Of a stretch of DNA of 64,000 nt, positions 1 through 64,000 are shown in pieces. A model generated the notes under the pieces. It saw only the letters and a program-made list of their open reading frames with translations. It was not told where the DNA came from and searched no databases. The stretch comes from Hydrogenophaga sp. (GTDB taxonomy: Bacteria; Pseudomonadota; Gammaproteobacteria; Burkholderiales; Burkholderiaceae_C). Where the stretch lies: assembly GCF_014773545.1 (NCBI RefSeq), contig NZ_SDDV01000001.1, forward strand, positions 186,001 to 250,000. The letters are read 5' to 3'. Numbering within the stretch: the first letter of the stretch is position 1; the number at the start of each line of letters is the position of its first letter. Position numbers and translations under genes: made by a program.

Positions 1-589
1 CCCAATACACCAGCCAGAGCGACAAATAAGCGGCCACCGCCCCCCACAGGGCGGCCGGCAGCGTGGTGTCGGTCAGCCCCAGTGCCGCCGCGCACAGGCC
101 AGCCCAGAGCAAGGGCAGTGTGATGTCGTCGGGCAGCAAGGTGGTGTCCCAGTCGATCCAGGCCAACGCCAGCACGGCAGCAGAAAAACCGCTCCAGGCC
201 AGCGCCTCCCAGCTCAGACCCCAGCGCCAGCCGCACCAGGCAAACAGCGCCGCGCACAACAGCTCGAGCGCCGGGTAGCGCAGGCCGATGGGTGCGGCAC
301 ATTGCCGGCAGCGCCCGCGCAGGGCCAGAAAGCTCAACACCGGAATGTTTTCGAACCAGCGAATCAGGTGGCCGCAATGCACACAGCGCGAACGCGGGCG
401 CAGCAGATTAAAGGGTTCGGCCTGAGTGGGCGCCAGCCGGTCAGTCTCGGCTTGCAACTCGGCGCACTCGGCGGCCCAGCGCAATTCGAGCATCTTGGGC
501 AGGCGATGCACCACTACGTTCAGGAAGCTGCCCACCAACAGGCCGAACAGGCCGAACAGGGCGGCGGCAGCAAGTGGCAAGTCGGGCAT
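1..589 (-). CDS. pilD: Prepilin peptidase / N-methyltransferase PilD (3' end beyond the window)
   Basis: This inner-membrane aspartyl protease cleaves and N-methylates type IV prepilins. About 196 residues are visible. The N-terminus is hydrophobic (GLLVGSFLNVVVHRLP), and the two CxxC pairs (CVHC near residue 70, CRQC near residue 94) are those of the PilD cytoplasmic loop. The IDWDTTLLPD segment carries the first catalytic Asp; the second catalytic motif (GxGD) would lie outside the window. The start is ATG at 589, which shares one base with the pilC stop (TGATG), so translation is probably coupled to pilC. It is the last visible gene of a pilB-pilC-pilD run. The reading was translated by hand from the complement. 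Confidence 0.93.
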   Translation of the reverse strand, partial: MPDLPLAAAALFGLFGLLVGSFLNVVVHRLPKMLELRWAAECAELQAETDRLAPTQAEPFNLLRPRSRCVHCGHLIRWFENIPVLSFLALRGRCRQCAAPIGLRYPALELLCAALFAWCGWRWGLSWEALAWSGFSAAVLALAWIDWDTTLLPDDITLPLLWAGLCAAALGLTDTTLPAALWGAVAAYLSLWLVYW

Positions 590-1806
590 CAAACCACTTG
601 GCCCAACTGGAAGATCGGCAGGTACATGGACACCACGATGCCGCCAATGATGACGCCGAGCACGACGATGATGATCGGCTCCATCAGGCTGGACAGGCCG
701 GCCACCATGTCGTCGACCTCGGCCTCGTAGAAGTCGGCCGCCTTGCTCAGCATGTGGTCGATCGAGCCCGACTCCTCGCCAATGGCGCACATCTGCAGCA
801 CCATGGACGGAAAGAGCTTGGCGTTGATCATGGCGTTGGTCAGGCTGGTGCCGGTCGAGACTTCTTGCTGAATTTTCTCGGTGCCGCGGGCGTAGACCGA
901 ATTGCCGGCTGCACCGCCGACCGAGTCGAGCGCTTCGACCAGCGGAACGCCGGCGGCGAACATGGTCGCCAGCGTGCGGGTCCAGCGGGCAATCACCGAT
1001 TTTTCCACCAGGTTGCCAAAGATCGGAAGTTTCAGCATGATCCGGTCCATGACATGCTGCACCCGCTCGCTGCGCCGCCAGGCCTGCAGCAAGAAGTAGA
1101 TGCCGCCGCCGAGTCCGCCAAAAATCAGCCACCAGTAGGCGGTAAAAAACTCGCTGATGGCGATCACCAGCAGCGTCGGGGCGGGCAGGTCGGCGCCGAA
1201 CGAGGAAAACACCTCTTTGAACGAGGGGATGACGAAGATCATGATCACCGCCACCACCACGAAGGCCACCACGATGACCGAAATCGGATACATCAGCGCC
1301 GACTTGATCTTTGACTTGATCGCCTCGGTTTTTTCCATGTAGACCGCCAGCCGGTCGAGCAGCTCGTCCAGAATGCCGGCCGCTTCCCCGGCTTCGATCA
1401 GATTGCAGTACAGGCTGTCGAAATAGAGGGGATGCTTGCGAAACGCTGCACTGAGCGCGGTGCCGGTCTCGACGTCGCTGCGGATGTCGTTGAGCAGCTT
1501 GGTCACGCTGGGGTTGGCGTTGCCGCGCCCGACGATGTCGAAGGCCTGCAGCAGCGGCACACCGGCTTTCATCATGGTGGCGAGCTGGCGCGTGAAGATG
1601 GCAATGTCTTTGGGCTTGATGCGCCGGCCGGCGCTCATGCGCCGTTTTTTCACCTTGGCAGGGATGATGCCTTGACGGCGCAGCGCCGCCAGCACCTGGT
1701 TTTCTCCTGCCGCGCGCATCTCGCCGCGCAGCAGCTTTCTGTTGCGGTCCTTGCCTTCCCATTCGAAAACAAAGTCCTTGACGTTTTTTGCTGCACTGGT
1801 GGCCAT
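589..1806 (-). CDS. pilC: Type IV pilus inner-membrane platform protein PilC
   Basis: A 405-residue GspF/PilC-family platform protein that anchors pilus assembly in the inner membrane and couples the PilB motor to pilin polymerisation. The two repeated T2SSF domains are visible: the first (about residues 70-190) has FTRQLATMMKAGVPLLQAF, and the second (about 270-395) has RWTRTLATMFAAGVPLVEAL. Three hydrophobic segments occur near 170-200, 220-245 and 375-400. The length matches the family. It lies 24 bp downstream of pilB and overlaps pilD by one base, consistent with one operon. The start ATG at 1806 fits the family N-terminus MATSAAKNVKDFVFEWEGKD. Confidence 0.97.
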   Translation of the reverse strand: MATSAAKNVKDFVFEWEGKDRNRKLLRGEMRAAGENQVLAALRRQGIIPAKVKKRRMSAGRRIKPKDIAIFTRQLATMMKAGVPLLQAFDIVGRGNANPSVTKLLNDIRSDVETGTALSAAFRKHPLYFDSLYCNLIEAGEAAGILDELLDRLAVYMEKTEAIKSKIKSALMYPISVIVVAFVVVAVIMIFVIPSFKEVFSSFGADLPAPTLLVIAISEFFTAYWWLIFGGLGGGIYFLLQAWRRSERVQHVMDRIMLKLPIFGNLVEKSVIARWTRTLATMFAAGVPLVEALDSVGGAAGNSVYARGTEKIQQEVSTGTSLTNAMINAKLFPSMVLQMCAIGEESGSIDHMLSKAADFYEAEVDDMVAGLSSLMEPIIIVVLGVIIGGIVVSMYLPIFQLGQVV

Positions 1807-1830
1807 GGTGTTCTCGCTCTTGGGGCTACG

Positions 1831-3564
1831 TCATTCGTTGGTCACGCTGAGGACTTCTTCCAGCGAAGTCATGCCCTGGCGGACCTTGAGCAGGCCCGAC
1901 TCGCGCAGCGTTCGCACCCCTTCCTTGCCGGCCTGCTGGGCAATGTCGAGCGCGCTGCCGCCGCGCAAGATGATGCGCTGGATTTCCTCCGAAATCGGCA
2001 TCACCTGGTAGATGCCGACGCGGCCCTTGTAGCCGTTGTTGCAGGCCGAGCAGCCGATCGGCTTGTAAGGCGTCCAACTGCCGTCGAGGTCTTCGCTTTT
2101 GAAGCCGGCTTCGAGCAAGGCTTTGCGCGGCACGTCCAGCGGGGCCTTGCAGGTGGGGCAGAGCCGGCGCGCCAGGCGTTGCGCGGTGATCAGAATCACG
2201 CTGGCGGCGATGTTGAACGTGGGAATGCCCATGTTCATCATGCGCGTCAAGGTGGTGGGCGCGTCGTTGGTGTGCAGCGTCGAGAGCACCATGTGGCCGG
2301 TCTGCGCGGCCTTGATGGCGATGTCGGCGGTTTCCAGATCGCGGATTTCTCCGACCATGATCACGTCCGGATCCTGGCGCATGAAGGCCCGCAGCGCAGC
2401 GGCAAAGGTCAGGCCGGCTTTTTCATTCACGTTGACCTGGTTGACCCCGGGCAGGTTGATCTCTGAGGGGTCCTCGGCGGTGGAAATATTGATGCCGGGT
2501 TTGTTCAGGATGTTCAGGCAGGTATAGAGCGAAACCGTTTTGCCGGAACCGGTGGGTCCAGTCACCAGCACCATGCCGTAGGGCCGGACAATGGCGCTCA
2601 TCAGGCGCGCCTTTTCTTCCGGCTCGTAGCCCAGCGCGTCGATGCCGACCTTGGCGCTGCTGGGGTCCAGAATCCGAATCACGATCTTCTCGCCAAACAG
2701 CGTCGGCAGCGTGCTGACGCGAAAGTCTATCGTGCGCCCCGGGCTGACATTGAGTTTCATGCGCCCGTCCTGCGGCACACGCTTCTCGGAGATGTCCATG
2801 CGCGAGATTACTTTGATGCGCGAAGCCAGCTTCTCCTTGATGGCCACCGGCGGTGCGGCAATCTCGCGCAACTCGCCGTCGATGCGAAAGCGCACCCGGT
2901 AGGTGTTTTCGTAGGGCTCGAAATGCAGATCGGAGGCGCGCATGTTGAACGCGTCGAGCAGCATCTTGTGCAAGAACTTGACCACCGGAGCGTCGTCGAC
3001 TTCCGATGCTTTGTCGGCGCTGTCTGGCACCACTGCATCGGTGGCGAGGTCGTCGAACTCGAAGTCGCCGCCGACGATCTGGTCCATCGCCTCATTGAGC
3101 GACACCGACTGGGACGACACCAGTTTGTTGAGCTTGTCGTACTCTGCGATCACCCAGTCCACCCCCAACTGGGTGGCGAACTTGATCTTTTCGCTCATCT
3201 GCTGGTCGGCCGGATCGGCAGTGGCGATCAGCAGCCGGTTGTTGCGCTTGCTCAGCACAACGATGCGGAAATCGGAACAGATTTTCTTGTCGAGCAAATC
3301 CTTGGGCAAGCGCTCGATGTCGATCGAACCGATGTCGATCAAAGGCACGGCGTAGGCGCTCGACATGGTGTGCGCGAGGTCGGCGGCAGAGACGGCGCCC
3401 GATTCGGTGACTTCGGCAATAAAGCTGGTGCGGCTGCTCTGAGCTTTTTTGTACAGATCTTCAGCGGCTTTTTGCTCCAGTTTTCCGGCCGCCACGAGCG
3501 CGCGGCCCAAGCCGGGCAGGGCGATGCTGGCGGCCTCTTGTGTGAGGGATTCGACAAAAACCAT
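1831..3564 (-). CDS. pilB: Type IV pilus extension ATPase PilB
   Basis: A hexameric cytoplasmic ATPase that powers pilus extension; 577 residues from the chosen start. An MshEN/GspE-type N-terminal domain covers about residues 20-150. The ATPase core has Walker A GPTGSGKT at 336-343, followed by the Asp box and His box region (AEDPSEINLPGVNQ, STLHTNDAPTTLTRM). The zinc-binding tetracysteine (CPTC ... CSAC) is near the C-terminus. The frame is open further upstream to 3621, but those extra 19 residues do not resemble the family, so ATG at 3564 is preferred. No strong ribosome-binding site is visible. It is the first gene of the pilBCD group; a retraction ATPase (PilT) is not in the window. Confidence 0.96.
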   Translation of the reverse strand: MVFVESLTQEAASIALPGLGRALVAAGKLEQKAAEDLYKKAQSSRTSFIAEVTESGAVSAADLAHTMSSAYAVPLIDIGSIDIERLPKDLLDKKICSDFRIVVLSKRNNRLLIATADPADQQMSEKIKFATQLGVDWVIAEYDKLNKLVSSQSVSLNEAMDQIVGGDFEFDDLATDAVVPDSADKASEVDDAPVVKFLHKMLLDAFNMRASDLHFEPYENTYRVRFRIDGELREIAAPPVAIKEKLASRIKVISRMDISEKRVPQDGRMKLNVSPGRTIDFRVSTLPTLFGEKIVIRILDPSSAKVGIDALGYEPEEKARLMSAIVRPYGMVLVTGPTGSGKTVSLYTCLNILNKPGINISTAEDPSEINLPGVNQVNVNEKAGLTFAAALRAFMRQDPDVIMVGEIRDLETADIAIKAAQTGHMVLSTLHTNDAPTTLTRMMNMGIPTFNIAASVILITAQRLARRLCPTCKAPLDVPRKALLEAGFKSEDLDGSWTPYKPIGCSACNNGYKGRVGIYQVMPISEEIQRIILRGGSALDIAQQAGKEGVRTLRESGLLKVRQGMTSLEEVLSVTNE

Positions 3565-3660
3565 AGAGTCGTAATCTAACGCAATTCGAGGGCTTGCCGC
3601 CTCGGATATTTCACGGCGCATTCCCAGGCGCGCCCATCAGCGGGCTGCAGCGGCTCGGAT

Positions 3661-3687
3661 GCCCTGCGCGCCAAGGCCGCGCAGGGC
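3661..3687. terminator. GC-rich hairpin after ybdK, possible terminator
   Basis: A perfect 9-bp inverted repeat (GCCCTGCGC / GCGCAGGGC) with a 9-nt loop lies 18 bp beyond the stop of the leftward ybdK-like gene and about 100 bp upstream of pilB. It has no T-run on either side, so it is not a textbook intrinsic terminator. It may help end ybdK transcription or act in the pilB leader. Confidence 0.3.
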
Positions 3688-3704
3688 ATCGAATTGCGCC
3701 GCTG

Positions 3705-4841
3705 TCAGCTTGCTGCCTGGTCAGGCCCATGGCGCATGGCATCGACGCTGGCGCGCACCACCGCCTGTACGCTGCCGCTCTGACCAAAGCAGCGCCGCAG
3801 GTACGCAGCATCGTTGCCTTGGGTGAGCGTGCGCTCAATTTCCTCGAGTGCCGCCGACGACCGCAGCGCCTCGGCGTGAGGAGCCAGCCGGTTCACAGTG
3901 GCCAGCACATCGTCGCGGATGCTGATCTGCTCGCGCGTCTTGGGCTTGACCATCATCCCGTCCAGGCCGAAGCGGCAGGCCTGGAATCGGTTGTACGTGT
4001 AGACGAGGTAATCGTCCTCCTCGGGTCGGGACTCTTCGCGCTCGAGCAGGCAGCGGCACAAGGCCTGAAGATAGCAGGCCAGGGCCGCCGCCCGCTCTAC
4101 CGTCAGCGGCGTGTCGCAGACGCGCAGTTCGATGGTGCCGTACTCGGGCTTGGGCCGAATGTCCCAGTAGAAGTCTTTCATGGATTTGACCACCCCGGTG
4201 GATTCCATCTTGATGAAATAAGCGTTGGCGAACTCGTCCCAGTCCAGCACGAACGGAGCCCTACCGCTGAGCGGAAAGGCAAACACCGAGTTTAGTCGGG
4301 CCGAGTCGAACAAGGTGTCGATGCCTTGCGAGAACGGCGATGAGGCCGACAAGGCGATGAAGTGCGGCACATAACGGTTAAGCGAGTGCAGAAGAAACAG
4401 GGCTTCGTCGGCACTGGCGCAGCCGATATGCACATGCTGGCCGAACACGGTGAACTGCTTGGCCAGGTAGCCGTACAGACCCGAGAGTTCCTGGAACCGG
4501 GGTTTGGAGAAAATGCGCTGTTCAAACCAGCGTTGGAACGGGTGCGTGCCACCGCCAGCCAACTCGATATTGATGCGGTCGCCAGCGGCTACCAGGGCGT
4601 CGCGCATGTGCTGCAGTTGCGCCAGCAAGGGCGCGTGCTCGCGCTGCACGCTGGTGGCGATTTCAATCATGCTCTGTGTCATTTCGGGTGTCACCACACC
4701 TGGAAACGGCTTGCGCCCGAGCAGCTCCAGCAAGTCATTGGCGCTGCTGGACAGGTCCAAGTCGTAGGTGTTGACCAGTTGCAACTCCAGCTCCACTCCC
4801 ATGGTCAGGGAGTCAGAAGATTTGAAGGGTTCAAGTGGCAT
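3705..4841 (-). CDS. ybdK: YbdK-family carboxylate-amine ligase (glutamate-cysteine ligase-like)
   Basis: A 378-residue member of the GCS2 family, whose E. coli member YbdK has weak gamma-glutamylcysteine ligase activity; the true substrate here is unknown. The family N-terminal motif [11 protein letters not shown] is at residues 14-24, and [10 protein letters not shown] and [22 protein letters not shown] are further conserved blocks. The length is normal. The gene lies 18 bp downstream of a cation:proton antiporter gene in the same direction, so the two are probably co-transcribed. The start at 4841 keeps the family's short leader before the MGVELE motif; the ribosome-binding site is weak. 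Identification of the family is secure, the biological reaction is not. Confidence 0.88.
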
Positions 4842-4859
4842 CTGGCAGCTCCGAATGTG

Positions 4860-6050
4860 TCACGCCTGCCGGGTGACATGGGTTTCACGTGCCGCCATCA
4901 GGGCGCGCTGGGTGAGCACCGGCCCGAGCAGCTCTTGCAGCAGCAGCATGGCGGCCATGACCGAGAGCACCTGTGCCGCCGGGTCGAACCCGAGCAGACG
5001 GCTTTGCTCGAGCAGCAAGATGGCAAAGACCGACATGGGGGTCAGCGCCAGCCCGGTCATCAGTCCCTTGCGTTCGGTGATGCCGGACAGGCGCGCCACG
5101 GCCACATTGCAAGCCACCTTGGACAGGGTGCGGACCGCGATCAGCACCAGCCCCAGGACGATACCGGTGGCAAGGTCGGCCCAGTTTATCAAGGAGGCGA
5201 TGTAGACGAACAGGAACACCGCCAGCAAGTCGCCGATGGTGCCGAAGTCACGCTGTGCGTTGGTCAGGTGCACCCGCCGGCTTCGGGCCACGATGCCGAA
5301 GATGAGCGCTGCCAGCAAAGGCGACAGCTTCAGCCCATAGGCCATGGTGGTCAGCAGCAGCACCGCCAGGGCGAACACCACGGTGACAGCTCGTTCTTGC
5401 GCAGCGCGCTGGCGCAGCAGCATGGGGGTTGCCACCCCCAGCAGCGCGCCGATACCCACCGATGTCAGGAGCACGTGAATGCTGCCAAAAGCCGCCAACG
5501 CCAGGTCTGCGCTGATGCTCAGGTGCCAGTAACCGATGACCAGCTTGAGTGCCAGCACCGACAGTATGCAGTTGATGGCACACAGATGCAGCACACGCTC
5601 GGTGACCTGACCGACACTGCGCAGTTCGTTGGCCACCCGGACAATGCCCGCCGGCGAGGCCGCGATCGACAGCGCTGCGATGACGAGGGATGCGTCCTGG
5701 GTCAGACCAAAGGAGTGACATGTCAGGTAAATCAGGGTGAAGGTGATCAGTGACTCGAGCACCCCCACGGCCGCCACCCAGGGGTTGTGCCAAAACCAGC
5801 GCAGGTTGATGCGATAACCCAACTCGAACAGCACCAGCGACAGCGCCACATTGGCCAGAAAGGGCAGGCCCGGCACCGCGCCGGTCAGGCCGGGCAGGTT
5901 CAGCAGGCCGCCCAGCAGACCGACGGCGACGTAGCTGCTGACGCGGGGAATCAGCCAGAGCTCGTGCAAACGCTCGCCAACGAACCAGGCCAGCAGCAGC
6001 ACCAGCGGCCAGGCCATGGACTGCAGCAGAAAATTGAAATCGCTCACCAT
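4860..6050 (-). CDS. CPA2-type cation:proton antiporter, membrane domain only
   Basis: A 396-residue polytopic inner-membrane protein of the monovalent cation:proton antiporter-2 class (Kef/sodium-hydrogen exchanger type). Roughly eleven to twelve hydrophobic segments fill the whole length, with family-like stretches such as VGLLGGLLNLPGL, SIAASPAGIVRVANELRSVGQVTERVLHLCAIN and LKLSPLLAALIFGIVARS. There is no C-terminal RCK/TrkA-N domain of the kind that gates KefB/KefC, so any regulation must come from elsewhere. ATG at 6050 is chosen over the longer open frame (6095) because a GGAG box sits about 10 nt upstream. It precedes the ybdK-like gene by 18 bp. The ion specificity (K+ or Na+) cannot be told from sequence alone. 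Confidence 0.85.
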   Translation of the reverse strand: MVSDFNFLLQSMAWPLVLLLAWFVGERLHELWLIPRVSSYVAVGLLGGLLNLPGLTGAVPGLPFLANVALSLVLFELGYRINLRWFWHNPWVAAVGVLESLITFTLIYLTCHSFGLTQDASLVIAALSIAASPAGIVRVANELRSVGQVTERVLHLCAINCILSVLALKLVIGYWHLSISADLALAAFGSIHVLLTSVGIGALLGVATPMLLRQRAAQERAVTVVFALAVLLLTTMAYGLKLSPLLAALIFGIVARSRRVHLTNAQRDFGTIGDLLAVFLFVYIASLINWADLATGIVLGLVLIAVRTLSKVACNVAVARLSGITERKGLMTGLALTPMSVFAILLLEQSRLLGFDPAAQVLSVMAAMLLLQELLGPVLTQRALMAARETHVTRQA

Positions 6051-6698
6051 GGGGGTCTCCAGAAGGGGTGGCCGACAGGCCGGTTGGCCTGGCACCCATC
6101 GCTTCGTCGGGACGGGGTGCCGGTGTTCTATTGAACCGGCTCAGGGCGAACGGTTGATATTTCACCGGGCCGGAGCAATAGTGATTCAGCGCTCAGGCTG
6201 CGAAACGAATGGAAAATTCTTGCAGGCGGAGCTTTTGCAAGGCCTCGCACAGCCGCCGTTTTGACCTGCTGGGGCACGGTTTTTTCATTCTACAGGCCAA
6301 AAACAGCGTTTTCTTCATCGAAAGCCTCTCGTCCAGCAGATCGGTCAGACGTGGCCCGTAACCGTGAGCCTTCAGTTGCAGACGTCGCAGCACATGGGTG
6401 ATCTGGCTGCCGAACCCGCGCATGAGCAAAGGGTGGAGCCGGAATGCGGCCAGTGCGGCACGTGACGGGCTCAGCAGCGACTGGAGTTTGGTGGTGCGGT
6501 GACGCTGGCCAGGCGCATCAAGCGTATGCAGGTGCCGTGCGCTGCGCGAAAAAGGGTGATGTGTGCATCCCTGGTCGCGTCGAATACGACTTTTCAGGTG
6601 GCCTGTTGTGCCCCACAAGGCCGAGCGTACACTCGATCGGCGCAGGTGCCGCCAAGCGAAAAATCACTGGCTGCCAAGCCGCTTGCCAGGACTTGAAC
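6051..6698. other. Intergenic stretch without a recognised gene
   Basis: About 650 bp between the antiporter gene and tRNA-Ser. It contains a REP-like repeat at 6136-6174. A leftward open frame of 141 codons (6193-6618) crosses most of it, with a moderately protein-like middle (LLMRGFGSQITHVLRRLQLK) but no family resemblance and no clear ribosome-binding site. I see no convincing gene; a small unknown protein or a decayed gene cannot be excluded. Confidence 0.5.
6136..6174. repeat. REP-like dispersed repeat, single arm plus flank
   Basis: A 39-bp stretch beginning CCGGCTCAGGGCGAACGG matches 46490-46528 at 36 of 39 positions, including the shared flank ending CCGGGCCGGA. The opposite arm seen at 46460-46480 is missing here. 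It belongs to the same family as the palindrome inside mfd near 58.6 kb. Confidence 0.75.
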
Positions 6699-6790
6699 TG
6701 GCGGAGAGAGAGGGATTCGAACCCTCGGTACAGCAAAAACTGTACGCCGGATTTCGAATCCGGTGCATTCGACCACTCTGCCATCTCTCC
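6699..6790 (-). tRNA. tRNA-Ser (anticodon CGA)
   Basis: The complement folds as a class II tRNA. The acceptor stem is GGAGAGA paired with TCTCTCC, the anticodon stem-loop is CCGGA-TTCGAAA-TCCGG with anticodon CGA (reads UCG), there is a long variable arm (GTACAG...CTGTAC), and the T arm is GAGGG-TTCGAAT-CCCTC. The discriminator base is G and the 3' CCA is encoded (6699-6701). With CCA the gene is 92 nt, normal for serine tRNA. It stands alone. Confidence 0.97.
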
Positions 6791-7038
6791 GCGTCGAAGC
6801 CCGGCATTGTAACAGGGCTGGCTGCGTTGGCGTCTGCCAAGACCAATCGACCGGAGGCTGAACGCTTTTCCATCAAGCACGCAACACGACACCAGCGGCG
6901 TCGCCATTTCTTGCCCGCCCGCTCCATGACGGCCCACTCAGGCGCGTCCAAGGGCCGAATTTAACGTGCAAAGACTGTCGAACAAGATGAATGAAAATAA
7001 AGCGCCCTCAAGCGCGGCCAGCAAAATGCATGCGGCGA

Positions 7039-7581
7039 TCAGGGGCGAGGGCATGGGGGCGGGGCATGGCGCAGACCAAGCGCTGCTTGCTCCAACACAA
7101 GCAGGGCGGCTTTGCGGTCGAGCCCACCCGCATAGCCGCACAGCGCGCCTTGGCGGCCCAGCACGCGGTGGCAGGGCAGCACCAGAGCCAGCGGGTTGCG
7201 CCCGAGCGCGAGCCCGACCGCCCGGGCGGCTTTGGGACGGCCCAGCAGGTCCGCCAACTCGCCGTAGCTGCAGGTTTGCCCGGCCGGGATATGCTGCAAG
7301 GCGTGCCAGACCGATTGCTGGAACGGCGTGCCAACGCACACATCCAGGGGCAGATCGAAGTGCAGCCGCTCGGCCCGGAAATAGGCGCGCAACTGCTTGA
7401 TCGCTGCCAGCAGAATCGGGTGCTCCGGGTCGTTGACCCAAGTCTGCAGCAAGGCATCGCTGGGGCTGTGGCACTGCGACGTGAACCACACGCCGCTCAG
7501 TCCGTGCGCGCTGGCAGCCAGCCGCAGCGGACCCAGCGGTGAATCGGTGCGGCTGTGCGCCCGCGCGGGGTTTTGGTGCAT
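7039..7581 (-). CDS. ogt: Methylated-DNA--[protein]-cysteine S-methyltransferase
   Basis: A suicide DNA-repair protein of 180 residues that moves the alkyl group from O6-alkylguanine to its own cysteine. The C-terminal domain contains the helix-turn-helix block GTPFQQSVWHALQHIPAGQT and the active-site motif PCHRV, followed by GGLDRKAALLVLE. The N-terminal domain (SPLGPLRLAASAHGLSGV) is the Ogt-like type without Ada's extra zinc domain. ATG at 7581 is preceded by GGAG about 12 nt upstream; the longer open frame to 7710 encodes residues unlike the family. It is divergent from the phosphomannomutase gene, and the 103 bp between them carry that gene's likely promoter. Confidence 0.94.
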   Translation of the reverse strand: MHQNPARAHSRTDSPLGPLRLAASAHGLSGVWFTSQCHSPSDALLQTWVNDPEHPILLAAIKQLRAYFRAERLHFDLPLDVCVGTPFQQSVWHALQHIPAGQTCSYGELADLLGRPKAARAVGLALGRNPLALVLPCHRVLGRQGALCGYAGGLDRKAALLVLEQAALGLRHAPPPCPRP

Positions 7582-7626
7582 GGCTTGAACTCCGGTGTGG
7601 GTGGCGCGCTCCAGGTGCGCCGGCGC

Positions 7627-7656
7627 TTGGGGCGGCAGCGGGCTGCGGCCTACAAT
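7627..7656 (+). promoter_or_regulatory. Candidate sigma-70 promoter for the phosphomannomutase gene
   Basis: TTGGGG (7627-7632), an 18-bp spacer and TACAAT (7651-7656) sit 28 bp before the ATG at 7685. The -10 box is good and the -35 is weak. This is pattern recognition only. Confidence 0.4.
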
Positions 7657-7684
7657 GCCCCGACCTTTGCCCTGGAACATCTTC

Positions 7685-9079
7685 ATGCACATTGTCGCCT
7701 CCATCTTCAAAGCCTATGACATCCGGGGTCGGGTGCCAAACGAATTGAACCCAGCCGTCGCCCACGCCCTGGGCCTGGCGTTCGGCGCCGCAGCGCAGCA
7801 GCAGGGCGAGCGCACGGTGGCGGTTGGGCGCGATGGTCGGCTCAGTGGCCCGGCGCTGTCGGCCGCCTTGATCCGCGGCCTGGTCGATGCCGGTCTGGAG
7901 GTGATCGACATTGGTCTGGCCACCACGCCCATGCTGTACTTTGCTGCCAGCACCTTGTGCACCAGCGGCATCCAGGTCACCGGCAGCCACAACCCGAAAG
8001 ACTACAACGGCTTCAAGATGGTGCTGGCCGGTCGGGCGATTTATGGCGAGGACATCCAGGCCTTGCGCCGCACCATCGAAGCCGACAACGGGCAGCGTGC
8101 AGACGGTGGCAGCGTGCGCCAGGTGGACGTGCTGGCCTCCTACACCGACCGCATCGTGGGCGATGTGAAGCTGGCGCGGCCCATGAAACTGGTGCTCGAC
8201 TGCGGCAACGGCATCGCCGGCGCCTCGGCGCCGGCCCTGTTCCGCGCGCTGGGCTGCGAGGTGATCGAGCTCTTCAGCGAGGTGGACGGCAACTTCCCCA
8301 ACCACCACCCCGACCCGAGCAAGCCCGAGAACCTGCAAGACCTGATGCGAACCCTGCGCGAAACCGACGCTGAACTCGGCCTGGCGTTCGACGGCGACGG
8401 TGACCGCCTGGGCATCGTGACCAAAGAGGGCAACAACATCTACCCGGACCGGCAGATGATTTTGTTCGCGCAGGACGTGTTGTCGCGCGTGCCGGGCGGC
8501 CACATCGTTTTCGACGTCAAGTGTTCGCAGCGCCTGGCCCCGGCGATCGAGGCGGCCGGCGGCGTGGCGCACATTTACAAGACCGGGCATTCGCTCATCA
8601 AGGCGCGCATGAAGGAGCTGGGCAGCCCGCTCGGTGGCGAAATGAGCGGCCACATCTTCTTTAAAGAACGCTGGTTCGGTTTTGACGACGGCAGCTACGC
8701 CGGCGCGCGCCTGCTGGAAATCCTCAGCCGCAGCCCGGACGCCAACGCCGTGCTCAATGGCCTGCCCAGCAGCCACAGCACGCCCGAACTCAACGTCGAT
8801 TGTGCCGAAGGCGAGCCGCACCGCGTGGTAGAAAAGCTGGTGGCGCTGGCGCGTGCCTATCCGCCGTTTGGCACCCCGGCCAAAGTTTCGACCATAGACG
8901 GCGTGCGCGTCGACTGGCCGGACGGCTTTGGCCTCATTCGCGCCTCCAACACCACGCCGGTGCTGGTGCTGCGCTTTGAAGGGCAGACGCCGAGCGCCCT
9001 GCACCGCATAGAGGCCGCCATGCTGGCGCTGCTCAAACACGCCAAGCCGGACGCGCTGGTTGGTAAAAGTCAGCACTGA
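7685..9079 (+). CDS. manB: Phosphomannomutase / phosphoglucomutase
   Basis: A 464-residue alpha-D-phosphohexomutase that interconverts hexose 1- and 6-phosphates (mannose or glucose) for nucleotide-sugar synthesis. Family landmarks are all present: the phosphoserine loop TGSHNP with Ser101, the metal-binding loop DGDGDR around 236-241, the sugar-binding GEMSGH at 318-323 and the C-terminal phosphate loop RASNTTPVLVLRFEG. The length matches the bacterial PMM/PGM (AlgC/ManB) group. ATG at 7685 is chosen because the protein proper begins MHIVASIFKAYDIRG; the longer frame from 7595 adds an unrelated leader. It probably supplies precursors for the LPS and glycan genes nearby. The symbol manB is by family; algC is equally defensible. 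Confidence 0.93.
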   Translation: MHIVASIFKAYDIRGRVPNELNPAVAHALGLAFGAAAQQQGERTVAVGRDGRLSGPALSAALIRGLVDAGLEVIDIGLATTPMLYFAASTLCTSGIQVTGSHNPKDYNGFKMVLAGRAIYGEDIQALRRTIEADNGQRADGGSVRQVDVLASYTDRIVGDVKLARPMKLVLDCGNGIAGASAPALFRALGCEVIELFSEVDGNFPNHHPDPSKPENLQDLMRTLRETDAELGLAFDGDGDRLGIVTKEGNNIYPDRQMILFAQDVLSRVPGGHIVFDVKCSQRLAPAIEAAGGVAHIYKTGHSLIKARMKELGSPLGGEMSGHIFFKERWFGFDDGSYAGARLLEILSRSPDANAVLNGLPSSHSTPELNVDCAEGEPHRVVEKLVALARAYPPFGTPAKVSTIDGVRVDWPDGFGLIRASNTTPVLVLRFEGQTPSALHRIEAAMLALLKHAKPDALVGKSQH

Positions 9080-9160
9080 TCCTCCTGGTTACTGGCTCAC
9101 TTCCCCCTGTGTTTCTGGGTTTCAGACGCCTCGCACCGGTTGAGGTGCTGGTGCTGGCTG

Positions 9161-10417
9161 TTAGTCCAGAAGTGCTTGCAGTCGCTCCAGCATCGCTTCC
9201 ATCTGCGGGTCGGCCGGGCGGCGGTCTTCCTGTGGGCTCGGGGACGCCCATGCAGCCTTTATGGCAACGGCAATCTGCCCCGCATCCGACACCGGCTGAC
9301 TGAGTCCGAGGCGGTCCAGGCTGTCGTAGCTCTCGGCGAAGTTCCACACCTTCGGGCCGTGCAGCACGGCGCAACCCAGCGCCAGCGGCTCGTGCGGGTT
9401 GTGTCCGCCCACGGCGGCGAACGATCCACCCACCAGTGCCACGGGCGCGATGCGGTACCACAGGCCCATCTCGCCAATGGTGTCGGCGACGTACACACCG
9501 GCATCGGTGGGCAGCGGGGCGCCCGCGCTGCGTTGTGGCGTGCCCGGCGGGCACAGGGCCATCACTTCGTCGCGCCGGGTCGGCACGCGCGGCGCGATGA
9601 TCAGCAGCGCAGCGGGCTGTTGTTGCCGCAGCAGGGCGTGCGCCTGCAGCGCCAGGGTTTCTTCACCCGGGTGGCTGGAGGCCATGAGCCAGACCGGGCG
9701 CGCGCCCAGCGCCCGTTGCCAGTCGGCCAGCAACACCGGGTCGCAGGCCAGGGCGGGCGAGAGCGACTTGATGGTGCCGGTGACGGTGATGTGTTCGCGC
9801 GCTGCGCCGAGCTGTGCCAGCGCGTCCACCGTTTGATCGTTCTGTGCAAAGACGATGCGAAAACCGGGCAGCAGCGCTTGGTAGATCCAGCGGCCCCAGC
9901 GGCGCTTGGCCAGCGATTTTTCAGACAGGCGTGCGTTCACCAGCACACGCGGGATCTGCCGCTCATCGGTGGCGGCGATCAGTGCGGGCCACAAGTCCAT
10001 CTCGCACCACAGCGCCAACGTCGGTTGCCAGTGATCGAGAAAGCGCGCCGCCGCCGTTGGCGTGTCCACCGGGGCAAACTGGTGCTGGCAGCGCGGCGGC
10101 AGGCCGCTGGCGTGCAAGGCCTGGCCCGAGGTGCGTGCCGTGGTAGTGATGAGAAAGTTGAGCTTGGGGTGCAGTGCCGCCAGCCGGGCGAACAGACCCG
10201 CGAGCGCCATCGCTTCGCCCACACCCACCGCGTGGCCCCAGATCAGTGGGCCAGCCGGGCGGCTGGCCATGGCAAGGGCCAATTTTTGTTCGACGCTGGC
10301 GGCCGTTTCCTTGCCGCGCGCCAGTCTGTGCCGCAACCCCCAGCGCCACAGTGGCGCCAGCACGCTGCTCAGGCCCAGGTAGACGCGCAGCAAGTAGGGC
10401 GTGCGGGCGCTGCTCAT
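9161..10417 (-). CDS. Kdo-transferase-like glycosyltransferase (WaaA/KdtA family), copy 2
   Basis: A 418-residue protein with the fold order of 3-deoxy-D-manno-octulosonic acid transferases: a short N-terminal membrane-proximal segment, the Glycos_transf_N block IWGHAVGVGEAMALAGL with the conserved Gly-Glu at 67-68, then WCEMDLWPALI, NARLSEKS, TVTGTIK and the C-terminal CMP-Kdo-binding region VGGSFAAVGGHNPHEPLALG. These blocks match WaaA of E. coli well. The start ATG at 10417 overlaps the stop of the upstream paralogue (ATGA), so the two are translationally coupled. Two tandem members are unusual, since most genomes need one WaaA; this copy has the more WaaA-like C-terminal signature (GGHNP). 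Confidence 0.85.
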   Translation of the reverse strand: MSSARTPYLLRVYLGLSSVLAPLWRWGLRHRLARGKETAASVEQKLALAMASRPAGPLIWGHAVGVGEAMALAGLFARLAALHPKLNFLITTTARTSGQALHASGLPPRCQHQFAPVDTPTAAARFLDHWQPTLALWCEMDLWPALIAATDERQIPRVLVNARLSEKSLAKRRWGRWIYQALLPGFRIVFAQNDQTVDALAQLGAAREHITVTGTIKSLSPALACDPVLLADWQRALGARPVWLMASSHPGEETLALQAHALLRQQQPAALLIIAPRVPTRRDEVMALCPPGTPQRSAGAPLPTDAGVYVADTIGEMGLWYRIAPVALVGGSFAAVGGHNPHEPLALGCAVLHGPKVWNFAESYDSLDRLGLSQPVSDAGQIAVAIKAAWASPSPQEDRRPADPQMEAMLERLQALLD

Positions 10418-11802
10418 CTCTGTTCCAGCCACGTCTGCAACACGTGCATGTGCTTTTGGGTGGCGCCGCCGTGTTCGGCGTAGAACGCTTGGGCGCCGGC
10501 CATGGCGCTGGCGTAGGCGCTGCGATCGGTCAGCAGTTTCAGCAGCGCGGTCGACAGGCTGGCAATGTTCATGTGCTGTTGCAGCACGCCCGCAGCCAGC
10601 GCTTCTACGCCGGGGTATTCGATGCCCCAGATGCTGGGGCCGACCATGACTGGTTTTTTAAGCGCCAGCGGCTCGATCACGTTGTGCGCGCCCAGTGGCA
10701 CGAACGATGCGCCCACTACCACCACCTGTGACAGCGCGAGGTAAAAATACATTTCACCCAGCGAATCACCCAGCAACACGTCAATGCCATACATGTCGGG
10801 GGCATCGGGCCTGGCCTGCAAGCTGGCATCGAGAATAAGGCTGCGCCGCGCCACGCGCAGCCCAGCAGTTTGAAACAATTGCGCCACCGCATCGAAACGT
10901 TGCGGGCTGCGCGGCACGTAGACGAACAGTGCGCGCGAAAACCCAGCCTGCGCCAGTCCGCTTTGTACCTGTTCAAAGGCTTGCATGAAAAGTTCGTCTT
11001 CGCCTGCGACGGCGCTGGCAAAACAGACCACCGGGCGCCGGTCCAACCCCCATTGCCGCAGCAGCACTTGGGCGCAGGCAAGCTGCTGCGGGGCCACCGG
11101 CAGGTCAAAACGCGTTTCACCCGCAACCAGCACCCGCTCACAGCCCACTTGTCGAAAGCGCTGAGCGTGCGTTTCTGACTTGCACAGCACCAACTCGTAG
11201 GCTTGGAACAGCGCGGCTCGAAAGCCACCCCAGCGCTGGTCACGGACGATGCTTTTTTTCGGGTACTGTGCGTTGACGATACACAGCGCCACGCCCTGGC
11301 GGCGCAGCGTGGTCAGCAGCACCGGCCAGGTGTCAATCTCGGTCATGATGGCCGCACGCGGGCGCACCTGCCGAATCAGACGGCGCACCACCCAGCCAAG
11401 CTCAAAAGGCATGAAGGCGACCTGCGCCCGACCTGCGGCAATGGATGGCTCAAACAACTTTTGTGCTGCACTGCGTCCAGCCGGTGTGACGGTGGTTATC
11501 AGCACCGGGTAGCCCGCAGCCAGCAGCGCATGAACCAGCGGCGCGGCACCGCGAATTTCACCCATCGAGGCCGAGTGCACCCACAGCGGTCGGTCCAGCG
11601 CAGTGTGCGTGCGGCCCCAGCGCTCGCTCCAGAATTGACGGTACAGCGGTTCGCGCCGCCCGCGCCGCCACAAAAAAAGCAGCACCAGCGGCAGCAGCAG
11701 ATGCCACAGGGCTTCATACAAACCAATCAGCAGCGATAGGCGCCAGTTGGGCGGGAACGGACGCGCCGGGGGTAAGGCGGTGGACGGCAGAGGCAAAGCC
11801 AT
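10414..11802 (-). CDS. Kdo-transferase-like glycosyltransferase (WaaA/KdtA family), copy 1
   Basis: A 462-residue WaaA-family glycosyltransferase. An N-terminal hydrophobic helix (about residues 23-45) and basic linker precede the Glycos_transf_N block with LWVHSASMGEIRGAAPLV (conserved Gly-Glu at 81-82), then AIMTEIDTWPVLL and IVNAQYPKKS. The C-terminal nucleotide-binding half has the variant VVGASFVPLGAHNVIEPLAL instead of the usual GGSxxxxGGHNPxE. It is first in a two-gene operon with copy 2 (4-bp overlap). It may be a bona fide Kdo transferase or may add a related sugar; specificity cannot be read from sequence. The start at 11802 gives the usual short N-terminus. Confidence 0.82.
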   Translation of the reverse strand: MALPLPSTALPPARPFPPNWRLSLLIGLYEALWHLLLPLVLLFLWRRGRREPLYRQFWSERWGRTHTALDRPLWVHSASMGEIRGAAPLVHALLAAGYPVLITTVTPAGRSAAQKLFEPSIAAGRAQVAFMPFELGWVVRRLIRQVRPRAAIMTEIDTWPVLLTTLRRQGVALCIVNAQYPKKSIVRDQRWGGFRAALFQAYELVLCKSETHAQRFRQVGCERVLVAGETRFDLPVAPQQLACAQVLLRQWGLDRRPVVCFASAVAGEDELFMQAFEQVQSGLAQAGFSRALFVYVPRSPQRFDAVAQLFQTAGLRVARRSLILDASLQARPDAPDMYGIDVLLGDSLGEMYFYLALSQVVVVGASFVPLGAHNVIEPLALKKPVMVGPSIWGIEYPGVEALAAGVLQQHMNIASLSTALLKLLTDRSAYASAMAGAQAFYAEHGGATQKHMHVLQTWLEQR

Positions 11803-11958
11803 GGTCAGAAGCAGACGGCGCGGGCACCGCCGGACGCAGGTGGAAACAAGCCTTCAGTATATTGATCCGGTCACGTGCTGCTTCGTATCGAGTCACCACG
11901 GCAAGGGCGGCCTTGGGCCGTGGCAGGCGCAGAGCGTCAACCGCTGCGGCTCCAACCT

Positions 11959-11999
11959 GAAGTCCCGGATGACTCGCTTTCGAGGTCATGCGGGACTTC
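11959..11999. terminator. Long imperfect hairpin at the end of the alk-like operon
   Basis: GAAGTCCCG (11959-11967) pairs with CGGGACTTC (11991-11999). After one G/G mismatch, ATGAC pairs with GTCAT and TCG with CGA around a CTTT loop. It lies 65 bp past the leftward stop of the aldehyde dehydrogenase gene and 157 bp before the start of the next leftward gene. No T-run follows, so it could be a weak terminator or a processing or boundary structure. The 262-bp gap holds nothing else recognisable. Confidence 0.4.
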
Positions 12000-12064
12000 G
12001 TATCAGTGAAAGCTACACGGTCAAAGAGAACTCAGCCTTCGAATTTGACATGAATTTCTCGTCC

Positions 12065-13801
12065 TCAGCCACGCAGGGCATTGACGAAAATTCTTGGCAG
12101 TTTGGTCCAACCAGGTTTGAACTGGAAATCGGTCAAGAGACGGCCAATCACATCTTGCCGCCGGTTGGTGACGAACCAAGGTGGCCGAGGAAGGAGAGTC
12201 GGGTGCAGTGAGAGCAAACTGCGCGGGAATGGCCGCCAGGGGGCGGATAGGACGGTGCGCTCCGTTCCTTCAAGCATGAAGGTGTTGTGCACCGTTCCAA
12301 CACCGGATTGCGGATCGCGTGACGAGCCGCCGGGAAATCCCCCCCAGGGACATGGAGCGAGCAGGAATCCCAATCCCGTCCAAGCATTCACGGCGATGGT
12401 GCCGTAGCGCAGCTTCTGAAGCAGTTCTTCAAAGCGTTGACAACCGATCTCTCGCACAGTCTTGGGGTGAATCAGAATATTTGCCCCCAGGGTGCCGTAC
12501 AAGCGGTCATTGGCGTACTCAATGGCCGCTTCAAGGTACGACTCCGCATCCTTGTATTCGAGGGACTTCATTGCCAACGCCGTGCCGAAGACTTCGTGCT
12601 GCGCCAGCCAGGACTCATCGCCCCGATCCATGTCCGCAAGAACGCACGCGGGCGCAAGAGGCCCACGGTCGATCGCGTCCGAGCTTCCGGCGTGGGCAGC
12701 AAACTCTCCGATGCGCTGCTCGTTGCCTGGGTAGTAGGCCTCCCGCTGCCCATAGCGCGACATGACTTTGGACACGCTGGCCAAAAGTTTGTCCGTGTGC
12801 CGCCAGCCACGAGGCACGATCAAGACTTGACATGCCACGCAGTTAAAGCCAGAGTTGTGCAACTTTTGAGTGGCTATGTGTTCTGCCTGAAAGCGGATGT
12901 CCGCGCTCGACCACGGCCCGGGCACCACAATGGTGGGGCAGACTGCGCCCAGCTCGGACGTGATCTTTCGATGGTTCTTCGGCGTATTCGCAGCCTTGTT
13001 GCGGGCGCCCTCGTCTGCGGCGCCCCAGACGATGGCATCGTGGGTGGCCTTTGCGCCGGTAATGTGGATTTCCTCCACCAAGGGATGCCCGCACAGGTAG
13101 GCGCCCACGGCGCCATCGCCGCGAACGATGCGTAGGGCATCACATTCGATCAGGGGCCGCAGGGCCGCCTTGAGATAGTCGGTCAGGTAGTCGTTGACCG
13201 GATTCATCTTCAGCAAAACCACCTGATTCTCGATGAACAGCTTCTGGAAAGCATCGAGAGGCGAAATGGCCGCAATGTTGCCTGCGCCCAAGACCAAGGC
13301 CACTTTGCCGTGCCGCTGCTCGGGTGGGATGTCATAGGCGAGCGCCGCGTGTTGATCGACGTTGACCTCGGAGATTCCCTTTTGCATCCAGACTTCGGCA
13401 GAAACACCGGAAAGGAGCAGCCGATCCCAGATCGAATGAGGCACGACGCCTACCGACAACTGACCATTTTTGAGGCGTCGCAAATGCAAGTGAGCAAGGA
13501 ATTCCTTGCGATCGATGGCAGCGAGCGTGTGCATCAACCCGTTGCAGGCGGCCATGAGAGCGAAGGGACCGGACATCCACTCCTCCCCAGCCAGCGGCGA
13601 CGCATGCGCAATGCGCTTCTTCCGGGCAGCCGTCTGCACCCATCCCTGTGCAACCTGCATCAGCGCCGGCTTGATACGTCCGAGAATGGCAATCCGATCG
13701 GCGACCGAGGTTTTTGCCCATCGATGCTTGGCTGCATCCAGTGCCTGCAAGTCCTGATCCAACAGGGTCTGAACATCGAAATTCGGTAGATCAGCCCCCA
13801 T
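12065..13801 (-). CDS. NAD(P)-dependent aldehyde dehydrogenase of the alk-like operon
   Basis: A 578-residue ALDH-superfamily enzyme that would oxidise the aldehyde made by the AlkJ-like enzyme to a carboxylic acid. The nucleotide-binding segment VALVLGAGNIAAISPLD is near 168-184, the general-base motif ELGAVCP has Glu at about 283, and the catalytic Cys lies in NSGFNCVACQV near 317-327. The C-terminal ~70 residues (PPWFVTNRRQDVIGRLL...) are an extension found in a long ALDH subgroup, not in classical AlkH. The ATG at 13801 shares a base with the alkK stop (TGATG), implying coupling; a GTG one codon earlier is the only alternative. It is the last gene of the operon. The assignment is by family and context. 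Confidence 0.88.
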   Translation of the reverse strand: MGADLPNFDVQTLLDQDLQALDAAKHRWAKTSVADRIAILGRIKPALMQVAQGWVQTAARKKRIAHASPLAGEEWMSGPFALMAACNGLMHTLAAIDRKEFLAHLHLRRLKNGQLSVGVVPHSIWDRLLLSGVSAEVWMQKGISEVNVDQHAALAYDIPPEQRHGKVALVLGAGNIAAISPLDAFQKLFIENQVVLLKMNPVNDYLTDYLKAALRPLIECDALRIVRGDGAVGAYLCGHPLVEEIHITGAKATHDAIVWGAADEGARNKAANTPKNHRKITSELGAVCPTIVVPGPWSSADIRFQAEHIATQKLHNSGFNCVACQVLIVPRGWRHTDKLLASVSKVMSRYGQREAYYPGNEQRIGEFAAHAGSSDAIDRGPLAPACVLADMDRGDESWLAQHEVFGTALAMKSLEYKDAESYLEAAIEYANDRLYGTLGANILIHPKTVREIGCQRFEELLQKLRYGTIAVNAWTGLGFLLAPCPWGGFPGGSSRDPQSGVGTVHNTFMLEGTERTVLSAPWRPFPRSLLSLHPTLLPRPPWFVTNRRQDVIGRLLTDFQFKPGWTKLPRIFVNALRG

Positions 13802-15441
13802 CACTGCATGCTCTCCGTGGTGTTGCCGGTCAGGAGGCTTGCGTAGGCTTCGCGGAGCCTGTTCTTGAGCACCTTGCCCGTGCCACTGAGCGGCAGCGCG
13901 TCAACGAAGACGGCCTTGTCGGGGATTTGCCAGTCCGGCAGGCGTCCTTTGAAGAAGGCCAGAAGGTCCGCTTCGGACACGTCCGCACCTTGTTTTTTCA
14001 CGGCGACCAAGACAGGGCGTTCGTCCCACTTCGGGTGGGGCACACCGATAGCCGCCGCGTTGGCGATGTCGGGATGCCCGATGGCGATGTTCTCGACCTC
14101 GACCGATGAAATCCACTCTCCACCGGACTTGATGATGTCCTTGGAGCGGTCGCGGATGATCATGTAGCCGTTGGCATCGAGCGTGGCCACATCACCGGTG
14201 TCAAACCAGCCGTCGTCGGTCAGCGCGCTGGATTCGGCGCCGAAGTAGCTGCTGACGACCCAGTGTCCCTTGATCTGTAGTTTGCCCTGGTTTTTTCCAT
14301 CGTTCGGCAAGACAGCGCCGGTGTCATCAACCACGCGCAGTTGAACGCCGTAGGGCGGTCGTCCTTGCCCCAGTCGCAGTTCGCTCTGCTGCTGAGGATC
14401 GAGGTGGAGGTGGCGGGCCAGCGGTTGATTCAGAGTGCCCAGCGGACTCGTTTCGGTCATGCCCCAGGCGTGGATCAACTCGATACCGAACTCGTCCCGA
14501 AACGCAGCGAACATCGACGGCGGCAGTGCCGAGCCGCCAACGACGGTGCGCTTCAAGCTCCTGGGCCTGGTGCCGCGCGAGCGCAACGCCGCCAGCAGTC
14601 CCATCCAGATCGTAGGAACGCCAAGTGCCAGCACCACTTCCTCGTTGTCGATCAGGGCGGCGAGACTGGCACCGTCAAGGTTCGGGCCGGGTAGCACCAA
14701 CTTCGCTCCCTGCGCCGCCGCAATGTAGGGTATGCCCCAGGCATTGACGTGGAACATGGGGACAACAGGCATGACCGTATCGCGGGCCGAGATGCCTAAG
14801 CCGTCTGGGCTATTGCCCGCCAGTGCATGCAGCACGGTGGAACGGTGGCTGTACAGAACACCCTTCGGATGGCCCGTCGTGCCAGAGGTGTAGCACAGCG
14901 ACGAAGGCAGATCCTCGTCAATGCTTGGCCACGGGTAGCCGGCATCGCCCGAGGCGACCACCTCATCGTAGAACTGCAAGCCATCCAACAGGCCCGATGC
15001 CTCCTCATCGCGTGGCCCCATGAGGATGACGTGTTTGACGGTGCTCAATGCCGACCGCAGCTTGGCCACGATGGGCAGAAAGGTTCGGTCGATGAACAGC
15101 ACCTGATCTTCGGCGTCGTTGACGATGTAGGTCAGGGTGTCGGCGGACAGGCGCGGATTGACCGTGTGGCACACCATGCCTGCACCAGAAACGCCGAAGT
15201 AGATTTCCAAGTGGCGCCGGTTGTTCCAGGCGATGGTCGCGCAGCGCTCACCCGATTGCACACCCAGTTTGGCCAACGCCGACGACAGGCGTCGCGCATT
15301 GATATCGACTTGGCCCCAGGTCGTGTGCTCAATCCCGCCCGTGGTGTTGACAGAGACGACCGGCGTATCAGCGTGGTAACGCGCAGCATGGGCGATGAGA
15401 CTGGAGACGAGCAAAGGCTCGCGCATCATTTTTCCGAGCAT
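13801..15441 (-). CDS. alkK: Medium/long-chain acyl-CoA synthetase AlkK
   Basis: A 546-residue AMP-forming acyl-CoA synthetase that activates the fatty acid from alkane oxidation for beta-oxidation. It strongly resembles AlkK of the Pseudomonas OCT plasmid as I recall it, with the same length, the same N-terminus (MLGxMM) and near-identical blocks RCATIAWNNRRHLEIYFGVSG and MVCHTVNPRL. The AMP-binding P-loop YTSGTTGHPKGV, the HAWGMTE motif, GWFDTGD and the C-terminal GTGKVLKNRLRE with the catalytic Lys are intact. ATG at 15441 is chosen for the AlkK-like start and a GGAAG box just upstream; the frame is open to 15528 and would overlap alkL. It follows alkL by 13 bp. Confidence 0.95.
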   Translation of the reverse strand: MLGKMMREPLLVSSLIAHAARYHADTPVVSVNTTGGIEHTTWGQVDINARRLSSALAKLGVQSGERCATIAWNNRRHLEIYFGVSGAGMVCHTVNPRLSADTLTYIVNDAEDQVLFIDRTFLPIVAKLRSALSTVKHVILMGPRDEEASGLLDGLQFYDEVVASGDAGYPWPSIDEDLPSSLCYTSGTTGHPKGVLYSHRSTVLHALAGNSPDGLGISARDTVMPVVPMFHVNAWGIPYIAAAQGAKLVLPGPNLDGASLAALIDNEEVVLALGVPTIWMGLLAALRSRGTRPRSLKRTVVGGSALPPSMFAAFRDEFGIELIHAWGMTETSPLGTLNQPLARHLHLDPQQQSELRLGQGRPPYGVQLRVVDDTGAVLPNDGKNQGKLQIKGHWVVSSYFGAESSALTDDGWFDTGDVATLDANGYMIIRDRSKDIIKSGGEWISSVEVENIAIGHPDIANAAAIGVPHPKWDERPVLVAVKKQGADVSEADLLAFFKGRLPDWQIPDKAVFVDALPLSGTGKVLKNRLREAYASLLTGNTTESMQ

Positions 15442-15454
15442 TTTTCTACTTCCT

Positions 15455-16159
15455 TCAGAATCGGTATTCGAGGCCGGTGTGGACAACCAGAGGATTGAGG
15501 CGGATGGAAACGGACGCTGGCGGTCCACCGAGCGCAGGCAACGTGCCTGACGCCTTGGTCTTCAGAAGGAGCTTTCGCGCGTCGAAGAAGAAGGACCAGC
15601 GATCCTGAAGGGGAACGGTGAAACCAGCCTGCAAAATACCTCCCCAAGCATCGTCAACATCCAACCCCTGGATGTCGCCCCCCTTGGAACTGAAGATGTG
15701 CATATAGGTGACACCAGCGCCGACATACGGCACGAACCCTCCAGCGGGGTTGAACTTGTATACGGCGCTCAGCAGAGCGGGGCCATAGCGAACATCACCG
15801 AGTTTTCCCGTGAGCGGCGGCACCATCGTGTTGAGGGTCCCTCCAGTGGTCAACTTGACCTTGGGGGGAACCCCAAATGCGAAGTGAACGGTCCACCGAT
15901 CGGACAGGTCGTAACCGATGTCGAGCCCGAGCGTGTAGTTGTTATTGAGGTTGATTTGCGCCCCAGGCACGTCTGAACCAGCAACCGTCACTTGGGATGA
16001 CTGATCCCAGAACACGCCAACCGGCCCCGCACGCAAGGTCCACGGACTCTCCTGCGCGCTGGCGCCGCCGAAAAAGCTCATGCCAAGGAAAGCAATCCCT
16101 CCGACCACCCAAGGTCGCGCATTTTTCCTCTTGGCCTTGCAAGGCAAGCAATCTTTCAT
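15455..16159 (-). CDS. alkL: Outer-membrane OmpW-family porin AlkL
   Basis: A 234-residue outer-membrane beta-barrel of the OmpW/AlkL family, which lets hydrophobic substrates such as alkanes cross the outer membrane. A basic N-terminus and hydrophobic core end in GGASAQES, a plausible signal-peptide cleavage near residue 36. The mature protein opens with PWTLRAGPVGVFW and ends in the typical C-terminal HTGLEYRF (terminal Phe). OmpW-like strands such as GFVPYVGAGVTYMHIF and DDAWGGILQAGFTVPL are visible. It sits between the alkJ-like and alkK genes, the context expected for AlkL rather than a general OmpW. Confidence 0.93.
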   Translation of the reverse strand: MKDCLPCKAKRKNARPWVVGGIAFLGMSFFGGASAQESPWTLRAGPVGVFWDQSSQVTVAGSDVPGAQINLNNNYTLGLDIGYDLSDRWTVHFAFGVPPKVKLTTGGTLNTMVPPLTGKLGDVRYGPALLSAVYKFNPAGGFVPYVGAGVTYMHIFSSKGGDIQGLDVDDAWGGILQAGFTVPLQDRWSFFFDARKLLLKTKASGTLPALGGPPASVSIRLNPLVVHTGLEYRF

Positions 16160-16214
16160 ATCGTGTCTCCTATAAGGTTTTATTTATTGGTGTGAAAAAA
16201 TCAAAGCGCCAGAT

Positions 16215-17891
16215 TTACCCAAGCAGTACGCTCTCGTCTGCTTGGCGGTCGCTTTTTCTGGGTATCTGAACGGGGTGTCCATGTGCCCGTTTGATGAGGT
16301 CCGCAGCCTTCTCGGCGATCATGATCGTCGGCGCGTTGGTGTTGCCACTGAGCAAAGTCGGCATGATGGATGCATCGACAACGCGCAAACCTTGCAGACC
16401 ATGCACCTTCAACTCCGTATCGACCACGGCCATGTTGTCCACCCCCATCTTGCAGGTGCCGACCGGGTGGTAGATGGTGTCGGAACGTGCTCGAATGGCC
16501 TGAACCCATTGCGCATCGCTCATGTCATCGGTGATGCCGAACAGTTCGCGCCCACGGTACTTTGCCAACGGTGATGCCAGCATGATCTCTCGCGTGACCT
16601 TGGCGCCTTGCACCAAGAGCTTCACGTCTCGCTCGTCCGACAGGAAGCGTGGATCGATTCCAGGGTCGTCCAACGGATTGGGTGATTGCAGGAAAACTTC
16701 ACCACGCGAGTAAGGCCGCAGATTGCAAACGTGGCACGAGTAGCCATACCCCATGTGCAGCTTGCGCGCATGGTCGTCCACAATCGAGATCACGAAGTGC
16801 AGTTGCAAATCAGGTCGATCCACGTCAGGCGCGCTCTTGAAGAATGCAGCACCCTCGGCAAAGGGGGTGGCAAGCATGCCGCTGCCATTTTTGCGCCAAC
16901 TGGCGATATGGCCGAGCAGGTTGATCGAACCTCTCAGGCCGATGCCGAAGTTGTCCGCGTCCCGTGTGGTGTAGGCCAGGATGAAATCCAGGTGATCCTG
17001 CAAGTTCTGGCCAACACCGGGCAACTCATGCACCATGCGGATGCCGTGGTGGGTAATGTCTTCTGGGCGACCGACGCCGGACAGTTGAAGAATCTGCGGC
17101 GAACCAAAGGCGCCTGCGGCCAGAATGACTTCCCGCTTGGCCCTGACCTCGCGCTCGGCTCCGCCGGCACGGTAGGCCACGCCCACGGCGCGTTTGCCTT
17201 CGAAGATGATCCGACTGGCGCGGGTATTCGTCTTGACCGTGAGGTTGGGACGTTGCCCCCGTAGCGGATGCAGGTACGCGGCAGCGGCGGAGCAACGCTC
17301 GCCCCGGCGGGCGGCATCGTGGAATTGCGTGACCTGATACAAGCCCGCGCCTTCGTTGTCCCCGTCATTGAAATCGGCACGAAACGGGATGCCGCGCTGC
17401 TTGGCCGCTTCAATGAACGCAAGGGTGATCGGCCTGGGGCTTCTCTGCTCGGAAACATGCAAAGGGCCGTTCCCGCCGTGGAACTTGTTCGCACCAAGCT
17501 CGTTGTTCTCCGACTTCAGGAAATACGGCAGCACCGAGTTCCAGTCCCACCCTTGGCAACCCAGGTCGGCCCAGTGGTCGTAGTCCTGACGCTGGCCCCG
17601 GACGTAGAGCATGGCGTTGATGGCCGAAGATCCGCCAAGGGCACGGCCGCGCGGTTGAAAGCCCAGCCGACCATTGAGGTTGGGCTGAGGTACGGTGTTC
17701 AATGCCCAGTTATTGATCTTGCCCTTGCCTGGCATCATGGCCACCATTCCTGCCGGCGTGCGAACCAGCAATGAGTCGCCTTGTCCTCCTGCTTCAAGCA
17801 AGCAGACACTGATGCGAGAGTCTTCACTCAGCCGCGAGGCCAAGGTGGCGCCGGCAGAGCCGCCGCCTACGATGATGTAGTCGAAATTCAT
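16215..17891 (-). CDS. alkJ: AlkJ-like GMC-family alcohol dehydrogenase
   Basis: A 558-residue FAD-containing GMC oxidoreductase expected to oxidise the alcohol product of the hydroxylase at the inner face of the membrane, passing electrons to quinone as AlkJ does. The N-terminal dinucleotide fold [22 protein letters not shown] signature [19 protein letters not shown], the FAD/catalytic C-terminal segment [12 protein letters not shown] and the closing [30 protein letters not shown] all match AlkJ. ATG at 17891 begins [11 protein letters not shown]; the seven extra residues of the longer frame add nothing. It follows the hydroxylase fusion by 66 bp and precedes alkL by 55 bp in one operon. Choline dehydrogenase-type relatives exist, but the neighbours favour AlkJ. 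Confidence 0.92.
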
Positions 17892-17957
17892 AGGGTCCCA
17901 CTGCGGAGCCAATGGCTCCGAATTGAAAGAAGGAAATGGAGGGAGCAGCGACCGTAT

Positions 17958-20219
17958 TCAGGCAGTCTCCAATTCCTTATTCCATTGGCGTGGGTCGTAG
18001 GAGCGCAACGCCTTCAGGCCGCTTTTCTGGTTGGCACGCAGCGCCAACACTCTCTCCTCTGGCGTGGCGTAGCACCGATCCCACTCCATGAGCTTGGGGA
18101 TCATCATTCGCTGCCAAAGCGGCGGGATCAGCGTCATCAGAACCGTGGCGAGGTAGCCAGCCACCATCGTCGGGGCATCCGGCAGCGGCATCAAGTCCTG
18201 GTAAGGTACCTCGCCCTGGGCATGGTGGTGCGAATGCCGACTGAGATTGAACATGGCCCAGGAACTCATTCTGGCATTGGTATTCCATGAATGCCGAGGC
18301 TGTACGGGCCGATCAGGAACGCGCACCATGCCGTAGTGCTCCATGTAGTTCACGATCTCCAACAGGGACTTTCCGAACAGCCCACAAGCAATCATTGCAA
18401 GCGCGCCTGTCCACCCCGCCATCCAGCCAGCGATGACGATGAGCATCACGCTCATGAGCAACCCTCGGATATAGGCGTTGCGCAGCGAAAGCACAGCCTG
18501 GTGCTTGCGCCGGAGTCGCTCGGCTTCGATCTTCCAGGCGCTGACGTTCCCATGAATGGTTGAGGCGAGGATATGGAAGTACACGTTGCGCCCGCGGGGC
18601 GCGGTTGCCGGGTCATGTTCGGTTGAAACGTAGCGGTGGTGGCCGTAGACGTGTTCAATGGAAAACCCCACGTCGTAGCTGAAGGCAAGCAGCCAGCGCC
18701 CCACAAACTTCGACACGGGATCCCAGGTGCGGTGTGTCAGTTCATGCCCGGTCAGTGTTCCGATGAAGGCAATCAGGAAGCCGGTGTGTACGCCTCCGGC
18801 GAGGTGGTGCCAGAAACTTGTCGCCTCTCGGGCTGCCAGCACGTCGTAGCCGGTGAGATGAGTCACCCATGCGCCGAATCCCAACGGATCGCCCGGAGAA
18901 AGCGTCCAGATGTAGCTGAAAACGATCAACGCCAGCAAGGGCAGCGCAAGCCACAGTTGCGCCGTCAGTATCCACGGTGACTTGTACCCGGGCGTGCGGG
19001 TATCGTTGCCGAACAGCGCATCACCGCCAACGTAGAAGACGAGGAAGGCGAGCAGCCCCAAGCTGGTGAAGACCCCGCCCGCCAGAATGGATGCCACAGC
19101 ACCGATCCCCACCGCATGCAAAAGGAAGAACTTCAGATAGTCCAAGGTGTTGGCTGGTACACGTTCAGCGGTGGGCAAGCCGACAGCGCCATAAAACCCG
19201 GTGTGGAGCTTGGGCGTCTGATCGACGAAGCGATCCGCGTGCAGGCTCGCTTCTGCAATGCCGCGCTGGCGCAGGACAGCGACGGCCGAGTCGATCATCG
19301 CGGGCGGGCCGCACAAGTACGCCGACGTGGCCTTGCCAAGCAGTTCTGGAATGTGCTCCGTCACCAAGCCGGTGCGCCCTTCCCAGGGCTGCGAAGGGTC
19401 AGCCTCGGACAGAATCGGCACGAACCGGAAGTTCGGCCAATCGCTTTCGTAGGCCGCCATCTCGTCGAGTGCGTACAGATCCTTCTGGCTGCGCGCGCCA
19501 AACAGCACCGTCACCGGCCGCTTGTCGCCCGCGCGCTTCATGTCTTGAAGCATCGCGAGGATGGGCGCCAGGCCGCTGCCTCCAGCCATCATGAGGACTG
19601 GCTCCCGGCCTGGGCGCATGTAGAAGTGACCACCGGGGCCACGCACGGTGACCGACTCGCCCACCTGCGCCTTGTCCACGAGATGCCCGGACACCCGGCC
19701 TCCAGGCACGCGGCGCACCGTGAAACTCACCTGGCGATCATTGCCAGGCGCAGTCGAGAACGAATAGCTGCGAGGGGCATCCGACATCGCAGACAGCGTG
19801 ACCTCGGCAAACTGGCCGGCACGATAGCGGATGGGCTTGTCCAGTCGAAGGTCAATTTTTGCGATGTCGTGGGTCAGCATCTGCTTGCCGACGATGACAC
19901 CACTGACCGGAGGTCCGTCGATTGCCCCCTCTCGGTCCAGCTCGATCTTCACGTCACTGCGCAGACGGCTCTGGCAAGCTAATATGAACCCATCGGAAAT
20001 TTCTTTCTCCGTCAGCAGATAAGCCGTTTCGGTCAGTTCATCCACCTTGCCGCTCTTGAGCTTGCATTTGCAAGTTCCGCAGCCGCCGACGCGACAGATG
20101 GAGGGAATATTGATGTCCTGGCGTTGCGCCGCATCCAGCAAGGTTTCATCGGGCTGGACCGTGATGGTCTGCCCGTTGATTTCAGCTTTGTGCGCTCGCC
20201 GTCCGTGTAGGAAATTCAT
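17958..20219 (-). CDS. Three-domain fusion: ferredoxin - FAD/NAD reductase - AlkB/XylM-type membrane hydroxylase
   Basis: A 753-residue protein that appears to be a self-sufficient membrane hydroxylase. Residues 1-95 are a plant-type [2Fe-2S] ferredoxin with Cys42, 47, 50 and 82. Residues 105-335 are a ferredoxin-NAD reductase module (RSYSF at 150-154 for FAD, GGSGLAP at 213-219 and CGPPAM at 303-308 for NAD). Residues 355-753 are an integral-membrane di-iron hydroxylase. All nine histidines expected for AlkB are visible: HELTH (492, 496), HVYGHH (523, 527, 528), NYMEHYG (628) and RHSHHH (662, 665, 666). The C-terminal PKLMEWDRCYATPEER resembles XylM more than AlkB. ATG at 20219 has AGGAG upstream. 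It is the first gene of the alk-like operon; the exact substrate is inferred, not shown. Confidence 0.93.
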   Translation of the reverse strand: MNFLHGRRAHKAEINGQTITVQPDETLLDAAQRQDINIPSICRVGGCGTCKCKLKSGKVDELTETAYLLTEKEISDGFILACQSRLRSDVKIELDREGAIDGPPVSGVIVGKQMLTHDIAKIDLRLDKPIRYRAGQFAEVTLSAMSDAPRSYSFSTAPGNDRQVSFTVRRVPGGRVSGHLVDKAQVGESVTVRGPGGHFYMRPGREPVLMMAGGSGLAPILAMLQDMKRAGDKRPVTVLFGARSQKDLYALDEMAAYESDWPNFRFVPILSEADPSQPWEGRTGLVTEHIPELLGKATSAYLCGPPAMIDSAVAVLRQRGIAEASLHADRFVDQTPKLHTGFYGAVGLPTAERVPANTLDYLKFFLLHAVGIGAVASILAGGVFTSLGLLAFLVFYVGGDALFGNDTRTPGYKSPWILTAQLWLALPLLALIVFSYIWTLSPGDPLGFGAWVTHLTGYDVLAAREATSFWHHLAGGVHTGFLIAFIGTLTGHELTHRTWDPVSKFVGRWLLAFSYDVGFSIEHVYGHHRYVSTEHDPATAPRGRNVYFHILASTIHGNVSAWKIEAERLRRKHQAVLSLRNAYIRGLLMSVMLIVIAGWMAGWTGALAMIACGLFGKSLLEIVNYMEHYGMVRVPDRPVQPRHSWNTNARMSSWAMFNLSRHSHHHAQGEVPYQDLMPLPDAPTMVAGYLATVLMTLIPPLWQRMMIPKLMEWDRCYATPEERVLALRANQKSGLKALRSYDPRQWNKELETA

Positions 20220-20241
20220 TGCAGTTGTCTCCTGAAAATAT

Positions 20242-20269
20242 AAAAAAGGGATCTTGCTGTCCCGTTTTT
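20242..20269 (-). promoter_or_regulatory. A/T-armed hairpin in the leader of the hydroxylase operon
   Basis: On the transcribed strand AAAAACGGGA and TCCCTTTTTT form a nine-pair stem with one bulged base around an 8-nt loop, ending 22 nt before the ATG at 20219. The G/C pairs followed by a run of T look like a short intrinsic terminator inside the leader, so it may attenuate or stabilise the mRNA. Function is not shown. Confidence 0.45.
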
Positions 20270-20364
20270 CATGATGCATCCCTGCCGTCTTCTACCGTGA
20301 GTGCCTAAACCGACAGATATGGGTCATTTCTTGCCAACGCCTTCCGCTGCCCACAGGCATGTGG

Positions 20365-20385
20365 GACAGTCCTGACACCTGTCAA
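20365..20385 (-). promoter_or_regulatory. Inverted repeat and TTGACA box between the alk-like operon and its AraC regulator
   Basis: GACAG (20365-20369) and CTGTC (20379-20383) form an inverted repeat with a 9-bp spacer. On the minus strand the outer arm is part of a perfect TTGACA (20385-20380), a candidate -35 about 160 nt upstream of the hydroxylase ATG; no good -10 follows at 17 bp, as is common at activator-dependent promoters. It is a plausible binding site for the divergent AraC-type protein. Confidence 0.4.
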
Positions 20386-20453
20386 AGAACAGAGAGACTT
20401 GGGTGGCTCTTAGCGGCCACCGGGCGCCACAAGAACATGGAGCGAGACAAGCG

Positions 20454-21476
20454 ATGAACCCACAAACCGTTCGTATCACCTACTTACGGCAAGTTGCAGA
20501 TCAAGCGGCTGAGCTGGGCGTGGATACCGTAGCGTGGCTGGCTGTTTCCGGCCTCAAGGAAGACGACCTTGCCGATGCGTCAGCGGTGGTCGCCGTCGAA
20601 ACATTTGGAGAACTGGTCGCCAACGCCATCAGGCTGTCACGTGAGACGGGCTTCGGGGTGTTGGCTGGGCGTCGCTTGCTTCCAGCAAGTCATGGCATCT
20701 TCGGCATGGCGGCTGCGGCAAGCCGTAGCATCCGTGAAGCCATGCAAATCGTCGAGCGTTATGTCTGTCTCAGAACAGAGGTTATTGGTATTCAGACTCG
20801 GGAAGTAGATGGAAATCTGGAGGTTCGGTTTGATCCGGCAATTGGTCTTGGTTCTGCAAGCAACGCGGTGACGGAAATCGCAGTGCTTGCAGCCAAGAAT
20901 ATCGCTGACGACTTGCTTCTGGGTCGCAGCGCGTGCAATTTAGTTTGCTTCCAATTCCCAGAGCCATCTCATGCAGCACTGGCACGCGATATTTTTGGCT
21001 GCCCGGTTAAATATGACCAGAACTGGTCCGGTTTATCTTTTCCTCTTTCTGCTGCCGAAGAAATTACTCCGAAACATGATCCACTGGTACTGACAGAAGC
21101 GGTACGTATCTGTGCCGAAGAGTTGAAAAAACGGGGAACTGGCAGGAGCACAGGCTCGAAGTTGGAGAAGATCGTTCTTGAAAGACTTTCACCATTTCCC
21201 AATCTTGCCATCTGTGCGCGGCTGCTAGGCACAACGCCACGAACACTGCATCGACGGTTGATCGAAGAAGACACCTCCTACCGTGAGATAGTTGAATCCA
21301 TCAGGCATCGCATGGCGTTGGAACTGCTCCGAAAAGGGTCTTCCATCAAAGAAGTGGCCTATTTCCTGGGCTACGCAGACATTGCCAACTTCAGGCGCGC
21401 GTTTCGACGCTGGGAAGACATGGCACCGTCTGATTGGTATGCACGAGAGCATGAGCGGGCGAGTAAGTCTAGGTAA
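20454..21476 (+). CDS. AraC-family transcriptional regulator, divergent from the alk-like operon
   Basis: A 340-residue regulator with an N-terminal sensor domain of the Arabinose_bd (PF12625-like) type (about residues 15-200, including LAGRRLLPASHGIFGMAAAAS) and a C-terminal AraC double helix-turn-helix from about residue 235 (ICARLLGTTPRTLHRRL, then KEVAYFLGYADIANFRRAFRRW). Its position 234 bp from the oppositely directed hydroxylase operon suggests that it activates that operon in response to a substrate or product. ATG at 20454 is preceded by GGAG and starts the recognisable protein (MNPQTVRITYLRQ). AlkS, the classical regulator, is a different (LuxR/MalT) family, so control here has a different origin. 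Confidence 0.9.
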   Translation: MNPQTVRITYLRQVADQAAELGVDTVAWLAVSGLKEDDLADASAVVAVETFGELVANAIRLSRETGFGVLAGRRLLPASHGIFGMAAAASRSIREAMQIVERYVCLRTEVIGIQTREVDGNLEVRFDPAIGLGSASNAVTEIAVLAAKNIADDLLLGRSACNLVCFQFPEPSHAALARDIFGCPVKYDQNWSGLSFPLSAAEEITPKHDPLVLTEAVRICAEELKKRGTGRSTGSKLEKIVLERLSPFPNLAICARLLGTTPRTLHRRLIEEDTSYREIVESIRHRMALELLRKGSSIKEVAYFLGYADIANFRRAFRRWEDMAPSDWYAREHERASKSR

Positions 21477-21514
21477 TTCCTGAATCCGTGACCTCACCGC
21501 TGAGTTTGTGGTAA

Positions 21515-21867
21515 AAGGATCATGATGATCTGGTTGTTGATTTCTTCGCGGGCTCCGGCGCAACTGCCAACGCTGTGTGGAAGCTCAATTCAAAGGACTC
21601 GGTCCGACGAACGTTTTGCCTTGCTCAGCCACCTGAACCGCTGAATGCGAGCGATAAGGATCAGAAGGCGGAGGTTTTCTCGTCTTCAAGCTGGCCACGT
21701 CGAACATCCGCGCCTGGAACCCCAACCCGGTGGACCTGGTAGCCACGCTGTTCGACCATCAGGATCATCTGCTCGATGGGCGCAGCGAGTCCGACGTGCT
21801 CTACGAAGAGGGTGGTCTACTCCGCGTAGCGGCTTCGTCCAACTGGCTTTTCTACGCTGCAAGATAA
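21515..21867 (+). pseudogene. Remnant of a type III restriction-modification methyltransferase (mod), frameshifted
   Basis: Two pieces of a Mod-type DNA adenine methyltransferase are readable in different frames. From 21515 the frame gives DLVVDFFAGSGATANAVWKL, the SAM-binding FxGSG block, running to about 21680. From 21685 a shifted frame gives FKLATSNIRAWNPNPVDL and, after a short gap, DHLLDGRSESDVLY, the C-terminal block of Mod proteins, ending at a stop at 21865. The start of the gene, the target-recognition part and all of res are missing, and a stop lies just before the first piece. This is a decayed gene fragment filling the 400-bp gap between the AraC regulator and the neuA-like gene. 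Confidence 0.82.
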
Positions 21868-21876
21868 AATCCCTGC

Positions 21877-22587
21877 ATGTTGCACTCTATGCCGGCATGG
21901 ACCGCTGTTATACCGCTGCGCGCAGGTTCCAAGGGTCTGCCACAAAAGAACACCCGCTTGCTGGCGGGCAAACCACTATACCGCCACACCATCGATCAAG
22001 CGCTGGCGGCGGGCGCGCAGCGCGTGCTGGTGACGACCGACATCCCGGAGGTGCTTTGCGCTGATTTTCCCGCTGCGGTGCAACTTCTGCACCGCAGCGC
22101 CGACTTGTGTGGCGACGCTGTTCCCATGGCGCCAGTTATGCTGCATGCGCTGCGCAGCGCGGCTTGCCAGGGTACCGTGGTGTTGTTGCAGGCCACCTCG
22201 CCGCTGCGACGGATCGGTGACATCGAAGCTGCGCTGGCGCTGTTCGGTTCAGGCATTTTTGAGCTGGTCATGTCGGTCACTCCGGCCGATCGGGGCGTGC
22301 TGAAGTGGGGCACCTTGCGTGGCAACCACTTCCAGCCATTGTCTGATCCGGACTACTGCTTTGCCAACCGGCAAAGCCTGCCGCCCGTGGTGCGGCCCAA
22401 CGGCGCCATATACGTCATGCATGCCGACTGGCTGCTGGCGCGCGGCAGTTTTGTCAGTGGACGCACGGGTGCGATTGAAATGCCGGCGCAGTACAGCTAC
22501 GACATCGACACGCTGGAAGATTTTGCCCGCTGTGAATCTCTGTTCGAATCCCTGCAGCCCGCTGCCGGGCGAACCGGGCAGGGCTGA
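21877..22587 (+). CDS. neuA: Acylneuraminate cytidylyltransferase (CMP-sialic acid synthetase)
   Basis: A 236-residue nucleotidyltransferase that activates sialic acid or a related nonulosonic acid as the CMP sugar. The CTP-binding motif IPLRAGSKGLPQKNTRLLAGKP is near the N-terminus, followed by VLLQATSPLRRIGDIEAAL and YDIDTLEDFARCE, all typical of NeuA/PseF/LegF proteins. It is somewhat shorter than some family members. An in-frame ATG at 21889 is an alternative start, and the ribosome-binding site is weak. It begins a run with a glycosyltransferase-like gene (1-bp gap), neuB and neuC. The presence of NeuB and NeuC of the sialic-acid type, with no Leg or Pse dehydratase or aminotransferase nearby, favours N-acetylneuraminate as substrate. 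Confidence 0.88.
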   Translation: MLHSMPAWTAVIPLRAGSKGLPQKNTRLLAGKPLYRHTIDQALAAGAQRVLVTTDIPEVLCADFPAAVQLLHRSADLCGDAVPMAPVMLHALRSAACQGTVVLLQATSPLRRIGDIEAALALFGSGIFELVMSVTPADRGVLKWGTLRGNHFQPLSDPDYCFANRQSLPPVVRPNGAIYVMHADWLLARGSFVSGRTGAIEMPAQYSYDIDTLEDFARCESLFESLQPAAGRTGQG

Positions 22588-22588
22588 C

Positions 22589-23539
22589 ATGCAGTCAGAT
22601 CATTTGTCAGATTTGGCAGCTTCTCGACCAGTCCAGAGCAAGCTGGCCACTGCCCCGGCAGCCTTTCAGACGCCGCACAACCCCAGTTGGCAGTGCGTCT
22701 TGATTTGTTGGGGGAACAAATATTCCACCCGCATCATCAACAACCTGGCACGCAGCATTGCCACCCAAGCCGCTTCTGTGCCGCGCTTTGTGTTGATCTC
22801 TGACTGTGAGCGCGATGATGTGCTGCCGGGCATCCGGCTGGTCAGGTTTCCGGAGCACTGGATCAGTGACAAATTGAAGCGCTCTGGGTGTCAAGCCAAA
22901 CTGGTGATGTTCGAACAAGGTATCGTCCCTGTAGATTTGCCTGCCATTTACGTCGATCTCGACACCATCGTTCTGGGCGACTTGAGCCAAGGCCTGTGTT
23001 TGCTGGAGAATCAGCAGACGGTGGCCATACTGCAAAGCGCGATCATCCCGTTTGGCTGGATGGGGCGATTTATCTACCGGTGCACGCAGGGACGACGCTA
23101 CGCACGCGGCAATTCATCGTTCGTGATTTATCACCCGGCCGCCTGTCATTACATTGCCGAGCAATTCAAGCAACTGCTGCAGCAACATCCAAATTTTGAA
23201 TTTCGTCCCATGGTCGCCGACGAGCGCTTCATGAGCTGGGCAGCGCAACCGCACATGAAGCGCATTCCACGCCAATTTGCCGTTAAATTTCCGGGCGAAT
23301 ACATGTTTCCCTGGGGTTTTTGGCTTTATCTCAAGGCGTGGCTGCCCTGGGTGCGCGCGCGACGCCGGGCCCTAGTGGCGGTGACTCTCAACGGCCTGAT
23401 GATCAAGCCGGAAAGATTGCTCTCACTGCGCGAGGGTGACGTGATCGTCGACGAAAAGTCCCGCAAGCTGATTTGGAGCCGCAAGACACTGGGGCAAATG
23501 CAGTCAAAAATAAAAGCGTTCTACGCCGATTCATTCTGA
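22589..23539 (+). CDS. Putative glycosyltransferase in the sialic-acid gene block
   Basis: A 316-residue protein with a GT-A-like core: an early beta-strand VLICWGNKYSTRIINNLARSI and an aspartate motif PAIYVDLDTIVLGDL near residues 118-132, which resembles the DxD metal/nucleotide-sugar site of GT8-type transferases. A hydrophobic, tryptophan-rich stretch near 245-265 (FPWGFWLYLKAWLPWV) may touch the membrane. The start at 22589 lies one base after the neuA stop, so coupling is likely. No closer family is recognised; donor and acceptor sugars are unknown. Placement among neu genes suggests assembly of a surface glycan. Confidence 0.65.
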   Translation: MQSDHLSDLAASRPVQSKLATAPAAFQTPHNPSWQCVLICWGNKYSTRIINNLARSIATQAASVPRFVLISDCERDDVLPGIRLVRFPEHWISDKLKRSGCQAKLVMFEQGIVPVDLPAIYVDLDTIVLGDLSQGLCLLENQQTVAILQSAIIPFGWMGRFIYRCTQGRRYARGNSSFVIYHPAACHYIAEQFKQLLQQHPNFEFRPMVADERFMSWAAQPHMKRIPRQFAVKFPGEYMFPWGFWLYLKAWLPWVRARRRALVAVTLNGLMIKPERLLSLREGDVIVDEKSRKLIWSRKTLGQMQSKIKAFYADSF

Positions 23540-23566
23540 TCTTTTCAACCCTATACGAAGCAGTAC

Positions 23567-24619
23567 ATGAAAATCGCCCACCGAGAAATTTCTCCCAGTA
23601 TGCCGCCGCTGGTGGTTGCCGAGATTGGTATTAACCACGGCGGCAGCCTGGACGTGGCCATGGCCATGGTCAGCGCCGCACACAAAGCCGGCTGCGAAAT
23701 GGTCAAGCACCAGACGCATTTCGTCGAAGACGAAATGACCGACGAGGCCAAGGCCATCTTCCCGCCCAATGCTGACGTGTCGATCTGGGAGGTGATGGCA
23801 CGCTGCGCCCTGAGCAAGGACGATGAGATTGTGCTCAAGAAGCACACCGAGTCGCTCGGCATGATCTACATCTCCACGCCGTTCTCGCGCGCGGCAGCCG
23901 ACTTTCTGGCCGAGATCGGCGTGGCCGGTTTCAAGATCGGCTCCGGTGAAGCCAATCACCTGCCGCTGATTCGCCACATCGCCAGTTTTGGCAAACCGGT
24001 CATCCTGAGCACCGGCATGCAAACCATCGATTCGCTGCGCCCATCGGTGCAGGCGCTGGACGACGCGGGCATTGAGTACGCACTGCTCGAATGCACCAAC
24101 CTCTACCCCTCGCCGCCCGAGATCGTGAGCCTGCAAGGCATCACCGAGTTGCGCCGCGCCTTCCCGCGTGCCGTCATCGGCTTCTCGGACCACAGCATCG
24201 GCCCTGAAATGGCGCTGGCTTCGGTGGCGCTGGGCGCCTGCATCCTGGAGCGTCATTTCACCGACACGCGCTACCGCAAGGGCCCGGACATCCCATGTTC
24301 CATGGACCCGGCCGAGCTGCGTTTCCTGATCGACCGTTCCAAGGAAATCCACACCGCACTCCACAACCCCAAGCTGCGCACCGGCCCCGAAGAAGACGTG
24401 TACCGCTTCGCGCGCGGCTCCATGGTGGCCGATCAGGACCTGCCGGCTGGTCATGTGATCGGTGCTGCCGACATCTGGGCGCGTCGCCCCGGTTCGGGTG
24501 AAATCTCGGTGCAACATTTCGACCGCCTTATCGGCGCCCGGCTCACGCGCGCCGTGAAGCGCAACCAGCAGCTGCTGTGGACCGATCTGGACGGCGTGAA
24601 GCCCCAGGCGAACACTTGA
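23567..24619 (+). CDS. neuB: N-acetylneuraminate synthase NeuB
   Basis: A 350-residue nonulosonic acid synthase that condenses ManNAc with phosphoenolpyruvate to give Neu5Ac. The TIM-barrel part has VVAEIGINHGGSLDVAMAMV, VKHQTHFVEDEM, ISTPFSRAAADFL, FKIGSGEANHLPLI and GFSDHSIGPEMALASVALGACILERHF. A C-terminal antifreeze-like SAF domain follows from about residue 285 (FARGSMVADQDLPAGHVI). From memory it resembles the NeuB1 Neu5Ac synthase of Campylobacter jejuni (the VKHQTH and DVSIWEVM-type blocks) more than PseI. It lies between the glycosyltransferase-like gene and neuC. Legionaminic acid synthases are close relatives, so substrate choice is inferred mainly from the neighbours. Confidence 0.92.
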   Translation: MKIAHREISPSMPPLVVAEIGINHGGSLDVAMAMVSAAHKAGCEMVKHQTHFVEDEMTDEAKAIFPPNADVSIWEVMARCALSKDDEIVLKKHTESLGMIYISTPFSRAAADFLAEIGVAGFKIGSGEANHLPLIRHIASFGKPVILSTGMQTIDSLRPSVQALDDAGIEYALLECTNLYPSPPEIVSLQGITELRRAFPRAVIGFSDHSIGPEMALASVALGACILERHFTDTRYRKGPDIPCSMDPAELRFLIDRSKEIHTALHNPKLRTGPEEDVYRFARGSMVADQDLPAGHVIGAADIWARRPGSGEISVQHFDRLIGARLTRAVKRNQQLLWTDLDGVKPQANT

Positions 24620-24630
24620 TCCAACAACTG

Positions 24631-25746
24631 ATGCAAAAGAAGCTGCTCTTTGTCACCGGCACGCGGGCCGACTACGGCAAGCTTGAACCGCTGGCCATCG
24701 CCGCCCAGCAGGCGGGCTTTGCCATCGGCTTTTTCATTACCGGCATGCATATGATGCGCCGCTACGGCGAGACGCGGCTGGAGGTCAAGCGCTTTCCCGC
24801 TGCCGAGTTCTTCGAGTTCGTGAACCAGCGTGAAGGCGACGCGCAGGAATTCATCCTGTCCAAGACTATTCTTGGTTTTTCCGACTTCGTGCACGAACAT
24901 CGACCCGATTTGGTGCTCATCCATGGAGATCGGGTTGAGGCGCTGGCAGCCTCCATTGTCTGTGCCATGAAATACATTCTTTCGGCGCACATCGAGGGGG
25001 GTGAGGTCTCGGGTACCATCGACGAGAGCATCCGCCACTGCAATACCAAGCTCTGCGCCACTCACTTCGTCAGCTCCGAGGCCGCGCGCGCACGGGTGCT
25101 GGCGCTGGGCGAAGCACCCGAGCGGGTCTACCACATCGGTTCGCCCGAACTTGACGCCCACGCCCGCCCTTCAGGCGTGACGATCGAAGAAGTCAAGGCG
25201 CGCTACGCCATTCCATTTATCGACTACGGCATCGTCATCTTTCATCCCGTTACATCGGAAGCCGACACCATGGGCGCGCAGGCGCAGGCGCTGTTTGACT
25301 GCCTGCAGGCCAGTGGTCGACACTTTGTGGTCATCTCGCCCAACAACGATCCCGGCACTGAAGACATTTTTGCCGTACTGGAGCGGCTGCCAAAAGAACG
25401 CTTTAGACTAATCCCATCCATGCGCTTCAACTACTTTTCGGAACTGATGAAGCACGCCGCCGTGATGGTGGGAAACAGCAGTGCCGGCGTGCGTGAAGCG
25501 CCGTTTCTGGGCTTGCCCAGTTTGGATGTGGGGACGCGGCAAAATCAACGCGCCGCCGCAACTTCCATCACGGCGTGCTCGGTGTTTGATCGTGCCACGA
25601 TCGACTCTTTCTTGACTCAACACTGGGGGCGGCGTTTTGCTGCAGATATGGCGTTCGGCTCGGGCAGTGCATCGGAGAGATTTACGAGTATTCTTGAGCA
25701 CGGTAATTTCTGGATGCATTCATTGCAAAAGAGTTTTACTGACTGA
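24631..25746 (+). CDS. neuC: UDP-N-acetylglucosamine 2-epimerase (hydrolysing) NeuC
   Basis: A 371-residue enzyme of the hydrolysing UDP-GlcNAc 2-epimerase family, which releases ManNAc for NeuB. Family motifs are FVTGTRADYGKLEPL at the N-terminus, GDRVEALAASIVCAMKYI, AHIEGGEVSGTIDESIRH, IVIFHPVTSEADTM, RFNYFSELMKHA and VGNSSAGVREA. The start ATG at 24631 lies 11 bp after the neuB stop and lacks a clear ribosome-binding site; a TTG overlapping the neuB stop (24616) is an alternative coupled start. With NeuA and NeuB it completes a de novo CMP-Neu5Ac route. LegG homologues act on GDP-GlcNAc-type analogues, so the nucleotide used is not certain. Confidence 0.92.
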   Translation: MQKKLLFVTGTRADYGKLEPLAIAAQQAGFAIGFFITGMHMMRRYGETRLEVKRFPAAEFFEFVNQREGDAQEFILSKTILGFSDFVHEHRPDLVLIHGDRVEALAASIVCAMKYILSAHIEGGEVSGTIDESIRHCNTKLCATHFVSSEAARARVLALGEAPERVYHIGSPELDAHARPSGVTIEEVKARYAIPFIDYGIVIFHPVTSEADTMGAQAQALFDCLQASGRHFVVISPNNDPGTEDIFAVLERLPKERFRLIPSMRFNYFSELMKHAAVMVGNSSAGVREAPFLGLPSLDVGTRQNQRAAATSITACSVFDRATIDSFLTQHWGRRFAADMAFGSGSASERFTSILEHGNFWMHSLQKSFTD

Positions 25747-25798
25747 AACGGAAGGCCGAAATTCTTCACGGCTGGCTTAAAGTCCAGAACAAAATAAC

Positions 25799-27037
25799 AT
25801 GATTCACGGTAGCAGCGCCTTGCAAAAATTCCAGCTTTCGATGGATCAGCTCGCCAAATGGGGCGCGGTTGTCTTGTTGCTGGGTGCGCCAACTTCCATT
25901 GCGTTGGTCAACGTCGCCACGCTGTTGATCGTCATCGGTTGGCTGTTCTCAGGAAATTTCCGATGGAAATGGGAGGTCATTCGATACAACCCAATCACCC
26001 TGCCATCGCTCATGTTGTTCGGTTTGGTGCTGATTGGCATTGCCTACACCGAGGCGCGTCCGGAGTACATCAATCGGCATCTGTATGTGTACAGCCGTCT
26101 GCTGTTGATGTTGATGCTGTTGACTTTGTTATTCGAATCGAAATGGCAGCGTCGAGCACTCATAGCATTTGCTGTCGGCTCCTTGATTACTCTGGTGTCG
26201 ACCTACGTCAACATCTGGTGGCATGTGCCTTGGTCGGATAGCAATAATCAGGGTTTGGGCGTCACCCATAACGTTTTCAACGATCACATTGCCCAGGGGC
26301 TGGCAATGTCTTTTTTTGTTGTGCTGGCTGTCTTCTATGCGTTGTCAGAGAAATCTTGGGGTGTCAAAGCTGGGTGGATGCTGGTGATTTTGCTCGCCAT
26401 CTTCAGCATCACACATTTGCTGCAAGGTCGCACCGGACAGGTCGTGCTGCTGGTCATGCTGCCAGCAATATTATTGGTGGCGGCACCGGTGCGCTGGCGC
26501 TGGCATTTTCTGGCCTTGCTCATCCTGTTGCTGGTGCTCGCATTTGCCAGTTCTCCTTTGTTGCTGCAGCGCTTTGCTGTCGGGCTGGATGAATTCAATC
26601 GCTACTTGGATGGAGATATGAGTCTTACATCCATTGGTGCGCGTTTGGATATGTGGCGGATTTCGATCGACATGTTCCTGGATAGTCCATGGTGGGGGCA
26701 TGGCACTGGTTCCTACCGAATGCAGGCTGAATTGATCTACGTTGATCCGGTGGTGTGCGCAACTTCGTGTATTCATCCGCATAATCAATTTTTGTTTTTC
26801 GGCGTTGAATACGGAATCATCGGTATTTTGACCTACGCCTGGCTGTTGCAGCGTTCCGCTGCCCATGCATTGCAATGTGAAATTCAGGCAAGAATTCTGC
26901 TGGTTGGTTTTTTGTCTGTGATGCTGGTTAGCAGTTTCATTAATGGACCGCTTTGGGTGACGACAGAACGAAATTTTTTCACGGCTGTGCTGCCTTTATT
27001 GATGGCTGGCTGGCGCATGCAGTCGGCGCTGCGCTGA
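25799..27037 (+). CDS. O-antigen ligase / polymerase-like membrane protein
   Basis: A 412-residue polytopic inner-membrane protein of the Wzy_C/O-antigen ligase superfamily (WaaL or Wzy). About ten to eleven hydrophobic segments are visible. The large periplasmic loop near residues 275-330 carries the family signature MWRISIDMFLDSPWWGHGTGS and the HPHNQFLFFGVEYGIIG block, whose His is conserved. The base composition is clearly lower in GC than the flanking backbone. It lies 52 bp after neuC. Ligase (glycan to lipid A-core) and polymerase roles cannot be separated from sequence alone; one member only in the block mildly favours ligase. Confidence 0.85.
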   Translation: MIHGSSALQKFQLSMDQLAKWGAVVLLLGAPTSIALVNVATLLIVIGWLFSGNFRWKWEVIRYNPITLPSLMLFGLVLIGIAYTEARPEYINRHLYVYSRLLLMLMLLTLLFESKWQRRALIAFAVGSLITLVSTYVNIWWHVPWSDSNNQGLGVTHNVFNDHIAQGLAMSFFVVLAVFYALSEKSWGVKAGWMLVILLAIFSITHLLQGRTGQVVLLVMLPAILLVAAPVRWRWHFLALLILLLVLAFASSPLLLQRFAVGLDEFNRYLDGDMSLTSIGARLDMWRISIDMFLDSPWWGHGTGSYRMQAELIYVDPVVCATSCIHPHNQFLFFGVEYGIIGILTYAWLLQRSAAHALQCEIQARILLVGFLSVMLVSSFINGPLWVTTERNFFTAVLPLLMAGWRMQSALR

Positions 27038-27072
27038 GCGCGATGTTTAATTGAAGATGGTGTAGTTCTCGG

Positions 27073-28179
27073 ATGATTCCAATCTGGAAAATCAAACGCG
27101 AATTGGAAACGCTGCGCCAGCAGGTGGATGCCATTGTGGAAAGACTGCTTGGTCCAGGGCGTCAGCGTCGACAGGATCGTCGTTTTCCAGGCAATATTGA
27201 GGTGCACGCTGGTTTGGCTCAGCTGACATCCAAGGTCGCCATTGTCTTGGTGTATCAGCCGCATGGTCTGTCGGAGTCGATTTTTGTGACATGTCGTCAT
27301 TTACAGGGGCACGGTTACTCTGTTTTGTTGGTGGCCAATTCTGCGTTGACAGATGCCGATCTGAACAGGCTGCAACAGTTGGTTTGGAGAGTGGCTGTAC
27401 GTGAAAACTTTGGCTATGATTTTGGCGGCTATCGAGACGGTATACGGCTGCTTCGGCATTGGGCGATTGTTCCAGATATGTTGGTCATGCTGAACGACAG
27501 CATTTGGTTCCCGATCTTCTCAGCAGAAACCATGTTGGTGCGCATGGAACAGTCGTTCGCTGAATTTATCGGTGCCCTGCGGCATGTCAACGCACCAGCC
27601 CAAGACGCAGAGCATGCTGGTATTTTCCTGTCCTATTTCTTTCTGTTTAAGCGGTCTTTGCTGACATTGCCTGTATTTGTCGACTATTGGGATCGCTATG
27701 TTGCCACCAGCAACAAGTATCTTACGGTGCGCCGAGGTGAGCGGGGGTTTTCCAGCGCCTTGTTTGGCGCTGGTGTGCGCAGCTCAGGAATGTATTCACG
27801 GGATCTATTTCTGCAAGCGCTGACTTCGCAATCAAATGCATTTTTGATGAAAACGCTGCATTACGGGGCTTACACTGACGATGATCTTCAGCAGCAACGC
27901 GACCAACTTTTGTGTCAGCAGGTCGCCGACCAAACTTGGCGGGAGCAGGTCTTGCAGCACATCCGAGTGACGGTAAACAAAAGGAATTTTCATTCTTCTT
28001 TTTGTTACGCAAGCATTGCATTGCTGGGAATCCCGCTGCTGAAAAAAAACCGGGGAGAGTTGCAAAGCAGAATGCGCCGGCAGTATGTCCGAGCGGTTCG
28101 GGCGGGTGATTTACCGCGCCCGGAAGATGCCATTTTTGATGAAATCGTTGCCAGCGTTGAGGCTGAGCGGACGATCTGA
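27073..28179 (+). CDS. RgpF-type polysaccharide biosynthesis protein
   Basis: A 368-residue protein of the rhamnan synthesis F (RgpF) family, found in polysaccharide clusters and thought to be glycosyltransferase-like. The diagnostic block VRENFGYDFGGYRDGIRLL is near residues 115-133, followed by MLVMLNDSIWFPIF and FLSYFFLFKRSLL. The N-terminal KIKRELETLRQQVDAIVERL may form a short coiled coil. It follows the O-antigen ligase-like gene by 35 bp and shares its lower GC, so both were probably acquired together. It is the last gene of the glycan block and converges on tolC. Confidence 0.78.
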   Translation: MIPIWKIKRELETLRQQVDAIVERLLGPGRQRRQDRRFPGNIEVHAGLAQLTSKVAIVLVYQPHGLSESIFVTCRHLQGHGYSVLLVANSALTDADLNRLQQLVWRVAVRENFGYDFGGYRDGIRLLRHWAIVPDMLVMLNDSIWFPIFSAETMLVRMEQSFAEFIGALRHVNAPAQDAEHAGIFLSYFFLFKRSLLTLPVFVDYWDRYVATSNKYLTVRRGERGFSSALFGAGVRSSGMYSRDLFLQALTSQSNAFLMKTLHYGAYTDDDLQQQRDQLLCQQVADQTWREQVLQHIRVTVNKRNFHSSFCYASIALLGIPLLKKNRGELQSRMRRQYVRAVRAGDLPRPEDAIFDEIVASVEAERTI

Positions 28180-28188
28180 GCATCGGTG

Positions 28189-28205
28189 CGTCTGTTTTGC
28201 AGACG
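28189..28205. terminator. Small hairpin between converging rgpF-like and tolC genes
   Basis: CGTCTG and CAGACG form a 6-bp stem with a 5-nt loop in the 46-bp gap between two converging genes. No T-run follows directly on either strand. It is a possible weak bidirectional terminator. Confidence 0.35.
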
Positions 28206-28225
28206 GGCTTGCTGGGCGAAAAAAA

Positions 28226-29572
28226 TCAGTGCGCCAACAACGCATTCAGCGCCTGCAAGTCTCCCACTTCCAACGAACCGCTGGCCTGCCTGAGCCGCAG
28301 CCCGCCCAGGAGCACGTTGTAGCGCGCCAGCGCCAGATCGCGTTTGGTCTGGAACAACTGGCTTTGGGCGTTGAGCACGTCGATGTTGATGCGCACGCCC
28401 ACTTGGTAGCCCAACTGGTTGGCCTCCAGCGCGCTCTGGCTGGAGGCTTGGGCGGCAGCCAGCGCTTGCACCTGGCTCTGACCTGACAACACGCCGAAGA
28501 AGGCGCTGCGCAGGGTCTGGGTCACGCTGCGCTGCGTGGTTTGCTGCTCGGCGCGGGCTTTTTCTTCCAGGGCCAGCGTCTCTTGCACCCGGCTTTGCAG
28601 TGCGCCGCCGCTGTACAGGGGTAGGTTGAATTGCAGTCCGACGCTGGCGTTGCGGTTGCGCACCTGGCCCGGCAGCGCTGGCAGTCCTGCCGGGCCGCGC
28701 GTGATCTGGACCTGGCCAAGCAGGTCTAGCGTGGGCTGCTTGGCTGCCTGCGCGCGGCGGGTTTCCAGTTGGGCGATGCTCAGGGCCAGGGCGGCCTGGC
28801 GCAGCAGGGGGTGAGCGGTTTCGGCCTGGTCCAGCCAGCTTTGCAGCTCGGCCGCTTGCAAGGCGGGCAAGACCAGCGGCAGCCGCAGGGGTAGCGGGGT
28901 GAAGCCGGAGCGACCGACCAGTTGTTCGAGCGCCAGTGTTTTGATCAGCAGCTCATTCTCGGTGCTGATTTCCTGCGCCCGCACCAAGTCAAGGCGGGCC
29001 TGCGTCTCGCGCGCGTCGGTGATGGTGGCGGTGCCCACTTCGAAGTTGCGTTGTGCCGCTGCGCGCTGCGCGGCCACGGCGGTCAGTTGGGCCTGGACGA
29101 AACGCAAGCTGTCCTGTGCCGCGAGCAGGTCGAAATAGGCTTGCGCGCTGCGAACGATCAAGTCTTGCTCGGCTGCATCCAGTTGGGCGCGCGCCACTTC
29201 AACCGCAAGCTGCGCCTGTTCGCTGGCCAGCCGGTTGACCGGACGCAGCAGCGGCTGGCTGGCGGAAAGTGTCAGGTGTTGGTGCTTGCTGCTGCCGCTT
29301 TGCAGCGCGGCCGAGCTGTCCCGCTGCGTCCAGTGGCTGGCAGCGGCCAGGCCGGCTTGTGGCAGCAGGCCGGCGCGCGCCTGTGCGGCCCGGGCCAGGC
29401 TGGCGTCCCACTGCGCGCGCGCGGCCAGCAGGCGGCTGTCGTGCGTGCGCGCGGCTGCATGCAGCTCGAGCAGGCTTTGCGCCTGCGCGCTGGCGGGCGT
29501 TGCGAGCACCAGCAGTGCAAGCACAAGCATCCCAAGCAGGCTGGGCAGGCGGTGTGAAGCGGCGCGCTCCAT
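28226..29572 (-). CDS. tolC: TolC-family outer-membrane efflux channel
   Basis: A 448-residue outer-membrane channel protein for type I secretion or efflux. The signal peptide (MERAASHRLPSLLGMLVLAL ... ASAQAQS) begins at ATG 29572; the frame is open to 29965, but that part is antisense-like and overlaps the rhodanese gene. The two structural repeats of the family are visible, with VRSAQAYFDLLAAQDSLRFV, FEVGTATITDARETQARLDL in the first half and RSAFFGVLSGQSQVQAL, LGYQVGVRINIDVLNAQSQLF in the second. It is the third gene of a Pcm-like - rhodanese - tolC run (gaps 25 and 52 bp). No partner ABC or RND pump is adjacent. Confidence 0.92.
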   Translation of the reverse strand: MERAASHRLPSLLGMLVLALLVLATPASAQAQSLLELHAAARTHDSRLLAARAQWDASLARAAQARAGLLPQAGLAAASHWTQRDSSAALQSGSSKHQHLTLSASQPLLRPVNRLASEQAQLAVEVARAQLDAAEQDLIVRSAQAYFDLLAAQDSLRFVQAQLTAVAAQRAAAQRNFEVGTATITDARETQARLDLVRAQEISTENELLIKTLALEQLVGRSGFTPLPLRLPLVLPALQAAELQSWLDQAETAHPLLRQAALALSIAQLETRRAQAAKQPTLDLLGQVQITRGPAGLPALPGQVRNRNASVGLQFNLPLYSGGALQSRVQETLALEEKARAEQQTTQRSVTQTLRSAFFGVLSGQSQVQALAAAQASSQSALEANQLGYQVGVRINIDVLNAQSQLFQTKRDLALARYNVLLGGLRLRQASGSLEVGDLQALNALLAH

Positions 29573-29624
29573 CGTGTGGGGAAGGGCAACGATTGCTTCG
29601 CAGGCACTTGGGCGGCGCAGCGGC

Positions 29625-29975
29625 TCAGTAAACCGGCACGCTGGTATCGAACTGTTGCGACCAGTCGTGAATGCCGCCGTCGATGTTGACGACGCGGCTG
29701 AATCCGTTTTCCTGCAGAAACTGAGCCACTTGCGCGCTGCGACGGCCGTGGTGGCACAGGCAGGCAATGGGCTGCTGGCGGTCGAGTTCGAGGTGGCGCG
29801 CCGACACGCTGGCCATGGGCATGAGGCGCAGCTCGAAACCGTCTGGCTTGACCGATGCGGTCTGAACTTCCCAGGGCTCGCGCACGTCGAGCACGATCGG
29901 CAGCGCACCCGGCGCGGTCTGGGTCTTGGCCTGTTGTAGCCAGTGCTGGAATTGGGCCGGAGCAATTGAGATCAT
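29625..29975 (-). CDS. Single-domain rhodanese-like sulfurtransferase
   Basis: A 116-residue cytoplasmic rhodanese domain. The CH2A motif (VLDVREPWEV) is at 28-37 and the active-site loop is CHHGRRS with Cys74, followed by AQFLQENGF and the C-terminal NIDGGIHDW motif. The sulfur acceptor is unknown. ATG at 29975 is chosen because the recognisable domain begins there (MISIAPAQFQHWL). It lies 25 bp after the Pcm-like gene and 52 bp before tolC, an arrangement I recall from related Burkholderiales. Confidence 0.9.
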   Translation of the reverse strand: MISIAPAQFQHWLQQAKTQTAPGALPIVLDVREPWEVQTASVKPDGFELRLMPMASVSARHLELDRQQPIACLCHHGRRSAQVAQFLQENGFSRVVNIDGGIHDWSQQFDTSVPVY

Positions 29976-30000
29976 GAGGTGGTGCAAAAAAGCGGGGCAA

Positions 30001-30711
30001 TCAGAAGAACTGAAAGCGCGAGGGTTCTGGAAAGTTGCGCAGCCGGGGTGCGCTGGTGTCCCAGGGTTGGGTGGTCTGATACGCGCCGCTGTCACTGCGG
30101 GTGACCACGGTGGCGCGCATCACCGGCTCATCGCCAACGATGGCGACCAGGCGGCCACCGGGCGCCAGCAGCGCGAGCAGCTCGGGTGGAATGTGGGCCA
30201 CCGAGGCGCCCAGCACAATGGCGTTGAACGGTGCTTCGGCGCTGCAGGCGGCAAAGCCGTTGGCGCAGGCGTCAGCGCAGCGCAGGTCGACGTTGCCGAT
30301 GCCAGCGCGTTGCAGGTTGTGGCGCGCCTGACGGGCCAGATCGGGGTCGATCTCGAGCGCGAGCACGCGCTTGGCCATGTGGGCCAGCAAGGCCGTCAGG
30401 TAGCCGCTGCCGCTGCCAATTTCCAGCACCTTGTCGGTCGGCTGGAGTTGCAGCTCTTGCAGCAGGCGCGCCTGCACCTTGGGCGCCAGCATGCACTGGT
30501 CGCTCACGATAGGCTGGCACAGCGGCAGCTCCAGGTCGGCATAGGCCAGTGCCCGCTGCGCCGGCGGCACGAAGTCTTCCCGCTTGACGCGCTCCAGCAG
30601 TTCCAGCACCTGGGCGTCGAACACTTCCCACGGGCGAATCTGCTGCTCGATCATTTTGAAGCGGGCTTGCTCCAGGCTCATGGGGGCGGTGGCAGCGCTG
30701 GGGGTGGTCAT
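30001..30711 (-). CDS. pcm: Protein-L-isoaspartate O-methyltransferase family protein
   Basis: A 236-residue SAM-dependent methyltransferase of the PCMT family, which repairs isoaspartyl residues in damaged proteins. The N-terminal MIEQQIRPWEVFDAQVLELL and REDFVPP blocks and the SAM motif VLEIGSGSGYLTALLA are typical, followed by LALEIDPDLARQARHNL. ATG at 30711 has a GGAG box at the right distance (upstream sequence CGGAGCACGACCC). The group starting FKMIEQQIRPWEV is often annotated Pcm but may have diverged function. It opens the pcm-rhodanese-tolC group. Confidence 0.87.
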   Translation of the reverse strand: MTTPSAATAPMSLEQARFKMIEQQIRPWEVFDAQVLELLERVKREDFVPPAQRALAYADLELPLCQPIVSDQCMLAPKVQARLLQELQLQPTDKVLEIGSGSGYLTALLAHMAKRVLALEIDPDLARQARHNLQRAGIGNVDLRCADACANGFAACSAEAPFNAIVLGASVAHIPPELLALLAPGGRLVAIVGDEPVMRATVVTRSDSGAYQTTQPWDTSAPRLRNFPEPSRFQFF

Positions 30712-30784
30712 GGGTCGTGCTCCGATCGGAATTTTTCTCAAAACTGCGCCATTTTACCGAGTGCCGGACTGCCATCTGCCGGGT

Positions 30785-32260
30785 TCACAGCTTGATGCCG
30801 ACGCGGCTGATGCGCTCAGCCTTCATCTCGCGCACACTGATCTCGGCGTGCCCCAGCAAGGCGTGGTCGCCCAGCACCGGCGGACGGTTGAGCTCGGCCT
30901 GCAGCCACTGGCCGACCGCTTGCTGGGCGTTGGCCGGCAGCGGCAGGTCGTAGAAGGCGCACAGGTCTTGCAGCGGGGTGTTGGCGTCGAGCACAAAGTC
31001 ACCGAACACCCGTCGCGCGTGTGCGGTGTCGTCCGGGTCGGGCAGCGCCACGCCCAGTTGGCGTGCGCTCCAGGCGATGGTCGAGCCTTGCAACACCAGC
31101 GAGGCCAGCACCACCACGAAAGCGACGTTGAAGAAAATCTGCGCCCCGGGCACACCGGCCATCAGCGGGAACACCGCCAGCACGATAGGCACCGCACCGC
31201 GCAGTCCGACCCAGGAGATAAAGGTGATTTCGTGCCAGTTAAAGTGCAGCGGCGCCAGGCACAGCCAGACCGACAGCGGGCGCGCCACCAGCATCAGCAC
31301 CAGCGACACACCCAGCGCTGGCCACAGGGTATTCAGTAATTCGCTGGGGGTAACCAGCAGGCCCAGCAGCAAGAACATGCCGGCTTGCGCCAGCCAGGCG
31401 TAGCCATCCATGGCCGAGAGCGCCGGTCGCACCTGGCGGCGCGCCCGGATGCCGGTGCACAGGCCCAGCAGGTAGACCGCCAAAAAGCCCGAGCCGCCCA
31501 TCCACGTGGTCAGGCCAAACACCGCCACTCCGCTGGAGACCAGCAGCAGGGCCCGAATGCCGCCGCCGCCGTCGGCGCCGCGTCCGAGCCGCTTGAGCAA
31601 CTCGGCCAGCGCAAAGCCGCTGGCCACACCCAGCAGTGCGCCCCAGCCAAACTGCTCCAGCAGCGAGCGCAGCACGCCCAGCGCGTCCAGGCCGCTGGAG
31701 CCGCCGCTGCTGTAGGCCAGGGCAATGGCAATGAAGAACAGCGTCAGGTACACCGCCATCGGGTCGTTCAGGCCGGACTCGATCTCCAGCGTGGTGGCCA
31801 CGCGCTCGTTCAGGGCCACACCCGAAGACTTGAGCAAGGCGAACACGGCGGCCGCGTCGGTCGAGCCGACGATCGCTCCCAGCAGCAGTGCCAGCGGCCA
31901 GGGCAGCCCGAGCAGCCAGTGCGCCGCCGCGCCGGTGATGGCAGCGGTCAGCATCACGCCCAGCGTGGCCAGCAGCGCCGCTGGTTTTAGCCCGGTGCGA
32001 AAAGCGGCTTGTTCGGTGCGCAAGCCACCGTCGAGCAAAATCACCACCAGCGCCACGTTGCCGACCCAAAAGCTCAGATGAAAGTCGCCAAAGGCAAAGC
32101 CGCCCGGGCCTTCGATACCAGCGAGCATGCCCGCCAGCAAAAAGATCAGCAGGAACGAGAACCCGAGCCGAGCGGAAAACACCCCGGCCAGCACGCTGAT
32201 GAAGACCAGTGTGCCGACGGCAAGCAGGGGCAGGGCGAGAAAGTCGAGCGACAGCAGCAT
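30785..32260 (-). CDS. nhaP2: NhaP2/CvrA-type K+(Na+)/H+ antiporter
   Basis: A 491-residue CPA1 antiporter with about twelve to thirteen transmembrane segments in the first ~390 residues. Key blocks are LLAGMLAGIEGPGG, GAIVGSTDAAAVFALL and ERVATTLEIESGLNDPMAVYLTLFF, with the conserved Asp residues of the ion site, and WVGLRGAVPIVLAVFPLM. A soluble C-terminal part (about residues 400-491) resembles the truncated regulatory/CorC-like tail of NhaP2; at 491 residues the protein is shorter than E. coli NhaP2. It exports K+ or Na+ and takes up protons. It lies 73 bp upstream of the pcm-like gene in the same direction. Confidence 0.9.
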   Translation of the reverse strand: MLLSLDFLALPLLAVGTLVFISVLAGVFSARLGFSFLLIFLLAGMLAGIEGPGGFAFGDFHLSFWVGNVALVVILLDGGLRTEQAAFRTGLKPAALLATLGVMLTAAITGAAAHWLLGLPWPLALLLGAIVGSTDAAAVFALLKSSGVALNERVATTLEIESGLNDPMAVYLTLFFIAIALAYSSGGSSGLDALGVLRSLLEQFGWGALLGVASGFALAELLKRLGRGADGGGGIRALLLVSSGVAVFGLTTWMGGSGFLAVYLLGLCTGIRARRQVRPALSAMDGYAWLAQAGMFLLLGLLVTPSELLNTLWPALGVSLVLMLVARPLSVWLCLAPLHFNWHEITFISWVGLRGAVPIVLAVFPLMAGVPGAQIFFNVAFVVVLASLVLQGSTIAWSARQLGVALPDPDDTAHARRVFGDFVLDANTPLQDLCAFYDLPLPANAQQAVGQWLQAELNRPPVLGDHALLGHAEISVREMKAERISRVGIKL

Positions 32261-32335
32261 GCGCTGAAGCTAACAGATTTGACGCCGACGCTCAGCCGCA
32301 GCGGGGTCAGGGGCCGTCGCCGCAAGCGAGCGGGC

Positions 32336-33514
32336 TCAGTTGGCAAAGGCCGCCATGCCGGTGATGGCGCGCCCCAGGATCAAGGCGTGGATGTCGTGCG
32401 TGCCTTCGTAGGTGTTGACCACTTCCAGGTTCACCAGGTGGCGCGCGACGCCGTATTCATCGCTGATGCCATTGCCGCCCAGCATGTCGCGCGCCTGGCG
32501 CGCAATATCGAGCGCTTTGCCGCAACTGTTGCGCTTGAGCAGGCTGGTGAGTTCGGGTGTGGCGCTGCCTTCGTCCTTCATGCGGCCCAGACGCAGGCAG
32601 GCCTGCAGGCCCAGGCTGATTTCGGTCAGCATATCGGCCAGCTTTTTCTGGATCAGTTGATTGGCCGCCAGCGCACGTCCGTATTGCCGACGCTCCAGCA
32701 CATAATGGCGGGCGCGGAAGTAGCAGTCTTCGGCGGCACCCAGTGCGCCCCAGGCGATGCCATAGCGGGCGCTGTTCAGGCAGGTGAACGGGCCCTTCAA
32801 TCCGCGCACATCAGGAAAAGCGTTTTCTTCCGGGCAAAACACCGAGTCGAGCGCGATTTCACCGGTGATCGAGGTGCGCAGTCCGACTTTTCCTTGAATG
32901 GCCGGGGCACTCAGGCCAGCCCAAGATTTCTCCAGCACGAAGCCCCGAATCGCGCCCTCGTCGTCTTTGGCCCAGAGCACGAACAGGTCGGCAATCGGCG
33001 CATTGGTGATCCATGTCTTGCGGCCCGAGATGCGGTAGCCGCCGGGCACCTGGCGCGCGCGTGTGCTCATGGAGCCGGGGTCTGAGCCGTGGTCGGGCTC
33101 GGTCAAGCCAAAGCAGCCGATCCATTCGCCGCTGGCCAGACGCGGCAGGTATTTTTGTCTTTGTTCTTCGGTGCCGAATTGGTGAATCGGCAACATCACC
33201 AGCGAGGACTGCACGCTCATCATCGAGCGATAGCCCGAATCGACGCGTTCGATCTCACGTGCCAGCAGCCCGTAACAGACCTGGTTCAGACCGGCGCCGC
33301 CATAGGCGGGAGCAAGCGTCGGGCCCAGCAGTCCGAGCGCGCCCATTTCGCGCCAGAGCGCCAGGTCAACCCTTTCGTGTCGAAAGGCTTCGGTCACGCG
33401 CGGCAGCAGGCGCTGCCGGCAAAAAGCCTGCGCGGCCTGTTGCACGGCGCGTTCGTCGGCGCTCAGTTGCTGGCCCAACAGAAACGGGTCTTCCCAATCG
33501 AAGCGGTTTTTCAT
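32336..33514 (-). CDS. gcdH: Glutaryl-CoA dehydrogenase
   Basis: A 392-residue FAD-dependent acyl-CoA dehydrogenase that oxidises and decarboxylates glutaryl-CoA to crotonyl-CoA in lysine/tryptophan and glutarate breakdown. The N-terminal block [18 protein letters not shown] is specific to this subfamily; [13 protein letters not shown] and [20 protein letters not shown] bind FAD, and the catalytic Glu lies in [20 protein letters not shown]. The length is normal. The start at 33514 lies 7 bp after the stop of the MinD-like gene, although the functions appear unrelated. No LysR regulator or CoA-transferase is next to it, as often seen. Confidence 0.95.
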
Positions 33515-33521
33515 GGCGGGT

Positions 33522-34370
33522 TCAGGGCTTGATCAGCGCCGCTTCGAGTTTGCCGGCCAGCTTGCCAATGGCCAGCGACGCTGCCGCGCCGGGCATGATG
33601 GAGAATAGCAACTGACGCCGCATCACGGCCTCTTTGACCGACGGATCAGACGGAATGTCGCCCAGATGCAGCAGACGAATCACGTTCGACCTTGCCTGCG
33701 CTGCGCTGGCGGTGTGGGCGCCCAGAAAACGGTTCAGCACAGCCTGCAGTTGGTTCGTGATTGCCATGCCATCGCCGGGTTGTTGTGACTGATTGATGAT
33801 CAGCCGCACCTGTTGACGTTTTTGCTGGGTCGCCAACACCTTGATGGTGGCGTAAGCGTCGGTCAGGGAAGTGGGCTCCGGCGTGACCACCAGAATCACT
33901 TCGGACGCCAGTGAGATGGAAAACAAAACAACTTCAGAAATGCCGGCGCCGGTGTCGAGCAAGACGATGTCGTAGCGCGGCACCAGTTCCTGGATGACGC
34001 TCAGCAATTGATCGCTGATTTGGCGTGTGAGGCGGGAATACTCCACCAGCCCCGAGCCAGCCAGAATGACCGAGAAGCCGCCCGGTGCTTTCAAAATGGC
34101 TTCATCCAGCGACGACTTCCCCAAAAACACATCGTGCAAGGTGATTTTGGGATGGAGGTTGAGCACCACGTCCAGGTTGGCCAGGCCGAGGTCGGCGTCC
34201 AGCACCAGCACCTTTAATCCACGCCGGGTCAAGGCGGCGGCCAGATTGGCGGCAACGAAAGTCTTGCCGACACCGCCTTTGCCGCTGGCAATGGCCACCA
34301 CTTTGCCGATTTTTGGAATCGATACAACTTGCCCGGACTCTGCGGTTGTGGTCGTGCTGGGTTCGGTCAT
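33522..34370 (-). CDS. MinD/ParA-family ATPase (FlhG/FleN-like)
   Basis: A 282-residue P-loop ATPase with the deviant Walker [10 protein letters not shown] at 29-37, signature [17 protein letters not shown], switch region [33 protein letters not shown] and Walker-like features of MinD/FlhG. The region [14 protein letters not shown] is typical of FlhG/FleN/YlxH proteins, which control flagellar or pilus number. No flhF or other flagellar gene is near; instead the gene overlaps a GGDEF cyclase gene by 4 bp (ATGA). It may link polar localisation to c-di-GMP, but this is only inferred from the overlap. A chromosomal minD for division is probably elsewhere with minCE. Confidence 0.87.
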
Positions 34371-35137
34371 GTGTCACTCAAATAGATCGACGCCGTCGGC
34401 AGCGCGGCGCTGGTGGGCGAGATGTCCGATGCCGCTGCAAACAGCATGCTTTTTTCCTCGGCGCTGACCACGCTGTGCAGTGGCGATTCGATTTGAACCT
34501 GATTGCGACCCCCCGCTTTGGCCAAATAGAGTTGCGCGTCGGCCCGTGCCAGCCACGCTTCGGCGCCGCTGCGGATCCACTTGGGGGCGTAGGCACCGCC
34601 GCAACTGACCGTGACCTGGAGCAGGGCGCCCGAATCGATTGGAACCGCCAGCTGTGCCACTTTCTGCCGTATTCTTTCACCCACCAATTGTCCGTAGCCG
34701 GGGTCGCAATTCGGGCAAACCACAGCAAATTCTTCACCGCCGTAGCGAGCCACGGTATCCATCGGCCGCACGCAAGAGAGCAGGGCTTTGGCCAAAGCAC
34801 ACAAGACCGCATCGCCGGCCAGGTGGCCGTAGGTGTCATTGACTTGTTTGAAATGGTCGATATCCACCATCAACAACAAGGCGTCTTCGGTGGCACGCAG
34901 CACGCGATTGAGTTCGCGCTCGAGCACCAGCAGCAATTGGCGCCGATTGGTCAGGCCGGTGAGCGGGTCGATCGATGAAACCCGGCACAGCGCATCGATC
35001 AGGGTTTGAATGTATTCGACCTCGAGCCCGGCTTGAGGGCGCACGATCGGCATGCCGGCATGCTGTAACAACTGAATGGCTTTTTCCAACTGCAATTGAT
35101 TCAAATCGACGGCAGCGCGCGAAATGGAAGGCAGCAT
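34367..35137 (-). CDS. Diguanylate cyclase (GGDEF domain)
   Basis: A 256-residue cytoplasmic protein with a short N-terminal helical region (residues 1-50) and a C-terminal GGDEF domain that makes cyclic di-GMP from GTP. The domain starts at DPLTGLTNRRQL, has DIDHFKQVNDTYGHLAGD, and the active site is an intact GGEEF at 133-137. An inhibitory I-site RPMD sits five residues upstream (124-127), so product feedback is expected. No known sensor domain is present, so the input signal is unclear. ATG at 35137 is chosen; upstream residues in the open frame (to 35245) look non-coding. It is the first gene of a unit with the MinD-like gene (4-bp overlap). Confidence 0.9.
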   Translation of the reverse strand: MLPSISRAAVDLNQLQLEKAIQLLQHAGMPIVRPQAGLEVEYIQTLIDALCRVSSIDPLTGLTNRRQLLLVLERELNRVLRATEDALLLMVDIDHFKQVNDTYGHLAGDAVLCALAKALLSCVRPMDTVARYGGEEFAVVCPNCDPGYGQLVGERIRQKVAQLAVPIDSGALLQVTVSCGGAYAPKWIRSGAEAWLARADAQLYLAKAGGRNQVQIESPLHSVVSAEEKSMLFAAASDISPTSAALPTASIYLSDT

Positions 35138-35237
35138 GGTGGGGTATCTGGCATCTGGCGGGCTGACGGCATCAGTCCGCGGCACTATAGCACGGGCATT
35201 GGGTGCGCCGCGCAGCGGGCTGCGAGCGCGCTGGCTG

Positions 35238-35300
35238 CGCTGCAAGCACCCGTCGGGTGGCCGGGGAATTCGTCTGCGGCTACAGTGGGTGCTTGCAGCG
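35238..35300 (+). promoter_or_regulatory. Perfect 14-bp inverted repeat in the msrA leader
   Basis: CGCTGCAAGCACCC (35238-35251) is exactly repeated in inverse as GGGTGCTTGCAGCG (35287-35300). The 35-bp spacer can form an inner GCCG/CGGC pairing. The structure ends 7 bp before the AGGAG ribosome-binding site of msrA (ATG at 35320) and lies between the divergent GGDEF and msrA genes. It could be an RNA stem-loop controlling msrA, a protein-binding site or a small repeat element. Confidence 0.6.
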
Positions 35301-35319
35301 ACAAACCAGGAGCCTTGAC

Positions 35320-35859
35320 ATGAGTGAGCGACAAACTTGGGTGCTCGGCGCGGGTTGTTTTTGGTGCGCCGAGAGTGTTTTCAAGCAGGTGCGCGGCGTC
35401 ATCGATGTCGAGTCCGGCTACAGCAACGGTCAGGCTGCGCAGCCGAGCTACGAAGACGTGTGCAGCGGCCGCACCGGCTGCAACGAGGTGGTCAAGTTGG
35501 TCTATGACCCGCAGCAGGTGAGCACGCGCGAGTTGCTGGAGATTTTTTTCCTGATTCACGACCCGACCACGCCGAACCGCCAGGGCAATGACATCGGCAC
35601 CCAGTACCGCAGCGGCATCTACTTCGGCACGCCCGAGCAGCAGCAGGCGGCGCAGGCGCTGCTCGATGAGCTGGCGCGCAGCAACACATGGGGAGCGCCC
35701 ATTGTCACCGAACTGTTGGCGCTGGCCCACTACTGGCCGGCTGAGGCCTATCATCAGGATTTTTTCGAGCGCCACCCCAACCACGGCTACTGCCGGGCGG
35801 TGGTAGCACCCAAATTGGCCCAGTTTCGGCAGGTTTTTGCCCGGCTGGCGCGCAACTGA
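35320..35859 (+). CDS. msrA: Peptide-methionine (S)-S-oxide reductase MsrA
   Basis: A 179-residue repair enzyme that reduces methionine-S-sulfoxide in proteins. The active-site motif GAGCFWC (catalytic Cys13) is at the N-terminus, followed by SGYSNGQAAQPSYEDVCSG, EVVKLVYDP, LEIFFLIHDPTTPNRQGNDIGTQYRSGIY and HQDFFERHPNHGYC, all family-typical. A strong AGGAG box precedes ATG 35320; the open frame upstream to 35203 covers the inverted repeat and is not coding-like. There is no signal peptide, so it acts in the cytoplasm. It stands alone and converges on znuA. Confidence 0.97.
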   Translation: MSERQTWVLGAGCFWCAESVFKQVRGVIDVESGYSNGQAAQPSYEDVCSGRTGCNEVVKLVYDPQQVSTRELLEIFFLIHDPTTPNRQGNDIGTQYRSGIYFGTPEQQQAAQALLDELARSNTWGAPIVTELLALAHYWPAEAYHQDFFERHPNHGYCRAVVAPKLAQFRQVFARLARN

Positions 35860-35882
35860 TTCGCCTGCCCGACCTCAGCCAC

Positions 35883-36869
<987 letters not shown>

Positions 36870-37778
36870 TCAGGCGCGCAAGTGGGTAGCGGCGGGACGC
36901 TGGTGGCGCAGCAAACCGTGCGGAGCCAGCAGCATGGATGACAGGTAAGCCACGCCCAGGCACAGCACAATCAGCGGGCTGGTGGGCCAGTTGGCGTAAA
37001 ACGAAATCAACAGACCGGCCAGGCAAGCCAGCAAGGCCAGCGCGGTGGCCAGCAGCAGCAAGGGGCCCAGGCGGCGCACCCAAAAGCGCGCCGTGGCGGC
37101 CGGCAGCACCAAGATGCCGACCGCCATCAGCGTGCCCAGGGCGTGAAAGCCAGCCACCAAGTTGATCACCAGCAGGGCCAAAAAGCCGTAGTGCGCCACC
37201 GGGCTCCAGCGGCTGACGCTGCGCAAAAAGACCGGGTCCAGGCATTCGAGTACCAGCGGCCGGTACAGCAGCGCCAGTGCCAGCAGGCTCAGCGCGGCAA
37301 TGCTGCCCAGCAGGGTCAGGGCCGCGTTGTCGAGCGCCAGCACCGTGCCAAACAGCACGTGCAGCAAGTCCACGTTGTTGCCTTGCACCGAAATGATCAG
37401 CACGCCCAGCGCCAGCGAGAGCAGGTAAAAGGCCGCCAGGCTGGCGTCCTCGCGCAGCACCGTGTTGCGCGCCACCAGCCCCGAGGCCACAGCCACCAGC
37501 AAACCGGCGACAATGCCGCCCAGCGTCATCGCGCCCAGCGACAGGCCGGCCACCAGATAACCCAGCGCGGCACCCGGCAAAATGGCGTGCGACATGGCAT
37601 CACCAGTCAGGCTCATGCGGCGCAGCAGCAAAAACACGCCCACTGGCGCGGCACTGAGCGACAGCGCCACACAGCCCGCCAGCGCCCGGCGCATGAAGCC
37701 GAATTCAATGAAAGGGTCGAGCAGCAGGCCGGCAAACAACCAGTCCATCGGCGCCAGTGCGGCGCTTGTCTCGCTCAT
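36870..37778 (-). CDS. znuB: Zinc ABC transporter permease ZnuB
   Basis: A 302-residue ABC-3 family integral membrane protein with about eight hydrophobic segments. The EAA-like/ABC-3 block SLTGDAMSHAILPGAALGYLVAG is near residue 55, and ARFWVRRLGPLLLLATALALLACLAGLLISFYANWPTSPLIVL closes the domain (quoted in parts: SFYANWPTSPLIVL). ATG 37778 overlaps the znuC stop (ATGA), so translation is coupled; the longer frame to 37928 lies inside znuC and is not used. It forms the zinc channel with the ZnuC ATPase. Confidence 0.92.
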   Translation of the reverse strand: MSETSAALAPMDWLFAGLLLDPFIEFGFMRRALAGCVALSLSAAPVGVFLLLRRMSLTGDAMSHAILPGAALGYLVAGLSLGAMTLGGIVAGLLVAVASGLVARNTVLREDASLAAFYLLSLALGVLIISVQGNNVDLLHVLFGTVLALDNAALTLLGSIAALSLLALALLYRPLVLECLDPVFLRSVSRWSPVAHYGFLALLVINLVAGFHALGTLMAVGILVLPAATARFWVRRLGPLLLLATALALLACLAGLLISFYANWPTSPLIVLCLGVAYLSSMLLAPHGLLRHQRPAATHLRA

Positions 37779-38668
37779 GGCAGCGCCTCCTGCGCCTGCT
37801 GGGGCTGCAAGAGCGGCTGCGGATACGGCCGCGGGTGTGCGGGCGGTGCTGCCGGGTGTGCGGGCGCGCCCGGGCTGGCATGCGCGCTCCCGGCGGCGTG
37901 CCGATCCACGGTGGCAGCCAGATCGCACGGCGGCGCGGCGTCATCAAACGGCTCTTGCATACGCTGCGCACGCGCCCAATTGTCCGGCGTCAGCACGCTG
38001 CTGGTGGGCCCCCAGGCCACCAGTTCGCGCGCCAGCAGCAGCGTGAGCGGAAAATGGGCGCGCACCTGCGCCAGATCGTGCAGCACCGCCAGCACCGTCT
38101 TGCCTTGCTGGTGCCAGCGGTGCAGCAGCTCCAGCAGGTCGGCCGTGGTGCGGTTGTCCACCGAGGCAAAGGGTTCGTCGAGCAAGACCACCGGCGCGTC
38201 TTGCAGGATCAGGCGCGCAAACAGCGCGCGTTGCAGTTGACCGCCCGAGAGCGTCTCCAGGCTGCGGTTTTCGAACCCGGTCAGCCCAACCGCCGCCAGC
38301 GCGGCGTCGCATTGCTCGTGCTGGCGCGTGCGCCAGCGCCCGAATGCACCCAACTCGTGCCACAAACCCATCGCCACCATGGCGCGCACGGTGATGGGAA
38401 AGCTGCGGTCGAGCTCGCTGTGCTGCGGCAGCCAGGCAACGCGCTGTGGCGCCAGCCCCAGCAAGCGGCCGCTGATGGGGCGCAAGTGACCCGCCAGCGC
38501 CTTGATCAGGGTTGACTTGCCGGCCCCGTTCGGCCCCACCAGAGCGGCCAGCGAACCTGGGGCGATGCGCAGGTTCAGGTGGTGCACCGCCGGGTGGCGT
38601 TCGTAGCCCAGCGTGAGGTTGTGCAATTCGATGGGTGCGGCCGAGCTGGCAGCGGTCGCGTAAGACAT
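37775..38668 (-). CDS. znuC: Zinc ABC transporter ATP-binding protein ZnuC
   Basis: A 297-residue ABC ATPase. Walker A is GPNGAGKST at about residues 45-53, the Q-loop lies in VAWLPQHSELD, the signature is LSGGQLQRALFARLIL and Walker B is VVLLDEPFASVD, followed by the H-loop in AVLHDLAQ. The last ~45 residues are a Pro/Ala/His-rich tail (AHPAAPPAHPRPYPQPLL) not needed for the fold; it could bind metal or be non-functional. It is the first gene of znuCBA and is divergent from the Fur-family regulator; a palindrome overlaps its promoter. Confidence 0.93.
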   Translation of the reverse strand: MSYATAASSAAPIELHNLTLGYERHPAVHHLNLRIAPGSLAALVGPNGAGKSTLIKALAGHLRPISGRLLGLAPQRVAWLPQHSELDRSFPITVRAMVAMGLWHELGAFGRWRTRQHEQCDAALAAVGLTGFENRSLETLSGGQLQRALFARLILQDAPVVLLDEPFASVDNRTTADLLELLHRWHQQGKTVLAVLHDLAQVRAHFPLTLLLARELVAWGPTSSVLTPDNWARAQRMQEPFDDAAPPCDLAATVDRHAAGSAHASPGAPAHPAAPPAHPRPYPQPLLQPQQAQEALP

Positions 38669-38685
38669 GGGGCTGGATTGCAGTT

Positions 38686-38720
38686 AAGATAGGCTGTGGA
38701 TAACGCAACTCAATTGCATT
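38686..38720 (-). promoter_or_regulatory. znuC promoter overlapped by a candidate Zur operator
   Basis: On the minus strand TTGAGT (38713-38708), a 16-bp spacer and TATCTT (38691-38686) form a sigma-70-like promoter for znuC. An imperfect palindrome AACGCAACTCAATTGCATT (38702-38720, 14 of 19 positions symmetric) covers its -35 box and abuts the start of the divergent zur-like gene. A second ATAACGCAA lies 31 bp away (38731-38739). The arrangement fits zinc-dependent repression by the neighbouring regulator. Confidence 0.55.
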
Positions 38721-38721
38721 A

Positions 38722-39297
38722 ATGGCGACTATAACGCAAACAGACGGAAGCAACGCGTCGGCGTCGCCGCTGCGGCGCGCGGCCAAAGAACCGCTGAACG
38801 TCCCCGCCGAGTTGCAAGCTCGACTGGATCGGTCGGGTCTGCGCCGCACGCTGGCCACGCGCGCGGTGCTGGACTTGTTTCTGTCCCATCCCCACGGCAT
38901 GTTCAGCCATGCTCAGGCGCAGACCGCGCTGGCAGCGCGCGGCTTGGCCGTCAACCGCGTTACGCTTTACCGTTTGCTGGATCGGCTGGCGTCCTGCGGC
39001 GTCTTGCAGCGCCACCCGGACGCCGCCGCGCGCAGTTGGCGTTTTGGTTTGGCCGAACCAGTTCCTGATGCGGCAGCAGCCGACGTGGTGCCGCGCTTCG
39101 AGTGTGACGCCTGCCACCGTCAGTGGCACCTCAGCGCGGCCAACGCGCCCACACACGCCGTGGCCGGCGAATTGCTGCGCACGCTGGCCGGTCTGGGTCA
39201 TCAGGGGCAACGCGTCGATCTGTCGATTCACGGCACCTGCGCCGCTTGCGTGCTTCCCTCGCCCTTGCCATCTCCCGCAGGCGGGAGAGCGGGATAG
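38722..39297 (+). CDS. zur: Fur-family regulator, probably Zur
   Basis: A 191-residue Fur-superfamily repressor. The winged-helix region covers LRRTLATRAVLDLFLSHPHGMFSHAQAQTAL and NRVTLYRLLDRLASCGVLQRH, with the DNA-recognition helix at VNRVTLYRLLDRL. Two CxxC pairs of the structural zinc site occur: CDACH near residue 132 and CAAC near the end of the domain. Divergence from znuCBA makes zinc the likely co-repressor. ATG 38722 has no ribosome-binding site, so the mRNA may be leaderless, or translation may start later. The last residues (PSPLPSPAGGRAG) are coded by a TCTCCCGC/GCGGGAGA hairpin (39271-39288) that looks like a repeat captured by the 3' end. Confidence 0.87.
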   Translation: MATITQTDGSNASASPLRRAAKEPLNVPAELQARLDRSGLRRTLATRAVLDLFLSHPHGMFSHAQAQTALAARGLAVNRVTLYRLLDRLASCGVLQRHPDAAARSWRFGLAEPVPDAAAADVVPRFECDACHRQWHLSAANAPTHAVAGELLRTLAGLGHQGQRVDLSIHGTCAACVLPSPLPSPAGGRAG

Positions 39298-39756
39298 TCA
39301 GAAGCTGCGTTCCTGCTCGATCTGGTACTCGAAATAGCGCTGCACGCCAAACGCCAGGCTGCCCATGAAGGCAATGCTGCCCAGCATCAGAGCGGCCAGC
39401 AGCGCGCCGACCGTCAACCAGCGGGTGGCGCCGGCGCTGCTGTCGGCCGGCGCCTCGGGATTGAACTTCCGGTTCCATGGTTCGCGTTCGGTCAGGGCAT
39501 AAACCACCGCCGCCAGGCAACTGGCGCTCAGCGTCAGGCCCAGCAGCGGAATCAGCAGCCAAGACAGCGGGTCGTCCTGTCCGTGAGTCAGCGCCCGCTC
39601 TACCCCCCACCAGCCCAGCGCCGTCGGAATCGGGTGCAGCCAGCCGATCCAGTCGCCCAGGCCGCGCAGGTAAAAGCGGTGCAGACCGAACGAGCCGACC
39701 AGCAGCGCCAGCCAGACCACCAGCGTCTTGTTTTTGACCCGCAACCTGTTCGTCAT
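39298..39756 (-). CDS. TM2-domain membrane protein
   Basis: A 152-residue small integral membrane protein. Residues 9-60 form a TM2 domain (KTLVVWLALLVGSFGLHRFYLRG, then a Trp-rich turn), two hydrophobic helices joined by a short DRF-like loop. Further hydrophobic segments lie at about 62-88 and 112-138, and a C-terminal segment ends in RYFEYQIEQERSF. The function of this family is unknown. It converges on the zur-like gene with no gap. Confidence 0.8.
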   Translation of the reverse strand: MTNRLRVKNKTLVVWLALLVGSFGLHRFYLRGLGDWIGWLHPIPTALGWWGVERALTHGQDDPLSWLLIPLLGLTLSASCLAAVVYALTEREPWNRKFNPEAPADSSAGATRWLTVGALLAALMLGSIAFMGSLAFGVQRYFEYQIEQERSF

Positions 39757-40096
39757 GGCGCGTTTGCGCTCGCTGCCCAGGCCGGTGAGCGGCGCAGGCC
39801 AATCGAGCCGACCTTGATCGAAGCACCCAGCACCGCCGTTCGCGGCAAAAACCAGATGCCGCAGGCAAAAAGGGCGCTGGGGGCAGGCCAGTCGGTGCTG
39901 CGGATGGGGTGGGTCAAGAGCATGGGGTGGCTTGTTGCAGGGCTATAATCAGCGGTTTTGCAGCGTTTGGCTGGCCAGGTGGTCAGCCGTGTCTCAAGCG
40001 CCGCAATGAAGCGGGTTGACGCATCGGGTGGTCTGCATCCAGATGAAAACCCAGTGGGCCCCAGATCAGGCCAGCCCAGAACAGCAAGGATATATC
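39757..40096 (+). promoter_or_regulatory. Leader region of the rpsP operon with a TATAAT promoter
   Basis: A 340-bp stretch without a supported gene. A perfect TATAAT lies at 39944-39949, with no good -35 at the usual distance. Transcription from it would give a leader of about 140 nt before rpsP. Ribosomal-protein operons often carry regulatory leaders, but I see no named motif here. Confidence 0.45.
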
Positions 40097-40357
40097 ATGG
40101 TCGTCATTCGACTCTCTCGTGGTGGTGCAAAATCGCGTCCGTTTTACAACATCGTGGTGGCCGACAAGCGCAACCGCCGCGACGGTCGCTTCATCGAGCG
40201 CATCGGTTTTTACAACCCGCTGGCCCGGGGCGGCGAAGAGACGCTGCGCATCGCCACCGACCGCCTGAACTACTGGAGCGGCGTCGGGGCCACGCCGTCC
40301 GAAACGGTGGCGCGTCTGGTCAAGCAAAACCAGGCCAGCGCCCCGGCCACCGCCTGA
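40097..40357 (+). CDS. rpsP: 30S ribosomal protein S16
   Basis: An 86-residue ribosomal protein of the small subunit. The N-terminus [20 protein letters not shown] and the block [16 protein letters not shown] are diagnostic. ATG 40097 has AAGGA at 8 nt; the frame opens earlier, at 40016, but that part is leader. It is first in the conserved rpsP-rimM-trmD-rplS operon. The C-terminal QASAPATA tail is of the usual variable kind. Confidence 0.98.
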
Positions 40358-40379
40358 GCCACCCGCACCGGCACCCCGG

Positions 40380-40973
40380 ATGACAAGCCCTGGCCTCTTC
40401 ACGCCGGCGCCGCTGCCGGCCGATGCGGTCGAACTGGGTCGCATCCAAGAGGCTTGGGGCGTCAAGGGTTGGTTGCGCATTTTGCCGCACAGCGCCCAAA
40501 CCCAGGCGCTGCTGGCGGCCAAGCAATGGCATCTGCAGCCGCCCGAAGCCCGCTATCGGGGCGGTTTTTGCGCCTTCAGCGGATCGGTTCAGGTGGCCGT
40601 GATAGAAGTCAAGACCCATGCCGACGCTCTGGTGGCGTGCCTGGAAGGTGTGGCTGATCGCAGCGCCGCCGAGGCGCTCAAAGGGGCGCGCATCTTCCTG
40701 TCGCGCAGCGCCTTTCCCACCACGCCTGAGGGCGAGTATTACTGGGTAGACTTGATCGGGCTCGAGGTCGTCAACCGTCAGGGCGTGCACCTGGGCGTGG
40801 TGCGCGATTTGCTGCCCACCGGACCCCATGCGGTGCTGGTGCTCGAATACACCGACACCAGCGGTGCAGCCGGGAAAAGCGCCGAGCGCCTGATTCCTTT
40901 TGTGTCGGCCTACGTCGATCGGGTCGATCAGCCAGAGCGCTGCATCACGGTCGATTGGCAGCCCGACTATTGA
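40380..40973 (+). CDS. rimM: Ribosome maturation factor RimM
   Basis: A 197-residue 16S rRNA processing factor that binds S19 during 30S assembly. The N-terminal RimM domain begins VELGRIQEAWGVKGWLRILPHS, and the C-terminal PRC-barrel contains EYYWVDLIGLEVVNRQGVHLG and LLPTGPHAVLVLEY. It lies 22 bp after rpsP and 54 bp before trmD. The ribosome-binding site is weak, consistent with translation inside an operon. Confidence 0.97.
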   Translation: MTSPGLFTPAPLPADAVELGRIQEAWGVKGWLRILPHSAQTQALLAAKQWHLQPPEARYRGGFCAFSGSVQVAVIEVKTHADALVACLEGVADRSAAEALKGARIFLSRSAFPTTPEGEYYWVDLIGLEVVNRQGVHLGVVRDLLPTGPHAVLVLEYTDTSGAAGKSAERLIPFVSAYVDRVDQPERCITVDWQPDY

Positions 40974-41027
40974 ACCTGCGCGGGCTGCTGCTGCGGCAGA
41001 CCCTGGCCCATGAACGCAACATGCGCC

Positions 41028-41804
41028 ATGCGTTTTGACGTCATCACCCTGTTTCCCGAATGGTTTGCCCCGTTTTTCAGCAGCGGCGTCAACCGGCGCG
41101 CATTCGAGACGGGGCAGATGGAGCTGCGCCTGTGGAACCCGCGCGCGTACGCCCAGGGCAACTACCGCCGCGTCGACGACCGCCCCTTTGGTGGTGGCCC
41201 TGGCATGGTCATGCTGGCCGAGCCGCTTTGGCAATGTCTGCAAGCAGTGCGTGCCGACCGCGCCGACCCACCTGCGGCCCTGGCGCCGGTGGTCTTGTTC
41301 TCGCCGCTGGGCCAGCGGCTCGACCATGGCAGCGTGGCGCGGTGGGCGCACAGCGCCGGCGCGGTGCTGGTGTGTGGGCGTTACGAAGGCGTAGATCAGC
41401 GCTTCATCGACGCCTGCGTCGATGAACAAATCAGCCTGGGCGACTTTGTTCTCTCGGGCGGTGAAATTGCCGCGCTGGCGCTGCTCGACGCCGTGGCCCG
41501 CTTGCAGCCCGGCGTGCTGGGCGACGCCGAAAGCCACCGGCAAGACAGCTTCAACCCAGCGCAAAGCGGCTTGCTCGACTGCCCGCACCATACCCGGCCC
41601 GAAGTCTGGAACAGCCCCGACGGGCCGCTGGCGGTGCCCGAGGTGCTGCTGTGCGGCAACCACGAACGCATCGCCCGCTACCGGCGTGAGCAAAGCCTGA
41701 TGCAGACGGCACGCTGGCGACCCGATCTGCTGACGCAGGCGCGTCGCAGCGCTGGGCTCACGCCAGTCGACGAAGCATTCTTGCGCGCTTCTGGCTTGCT
41801 ATAA
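41028..41804 (+). CDS. trmD: tRNA (guanine-N1)-methyltransferase TrmD
   Basis: A SPOUT-family enzyme that methylates G37 of tRNAs next to the anticodon; 258 residues from ATG 41028 (MRFDVITLFPEWF, the family start). An ATG six codons upstream (41010) is the alternative; neither has a clear ribosome-binding site. The motifs DDRPFGGGPGMVMLAEPL, VLVCGRYEGVDQRFID and LGDFVLSGGEIAALAL form the SAM-binding trefoil knot, and RPEVWNSPDGPLAVPEVLLCGNH is also typical. It is the third gene of the rpsP operon. Confidence 0.97.
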   Translation: MRFDVITLFPEWFAPFFSSGVNRRAFETGQMELRLWNPRAYAQGNYRRVDDRPFGGGPGMVMLAEPLWQCLQAVRADRADPPAALAPVVLFSPLGQRLDHGSVARWAHSAGAVLVCGRYEGVDQRFIDACVDEQISLGDFVLSGGEIAALALLDAVARLQPGVLGDAESHRQDSFNPAQSGLLDCPHHTRPEVWNSPDGPLAVPEVLLCGNHERIARYRREQSLMQTARWRPDLLTQARRSAGLTPVDEAFLRASGLL

Positions 41805-41805
41805 T
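41800..41805 (+). promoter_or_regulatory. TATAAT box overlapping the trmD stop, possible rplS promoter
   Basis: A perfect TATAAT covers the trmD stop codon (TAA at 41802-41804), with a poor -35 (TTCTTG at 41778-41783, 16-bp spacer). It would give rplS its own transcript with a leader of about 135 nt in the 142-bp gap. The flanking bases resemble the rpsP TATAAT box at 39944. Confidence 0.35.
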
Positions 41806-41946
41806 CAAAAGCTTTTCGATCCTCTGACCGGCCGCCACGACCGGGCCAGCCCGCAGCCTGCACACCCAATCTGTGCCGCCTGTGCCAAGCCCCTGCCGGA
41901 TTCGTGGCCTTTAGTGCAGCGCGGGCATGAACGCATTTAGGTAAAC

Positions 41947-42303
41947 ATGAACCTCATCCAGACCCTGGAGCAAGAAGAAATTGCTCGTTTGAACAAAGAA
42001 ATCCCGCCCTTTGCGCCGGGTGACACCGTAATCGTCAGCGTCAACGTGATCGAAGGCGCACGCAAGCGCGTGCAAGCCTACGAAGGCGTGGTGGTGGCGC
42101 GTCGCAACCGTGGCCTGAACTCAGGCTTCATTGTGCGAAAAATTTCCAACGGAGAAGGCGTAGAGCGCACCTTCCCGCTCTACAGCCCGCTGATCGCCAA
42201 GATCGAAGTCAAGCGCCGGGGCGCCGTGCGCCGTGCCAAGCTGTACTACTTGCGTGAACGCAGCGGCAAGTCGGCCCGCATCCGGGAAAAACTCGGCGCC
42301 TGA
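41947..42303 (+). CDS. rplS: 50S ribosomal protein L19
   Basis: A 118-residue large-subunit protein located at the 30S-50S interface. The sequence [58 protein letters not shown] (cited in parts) and [17 protein letters not shown] are unmistakable, as is the C-terminal [15 protein letters not shown]. It ends the operon and is followed within 32 bp by a strong intrinsic terminator. Confidence 0.98.
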
Positions 42304-42334
42304 TGCCTGACGCCTGCTGGCGTGGCGCAAGCAG

Positions 42335-42370
42335 CCGCGTTGCTCCTGCAGGGGCGGCGCGGTTTTTTTT
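42335..42370 (+). terminator. Intrinsic terminator of the rpsP-rimM-trmD-rplS operon
   Basis: A 12-bp stem (42335-42346 with 42351-42362; ten Watson-Crick or near pairs plus U-G wobbles), a TGCA tetraloop and eight T at 42363-42370. This is a textbook rho-independent terminator, 32 bp after rplS. Confidence 0.93.
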
Positions 42371-42455
42371 GCGTCCGGCACGGGCGCAATCCTATTCCAG
42401 TCTTGATGGCTTTCGGGTTCAACCGCAGCCTCTATGCCAACGCAGCGGTCGGTAG

Positions 42456-43394
42456 TTATGCCGCCGCCGGCCAGTCCAATTGGCGCTGGCTGACGAAGCG
42501 ACGCGCCTGTCCGCTGATCGGGTCGGTAAAGGCGATTTGCTGCGCCAGCAGGCGCAGCGGCTGGGAAAAATCTTCCGTCTCGTCGGGCCCGCGCAGCACG
42601 CGCGGGTAAAACTGGTCGCCCACGATAGGCAGACCCAGCGCGTTCATGTGCACGCGCAGTTGGTGGCGCTTGCCGGTGCGCGGTTCGAGCCGGTAGCTCG
42701 CCCAAGCGCTGCGCTGCTCCAGCAGGCTGATGCGGGTTTCGCTGTTGTATTCGCCCTCGACTTCTATCATGCGGAAAAATGAGCCCGTGTCTTGCACCAG
42801 ACGGCTGCGCCGCAGCAGGGGTTGCTGCAGCTCGGCCGCGTAGGCCGCCAGCGCCAGGTAGTCCTTGTCCACCGCGCGCTGGCGAAACAGCGCCTGGTAG
42901 GCGGCGCGGTCTTGCGGGCGCACGCAAAACAGCACCAGTCCGGCGGTTTCTCGGTCGATGCGGTGGATCGGGCTGAGCGACTCTATGCCCAGTCGGCGCT
43001 TGAGCCGCACCAGCAGACTTTGCTGCAGGTAGCGCCCGCCGGGCGTGACCGGCAGAAAGTGCGGCTTGTCGACCACCACCAGGCGCTCGTCCTGGTGCAG
43101 CAGCAGCTCTTCAAACGGCAGCGCCGGCTCGGCGTCGAGTTGGCGGTAGTAATAGACCCGCGTGTTTGGCCGGTACGGCGCCAGCGGCGCCAGCGCCTGC
43201 CCGTCCTGATCCAGCACGTCGCCTTGCGCCAGCCGCCGCAACCACGTGGCGCGGTCCACCTTGGGCAGGCGTTGCACCAGAAAATCCAGCAAGCTGGCCC
43301 AGACTGGCGGAACGGGTTGTGGCGGCAGCGCCACGCAACTGGGCGACACACCGGCACGCGCGCCGATCTGTGCAGGGCGGGGCGCTCGTGCCAT
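42456..43394 (-). CDS. RluA-family pseudouridine synthase
   Basis: A 312-residue enzyme that converts uridine to pseudouridine in rRNA or tRNA. The catalytic motif HRIDRETAG (Asp in HRID) is near residue 145, preceded by LVVVDKPHFLPVTPGG and followed by YLALAAYAAEL, TGKRHQLRVHMNALGLPIVGDQFYP. There is an N-terminal S4-like segment (LDFLVQRLPKVDRATWLRRLAQGDV). It resembles the group that modifies 23S U746/tRNA U32 (RluA), but the target cannot be fixed. It converges on rplS and its terminator. Confidence 0.9.
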   Translation of the reverse strand: MARAPRPAQIGARAGVSPSCVALPPQPVPPVWASLLDFLVQRLPKVDRATWLRRLAQGDVLDQDGQALAPLAPYRPNTRVYYYRQLDAEPALPFEELLLHQDERLVVVDKPHFLPVTPGGRYLQQSLLVRLKRRLGIESLSPIHRIDRETAGLVLFCVRPQDRAAYQALFRQRAVDKDYLALAAYAAELQQPLLRRSRLVQDTGSFFRMIEVEGEYNSETRISLLEQRSAWASYRLEPRTGKRHQLRVHMNALGLPIVGDQFYPRVLRGPDETEDFSQPLRLLAQQIAFTDPISGQARRFVSQRQLDWPAAA

Positions 43395-43418
43395 GGCTGG
43401 CGGGGGCTGCTCAGCCTC

Positions 43419-44168
43419 TCAGTGGCGCCGAAACACCAAGTCCCAGACGCCGTGGCCGAGTTTGAGTCCGCGGTTCTCAAACTTGGTCAAGGGCCGGTAG
43501 GCCGGTTTGGGCACATAGCCGTCGCCAGCGGGCGCGGCCGTGTTGTACAGCAGCTCTTGGGCCTGCAGCACGTCGAGCATGTGCTGCGCATAAGGCTGCC
43601 AGTCGGTCGCCAGGTGCAGGTAGCCGCCAGGTTTGAGGCGCGCGGCCAGCCGCTTGACCCAGGGCGCTTGAATCAGGCGGCGCTTGTGGTGTTTGGTTTT
43701 GTGCCAGGGGTCGGGGAAGAAAATATGCACACCGTCCAGGCTGCGGTCGTCCAGCATGTGTTCGAGCACCTCGACCGCGTCGTGCCGCAGGATGCGAATG
43801 TTCTCCAGCCCCTGTTCGCCCGCCAGTTTGAGCAGCGCGCCGACGCCGGGTTCGTGCACCTCGCAGCACAGAAAATTGTCTTGCGGGCGTTGGGCGGCAA
43901 TGTGCGCGGTGGCCGCACCCATGCCAAAACCAATCTCCAGCACCAGCGGTGCGCTGCGACCAAACGCCGCCGTGGCGTCAAAACCACCGGGTGCGTAGTC
44001 GAGCAAAAAGCGCGCGCCGTAGGCCAAGTAGGCGCGCGCCTGCGCCTGCGTGGTGCGCCCGGCGCGCAGCACGTAAGACTTGACCAGCCGCCGGTGCGGC
44101 AGTTGCGCCACAACGGCTGGGGCGCACGGGTCGTTGGCAGGGCAGGGGGCTGGGGTGTGCGGGGTCAT
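43419..44168 (-). CDS. trmB: tRNA (guanine-N7)-methyltransferase TrmB
   Basis: A 249-residue SAM-dependent enzyme that makes m7G46 in tRNA. The SAM motif is [18 protein letters not shown], followed by [35 protein letters not shown] (the catalytic/tRNA-binding PDPWxKxxHxKRR block), [13 protein letters not shown] and the closing [23 protein letters not shown] 44168 is preferred; a much longer frame (to 44909) runs antisense-like into gluQRS. The N-terminal ~25 residues ([15 protein letters not shown]) are an unconserved extension. Confidence 0.95.
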
Positions 44169-44196
44169 GGCAGGGTGGCAGACGAGGTGCTGGATT

Positions 44197-45123
44197 TTAG
44201 GGCTGCTGCTGCGCTGCGGGTGGCGTTTGTGCGCATTCCAGTCGGCGGCGCCAGGCTTGGACCCAGACCGCCTGCGCCTGCACCAGTGTGCCGCTGACCG
44301 CAGGCAGGCCCAGGCGCTGCGCGGCTTGGTTGAGCGCGGCCAGCGGGTCGGACAGGTCCAGCGCCTGCGCGCCGTTTTGTTTGCTGAGTTTTTCGCCGTT
44401 GGCGCCCAGCACCAGCGGCGTGTGCAGGTAGCGCGGCCTAGGCAGGCCGAGGGCTTGTTGCAGCAGCAACTGGCGCGGGGTGTTGTCGGCCAGGTCTTGC
44501 CCGCGCACCACGTGCGTGATGCCTTGTGCGGCGTCGTCAACCACCACCGCCAGTTGGTAGGCCCACAGGCCGTCGGCGCGCTGGAGCACAAAGTCGCCCA
44601 CTTCAGCGGCGACGTTTTGCGTCTGTGGCCCGAGGCGGCGGTCGGTCCACGCCACCATGGCCGTGGCCGGATCCACCTGCAAGCGCCAGGCGCGTGCCGG
44701 TTTGCCGCGCAGGCCTGCGTTTTCTGGCCGGCAGGTGCCCGGGTAGACGGCCGCTTGGTGGCGCGCGCGCGGCGCGCCCCGAGCGGGCTGCGCGGCCTCA
44801 ATCTGTTGGCGCGAACAGCCGCAGGGGTAGGCCTGGCCGCTGGCCACCAGTTGTTGCAAGGCGCACCGGTAGTGCGCGTTGCGTTGCGACTGCCAACACA
44901 CCGGCTCATCGCTGTGCAGGCCGCAGGCGGCGAGCTGTTGCACTATCAAACGGTCGACACCGGGTACGCAGCGCGGATGGTCGATGTCTTCAATGCGTAC
45001 CAGCCAGATGCCGCCCTGGGCGCGCGCGTCGAGCCAGCTCGCCAGCGCCGCCAGCAGCGAGCCGGCGTGCAGCGCACCGGTGGGCGAGGGGGCGAAGCGG
45101 CCGCGGTAGCCGGCCTGGGTCAT
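44197..45123 (-). CDS. gluQRS: Glutamyl-Q tRNA(Asp) synthetase
   Basis: A 308-residue truncated glutamyl-tRNA synthetase paralogue that attaches glutamate to queuosine in tRNA-Asp. The class I signatures are [15 protein letters not shown] (HIGH-equivalent) and [10 protein letters not shown] (KMSKS-equivalent). The cysteines in [10 protein letters not shown] belong to the family's zinc-site region, and no anticodon-binding domain follows, which separates it from GltX. It lies 28 bp upstream of trmB in the same direction; together with the RluA-family gene this is a small RNA-modification cluster. Confidence 0.94.
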
Positions 45124-45144
45124 GGCTGCCTAGCCTGCCGTTTC

Positions 45145-46287
45145 TCAGCCCTGCGCCCGCGCGAGTTCGTGGCCGGAGATGAAGGCGTCTTCGACCCGGT
45201 GGCCCAGACACCAGTCGCCGCACAAACCCAGACCGAGCTCCGAGTCGAACAAAAAGGGTTGGCCCAGTGGCAACTGAGTTTGTGCAAAGCGCCAGCGGTG
45301 TACCTGCGCGTAGCCCGGGTTGGCGTGCATGCCGGTGACTTCGGCAAAGGCTTTTTGCAGCTTGGCTTTGACGCGTTCGGCGTCGTCTTCCAGGTGTTCG
45401 GCCGACCAGGCGGGGTTGGCCTGTACGGTCCAGCGTTCGGTCGACTCGCGGCCGGGTTTGCTGTTTTCGCGTGCCAGCCAAGAGATGCGGTGGTGCGTGC
45501 TGCGTGCGGCGTTCCAGTGTGGCCCCAGGTGCGGCAGACCGGGCTGCATGGCGTTGGGGTAAGCCAGTAGCAGCGTCCAGCAAGGCGCCACCTGCACCGC
45601 TGTCAGGCGCTGGCGCAGCGCGGGCGCCAGGCCCGAGGCCAGCAACAGATCATTCGCCTGAATGTGCGGCAGCGCCAGCAGCACACGGTCAAAACCGCTC
45701 AGCAGCGCTTGGCCGCCCTGTGCGTCTTCGCTGCGCAACTGCCACTGCGCCGCGTGGCCTGGGTCGCGTTCGATGTGGGTGACTCGGGTTTGCAAGCGGG
45801 TTTTGGCCGCAAGATTGCCGTTCAGTTCGGGCTCGAGCAGCGGCTGCGCCCAGTAGGTCACCAGCGCGTTCATGCCGGGTTTGGCCACGTAATGGGGCTC
45901 GGTGGGGGGTGGGGCGCTGGCATGCACGCGGCCGTGTTCGTCGAGCACGCGCACCGAGCTGGCGCTCCAGGGGCGCACCAGCTCTTGTGCGCTTTGCAAT
46001 GCCTGCTTGAAACGCTCGTCGCGCGCGGTGAAGTACTGGGCGCCATGATCAAAGCCCCCAAATTCGGTCTGGCGGGTGGCCATGCGGCCACCAAAACCAG
46101 CGCTTTTCTCCAGCAACGTGACGCGGTGGCCTGCTTGAACCAAGGTGCGGGCGCAAGCCACGCCGGCCATGCCCGCGCCGACCACGGCGAAGTGCCAGCG
46201 CGTGGCAGCAGGTGTTGCGGACCAGTCGCTGGACGGTGCGCCCTGGGCTGGCGGCGTTTCGGTGCGGGTGTGTTGGCCTGGGTTCAT
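45145..46287 (-). CDS. FAD-dependent amine-oxidase/renalase-like oxidoreductase
   Basis: A 380-residue flavoprotein. After a ~30-residue leader, the FAD-binding fold starts with HFAVVGAGMAGVACARTLVQAGHRVTLLEKSAGFGGRM (in parts: VVGAGMAGVACARTL), with GFDHGAQYFTARD next, as in NAD(P)/FAD-dependent oxidoreductases of the renalase/COG3380 type. The C-terminal FAD motif is LGLGLCGDWCLGHRVEDAFISGHELA. The substrate is unknown. It lies 21 bp upstream of gluQRS. The N-terminal leader is low-complexity and a later start is possible, though no good ATG precedes the fold. Confidence 0.85.
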   Translation of the reverse strand: MNPGQHTRTETPPAQGAPSSDWSATPAATRWHFAVVGAGMAGVACARTLVQAGHRVTLLEKSAGFGGRMATRQTEFGGFDHGAQYFTARDERFKQALQSAQELVRPWSASSVRVLDEHGRVHASAPPPTEPHYVAKPGMNALVTYWAQPLLEPELNGNLAAKTRLQTRVTHIERDPGHAAQWQLRSEDAQGGQALLSGFDRVLLALPHIQANDLLLASGLAPALRQRLTAVQVAPCWTLLLAYPNAMQPGLPHLGPHWNAARSTHHRISWLARENSKPGRESTERWTVQANPAWSAEHLEDDAERVKAKLQKAFAEVTGMHANPGYAQVHRWRFAQTQLPLGQPFLFDSELGLGLCGDWCLGHRVEDAFISGHELARAQG

Positions 46288-46738
46288 GACTTGGAGTGGG
46301 GTCGGAGGGTGGGTTTTTGCGCTCGTCGGATGACTGTAGCAGCCGGTGCGCCCGGGTCTGCCATATTTTGCTCCGCCGCACTGACTTTTGGCTGCTCGCC
46401 AGGAGCTGATCGATGGCTGGCACGCTCTATGGGTTCGACCCGGTGCAGTCTTGAAGTCCGTTCGGGCCGAGCCTGTTCAAGCCCTTCGACCGGCTCAGGG
46501 CGAACGGTTGAGACTTCGCCGGGCCGGATCCATCGCAGGGTTGCGCCCGGGCGGGCCTGTTCTGTGCGCCCGTTGAACCTTCATCGGATCGCAGCCAGCG
46601 TCATGGATGTATTCGTTGCGCTGCGTCAACCGGGTGCCGGGGGTGTTGGCGTCGGCTGCCAAGGGCTCTTTGTAAACGCACTCGACAAGCAAAGTCCGAG
46701 AAGCTCTTAGAATCAGCCGGTCATTACATCCCAGCGAA
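46288..46738. other. Intergenic region between divergent FAD oxidoreductase and efflux operon
   Basis: 451 bp without a supported gene. It contains the REP-like palindrome at 46460-46528 and must hold the promoters of two divergent units, but no strong -35/-10 pair is visible to me. No operator for a TetR or MarR repressor is obvious, and no regulator gene is adjacent to the efflux operon. Confidence 0.6.
46460..46528. repeat. REP-like palindrome with shared flank
   Basis: Two arms, GTTCGGGCCGAGCCTGTTCAA (46460-46480, one base over the shown core) and its imperfect inverse TTCGACCGGCTCAGGGCGAAC (46485-46505), form a palindrome. The right arm and following flank (46490-46528) match 6136-6174 at 36 of 39 bases. 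It has the look of a mobile REP/MITE-like family. Confidence 0.75.
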
Positions 46739-48175
46739 ATGCTGCTTTCTATGAAGCGATTGATCGCTGCGCTGGCTGGGCTTGCCCTGTTGGGCGCTTG
46801 CAGCGTGACCCCGCCACCGGCTCTTGCACCGCCGGATGTGCCTGCCGCCTGGTACGCACCGCCGCTGCCGCACCAGGGCAGCACGGCGCAACTGGCTGCC
46901 TGGTGGAGCCACATCGATGACCCGGTGCTGTCTGACTGGCTGGCGCGCGCGCAGGCACAAAGCCCCAGCGTGGCGGCCGCGCGGGCGCAGGTCTTTGCGG
47001 CCCGCACCCAGCGCCTGGGCGTGCAGGTGCAGACCGGCCCGCAGGCGGCGCTGGCGCTCGGGCTGAGCCGCGCACAGAATGAAGCCAGGCAGCCGGCTGC
47101 CAGCTTGGTGGGTGCGGGCTTGCAGGTGTCGTGGGTCATCGACCTCTGGGGCGGCAAGCAGGCCCAGCGCGAGCGCGCTGCGGCCCAGCAAGAAGCTGCC
47201 CACGCCAACTGGCACCAGGCCCGGGTGCTGGTGGCGGCCGAACTGGCGCAACTGTATTTTGCCCAGCGCATGTGCCGCGAGCAATTGGCGCTGGCCGCGC
47301 ACGAGCGCGATTCGCGCGCGCTGACCGAGCGCAGCAGCGACCTGAGCGCGCGCGCCGGTCTGAGCTCGGCAGCGACCAGCGCGCTCGAGCGCGCGGCCAG
47401 CGCGCACAGCGCGGTGCGCTGGGCGCAGCAGGCCGAGCAGTGCGAGCGTCAGATCAAATCCTTGGTCGCACTCACCGGCGTGCCCGAGCCGCAGTTGCGC
47501 CGCCAACTCCAGACCGCTCCCGAGCTGCAAGAGCTGCTGGCGTCAGACCGCCTGGAGCACTTGCTGGCGGTGCAAGCGGTGCCAGCCGATGTGATTCGCC
47601 AACGTCCCGACGTCTACCGAGCGCAGCACGAGCTGCTGGCCGCCGGGGCCGCCGTCGGCGTGGCGCGCGCGCTTTTGAAGCCAAATCTGTCATTTTCCGG
47701 CCAACTGCTGCGCAATCACCGCTCGAGCGCAGGATTGGAGCAGAGCTTTAACACCTGGGCCATTGGCCCTTTGTCGCTGAGCCTGCCCTTGATCGGGCGC
47801 GAGGCGTTGCACGCCGGCACCGACAGCGCGCAGGCTCAGTACCAGGCGGCGGCGCTGACGTATGCAGCCACGCTGCGTCAGGCGGTGGCTGAGGTGGAAC
47901 AGTCTTTGCTGGCGCTGGCCAGTTTGCGTGAGCGCGGCGCCGCCAACGCCCGTGCGCTGGCGGCTTACAACGAAGCGCTGCACGCGGCCCAAGCGCGCTG
48001 GCGCGCTGGCCTGGCCAACCTGGCTGAGCTGGAGCAGGCGCGCCGCCTGCAACTGAGTGCCCACAGCAGCGTGCTGGCGCTGCAACAAGAACGCATCAAC
48101 GCCTGGATCGATCTCTACGTCGCCCTGGGTGGCGGTTTCGATCCTTCGGAAAGTCCCATCGCCCCGACCTCATGA
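46739..48175 (+). CDS. RND efflux outer-membrane lipoprotein (OprM/NodT type)
   Basis: A 478-residue outer-membrane channel of a tripartite efflux pump. The N-terminus MKRLIAALAGLALLGACSV ends in a lipobox (LLGAC), so it is lipidated, as OprM proteins are. Two TolC-like repeats are visible, with WVIDLWGGKQAQRERA, ELAQLYFAQRMCREQLALA, QAVPADVIRQRPDVYRAQHEL and GPLSLSLPLIGREALHAGTDSAQAQYQAA (cited in part). An ATG at 46751 is an equally good start. It is first in the operon and overlaps the adaptor gene by 4 bp (ATGA), whereas the common order places this component last. Confidence 0.93.
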   Translation: MLLSMKRLIAALAGLALLGACSVTPPPALAPPDVPAAWYAPPLPHQGSTAQLAAWWSHIDDPVLSDWLARAQAQSPSVAAARAQVFAARTQRLGVQVQTGPQAALALGLSRAQNEARQPAASLVGAGLQVSWVIDLWGGKQAQRERAAAQQEAAHANWHQARVLVAAELAQLYFAQRMCREQLALAAHERDSRALTERSSDLSARAGLSSAATSALERAASAHSAVRWAQQAEQCERQIKSLVALTGVPEPQLRRQLQTAPELQELLASDRLEHLLAVQAVPADVIRQRPDVYRAQHELLAAGAAVGVARALLKPNLSFSGQLLRNHRSSAGLEQSFNTWAIGPLSLSLPLIGREALHAGTDSAQAQYQAAALTYAATLRQAVAEVEQSLLALASLRERGAANARALAAYNEALHAAQARWRAGLANLAELEQARRLQLSAHSSVLALQQERINAWIDLYVALGGGFDPSESPIAPTS

Positions 48176-49302
48176 ACCTCGAAGCTGCACACAAACCCCC
48201 GCGCAAGCGCTGGCTCTGGGTGGTCGGCGCGCTGGCCGCGCTGCTGCTGTTGCTGCTCTGGCTGATCGTTCAACGGCCGAGTGCGCAGGTGCAGGTCAGC
48301 GCAGACGCGCCAGCCCAAGTCCCGGTGGCCCTGACGGTGACGGTTGCCCGGCCGCACAGCGTCTTGCTGCCGATTCGCTTGCAGGCCAACGGCAACATCA
48401 GCGCCTGGCAAGAAGCCAGCGTGGGCGCCGAGGTCGGGGGTTTGCAACTGACGGCGGTCAAGGCCAACGTGGGCGACGTGGTGCAAAAAGGCCAGGTGTT
48501 GGCCACATTGGCCAGTGAGACCTTGCGCGCGGAGGTCTTGCAACACCGTGCCCGGCTGTTGCAGGCCCAGGCCCAGTACGAAAACGCCCAGGCCGACGCG
48601 GCGCGCGCGCGCTCGATCCAGGACAGCGGGGCCTTGTCGGACTCCCAGGAGGCGCAGTTTTTTCTGCAGGAAAAGCTGGCCCACGCGCAGCGTGAACTGG
48701 CGCAGGCTGCTTTGAGCACGGCCGAGCTGCGGCTGACGCAAACCCAGGTGCGGGCGCCGGACGGCGGCGTGATTGCGGCGCGCAGCGCCAGCGTGGGCGC
48801 AGTGGTCGGCAGCGGGCAGGAGCTGTTTCGTTTGCTGCGTCAAAGCCGCATGGAGTGGCGCGCCGAGCTCACTGCGGCTGAAATGGCCCGCATCCGCCTG
48901 GGCCAGCAGGTCTTGCTGACCTTGCCGACCGGGCTCGAGATCAGTGGATCGGTGCGCGCCATCGCCCCTGCAGCCGACCCGCAAACGCGCAACATTCTGG
49001 TCTTCGTCGACTTGCCCCGGCATGCCCAGCTCAAGGCCGGCACCTTTGCACGCGGCTGGTTTGAGATCGGTCAGAGCCAGGCGCTGACGGTGCCCAGCGA
49101 AGCCGTCGTGCTGCGCGACGGCCACAGCCATGTGTTCGTGCTCGACGCGCAAAACCAGGTCAGCCAGCGCAAGGTGCAGACGGGCCGGCGCGTCGGCGAG
49201 CAGATTGAATTGCTGGCGGGTTTGCAGCCCGACGAGACGGTGGCGGTGCGCGGGGCCGGTTTTCTGAACCCGTCCGACCGGGTTCGGGTGGTGGCGCAGT
49301 GA
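48172..49302 (+). CDS. RND efflux periplasmic adaptor (membrane fusion protein)
   Basis: A 376-residue HlyD/AcrA-family adaptor. An N-terminal hydrophobic anchor (about residues 14-36) has no lipobox, so it is probably membrane-anchored. Next come the first half of the lipoyl domain (QANGNISAWQEASVGAEVGGLQL), a helical hairpin (about 110-190, coiled-coil heptads AQAQYENAQADAARARSI), the second lipoyl half (TQVRAPDGGVIAARSASVGAVV) and a beta-barrel domain. It bridges the outer-membrane protein and the RND pump encoded on either side. Confidence 0.94.
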   Translation: MNLEAAHKPPRKRWLWVVGALAALLLLLLWLIVQRPSAQVQVSADAPAQVPVALTVTVARPHSVLLPIRLQANGNISAWQEASVGAEVGGLQLTAVKANVGDVVQKGQVLATLASETLRAEVLQHRARLLQAQAQYENAQADAARARSIQDSGALSDSQEAQFFLQEKLAHAQRELAQAALSTAELRLTQTQVRAPDGGVIAARSASVGAVVGSGQELFRLLRQSRMEWRAELTAAEMARIRLGQQVLLTLPTGLEISGSVRAIAPAADPQTRNILVFVDLPRHAQLKAGTFARGWFEIGQSQALTVPSEAVVLRDGHSHVFVLDAQNQVSQRKVQTGRRVGEQIELLAGLQPDETVAVRGAGFLNPSDRVRVVAQ

Positions 49303-49312
49303 GGACCACCGA

Positions 49313-52300
49313 ATGATGAACGTTTCCGCCTGGTCGATCCGCAACCCGATTGCGGCTGCGATGCTGTTCTTCTTGCTCATGCTGGCCGGGCTGTACTCGT
49401 TCCAGCAGATGAAGGTGCAGAACTTCCCCGATCTGGATGTGCCCAACATCACCGTGGTGGCCACCTTGCCAGGGGCGTCGCCCAATCAGCTCGAAAACGA
49501 CGTCGCGCGCGTGCTCGAAAACAGCATGGCTGCGCTGCAAGGCATCCGCAATATCTACACCCAGGTGCAAGACGGCGTGGTTTCTATCACGGCCGAATTC
49601 CGGCTGGAACGAGACAGCCAGGAAGCGCTGGACGACGTGCGTTCGGCGGTGGCCAAAGTGCGCGGCGACCTGCCCAGCGATCTGCAAGAGCCGATCATCA
49701 ACAAGGTCGATCTGGCCGGCATGCCGGTGCTGGCCTACGCCGTCGCGTCCGACACCCTGGATGCCGAGGCGCTGTCTTGGTTTATCGACAATGACATCGA
49801 GCGCTTGCTGATGACGGTACGCGGCGTCGGCGCGATCAACCGCGTCGGTGGCGTCGAGCGCCAGGTGCAGGTGCAGCTCGATCCGCTCAAGTTGCAGGCG
49901 CTGGGCGTCACGGCAGCCGACATTTCACGCCAGTTGGCGCGGGTGCAAATCGAGCGTGCGGGTGGTCGCGCCGACCTGGGCGGCAGCCAGCAGCCGCTGC
50001 GCACCGTCGCCAGCCTGCAGTCGGCGCAGGAGCTGGCCGGGCTCGAGCTGGCGCTGCCCGATGGGCGCAACATCCGGCTCGATCAGATCGCCCGGGTCGT
50101 CGACACGGTGGCCGAGCCGACGGCGGCGGCGTTTCTCAACGGCCAGCCGGTGGTGGGCTTCGAGGTGGTGCGCAGTCGCGGCGCCAGCGAAGTGGAAGTG
50201 GGCGCCGGCGTGCGCGCCAAGCTGAGCCAATTGCAGCTCGACCGGCCCGACCTGCACATCACCGAGTCGTTCGACTTCGTCACCCCGGTGCAGGAAGAGT
50301 TCGACGGATCCATGCTGCTGTTCTACGAAGGGGCGCTGCTGGCGGTGTTGGTGATCTGGCTGTTTCTGCGCGACTGGCGCGCCACCGTGGTGGCGGCGAT
50401 CGCGCTGCCGCTGTCGGCCATTGCGGCCTTCATTGGCATGCATTACCTGGGCTTTAGCATCAACGTGGTGACCATGCTGGCCATGTCGCTGGTGATTGGG
50501 GTGCTGGTCGACGACGCCATCGTCGAGGTGGAAAACATCGTGCGCCACATGCGAATGGGCAAGACGCCGTACCGCGCGGCGATGGAGGCGGCAGACGAAA
50601 TCGGGCTGGCGGTCATTGCCACCACCTTCACCTTGATTGCGGTGTTTCTGCCCACCGCCTTCATGCCGGGCATACCAGGCAAGTTTTTCCAGCAATTCGG
50701 CTGGACCGCTGCGCTGGCGGTGTTTGCCTCGCTGGTGGTGGCGCGCGCGCTCACGCCCATGATGGCGGCCTATATGCTGCGGCCGTTCGTGCAAACCGCT
50801 GCGCGCCCGCTCTGGGCGCGCAAAAGCGTGCTGCGCGAGCGCGTCTGGCTCTGGCTGAACCCGCAGCAAGAGCCCCGGTGGCTAGACAGCTACCAGCTCT
50901 GGGCCGCCTGGTGCATCCGGCACCGCTGGGTCACCATGATCAGCGCCGGGGCATTTTTCATTGCTTCGGTCATGCTCATTCCGCTGCTGCCGCAGGGTTT
51001 TATTCCACCTGATGACAACTCGCAAACGCAGATTTTCATCGAGCTGCCGCCGGGGGCGACGCTGGCGCAAACGGTGCAGGCCGCCGAACGCGCGCGACTG
51101 CTGGTGGCAGCCGTGCCGCACGTGCGCTCGATCTACACCACCATAGGTTCGGGCGCGGCGGGCACCGATCCGTTTGCGCCGCCGGGGGCGGCCGAGTCGC
51201 GCAAGGCGGCGCTGACGATTCAGCTTGACCCGCGCGAGCTGCGACCGCGCAAGCAGGTGATCGAAAACCAGTTGCGCCTGGCCATGATTGAGTTGCCCGG
51301 TGTGCGCAGCCGGGTCGGCCTGGGCGGCACCGGGGAGCGCTACATTCTCACCCTCAGCGGTGCCGACCCGCTGGCCTTGCACAGTGCGGCGACGCAAATC
51401 GAGCGCGAGCTGCGCGGCATCGCCGGCGTCGCCGCCGTGCAGTCCAGCGCCGCGCTGGTGCGCACCGAAATCATCGTCACCCCCGATCTGGCGCGCGCAG
51501 CCGAACGGGGCGTGACCAGCAGCGCCATTGCCGAGACCTTGCGCATCGCCACCGTGGGCGATTTTGACGCCGCGCTGGCCAAGATGAACCTGCCGCAGAG
51601 GCAAATTCCAATTGTTGTCAAGCTCGACCCGGCGGCGCGGCAAGACCTGGGCGTGCTCGAACGCCTGAGCGTGCCGGGCGCACGCGGCCCGGTGCTGCTG
51701 ACCCAGGTCGCTACGCTGAGCTACGGTGGCGGCCCGGCCGTCATCAGCCGCTTCAACCGCTCGCGCAACATCAACTTCGAAGTCGAGCTGGCCGGCATTG
51801 CGCTGGGCGACATGAAGACCGCCGTCGATGCGCTGCCCAGCATCCGCAATCTGCCGCCGGGCGTGCAGGTGCTGGAGGTGGGCGACGCCGAGGTGCAGGC
51901 CGAATTGTTCGCCAGCTTTGCGCTGGCCATGCTGACTGGCGTGCTGTGCATTTACGTCGTGCTGGTGCTGTTGTTCAAAACCTTTTTGCATCCGGTGACG
52001 ATTCTGGCCGCGCTGCCGCTGTCGCTCGGCGGTGCGTTCGTCGCCTTGTTGCTGACCAACAAGAGCTTTTCCATGCCTTCACTGATTGGCCTGGTGATGT
52101 TGATGGGCATTGCGACCAAGAACTCGATTCTGCTGGTCGATTACGCCATCGAGGCGCAGCGTCGGCACGGCATGGAACGGCTGCAAGCCATCCTGGATGC
52201 CTGCCACAAGCGCGCGCGCCCCATCATCATGACCAGCATTGCCATGGGCGCGGGCATGCTGCCGATTGCGGTCGGCTGGGGTGCGGCTGATGCCAGCTTC

Positions 52301-52486
52301 CGCTCGCCGATGGCGGTGGCGGTGATCGGCGGCCTGATCACCTCGACGCTGCTGAGTCTGCTGGTGATACCGGCGCTCTACACCATCGTCGACGATTTTT
52401 CTCTGTGGCTCAAACGTGTCTTTGGTCGTTTGCTCGCACCCAAGGCGGCGCCCGACCCGGTGCCCACGCCAGAGCTGGCGCCTTGA
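49313..52486 (+). CDS. RND efflux transporter permease (AcrB/HAE1 family)
   Basis: A 1057-residue inner-membrane proton-driven pump with the family architecture: TM1 (PIAAAMLFFLLMLAGLYSF), a first periplasmic loop, TM2-6 with GVLVDDAIVEVENIVRHM (the Asp pair of TM4), TM7, a second periplasmic loop and a C-terminal TM8-12 bundle including MLMGIATKNSILLVDYAIEA. The DLDVPNITV and GASPNQLENDVARVLE blocks are typical. The substrate (drug, solvent or other hydrophobic compound) cannot be told. GAGG precedes the ATG at 49313, and a second ATG follows at once. It completes the OMP-adaptor-pump operon and converges on glnD. Confidence 0.95.
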   Translation: MMNVSAWSIRNPIAAAMLFFLLMLAGLYSFQQMKVQNFPDLDVPNITVVATLPGASPNQLENDVARVLENSMAALQGIRNIYTQVQDGVVSITAEFRLERDSQEALDDVRSAVAKVRGDLPSDLQEPIINKVDLAGMPVLAYAVASDTLDAEALSWFIDNDIERLLMTVRGVGAINRVGGVERQVQVQLDPLKLQALGVTAADISRQLARVQIERAGGRADLGGSQQPLRTVASLQSAQELAGLELALPDGRNIRLDQIARVVDTVAEPTAAAFLNGQPVVGFEVVRSRGASEVEVGAGVRAKLSQLQLDRPDLHITESFDFVTPVQEEFDGSMLLFYEGALLAVLVIWLFLRDWRATVVAAIALPLSAIAAFIGMHYLGFSINVVTMLAMSLVIGVLVDDAIVEVENIVRHMRMGKTPYRAAMEAADEIGLAVIATTFTLIAVFLPTAFMPGIPGKFFQQFGWTAALAVFASLVVARALTPMMAAYMLRPFVQTAARPLWARKSVLRERVWLWLNPQQEPRWLDSYQLWAAWCIRHRWVTMISAGAFFIASVMLIPLLPQGFIPPDDNSQTQIFIELPPGATLAQTVQAAERARLLVAAVPHVRSIYTTIGSGAAGTDPFAPPGAAESRKAALTIQLDPRELRPRKQVIENQLRLAMIELPGVRSRVGLGGTGERYILTLSGADPLALHSAATQIERELRGIAGVAAVQSSAALVRTEIIVTPDLARAAERGVTSSAIAETLRIATVGDFDAALAKMNLPQRQIPIVVKLDPAARQDLGVLERLSVPGARGPVLLTQVATLSYGGGPAVISRFNRSRNINFEVELAGIALGDMKTAVDALPSIRNLPPGVQVLEVGDAEVQAELFASFALAMLTGVLCIYVVLVLLFKTFLHPVTILAALPLSLGGAFVALLLTNKSFSMPSLIGLVMLMGIATKNSILLVDYAIEAQRRHGMERLQAILDACHKRARPIIMTSIAMGAGMLPIAVGWGAADASFRSPMAVAVIGGLITSTLLSLLVIPALYTIVDDFSLWLKRVFGRLLAPKAAPDPVPTPELAP

Positions 52487-52497
52487 GGTGTTTGCGT

Positions 52498-55182
52498 TCA
52501 AGCGGCCAGCACGGCCAGCAATTCGGTCTCTATTTCAATCTGGCGCTTGTTGACCTGCAGCGGCGCGCCGCTGATCAAAAAGGTGTCTTCGACCCGTTCG
52601 CCCAGCGTGCTCACTTTGGCCAGCTCGACGCTGACGCTGTGGCGCGCCAGCACGCGCGCCATGCCGTAGAGCAAGCCGGTGCGGTCGCTGGCCGAGACGC
52701 TGAGCAACCAGCGCTGGGCTTTTTCGTCTGGTTGCAAGTCCACCCGTGGTGCAATCGGAAAGCTCTTGACGCGGCGCGACAGCCGGCTCTTGCCGGGTTC
52801 TGGCAGTGGGCCGCGTTGGTCTATGGTTCGAGCCAACTGGCTCTCGACCATCGCAATCAGCTCCCGGTAGTGTTCGGCCAGGGTGGGCGCGATGACCTGA
52901 AAGGTATCGAGTGCCTGGCCGTCCAGCGTGGTGTGGATGCGCGCGTCCTGGATGCCAAATCCGGCGTTGTCAAAGTAGCCGCAGATGCGAGCGAACAGGT
53001 CGCTCTGGTCGCTGGCGTACACCAGCACCTGCAGGCCCTCGCCCTCGGGCCACAGGCGGGCGCGCACGATGCTGGGCTTGAGTCCGGCCGCTGCGTCGGC
53101 GCTGGGCACTGATGGGCTGGGCCGGGCTTGGTGCGCCAACTGGCGCGTCAAGACCCGGGTGTGCCAGGCAATTTCGTCCGCCTGGTGGCGCATGAAGTAG
53201 CTCAGGTCCAGCGTATCCCACAGGGCCTTGTGCGCCTGGTGCGGCAGGGCGTGCAGCGCCAGCAGCGTCAGCGCTTCGCGCTTGCGCGCCTCGATCTCGG
53301 TGTCCGGGTCGGGCGCGCGCCCACCCAGCGTGCGCAGCGTGCCGTGGTACAGGTTTTCCAGCAGCTTGCCTTTCCAGGCGTTCCAGACTTTCGGGCTGGT
53401 GCCGCGGATGTCGGCCACCGTCAGCAGGTAGAGCGCGGTGAGATTGCGCTCGTTGCCGACGTGCTTGGCAAAGGCTTGGATCACGTCCGGGTCGCTGAGG
53501 TCTTGCTTTTGTGCGACGCGGCTCATGCTCAGGTGCTGCGCCACCAGAAATTCGATCAGTTGCGCGTCGGCGCGGGCGATGCCGTGTTGGCGGCAAAAGT
53601 GGCGCACGTAGCGCGCCCCGAGCTCGGAGTGGTCGCCACCGCGCCCTTTGGCGATGTCGTGGAACAGGGCGGCGATGTAGAGAACCCAGGGTTTGTCCCA
53701 GCCGGCCGCCAGTTGCGAGCAGAACGGGTATTCGTGCGCGTGCTCGGCGATGAAGAAACGGCGCATATTGCGCAACACCATCAGGATGTGCTGATCGACC
53801 GTGTAGACGTGAAACAGGTCATGCTGCATCTGACCGACCGTGTGGCGAAACGCCCACAGGGTGCGTCCAAGCACCGAGGTCTGGTTCATCAGCCGCAGCA
53901 CGCGGGTGATGCCTTCGGGGTGTTGCAGAATGCGCAGCAAGCAAGCGCGGTTGACCGGGTCGGCGCGAAAGCGCGCGTTCATCAGCGTGCGCGCATGGTA
54001 GAGCGCGCGCAGCGTGCGCGCTGACAGCCCCTTGATGCCGGCGCTGGTCTGGTAGAGGTGAAAAGTCTCCAGGATCGCGTGCGCTTGCTGCTGGTACAGG
54101 TCGTCGCTGGCGACTTCGAGCAGGCCGTTGTTGTCCAGAAAGCGCGGATTCAGTGCGCGCATTTGCCGCGCCTGCTCGGGTTGTCCCGCCAGCCGCTCCT
54201 CGATGTTGAGCAGCAAAATCTGGTTCAACTGCGTCACCGCCTTGGCGGCCCAGTAGTAGCGCTTCATCAGCACTTCGCTGGCGCGCTTGAGTGGCTGTCG
54301 AGCTGGCGTCGCTGGGGGTGTGGCGCCGCTCGACGCTGTGTTGAGCAGGCCAAACGATTCGGCCAGCGCATGTTGCAAATCGAAGACCAGCCGGTCTTCA
54401 CGCCGCTGCGCCAGCAGGTGCAGTCGGGCGCGAATCAGACCCAGCAGCGCTTCGTTGGTCTTGATCTGGCGCGCTTCCAGCGGCGTGGCCAGTCCCCGGG
54501 TGACCAACTCGTCCCACGTTTGCCCGAGGCCGGCTGCCTTGGCCACCCACAAAATCACCTGCAGGTCGCGCAGACCGCCGGGCGACTCCTTGCAATTGGG
54601 CTCCAGCGCGTAAGGCGTGCTTTCAAATTTCTGGTGCCGCTGGCGCTGCTCCAAGGTCTTGGCAACGAAAAATGCGCGCGGGTCCATGGCCTGCTTGAGA
54701 TCGGCCACCAGTGCGTCGAAGGACTGCTGACTGCCGCAGATCAGCCGGCATTCGAGCAAGGCGGTCTGTACCGTGACGTCGCGTGTGGCCTCGGCTTGGC
54801 ACTCGCTGCGGCTGCGCACGCTCGATCCGATCTCCAGGCCGATGTCCCAGCAGCCGCCGATGAAGCGCTCGATGCGGGCTTTCAGTTCGGCGTCGCGTTC
54901 GGGTTGACTGTCCTCGGGCAGCAGCAGCAGCAAGTCGACGTCGGAGTGCGGAAACAGTTCGCCCCGACCATAGCCGCCGACCGCGATCAGGGCGCAGTCA
55001 GGCGCAAACCCGGCCTGTTGCCAGAGCGTGCGCAAGCTCTGGTCGCACAATTGCGAGAGTTTGTGCAGCACGCTGCGCAAGCCCCGGCTGCTGCTGCTGG
55101 GGCGGCTGAGCTGTTGCAGCAGCGCCGCTTTGCGCTCCTGGTGCGAACGCCGCAGCGGCGCCAGGTCAACCGGCGGGTCCAT
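52498..55182 (-). CDS. glnD: Bifunctional PII uridylyltransferase/uridylyl-removing enzyme GlnD
   Basis: An 894-residue nitrogen sensor that uridylylates PII under nitrogen limitation and removes UMP in nitrogen excess. The nucleotidyltransferase site [15 protein letters not shown] is at 69-83 (Asp81, Asp83). The HD domain has [23 protein letters not shown]. Two C-terminal ACT domains (about 690-780 and 800-890; [15 protein letters not shown]-type and [18 protein letters not shown]) sense glutamine. ATG 55182 shares a base with the map stop (TGATG), and the protein from there fits the family; an ATG at 55200, inside map, is the alternative. Confidence 0.96.
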
Positions 55183-56099
55183 CAGGCCAGCGTCGGGCAT
55201 CGCCAGGCCGGCTCAGGGGGCGAGGCAGGCCGCGCCCCGCTAGGGGCCGCAGCCGAATCGCCAAGCGGCAACCCAGCCGTGGCGGCTGCTGCGGGCACGA
55301 AGGCCGGCGCGGCCGGGCTGCCGGCCGAGAGCGTCAGCACCTCATAGCCCGACTCGGTCACCAGCACCGTGTGCTCCCACTGCGCCGACAGCGACCGGTC
55401 TTTGGTGACGATGGTCCAGCCGTCGCTCAGTTCCTTGATGTCGCGCCGCCCGGCGTTGATCATGGGCTCGATGGTGAAGGTCATGCCGGGTTTGAGTTCG
55501 TCCAGCGTGCCGGGGCGGCCGTAATGCAAGACCTGCGGCTCTTCGTGGAACTTCTGGCCGATGCCGTGGCCACAGAATTCCCGCACCACCGAATAGCCCT
55601 GCGCTTCGGCGAAGGACTGGATTGCGTGACCGATGTCGCCCAGGTGCAGGCCGGGACGCACCAGCAAAATGCCTTTCCACATCGCTTCATAGGTGATTTG
55701 GCACAGGCGGCGGGCAGCAATCGAGCAGGCGCTCTCGCCGCCGACCAAAAACATGCGGCTGGTGTCACCGTGCCAGCCGTCCTTGATGACGGTGATGTCG
55801 ATGTTGACGATATCGCCTTTTTTCAGCGCCTTGTCGTTCGGAATGCCGTGGCAGACCTGCTGGTTGATCGAGGTGCAGATGCTCTTGGGGTAGGGGTTGT
55901 TGCCGGACGGCGCGTAATTCAGCGGCGCCGGAATGGCGTCTTGAACCTGGACGATGTAGTCGTGCGCGAGGCGGTCGAGCGCGTTGGTGCTGACGCCCGG
56001 CTGCACGTGTGGCATCAGGTAGTCCAGCACTTGTGCAGCCAGGCGACCGGCCTGGCGCATGCCGCTGATGCCGGCTTGGTCTTTGTAGGTGATGCTCAT
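55182..56099 (-). CDS. map: Methionine aminopeptidase type I with a C-terminal extension
   Basis: A 305-residue enzyme that removes the initiator methionine from nascent proteins. The five metal ligands are visible: two Asp in [20 protein letters not shown] (cited in parts: [17 protein letters not shown]), His in [16 protein letters not shown], Glu in TFTIEPMIN and Glu in [10 protein letters not shown]. The fold ends near residue 260, and the last ~45 residues are an Ala/Pro-rich, probably disordered tail ([16 protein letters not shown]...) beyond the usual ~265-residue length. It lies 41 bp after mfd and overlaps glnD by one base. Confidence 0.95.
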
Positions 56100-56140
56100 G
56101 GCCGCTGATTATCCGGGATTGCCGAAATTTCGGCCTGGCA

Positions 56141-59100
56141 TCAGGCTTGTGGCGGCCCGAGCGCGCGCAGCACCTCGCGCACCCCCTGGGCGCGTTCGCG
56201 CGCTTGCGCCAGGGCGCGTTCGATGCGCAGCTTTTCGTTGCCGACCAGTTTGATGTGGCGGTTTTTTTGCAGCAGCTCGACCACGCGCAGTGGCGCCAGC
56301 GGCGCGTCGGGTTTGAAGGTGATGTGCGTCACCTGCGGCGTGGCGTCTATCTTGAGCACGCCGTAGGGTGTGCTCAAGACGCGCAGCCGGTGCACGTCGA
56401 TCAGCGTTTGCGCCTGCACCGGCAGCTTGCCAAAGCGGTCGACGATCTCTTCCAGCAGCGCGTCGATTTGCTGGGCGTTCTTGGCGCTGGCGAGTTTTTT
56501 GTAGAACGACAGCCGCAGGTGCACGTCGCCGCAGTAGTCACTTGGCAGCAATGCGGGGGCGTGCAGGTTGATGTCGGCGCTGGCGCTCAGGGGCGCGAGC
56601 AGGTCGGGCTCGCGCCCGGCCTTGAGCGCACGCACCGCCTCGCCCAGCATGTCGTTGTAGAGCTGGAAGCCGACTTCGAGCATGTTGCCGCTTTGGTTCT
56701 CGCCCAGCACCTCACCCGCGCCGCGAATCTCCAGATCGTGCATGGCCAGATAAAAACCGCTGCCGAGTTCTTCCATTTGCTGGATCGCATCGAGCCGCTG
56801 CGCCGCCTGTTTGCTCAGGCCCTGGGTGTCGGGCACCATCAGGTAGGCGTAGGCTTGGTGGTGGCTGCGACCGACGCGCCCGCGCAACTGGTGCAGTTGT
56901 GCCAGGCCAAACTTGTCGGCCCGGCTGATGACGATGGTGTTGGCGCTGGGCACGTCGATGCCGGTCTCGATGATGGTCGAGCACAGCAGCAGGTTGTGGC
57001 GCTGCGCCACAAAGTCGCGCATCACGCGCTCGAGTTCGCGCTCGGGCAGTTGGCCGTGCGCGATGGCAATGCGGGCCTCGGGCAACAGTTGTTCGAGTTG
57101 CTGGCGCCGGTTCTCGATCGTCTCTACCTCGTTGTGCAGAAAATAGACTTGTCCGCCACGTTTCAATTCGCGCAACACCGCTTCTCGAATCACGCCGCTG
57201 CCCTCGTTGCGCACAAAGGTCTTGATCGCCAGCCGACGCTGCGGCGCGGTGGCGATGACGCTGAGGTCGCGCAGACCTTCGAGCGCCATGCCCAGTGTGC
57301 GCGGAATCGGCGTTGCGGTCAGTGTGAGCACGTCAACCTCGGCGCGCAGCGCCTTCATCGCCTCTTTGTGGCGCACGCCAAAGCGGTGCTCCTCGTCGAT
57401 GATGAGCAGGCCCAGGTCTTTGAACTTGGTTTTCTCGCTCAGCAGTTTGTGCGTGCCGACGACGATGTCGATCGAACCATCGGCCAGGCCCAAGAGCGCG
57501 GCCCTGATCTCTTTGGGCGAGCGAAAGCGGCTCATCTCGGCCACTTTGATCGGCCACTTGGCCAGCCGGTCGTTCAGGGTCTGGAAATGCTGTTCGGCCA
57601 GCAGCGTGGTGGGGGCCAAGAATGCCACCTGCCGTCCACCGGTGACGGCGACGAAAGCGGCGCGCAGTGCCACTTCGGTCTTGCCAAAACCCACGTCGCC
57701 GCAGATCAGCCGGTCCATGGGGCGCGGGCTGACCATGTCCTGTAGCACGGCTTGGATGGCGGCGTGCTGGTCGGCGGTTTCCTCGAAGCCGAAGTCGTTC
57801 GCAAACAGCTCGTAGTCCGGCGCGGAAAAGCGAAACGCGTGGCCGCTGCGCGCGGCGCGCCGGGCGTAGATGTTGAGCAACTCGGCGGCGGCGTCGCGCA
57901 CCTGTTCGGCCGCCTTGCGCTTGGCTTTTTCCCACTGGCCGCTGCCCAGTCGGTGCAGCGGCGCTTCGTCGGCGCTGACGCCGCTGTAGCGGCCAATCAG
58001 TTGCAACTGGCTCACCGGCACGTACAACACCGCCAAGTCGGCGTACTCCAGGTGCAAAAACTCCATCAGCGCGGGTGAGCCGTCGGCGTTTTTGTCGCCC
58101 ATCTCCAGGTTGACCAGGCCGCGGTAGCGTCCAATGCCGTGCGCGCTGTGTACCACCGGGTCGCCCAGCTTGAGTTCGCTCAGGTCTTTGATCAGCGCTT
58201 CGAGGTCGCTGGCCTGCTCTTGCTTTTTACGCCGCCGCACGCTGGTTGCGCTGGCAAACAGCTCGGTCTCGGTGACGAAGTCAATGCCTTGTTCGAGCCA
58301 GGAAAATCCGGCGCCAAGCGCGGCGCAGGCAATGCCAGTGGACTGCGTGCTGGTCTGGAATTGGGCCAGGGAGGCAAAGCTGGGTGGGTTCAGGCCGCTG
58401 GCGCGCAAAAAGTCCAGCAGGCTCTCGCGCCGGCCCTCGCTCTCGGCCAGCAGCAGCACGCGCCGCGCGCCCTGGCGCATGTGCTCTTGCAGGCGCGCCA
58501 GCGGTTCGGCGCCGGCGCGCTGCACCGCCAGGTCGGGCAGGGAGCCAAATTCAGCCCAGTCGGTTCGGCCTCCATCCGTTCGCCCTGAGCTTGTCGAAGG
58601 GCTGGCGAGGGCTGCGACAGGCTCAGGGAGAGCCGTCTTGAGGGCGAGTTGCGCGTGCGCGTTGGCGCAGGTGTAGAACTGCTCGGCGCTGAGAAACAGG
58701 CTTTGCGGCGGCAGCACCGGTCGTTGCGGGTCGCTGCGCAGCAGGCGGTAGCGCTCCTGGGTGTCCTGCCAAAAGCGTTGGAAGGCGGATTCTATATCGC
58801 CGTGTAGCACCACGGTGGCGGCGCTGCCCAGGTAGTCGAACACGGTGGCGGTGGCGTCGAAAAACAGCGGCAGGTAATACTCGATACCGGCCGTTGCCAC
58901 GCCTTGGCCTATGTCTTTGTACATGCGGCTCTTGGTCGGGTCGCCGTCGAGCAGTTCGCGCCAGCGGCTGCGAAATTTGGCGCGTGCGGCTTCGTCCAGC
59001 GGAAATTCGCGCCCCGGCAGCAGCCGCAGCTCGGGCACCGCTTGCAGGCTGCGCTGGCTGTCGGGGTCAAAGCTGCGGATGCTGTCGATTTCGTCATCGA

Positions 59101-59662
59101 ACAAATCGACCCGGTACGGCAGCGGGCTGCCCATCGGAAACAGGTCGATCAGGCCGCCGCGCACTGCGTATTCGCCCGGGCTGACGACCTGCGTGACGTG
59201 CTGGTAGCCCGCCAAGCTGAGCTGCGCCTTCAGTTTGGCTTCGTTGAGTTTTTGCTTGACTCGGAAGGCAAAGGTGTAGCCGGCCAGAAACGCCGGCGGA
59301 GCCAGCCGGTACAGCGCGGTGGTGGCCGCCAGCAGCACCACGTCGGCGCCGCCGTCGTTCTCGTGTTGCTGGATACGCCAGAGCGCGGCCAGTCGCTCGG
59401 AAATCAGGTCTTGGTGCGGCGAAAAACTGTCGTAGGGCAGGGTCTCCCAGTCGGGAAACAGCGCGCAGCGCAGTTCGGGGGCAAAAAAGGCCAGCTCGTC
59501 GAGCAGGCGTTGGGCGTCGCTGGCGTCGGCGCAGACGATGGCGGTGCGCCGTCCTGCGGCGCATTCGCGCGCAGCCAGTTGCGCCAGCAGCAAGGCGTCG
59601 GCCGAGCCACAGGGGCGCGTCAGGCTAAAGCGTTTGCCGGGAGCGAGTTTGGGGAGTTGCAT
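56141..59662 (-). CDS. mfd: Transcription-repair coupling factor Mfd
   Basis: A 1173-residue DNA translocase that removes stalled RNA polymerase and recruits UvrA. The N-terminal UvrB-like modules begin LTRPCGSADALLLAQLAA, followed by the RNAP-interacting domain (LKLGDPVVHSAHGIGRYRGL). The helicase core has Walker A GDVGFGKTEVALRAA, DEEH in LLIIDEEHRFGV, LTATPIPRTLGMAL and the second RecA domain with QLRGRVGRSHHQAYAYL; a TRCF domain ends the protein. ATG 59662 (MQLPKLAPGKRF) is chosen over the open frame to 59863. A REP-like palindrome codes for about residues 346-360 (SPSTSSGRT), an in-frame insertion in a linker. Divergent from ispD. Confidence 0.96.
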   Translation of the reverse strand: MQLPKLAPGKRFSLTRPCGSADALLLAQLAARECAAGRRTAIVCADASDAQRLLDELAFFAPELRCALFPDWETLPYDSFSPHQDLISERLAALWRIQQHENDGGADVVLLAATTALYRLAPPAFLAGYTFAFRVKQKLNEAKLKAQLSLAGYQHVTQVVSPGEYAVRGGLIDLFPMGSPLPYRVDLFDDEIDSIRSFDPDSQRSLQAVPELRLLPGREFPLDEAARAKFRSRWRELLDGDPTKSRMYKDIGQGVATAGIEYYLPLFFDATATVFDYLGSAATVVLHGDIESAFQRFWQDTQERYRLLRSDPQRPVLPPQSLFLSAEQFYTCANAHAQLALKTALPEPVAALASPSTSSGRTDGGRTDWAEFGSLPDLAVQRAGAEPLARLQEHMRQGARRVLLLAESEGRRESLLDFLRASGLNPPSFASLAQFQTSTQSTGIACAALGAGFSWLEQGIDFVTETELFASATSVRRRKKQEQASDLEALIKDLSELKLGDPVVHSAHGIGRYRGLVNLEMGDKNADGSPALMEFLHLEYADLAVLYVPVSQLQLIGRYSGVSADEAPLHRLGSGQWEKAKRKAAEQVRDAAAELLNIYARRAARSGHAFRFSAPDYELFANDFGFEETADQHAAIQAVLQDMVSPRPMDRLICGDVGFGKTEVALRAAFVAVTGGRQVAFLAPTTLLAEQHFQTLNDRLAKWPIKVAEMSRFRSPKEIRAALLGLADGSIDIVVGTHKLLSEKTKFKDLGLLIIDEEHRFGVRHKEAMKALRAEVDVLTLTATPIPRTLGMALEGLRDLSVIATAPQRRLAIKTFVRNEGSGVIREAVLRELKRGGQVYFLHNEVETIENRRQQLEQLLPEARIAIAHGQLPERELERVMRDFVAQRHNLLLCSTIIETGIDVPSANTIVISRADKFGLAQLHQLRGRVGRSHHQAYAYLMVPDTQGLSKQAAQRLDAIQQMEELGSGFYLAMHDLEIRGAGEVLGENQSGNMLEVGFQLYNDMLGEAVRALKAGREPDLLAPLSASADINLHAPALLPSDYCGDVHLRLSFYKKLASAKNAQQIDALLEEIVDRFGKLPVQAQTLIDVHRLRVLSTPYGVLKIDATPQVTHITFKPDAPLAPLRVVELLQKNRHIKLVGNEKLRIERALAQARERAQGVREVLRALGPPQA
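58583..58627. repeat. REP-like palindrome inside mfd
   Basis: CCCTGAGCTTGTCG (58583-58596) and CGACAGGCTCAGGG (58614-58627) are inverse copies with one mismatch, separated by 17 bp. The core is shared with the elements at 6136 and 46460. It lies in frame in mfd and adds a short Ser/Thr/Gly/Arg-rich stretch. Confidence 0.85.
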
Positions 59663-59759
59663 GCAAAGCTTGGTGGGGCGACTGACGCAGCGCCAGCCGG
59701 GCACACGCCCCGGCTGGCGCCGAGGGTGCGAGCGCTCGATTCTAAAATGCGGCGCAACC

Positions 59760-60482
59760 ATGACCGATTCGTCCGCTGCCATCGCCCTGCCTGCCACGCC
59801 CCGCTGCCACGTGTTGCTGCCCTGCGCGGGCAGCGGCTTGCGCGCGGGAACGGCGCTGGCCAAACAGTATCAGCCGCTGGCTGGTGTGCCGCTGGTGCTG
59901 CACACGCTGGCGGCTTTTTTGGCTGTGCCACGCATAGACAAACACCTGCTGGTGCTGGCGCCGGGGGACGTTTTTTTCAGCGTCGCGCCGCCCGGTGCGC
60001 TGCTGGCGCACTGCGGCGGTGCCAGTCGGGCCGAGAGCGTTTGCAAGGGCTTGCGCACTTTGCTGGAATGGGGCGTGCCAGCGAGTGACTGGGTGTTGGT
60101 GCACGACGCTGCACGCTGCCTGGTGCGGCCGGATCAAATCAACGCCTTGCTCGACGCCTGCTGGAGCGACCCGGTCGGCGGTTTGCTGGCGCTGCCCTTG
60201 CCCGACACCCTCAAGCTCGAGCGTGACGGCCGCGTCGCCAGCACGCTCGAGCGTGCCGACAAGTGGCTGGCGCAGACGCCGCAGATGTTTCGCCTGGGCG
60301 TGCTGCACGCTGCCTTGGCGGCGCAGACGGACAGCGGCTTTGCCGGCATCACCGACGAGGCCAGCGCGATCGAGCGGCTCGGCCTGCGCCCGCGCCTGGT
60401 CGTGGGCAGCGCGCAAAACTTCAAAGTCACCTACCCGGATGACTTTGCCCTGGCCGAGGCCATTCTGAGGAGCCGTTCATGA
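59760..60482 (+). CDS. ispD: 2-C-methyl-D-erythritol 4-phosphate cytidylyltransferase
   Basis: A 240-residue enzyme of the MEP isoprenoid pathway that joins CTP and methylerythritol phosphate. The CTP-binding motif [47 protein letters not shown] and [12 protein letters not shown] are typical. ATG 59760 follows a TAAAAT box (59743-59748) by 11 bp, suggesting a very short leader. It overlaps ispF by 4 bp (ATGA). Divergent from mfd. Confidence 0.96.
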
Positions 60483-61018
60483 GTGCCAGTGCATTGAGCT
60501 TGCCGCGCCTTCGCATCGGACAGGGCTGGGACGTGCATGCCCTGGTGCCGGGGCGTGCGCTGATCATCGGCGGCGTGCGCATACCGCACCGGCTTGGCTT
60601 GCTCGGTCATTCCGACGCCGATGTGTTGCTGCACGCCGTCACCGACGCCTTGCTCGGGGCGGCTGCGCTCGGCGATATCGGCCGCCATTTTCCTGATACC
60701 GATGTCCGTTTTCGCGCCGCCGATTCCAGCCTCTTGCTGGTCGAGGCGGCGCGGCGCGTGCGCGCCGCGGGCTGGGAGATCGGCAACGTAGACAGCACCG
60801 TAATCGCCCAGGCGCCCCGGCTGGCGGGCCACATCGGCGCCATGTGCGAGAACCTCGCGCGCAGCCTGGGCTTGCGGCTCGATCAGGTCAACGTCAAAGC
60901 CAAAACCGCCGAGCGGCTCGGGCCGCTCGGGCAGGGCCTGGCCATCGAGGCGCAGGCGGTGGTGTTGTTGCTTGGAGCTCCAGCCGCCGCCGCTCTCAGC
61001 TCGACTTGCGCAGTTTGA
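60479..61018 (+). CDS. ispF: 2-C-methyl-D-erythritol 2,4-cyclodiphosphate synthase
   Basis: A 179-residue trimeric enzyme of the MEP pathway, forming the cyclic diphosphate from the CDP intermediate. Metal ligands lie in GQGWDVHAL (Asp, His) and the [20 protein letters not shown] block; HFPDTD and [24 protein letters not shown] are also diagnostic. It is slightly longer than the ~160-residue norm because of short ends. Its 3' end overlaps that of the convergent envZ gene by 23 bp. Confidence 0.97.
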
Positions 61019-62396
61019 TGTGGGCTGCCAGCCCGCCGGTGCTGCTGTTGGCCAGCGCAAAACGCCCGCCCATGCGGGCAACGGCGCGCTCGACGATGGC
61101 CAGCCCCAGGCCGGTGCCAGAGGCTTCGGTGCGCGCGGCGTTGCCGCGAAAAAAGGGCTGCGTCAACCGCTCCAGCAGGTCGGGACTGACGCCCTGGCCG
61201 TGGTCGCGCAGCTTGATCAGCACCCAGTTGTCCTTGGTCTGGGCGGCAATTTCGACCTGGGCGATGCCGCTTATCGGATTCTTGCCGTAGCGCTGGGCGT
61301 TTTCCAGCAGATTGGCGAAAACGCGCTGCAGTTCCACCGCGTCGCCAGCCACCCGGGTGGACGCCGGAATGCTGGTGCTGACTTGAAGGGTCGGGTCGTT
61401 GCCGAGTGGGGCCAGCGCCGCGTCTATCACTTGGTTCAGGTTGACGCACTGTGGCTCGAAGTGGTCGGGCCGCGCGTAGTCGAGAAACTTGTCGATGATG
61501 GCGTTGACCTGCGCGATGTCGGCCACCATGTGCTCGCGCGCCTGCGGGTCGGCCACGCTCATTTCGGTCTCTAGCCGCAGACGTGAGAGCGGCGTGCGCA
61601 AATCGTGCGAAATGCCCGCCAGCATGAGCGCGCGGTCTTGCTCGATCTTGCTCAGGCTTTGCGCCATGCGGTTGAAGCCGACGTTGACTTCCCGGATTTC
61701 GCTCGTCGCCACGGACTCGTTGAGTTGGCTGGACTGAAAATCACCCTCGCGCACGCGCGCGGTGGCGAGCGAGAGTTTTTTCAATGGCCGGTTGATCAGG
61801 CCGGCAATCAGCGCTGCACCGGCGAGCGAAAACAACACCGCAGTGCCCAGCCAGATCAGCCAGGTGGCGCCGCCCACCGGCCCGATGCGCGAAGGGTCGG
61901 TCTGCAGCCAGTAGGAGTCACCGTCGATGCTAAAGCCGACCCACAGGCCGGGGATGTCGTTGACTGTGCGTGCCACCACCGTGTCGGGCCCGAGCCGGGC
62001 ATGGAGCTTCTCGCTGATGCTGCGGCTGAAGGCGTCGGCGTCGTAGAGCTGGTAGCTGTCATCGGGCTCGCGCGGTGCGATTCGCACCCGTTCTTCATCG
62101 GCCAGGGTTTTCAGCAACGACACGCGGGCAATCGAATCCGAATGCACCAAGGCGGCGCGGCTGAGGTTGACCAAGGTGGCGAGTTGCTGCGCGCTGAGCA
62201 GCGCACGCGGCTCGAATTCAAGGGCGCGAAAGGTTTGTAGCCAGGCCACGGTGCTGGCCAGCAGCAGCATCGACAGCAGCAAAAACGTGCGCCAAAACAG
62301 GCTGACGCCGCGCCCCGGGCGCAGCGCCAGCGGCGCCGGCGCCGTCTCCAGCACAGCGGGATGGGTATCAAGCAGGACGCGCGAGTCTTTGTTCAT
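60996..62396 (-). CDS. envZ: Sensor histidine kinase EnvZ-like
   Basis: A 466-residue membrane-bound sensor kinase. TM1 ([19 protein letters not shown]) and TM2 ([22 protein letters not shown]) enclose a periplasmic domain of about 115 residues. A HAMP region follows TM2, then the phosphoacceptor motif [20 protein letters not shown]-box [10 protein letters not shown] and G-box [21 protein letters not shown] 62396 shares one base with the ompR stop (TGATG), so production is coupled to the regulator. The two proteins form a two-component pair, of which osmotic or envelope stress is the usual input in enterobacteria; the signal here is unknown. Confidence 0.93.
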
Positions 62397-63127
62397 CAAT
62401 TCTTGCCGTCGGGGACAAACACGTAGCCCACGCCCCAGACGGTTTGCAGGTAACGCGGCGAGGCGGCGTCTTCCTCGATCAGCTTGCGCAGCCGTGAGAC
62501 TTGCACGTCCAGGCTGCGGTCGAAGGGTTCGAACTCGCGCCCGCGCGCCAATTGCGCCAGCTTCTCGCGCGACAGCGGCTGGCGTGGGTGCCGCACCAGC
62601 GCCTTGAGCATGGCAAATTCACCGGTGGTCAAAGACAGGTCGACGCCGTCTTTGCGCAGCGTGCGCAGACCCAGGTCGAATTCGAACGGGCCGAATTTCA
62701 CCAGCTCCTGATCCTGTGAGGGTGCACCGGGCACCTCGATCGGTGGACGACGGCGCAGCACGGCATGAATGCGGGCCAGCAATTCGCGTGGGTTGAAGGG
62801 CTTGCCCAGGTAGTCGTCGGCACCGACTTCCAGGCCAACGATGCGGTCCACGTCCTCACTTTTGGCGGTCAGCATGATGATGGGTGTGCGGTCGCCGTTG
62901 GCGCGCAGGCGGCGGCAGATCGACAGACCGTCCTCGCCAGGCATCATCAGATCGAGCACGATCAGATCGACCGCATCGCGCTGCAGCACCCGGTTGAGCG
63001 CCTTGCCGTCTTCGGCCAGGATGATTTCGAAGCCTTCTTGCACCAAGTAGCGGCGCAGCAGGTCGCGGATTCGGACGTCGTCGTCCAGCACCAAAATTTT
63101 GTTCGGGCGGGCATCGGTTTGTGGCAT
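62396..63127 (-). CDS. ompR: Two-component response regulator OmpR
   Basis: A 243-residue OmpR/PhoB-family regulator. The receiver domain has the acidic pair in ILVLDDDVRIRDLL, the phosphoacceptor Asp in LIVLDLMMPGEDG, Thr in IIMLTAKSED and Lys in GADDYLGKPFNPREL. The C-terminal winged helix contains LTTGEFAMLKALVRHPRQPLSREKL and the DVQVSRLRKLIEED recognition helix. ATG 63127 has a CCGGAG box upstream; the longer frame adds 16 unrelated residues. On the minus strand, TTGAAG/18 bp/TTACAT upstream may be its promoter. Operon with envZ. Confidence 0.95.
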   Translation of the reverse strand: MPQTDARPNKILVLDDDVRIRDLLRRYLVQEGFEIILAEDGKALNRVLQRDAVDLIVLDLMMPGEDGLSICRRLRANGDRTPIIMLTAKSEDVDRIVGLEVGADDYLGKPFNPRELLARIHAVLRRRPPIEVPGAPSQDQELVKFGPFEFDLGLRTLRKDGVDLSLTTGEFAMLKALVRHPRQPLSREKLAQLARGREFEPFDRSLDVQVSRLRKLIEEDAASPRYLQTVWGVGYVFVPDGKN

Positions 63128-63288
63128 GGGAACAACTCCGGGTAGATGTAACAGTGGCCATTGTGGCGCCTTCAACTGCTTGACAGGGCAGCATTTTCGT
63201 CATCTTGACAGGCTGTTACGGATGTTTCCTGCGCCGTCCTCGTGGATCCTCGGGCTGCGCACACAATTAGCCCGATGCAAGGGAGAGC

Positions 63289-63588
63289 ATGATGAACGCG
63301 TACTGGTCGGGCGGGGTTTTGTTGCTGATGCTGGGGCCGTCGTTGGCGGCTGCGCAGAGCGCTCAGGCGCAGGCCGATCTGGGCTTGGTCAAGGTGTTGC
63401 CGATTGCGATGGCCGACGAGACCGAGCGGTCGCGCGAACTGCTCTCGCTGCGCGATCTGCTGCGCCAGGCGCCCAACGAAGTGCAAGAGCCCCGCCAGCC
63501 GCACCGGCTCAGTCCCGCCGAGTTGCACAACCTGCGTGAACAGTTGCGCCATCATTCCCGCCAGCAAGTGGGGCACGACAAGCCATGA
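63289..63588 (+). CDS. Small exported protein of unknown function
   Basis: A 99-residue protein with a clear signal peptide (MMNAYWSGGVLLLMLGPSLA, cleavage near AAAQS at 22-24) and a short charged mature part rich in Leu, Arg, Gln and His (SLRDLLRQAPNEVQEPRQPH, then LHNLREQLRHHSRQQ), which is predicted to be helical. No family is recognised. GGGAGAG precedes ATG 63289, and a second ATG follows at once. It overlaps the next gene by 4 bp (ATGA), so the two are probably made together, and it is divergent from ompR. Confidence 0.72.
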   Translation: MMNAYWSGGVLLLMLGPSLAAAQSAQAQADLGLVKVLPIAMADETERSRELLSLRDLLRQAPNEVQEPRQPHRLSPAELHNLREQLRHHSRQQVGHDKP

Positions 63589-64000
63589 GCCGGACGACAG
63601 CCTTGTTCATGTGGTCGCGTGCGGCGCGCTATTCGGTGGCGCTGCTGGCGCTGTCGTCGCTGGTGGCTACAGGTGTCTGGGCCCAGCCGTCTGTCATGCC
63701 GACCGCTTCGGTCAACGTGGTGCACTTGAGCGCCAGCGGTTTGATGCAGGTGCCGCAGGACTGGTTGAGCATCAGCTTGAGCAGCACCAAAGAAGGGCCG
63801 GACGCGGTGCTGCTACAGCAGCAACTCAAACGGGCGTTGGACGCCGCGCTGGGCGTCGCGCGCGCGGCTGCACAGCCGCAACAACTCAATGTGCACAGCG
63901 GCCGCTTCAGCCTGTACCCGCGCTACGGTGGCAGGGGCCGCATTGCCGGTTGGCAAGGCACGGTGGAGTTGGTGCTCGAAGGACGCGATTTCTTGCGCAT
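63585..64000 (+). CDS. SIMPL-domain (DUF541) exported protein, cut by the right edge
   Basis: The first 138 residues of an exported protein are visible. The signal peptide covers about residues 1-34 (SVALLALSSLVATGVWAQP). The mature part, VVHLSASGLMQVPQDWLSI, SLSSTKEGPDAVLLQQQLK and GGRGRIAGWQGTVELVLEGRDF, has the strand-helix pattern and wording of the SIMPL/DUF541 family, periplasmic proteins of poorly known function linked in some cases to stress. It overlaps the preceding small exported protein gene by 4 bp. The C-terminal half is outside the window. Confidence 0.82.
   Translation, partial: MSRTTALFMWSRAARYSVALLALSSLVATGVWAQPSVMPTASVNVVHLSASGLMQVPQDWLSISLSSTKEGPDAVLLQQQLKRALDAALGVARAAAQPQQLNVHSGRFSLYPRYGGRGRIAGWQGTVELVLEGRDFLR

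Follow-up and report, generated by a model that had tools for sequence, protein, structure and literature searches.

The question raised by this locus is what is achieved by a single protein that joins a ferredoxin, a reductase and a membrane di-iron hydroxylase, and how the neighboring genes belong with it. The window, that is, the whole stretch of DNA analyzed, comprises 64,000 nucleotides of a Hydrogenophaga sp. contig (NZ_SDDV01000001.1). Our sequence comparisons indicate that the locus very probably encodes a self-sufficient medium-chain alkane hydroxylase together with a catabolic operon, acquired on mobile DNA.

A three-domain protein in one chain

17958..20219 (-): ferredoxin / FAD-NAD reductase / AlkB-type di-iron hydroxylase fusion, 753 aa (Pfam, cofactor and histidine motifs, PDB relatives 1KRH and 8F6T/8SBB)

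The open frame holding the fusion extends over 17958-20279 on the reverse strand. Its start was set at ATG 20219, giving 753 aa, because an AGGAGAC...TGC(A/G)ATG element ends there in all six aligned sequences. Pfam analysis placed four domains over cut-off, namely Fer2 (residues 14-86), FAD_binding_6 (109-200), NAD_binding_1 (210-312), and FA_desaturase (469-679). The ferredoxin domain has the cysteines C42, C47, C50, and C82, the reductase has RSYS at 150, GGSGLAP at 213, and CGPP at 303, and the hydroxylase has HELTH at 492, EHVYGHH at 522, EHYG at 627, and RHSHHHA at 661. The nine histidines of these four hydroxylase motifs align with histidines in the AlkB structure sequence 8SBB, and the predicted AlkB di-iron site is thus complete in the fusion. 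Pfam, motifs, and the 8SBB alignment all agree with the initial annotation, which had described a single 753-residue ferredoxin, reductase, and AlkB/XylM-type hydroxylase with nine histidines. A frame error splitting the protein, a concern raised there, was not seen; the same domain order was found in other genomes, in 10 further one-chain homologues (746-796 aa, as mechanical ORF lengths), and dN/dS by domain, calculated against L003, L004, and L005, was 0.03-0.19, which shows that the fusion domains are under purifying selection.

The operon and its regulator

16215..17891 (-): GMC flavoprotein alcohol dehydrogenase, AlkJ-like, 558 aa (Pfam GMC_oxred_N/C)
15455..16159 (-): OmpW-family outer-membrane barrel with a putative AlkL-like role, 234 aa (Pfam OmpW)
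13801..15441 (-): fatty acyl-CoA ligase, AlkK-like, 546 aa (Pfam AMP-binding, NCBIfam)
12065..13804 (-): divergent aldehyde dehydrogenase (ALDH) family protein, 579 aa (Pfam Aldedh, 54 bits)
20454..21476 (+): divergent AraC-family regulator, 340 aa from the ATG common to relatives (Pfam Arabinose_bd and HTH_18)
20297..20337 (-): conserved block TTG(G/T)CA..TGTC..TTT in the divergent promoter region, a possible regulator site (alignment of six upstream regions)

The fusion, GMC, OmpW, ligase, and ALDH genes follow one another in this order, all on the reverse strand; 66, 55, and 13 bp separate the first four, and the last two overlap by 4 bp. These figures use starts reset from relatives for the GMC gene (17891) and the ligase gene (15441, not 15528). 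Genes for GMC, ligase, and ALDH come after the fusion in four other operons at 83-94% identity (83-90% for the ALDH across four related operons), and an AraC gene adjoins the fusion in 9 of the 10 other fusion loci. The OmpW gene, by comparison with related operons in blastn, forms the gap that separates two shared DNA blocks, and its product had no match in L003-L005 or L045 at E 1e-15. No rubredoxin was found among the operon proteins scanned with Pfam, and a scan of 11700-12200 turned up no site resembling a promoter or terminator.

The initial annotation had proposed that the fusion heads an alkane-type operon with AlkJ, AlkL, AlkK, and aldehyde dehydrogenase homologues, which is the best reading of the locus and is supported by gene order and conservation. 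Its gene labels fared unevenly. The AlkJ- and AlkK-like assignments stood: the GMC dehydrogenase was 46% identical over 237 aa to a partial GMC protein adjoining a Marinobacter alkB, and the ligase scored over the cut-off of NCBIfam PRK06187 (long-chain-fatty-acid-CoA ligase), with its top score to PRK07008 falling under that model's own cut-off. The labels "AlkL" and aldehyde dehydrogenase proved loose, as the OmpW protein was 26% identical to a Polaromonas OmpW and the ALDH, which carries the motifs ELG at 284 and GFNC at 319-322, shared 23% identity over 312 aa with its counterpart adjoining a Marinobacter alkB.

In the proposed pathway, NADH would reduce the FAD of the middle domain, and electrons would pass from there to the N-terminal [2Fe-2S] cluster and on to the di-iron site that histidines ligate in the membrane domain; this site would activate O2 and hydroxylate the terminal carbon of an n-alkane, presumably of about C8-C12. 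The alcohol would be oxidized by the GMC dehydrogenase and the aldehyde by the ALDH, and the ligase would form the acyl-CoA that feeds beta-oxidation; the OmpW barrel may aid uptake, and the AraC protein may turn the operon on.

The Pfam name of the hydroxylase domain, FA_desaturase, would fit a membrane enzyme that desaturates or hydroxylates fatty acids or lipids, has electron-transfer domains fused to it, and plays no hydrocarbon role, as would the stretches examined around L007, L065, and L067, where the fusion occurs without GMC, ligase, and ALDH genes. Such an enzyme is nonetheless extremely improbable here, given that the PDB matches of the hydroxylase at E 0.001 comprised just two structures, both of alkane 1-monooxygenases, that the AlkB histidine motifs are complete, and that the alkane-type operon is conserved in near relatives.

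Relationships of the hydroxylase and reductase halves

Hydroxylase trees were built from 42 rows and then from 37 rows (without L001, L056, L057, L059, and L075), with loci duplicating others excluded from both. In both trees, the fusion hydroxylases formed a clade of their own, distinct from the AlkB and XylM rows included; seven AlkB rows grouped on their own without fusions (support 100/100), and the XylM group was likewise separate (100/100). Two long-branch rows annotated as fatty acid desaturases (L057 and L059) fell on the AlkB side of the 42-row tree, apart from the fusions, which is a weak test. In AU tests of the nearest kin of the fusion clade, neither AlkB (p 0.276) nor XylM (p 0.102) was decisive. 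The positions corresponding to 274/281/318 of FtAlkB, described as active-site positions in the available text of PMC10110569, were L/E/L in 11/11 fusions and in 6 of the 7 AlkB rows, versus V or F / Q / I in all seven XylM-group rows. By alignment, the fusion hydroxylase thus carries AlkB-type residues at three active-site positions (L620, E627, and L659), and L/E/L versus V/Q/I offers a testable way to separate alkane-type from xylene-type hydroxylases where trees fail. The tree proposed in the initial annotation as a check against AlkB and XylM accordingly placed the domain in neither group, with the three active-site residues being of AlkB type.

The reductase half was 41% identical to XylA of pWW0. 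In the reductase tree, eight XylA rows grouped with L066 and L075 at 86/90, the fusions and the reductase-hydroxylase gene pairs lay across a branch supported at 89/95, and the fusions did not form a single group. The predicted reductase half is therefore outside the XylA group. The initial description of the protein as XylA joined to an AlkB/XylM hydroxylase was apt for the XylA-like layout and the 41% identity; it did not hold in the trees, with the reductase outside the XylA group and the hydroxylase in neither group. Relative to L003, the hydroxylase half was 82% identical and the reductase half 92%. Recombination between the halves was considered for this difference and rejected, as dN/dS by domain indicated purifying selection and a 30-residue profile had no clear breakpoint; dS by domain was uneven in this check (0.89, 0.35, and 0.63).

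These results bear on whether the protein could instead be a xylene-monooxygenase-like enzyme, with XylA fused to an XylM-type hydroxylase that oxidizes methyl groups of aromatics or other substrates, e.g., terpenes. Like XylMA of the TOL plasmid pWW0, it is a membrane di-iron hydroxylase supplied by ferredoxin-reductase sequences; the hydroxylase is about as near to pWW0 XylM (36% over 247 aa) as to AlkB 8SBB (35% over 266 aa), and the AU test did not reject a grouping of the clade with XylM. We regard this as very unlikely, since the XylM group is separate at full support and the active-site residues are L/E/L. Furthermore, pWW0 XylMA is encoded by two genes, hydroxylase then reductase, among other neighbors (benzaldehyde and zinc alcohol dehydrogenases, versus a fatty-acyl type ligase and a GMC dehydrogenase here), and alkanes are oxidized by published members of the fusion type, according to the accessible parts of PMC8918992 and PMC12903215. 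The rubredoxin-type AlkB cluster on a Marinobacter salarius plasmid (L051) shares the L/E/L residues and has ALDH and GMC genes nearby; there, a rubredoxin gene and a LuxR-type regulator adjoin alkB, in contrast to the fused ferredoxin-reductase and AraC regulator of the present operon.

Published fusions and electron supply

The initial annotation pointed to ferredoxin/reductase fusions in genome surveys, and this type has indeed been characterized. The three-domain architecture is named ferr_ferrR_AlkB in a review (Nie 2014 and Williams 2021/2022, via PMC8918992, 2022), whose available text reports a member that was expressed and active; the Williams enzyme needed NADH alone and preferred C10-C12, as summarized in PMC12903215. 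Compared by description, ferr_ferrR_AlkB likewise has a ferredoxin and a ferredoxin reductase joined to the N-terminal side of an AlkB-type hydroxylase, and we found no architectural difference from our protein. The fusion architecture is already known, and this operon adds a good example of an established type of system.

The accessible text of PMC12903215 (2026) describes an ICE of Pseudomonas putida EM2-4 whose alkane cluster combines a 754-aa oxidoreductase-AlkB fusion with alkJ, alkH, and alkK. That cluster enables P. putida to grow on C8 (octane) and C10 (decane), not on C6, C12, C14, or C16, and the AlkB part is required for growth on octane, whereas a cassette inserted where the two halves meet apparently spared this growth (text and Fig. 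2 legend). The first half was interpreted there as a desaturase, with host electron donors expected. Judging from the text of that paper and the nearly equal length and layout, calling that protein "AlkB fused to a desaturase" probably reflects a ferredoxin-reductase half that was misread. By description, the EM2-4 cluster resembles ours in that a mobile element groups a fusion with genes for an alcohol dehydrogenase, an aldehyde dehydrogenase, and a CoA ligase; ours differs in lying between waaA and a pseF-like gene on an assembled contig and in that an OmpW gene separates the GMC and ligase genes.

The junction cassette without apparent loss of octane growth implies that the covalent link, and perhaps the donor too, may be dispensable in that host. 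An alkane hydroxylase fed mainly by host ferredoxin or rubredoxin systems rather than by its fused domains would also find donors here, as the host genome has one rubredoxin gene (contig C14) and another BenC/XylA-like reductase (contig C12; 34%). We consider this arrangement unlikely, because the ferredoxin cysteine pattern is kept in 11/11 fusions, the ferredoxin and reductase domains have dN/dS values of 0.03 and 0.15, respectively, against L003, and the published three-domain enzyme was active, with NADH alone reported to suffice.

Non-fused relatives

The closest non-fused relatives were gene pairs, a reductase gene followed by a hydroxylase gene as in the fusion, with 29 or 75 bp between the two. 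Among four more distant standalone hydroxylases, two were in complete genomes without any rubredoxin found, a third was in a complete genome whose sole rubredoxin match was broken and under cut-off, and the fourth was in a genome with two rubredoxins. A tentative history, to which we would give slightly less than an even chance, is that the fusion represents the end stage of an AlkB-type lineage that lost rubredoxin before fusion, followed by reductase-hydroxylase pairs, by loss of a stop codon to give one chain, and then by the gain of catabolic genes and mobile spread. The two rubredoxins in the genome of the pair L070 and the lack of a single fusion group in the reductase tree argue against it. 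If it is true, AlkB-type chemistry is not bound to rubredoxin, and surveys of alk clusters anchored on rubredoxin miss such enzymes.

A horizontally acquired island

12036..21478 (no strand): DNA common to operons of Tepidicella, Stenotrophomonas, and Pseudoxanthomonas, an acquired island (blastn blocks; relatives' site without the operon)

This island of ~9.4 kb lies between waaA and the pseF-like gene, which adjoin each other in 6 of the 8 same-genus loci examined. Neighbor genes were compared by tblastn of single proteins, as tblastx synteny was too noisy, and no convincing repeats were found flanking the island. The best reading is that the operon was acquired horizontally, on mobile DNA. 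The locus would thus represent a horizontally acquired, compact alkane pathway whose first enzyme seems independent of a separate rubredoxin system. To the known architecture, this analysis adds the separate clade with AlkB residues, the gene-pair relatives, the three of four standalone relatives in complete genomes where no intact rubredoxin was found, and the island itself. In a survey for which alkGHJ had to lie near alkB, alk clusters turned up only in alpha- and gammaproteobacteria, as stated in the available portion of PMC9526415; a fusion-type operon, having no alkG, would escape such a screen.

Plasmid pPNAP01 of Polaromonas naphthalenivorans CJ2 (NC_008757) also carries AraC, fusion, GMC, ligase, and ALDH genes, with the fusion halves and enzymes 80-85% identical to those described here. 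It differs in its AraC protein (66% identical) and in having its own OmpW gene, the 26% identical one noted above, at the operon end.

The fusion protein and its operon

An unbroken frame on the minus strand of the window (G000:C1:186001-250000, from a genome of 2.21 Mb with a completeness rating of 99.98%) encodes the single 753-residue ferredoxin-reductase-hydroxylase protein described in the initial annotation, with plant-type ferredoxin, FAD- and NAD-binding reductase and FA_desaturase-superfamily domains all above their Pfam cut-offs. The main features, in window coordinates, were as follows.

20219 to 17958, minus strand: ferredoxin-reductase-hydroxylase fusion
12065-13804: aldehyde dehydrogenase (ALDH)
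12036 to 21478: stretch shared with homologous operon loci

Among solved sequences (PDB), the first half was closest to benzoate dioxygenase reductase 1KRH (E 4e-56), and the second half matched solely the alkane 1-monooxygenases 8F6T (E 6e-40) and 8SBB (E 5e-36) at E 0.001. Motif inspection located the cofactor motifs, and the nine histidines of four motifs that bind the two irons of FtAlkB, according to the structure paper (PMC10110569), all aligned with histidines of the fusion. Domain-wise dN/dS of the fusion against its homologs in Tepidicella, Stenotrophomonas and Pseudoxanthomonas (L003, L004 and L005) was 0.03-0.19. The rest of the genome held one other FA_desaturase-family match, a separate desaturase. 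A second, BenC/XylA-like ferredoxin-reductase, 34% identical to the fusion's reductase half, was encoded at G000:C12:214257-215243.

A divergent AraC regulator gene lay 5' of the fusion, and GMC dehydrogenase, OmpW barrel, acyl-CoA ligase and ALDH genes followed 3', tightly packed head to tail; the names AlkJ, AlkL and AlkK are applied to operon genes by analogy. The gene set proposed initially was present, and homology held for the GMC protein (46% identity over 237 residues with a partial GMC protein adjoining a Marinobacter alkB) and the ligase (above the cut-off of PRK06187, the NCBIfam long-chain-fatty-acid-CoA ligase subfamily), but less so for ALDH (just 23% identity to the ALDH adjoining the Marinobacter alkB) and OmpW (26% to a Polaromonas OmpW). 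ALDH scored 54 bits in Pfam, with a best solved match at E 0.0011 (PDB); despite the weak Pfam score it was 83-90% identical across four related operons and is a member of a divergent branch. The AraC protein scored 134 bits against CypR and QhpR, far below the NCBIfam cut-offs (500 and 250).

Active-site residues and published counterparts

PMC10110569 singles out L274, E281 and L318 of FtAlkB. In our alignment, L/E/L at these positions was found in all 11 fusions, both reductase-then-hydroxylase gene pairs (L070, L046), all four standalone hydroxylases L071-L074, the L066 hydroxylase and six of the seven AlkB rows (the exception, Methylibium, has V at the last position). All seven XylM rows carried V or F at the first position, Q at the second and I at the third. 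Among the other rows, Q/I was preceded by I, A or V in L058, L060 and L061; F/Q/L stood in L040 and L076; and L075 had L/E/I, with one iron-ligand histidine replaced. This pattern, although only a correlation, is the strongest support in our analysis for an alkane rather than a methyl-aromatic as substrate. The initial observation is confirmed, and its alkane-type reading of the operon is supported, with corrections.

The fusion type is already known, and the window holds a further example; what our analysis contributes is the pattern of active-site residues, a stepwise series of relatives and a map of the island. Review PMC8918992 credits the suggestion of a three-domain enzyme to Nie 2014, and the review's authors report that the enzyme they expressed was active, with no alkene epoxidation found. 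PMC12903215 describes a fusion of 754 residues (753 here) on an ICE, clustered with alkJ, alkH and alkK; its first half is named a desaturase, yet similarity to oxidoreductases is remarked upon. There, octane and decane supported growth, other alkanes tried did not, and mutants without alkB lost growth on octane. One mutant, whose cassette sits where the two halves meet, appears to be listed with those that still grew; this speaks against the covalent link being absolutely required.

Relatives and origin of the fusion

The same domain order did recur elsewhere, in ten other one-chain fusions. Five came from a genome-collection scan (all confirmed loci); four came from overlapping genome samples, with G010 the one case among 59 genomes other than the window's own, G154 and G200 the two among 398 others sampled from the order (at E 1e-60 or below) and G463 the one among 397 others sampled from the phylum (same threshold); and the tenth was on Polaromonas plasmid pPNAP01 (L045). 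Among six plasmid records with at least 80% query coverage, pPNAP01 was the sole single-gene case: H2, H3 and H4 had two genes each on inspection, and H5 and H6 are each listed with two annotated features. GMC, ligase and ALDH genes followed the fusion in L003, L004, L005 and L045; L006 had the GMC gene alone of this set, and none of the three was detected at E 1e-15 in the stretches of L007, L065, L067 and L068, the last ending downstream at a contig end. In L069 a ligase gene (33% identity) adjoined the fusion on the opposite strand. An AraC gene adjoined nine of the ten fusions, and a LysR gene that of L065.

In hydroxylase trees of 42 and then 37 rows, all 11 fusions fell on one side of a branch (98/94 and 96/92), joined by the L070 and L046 pairs (100/99 and 99/99) and next by L071-L074 (87/29 with long-branch rows, 100/99 without). 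The initial annotation likened the protein to XylA joined to an AlkB/XylM hydroxylase. In the trees the hydroxylase lay outside both the AlkB group (100/100; five plasmid rows annotated alkane 1-monooxygenase and two PDB rows) and the XylM group (100/100; seven XylM rows, three annotated xylM and four labelled XylM-like from a XylA-like neighbor gene, plus three unlabelled plasmid rows), and the reductase tree separated fusions and pairs, with the very long row L040 on their side, from XylA and a further 21 reductases (89/95). As nearest kin of the fusion clade, an AU test does not decide between AlkB (p 0.276) and XylM (p 0.102).

Reductase stop and hydroxylase start were 29 bp (L070) and 75 bp (L046) apart in the pairs, and a linker of ~30 residues bridged the halves in the fusions. 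Because L070 pairs with L065 (98/86), the fusions form no single group in the reductase tree; a single fusion event followed by a later split is possible, as is fusion on more than one occasion.

A rubredoxin donor seems unlikely for three of the four standalone hydroxylases L071-L074 (genomes G654, G639, G683 and G447, in order). Rubredoxin profile PF00301 had no match in G639 or G683; in G654 it had nothing beyond a sub-cut-off match interrupted by stops, and in G447 and the pair-carrying G678 it had two matches each above cut-off. G654, G639 and G683 had no reductase-half relative at E 1e-20 or better and six or seven Fer2 matches apiece; G447 had one such relative, lacking the ferredoxin part.

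Three further arrangements were noted. L072 and L073, in single-contig genomes, are standalone AlkB-like hydroxylases adjoining AraC genes. L066 (G038) is a hydroxylase-then-reductase pair in XylMA order, its hydroxylase 42% identical. Two MalT/LuxR-type regulators, the type of AlkS, lie near the L070 pair (L070:10533-15967), with one other gene between.

An acquired island

The stretch shared with L003-L005 aligned at 85-89% in two blocks (blastn), with the OmpW gene as the gap between them. L003, L004 and L005 mutually share 10.7-11.0 kb at 96.4-97.5%. Under the NCBI classes Tepidicella is a betaproteobacterium and Stenotrophomonas and Pseudoxanthomonas are gammaproteobacteria, and this sharing points to a recent, wide transfer. 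Transposase genes occur in all three loci, a relaxase gene adjoins the operon in L005, and the L045 plasmid is typed conjugative. Among 60 genomes searched, 19 others had a waaA match at E 1e-80; eight same-genus loci from these were compared, and the operon proteins had no match in any of these stretches. In six, waaA and a pseF-like gene were adjacent (163-190 bp between match ends); in the other two, the distance exceeded 1 kb and the pseF-like match (34%) was a different one. Judged from these comparisons, the operon is an acquired island. At 21477-21877, in the interval that separates the island from the pseF-like gene, lies a broken DNA methylase-like remnant (PF01555 at 22.6 bits, under the cut-off of 26.7).
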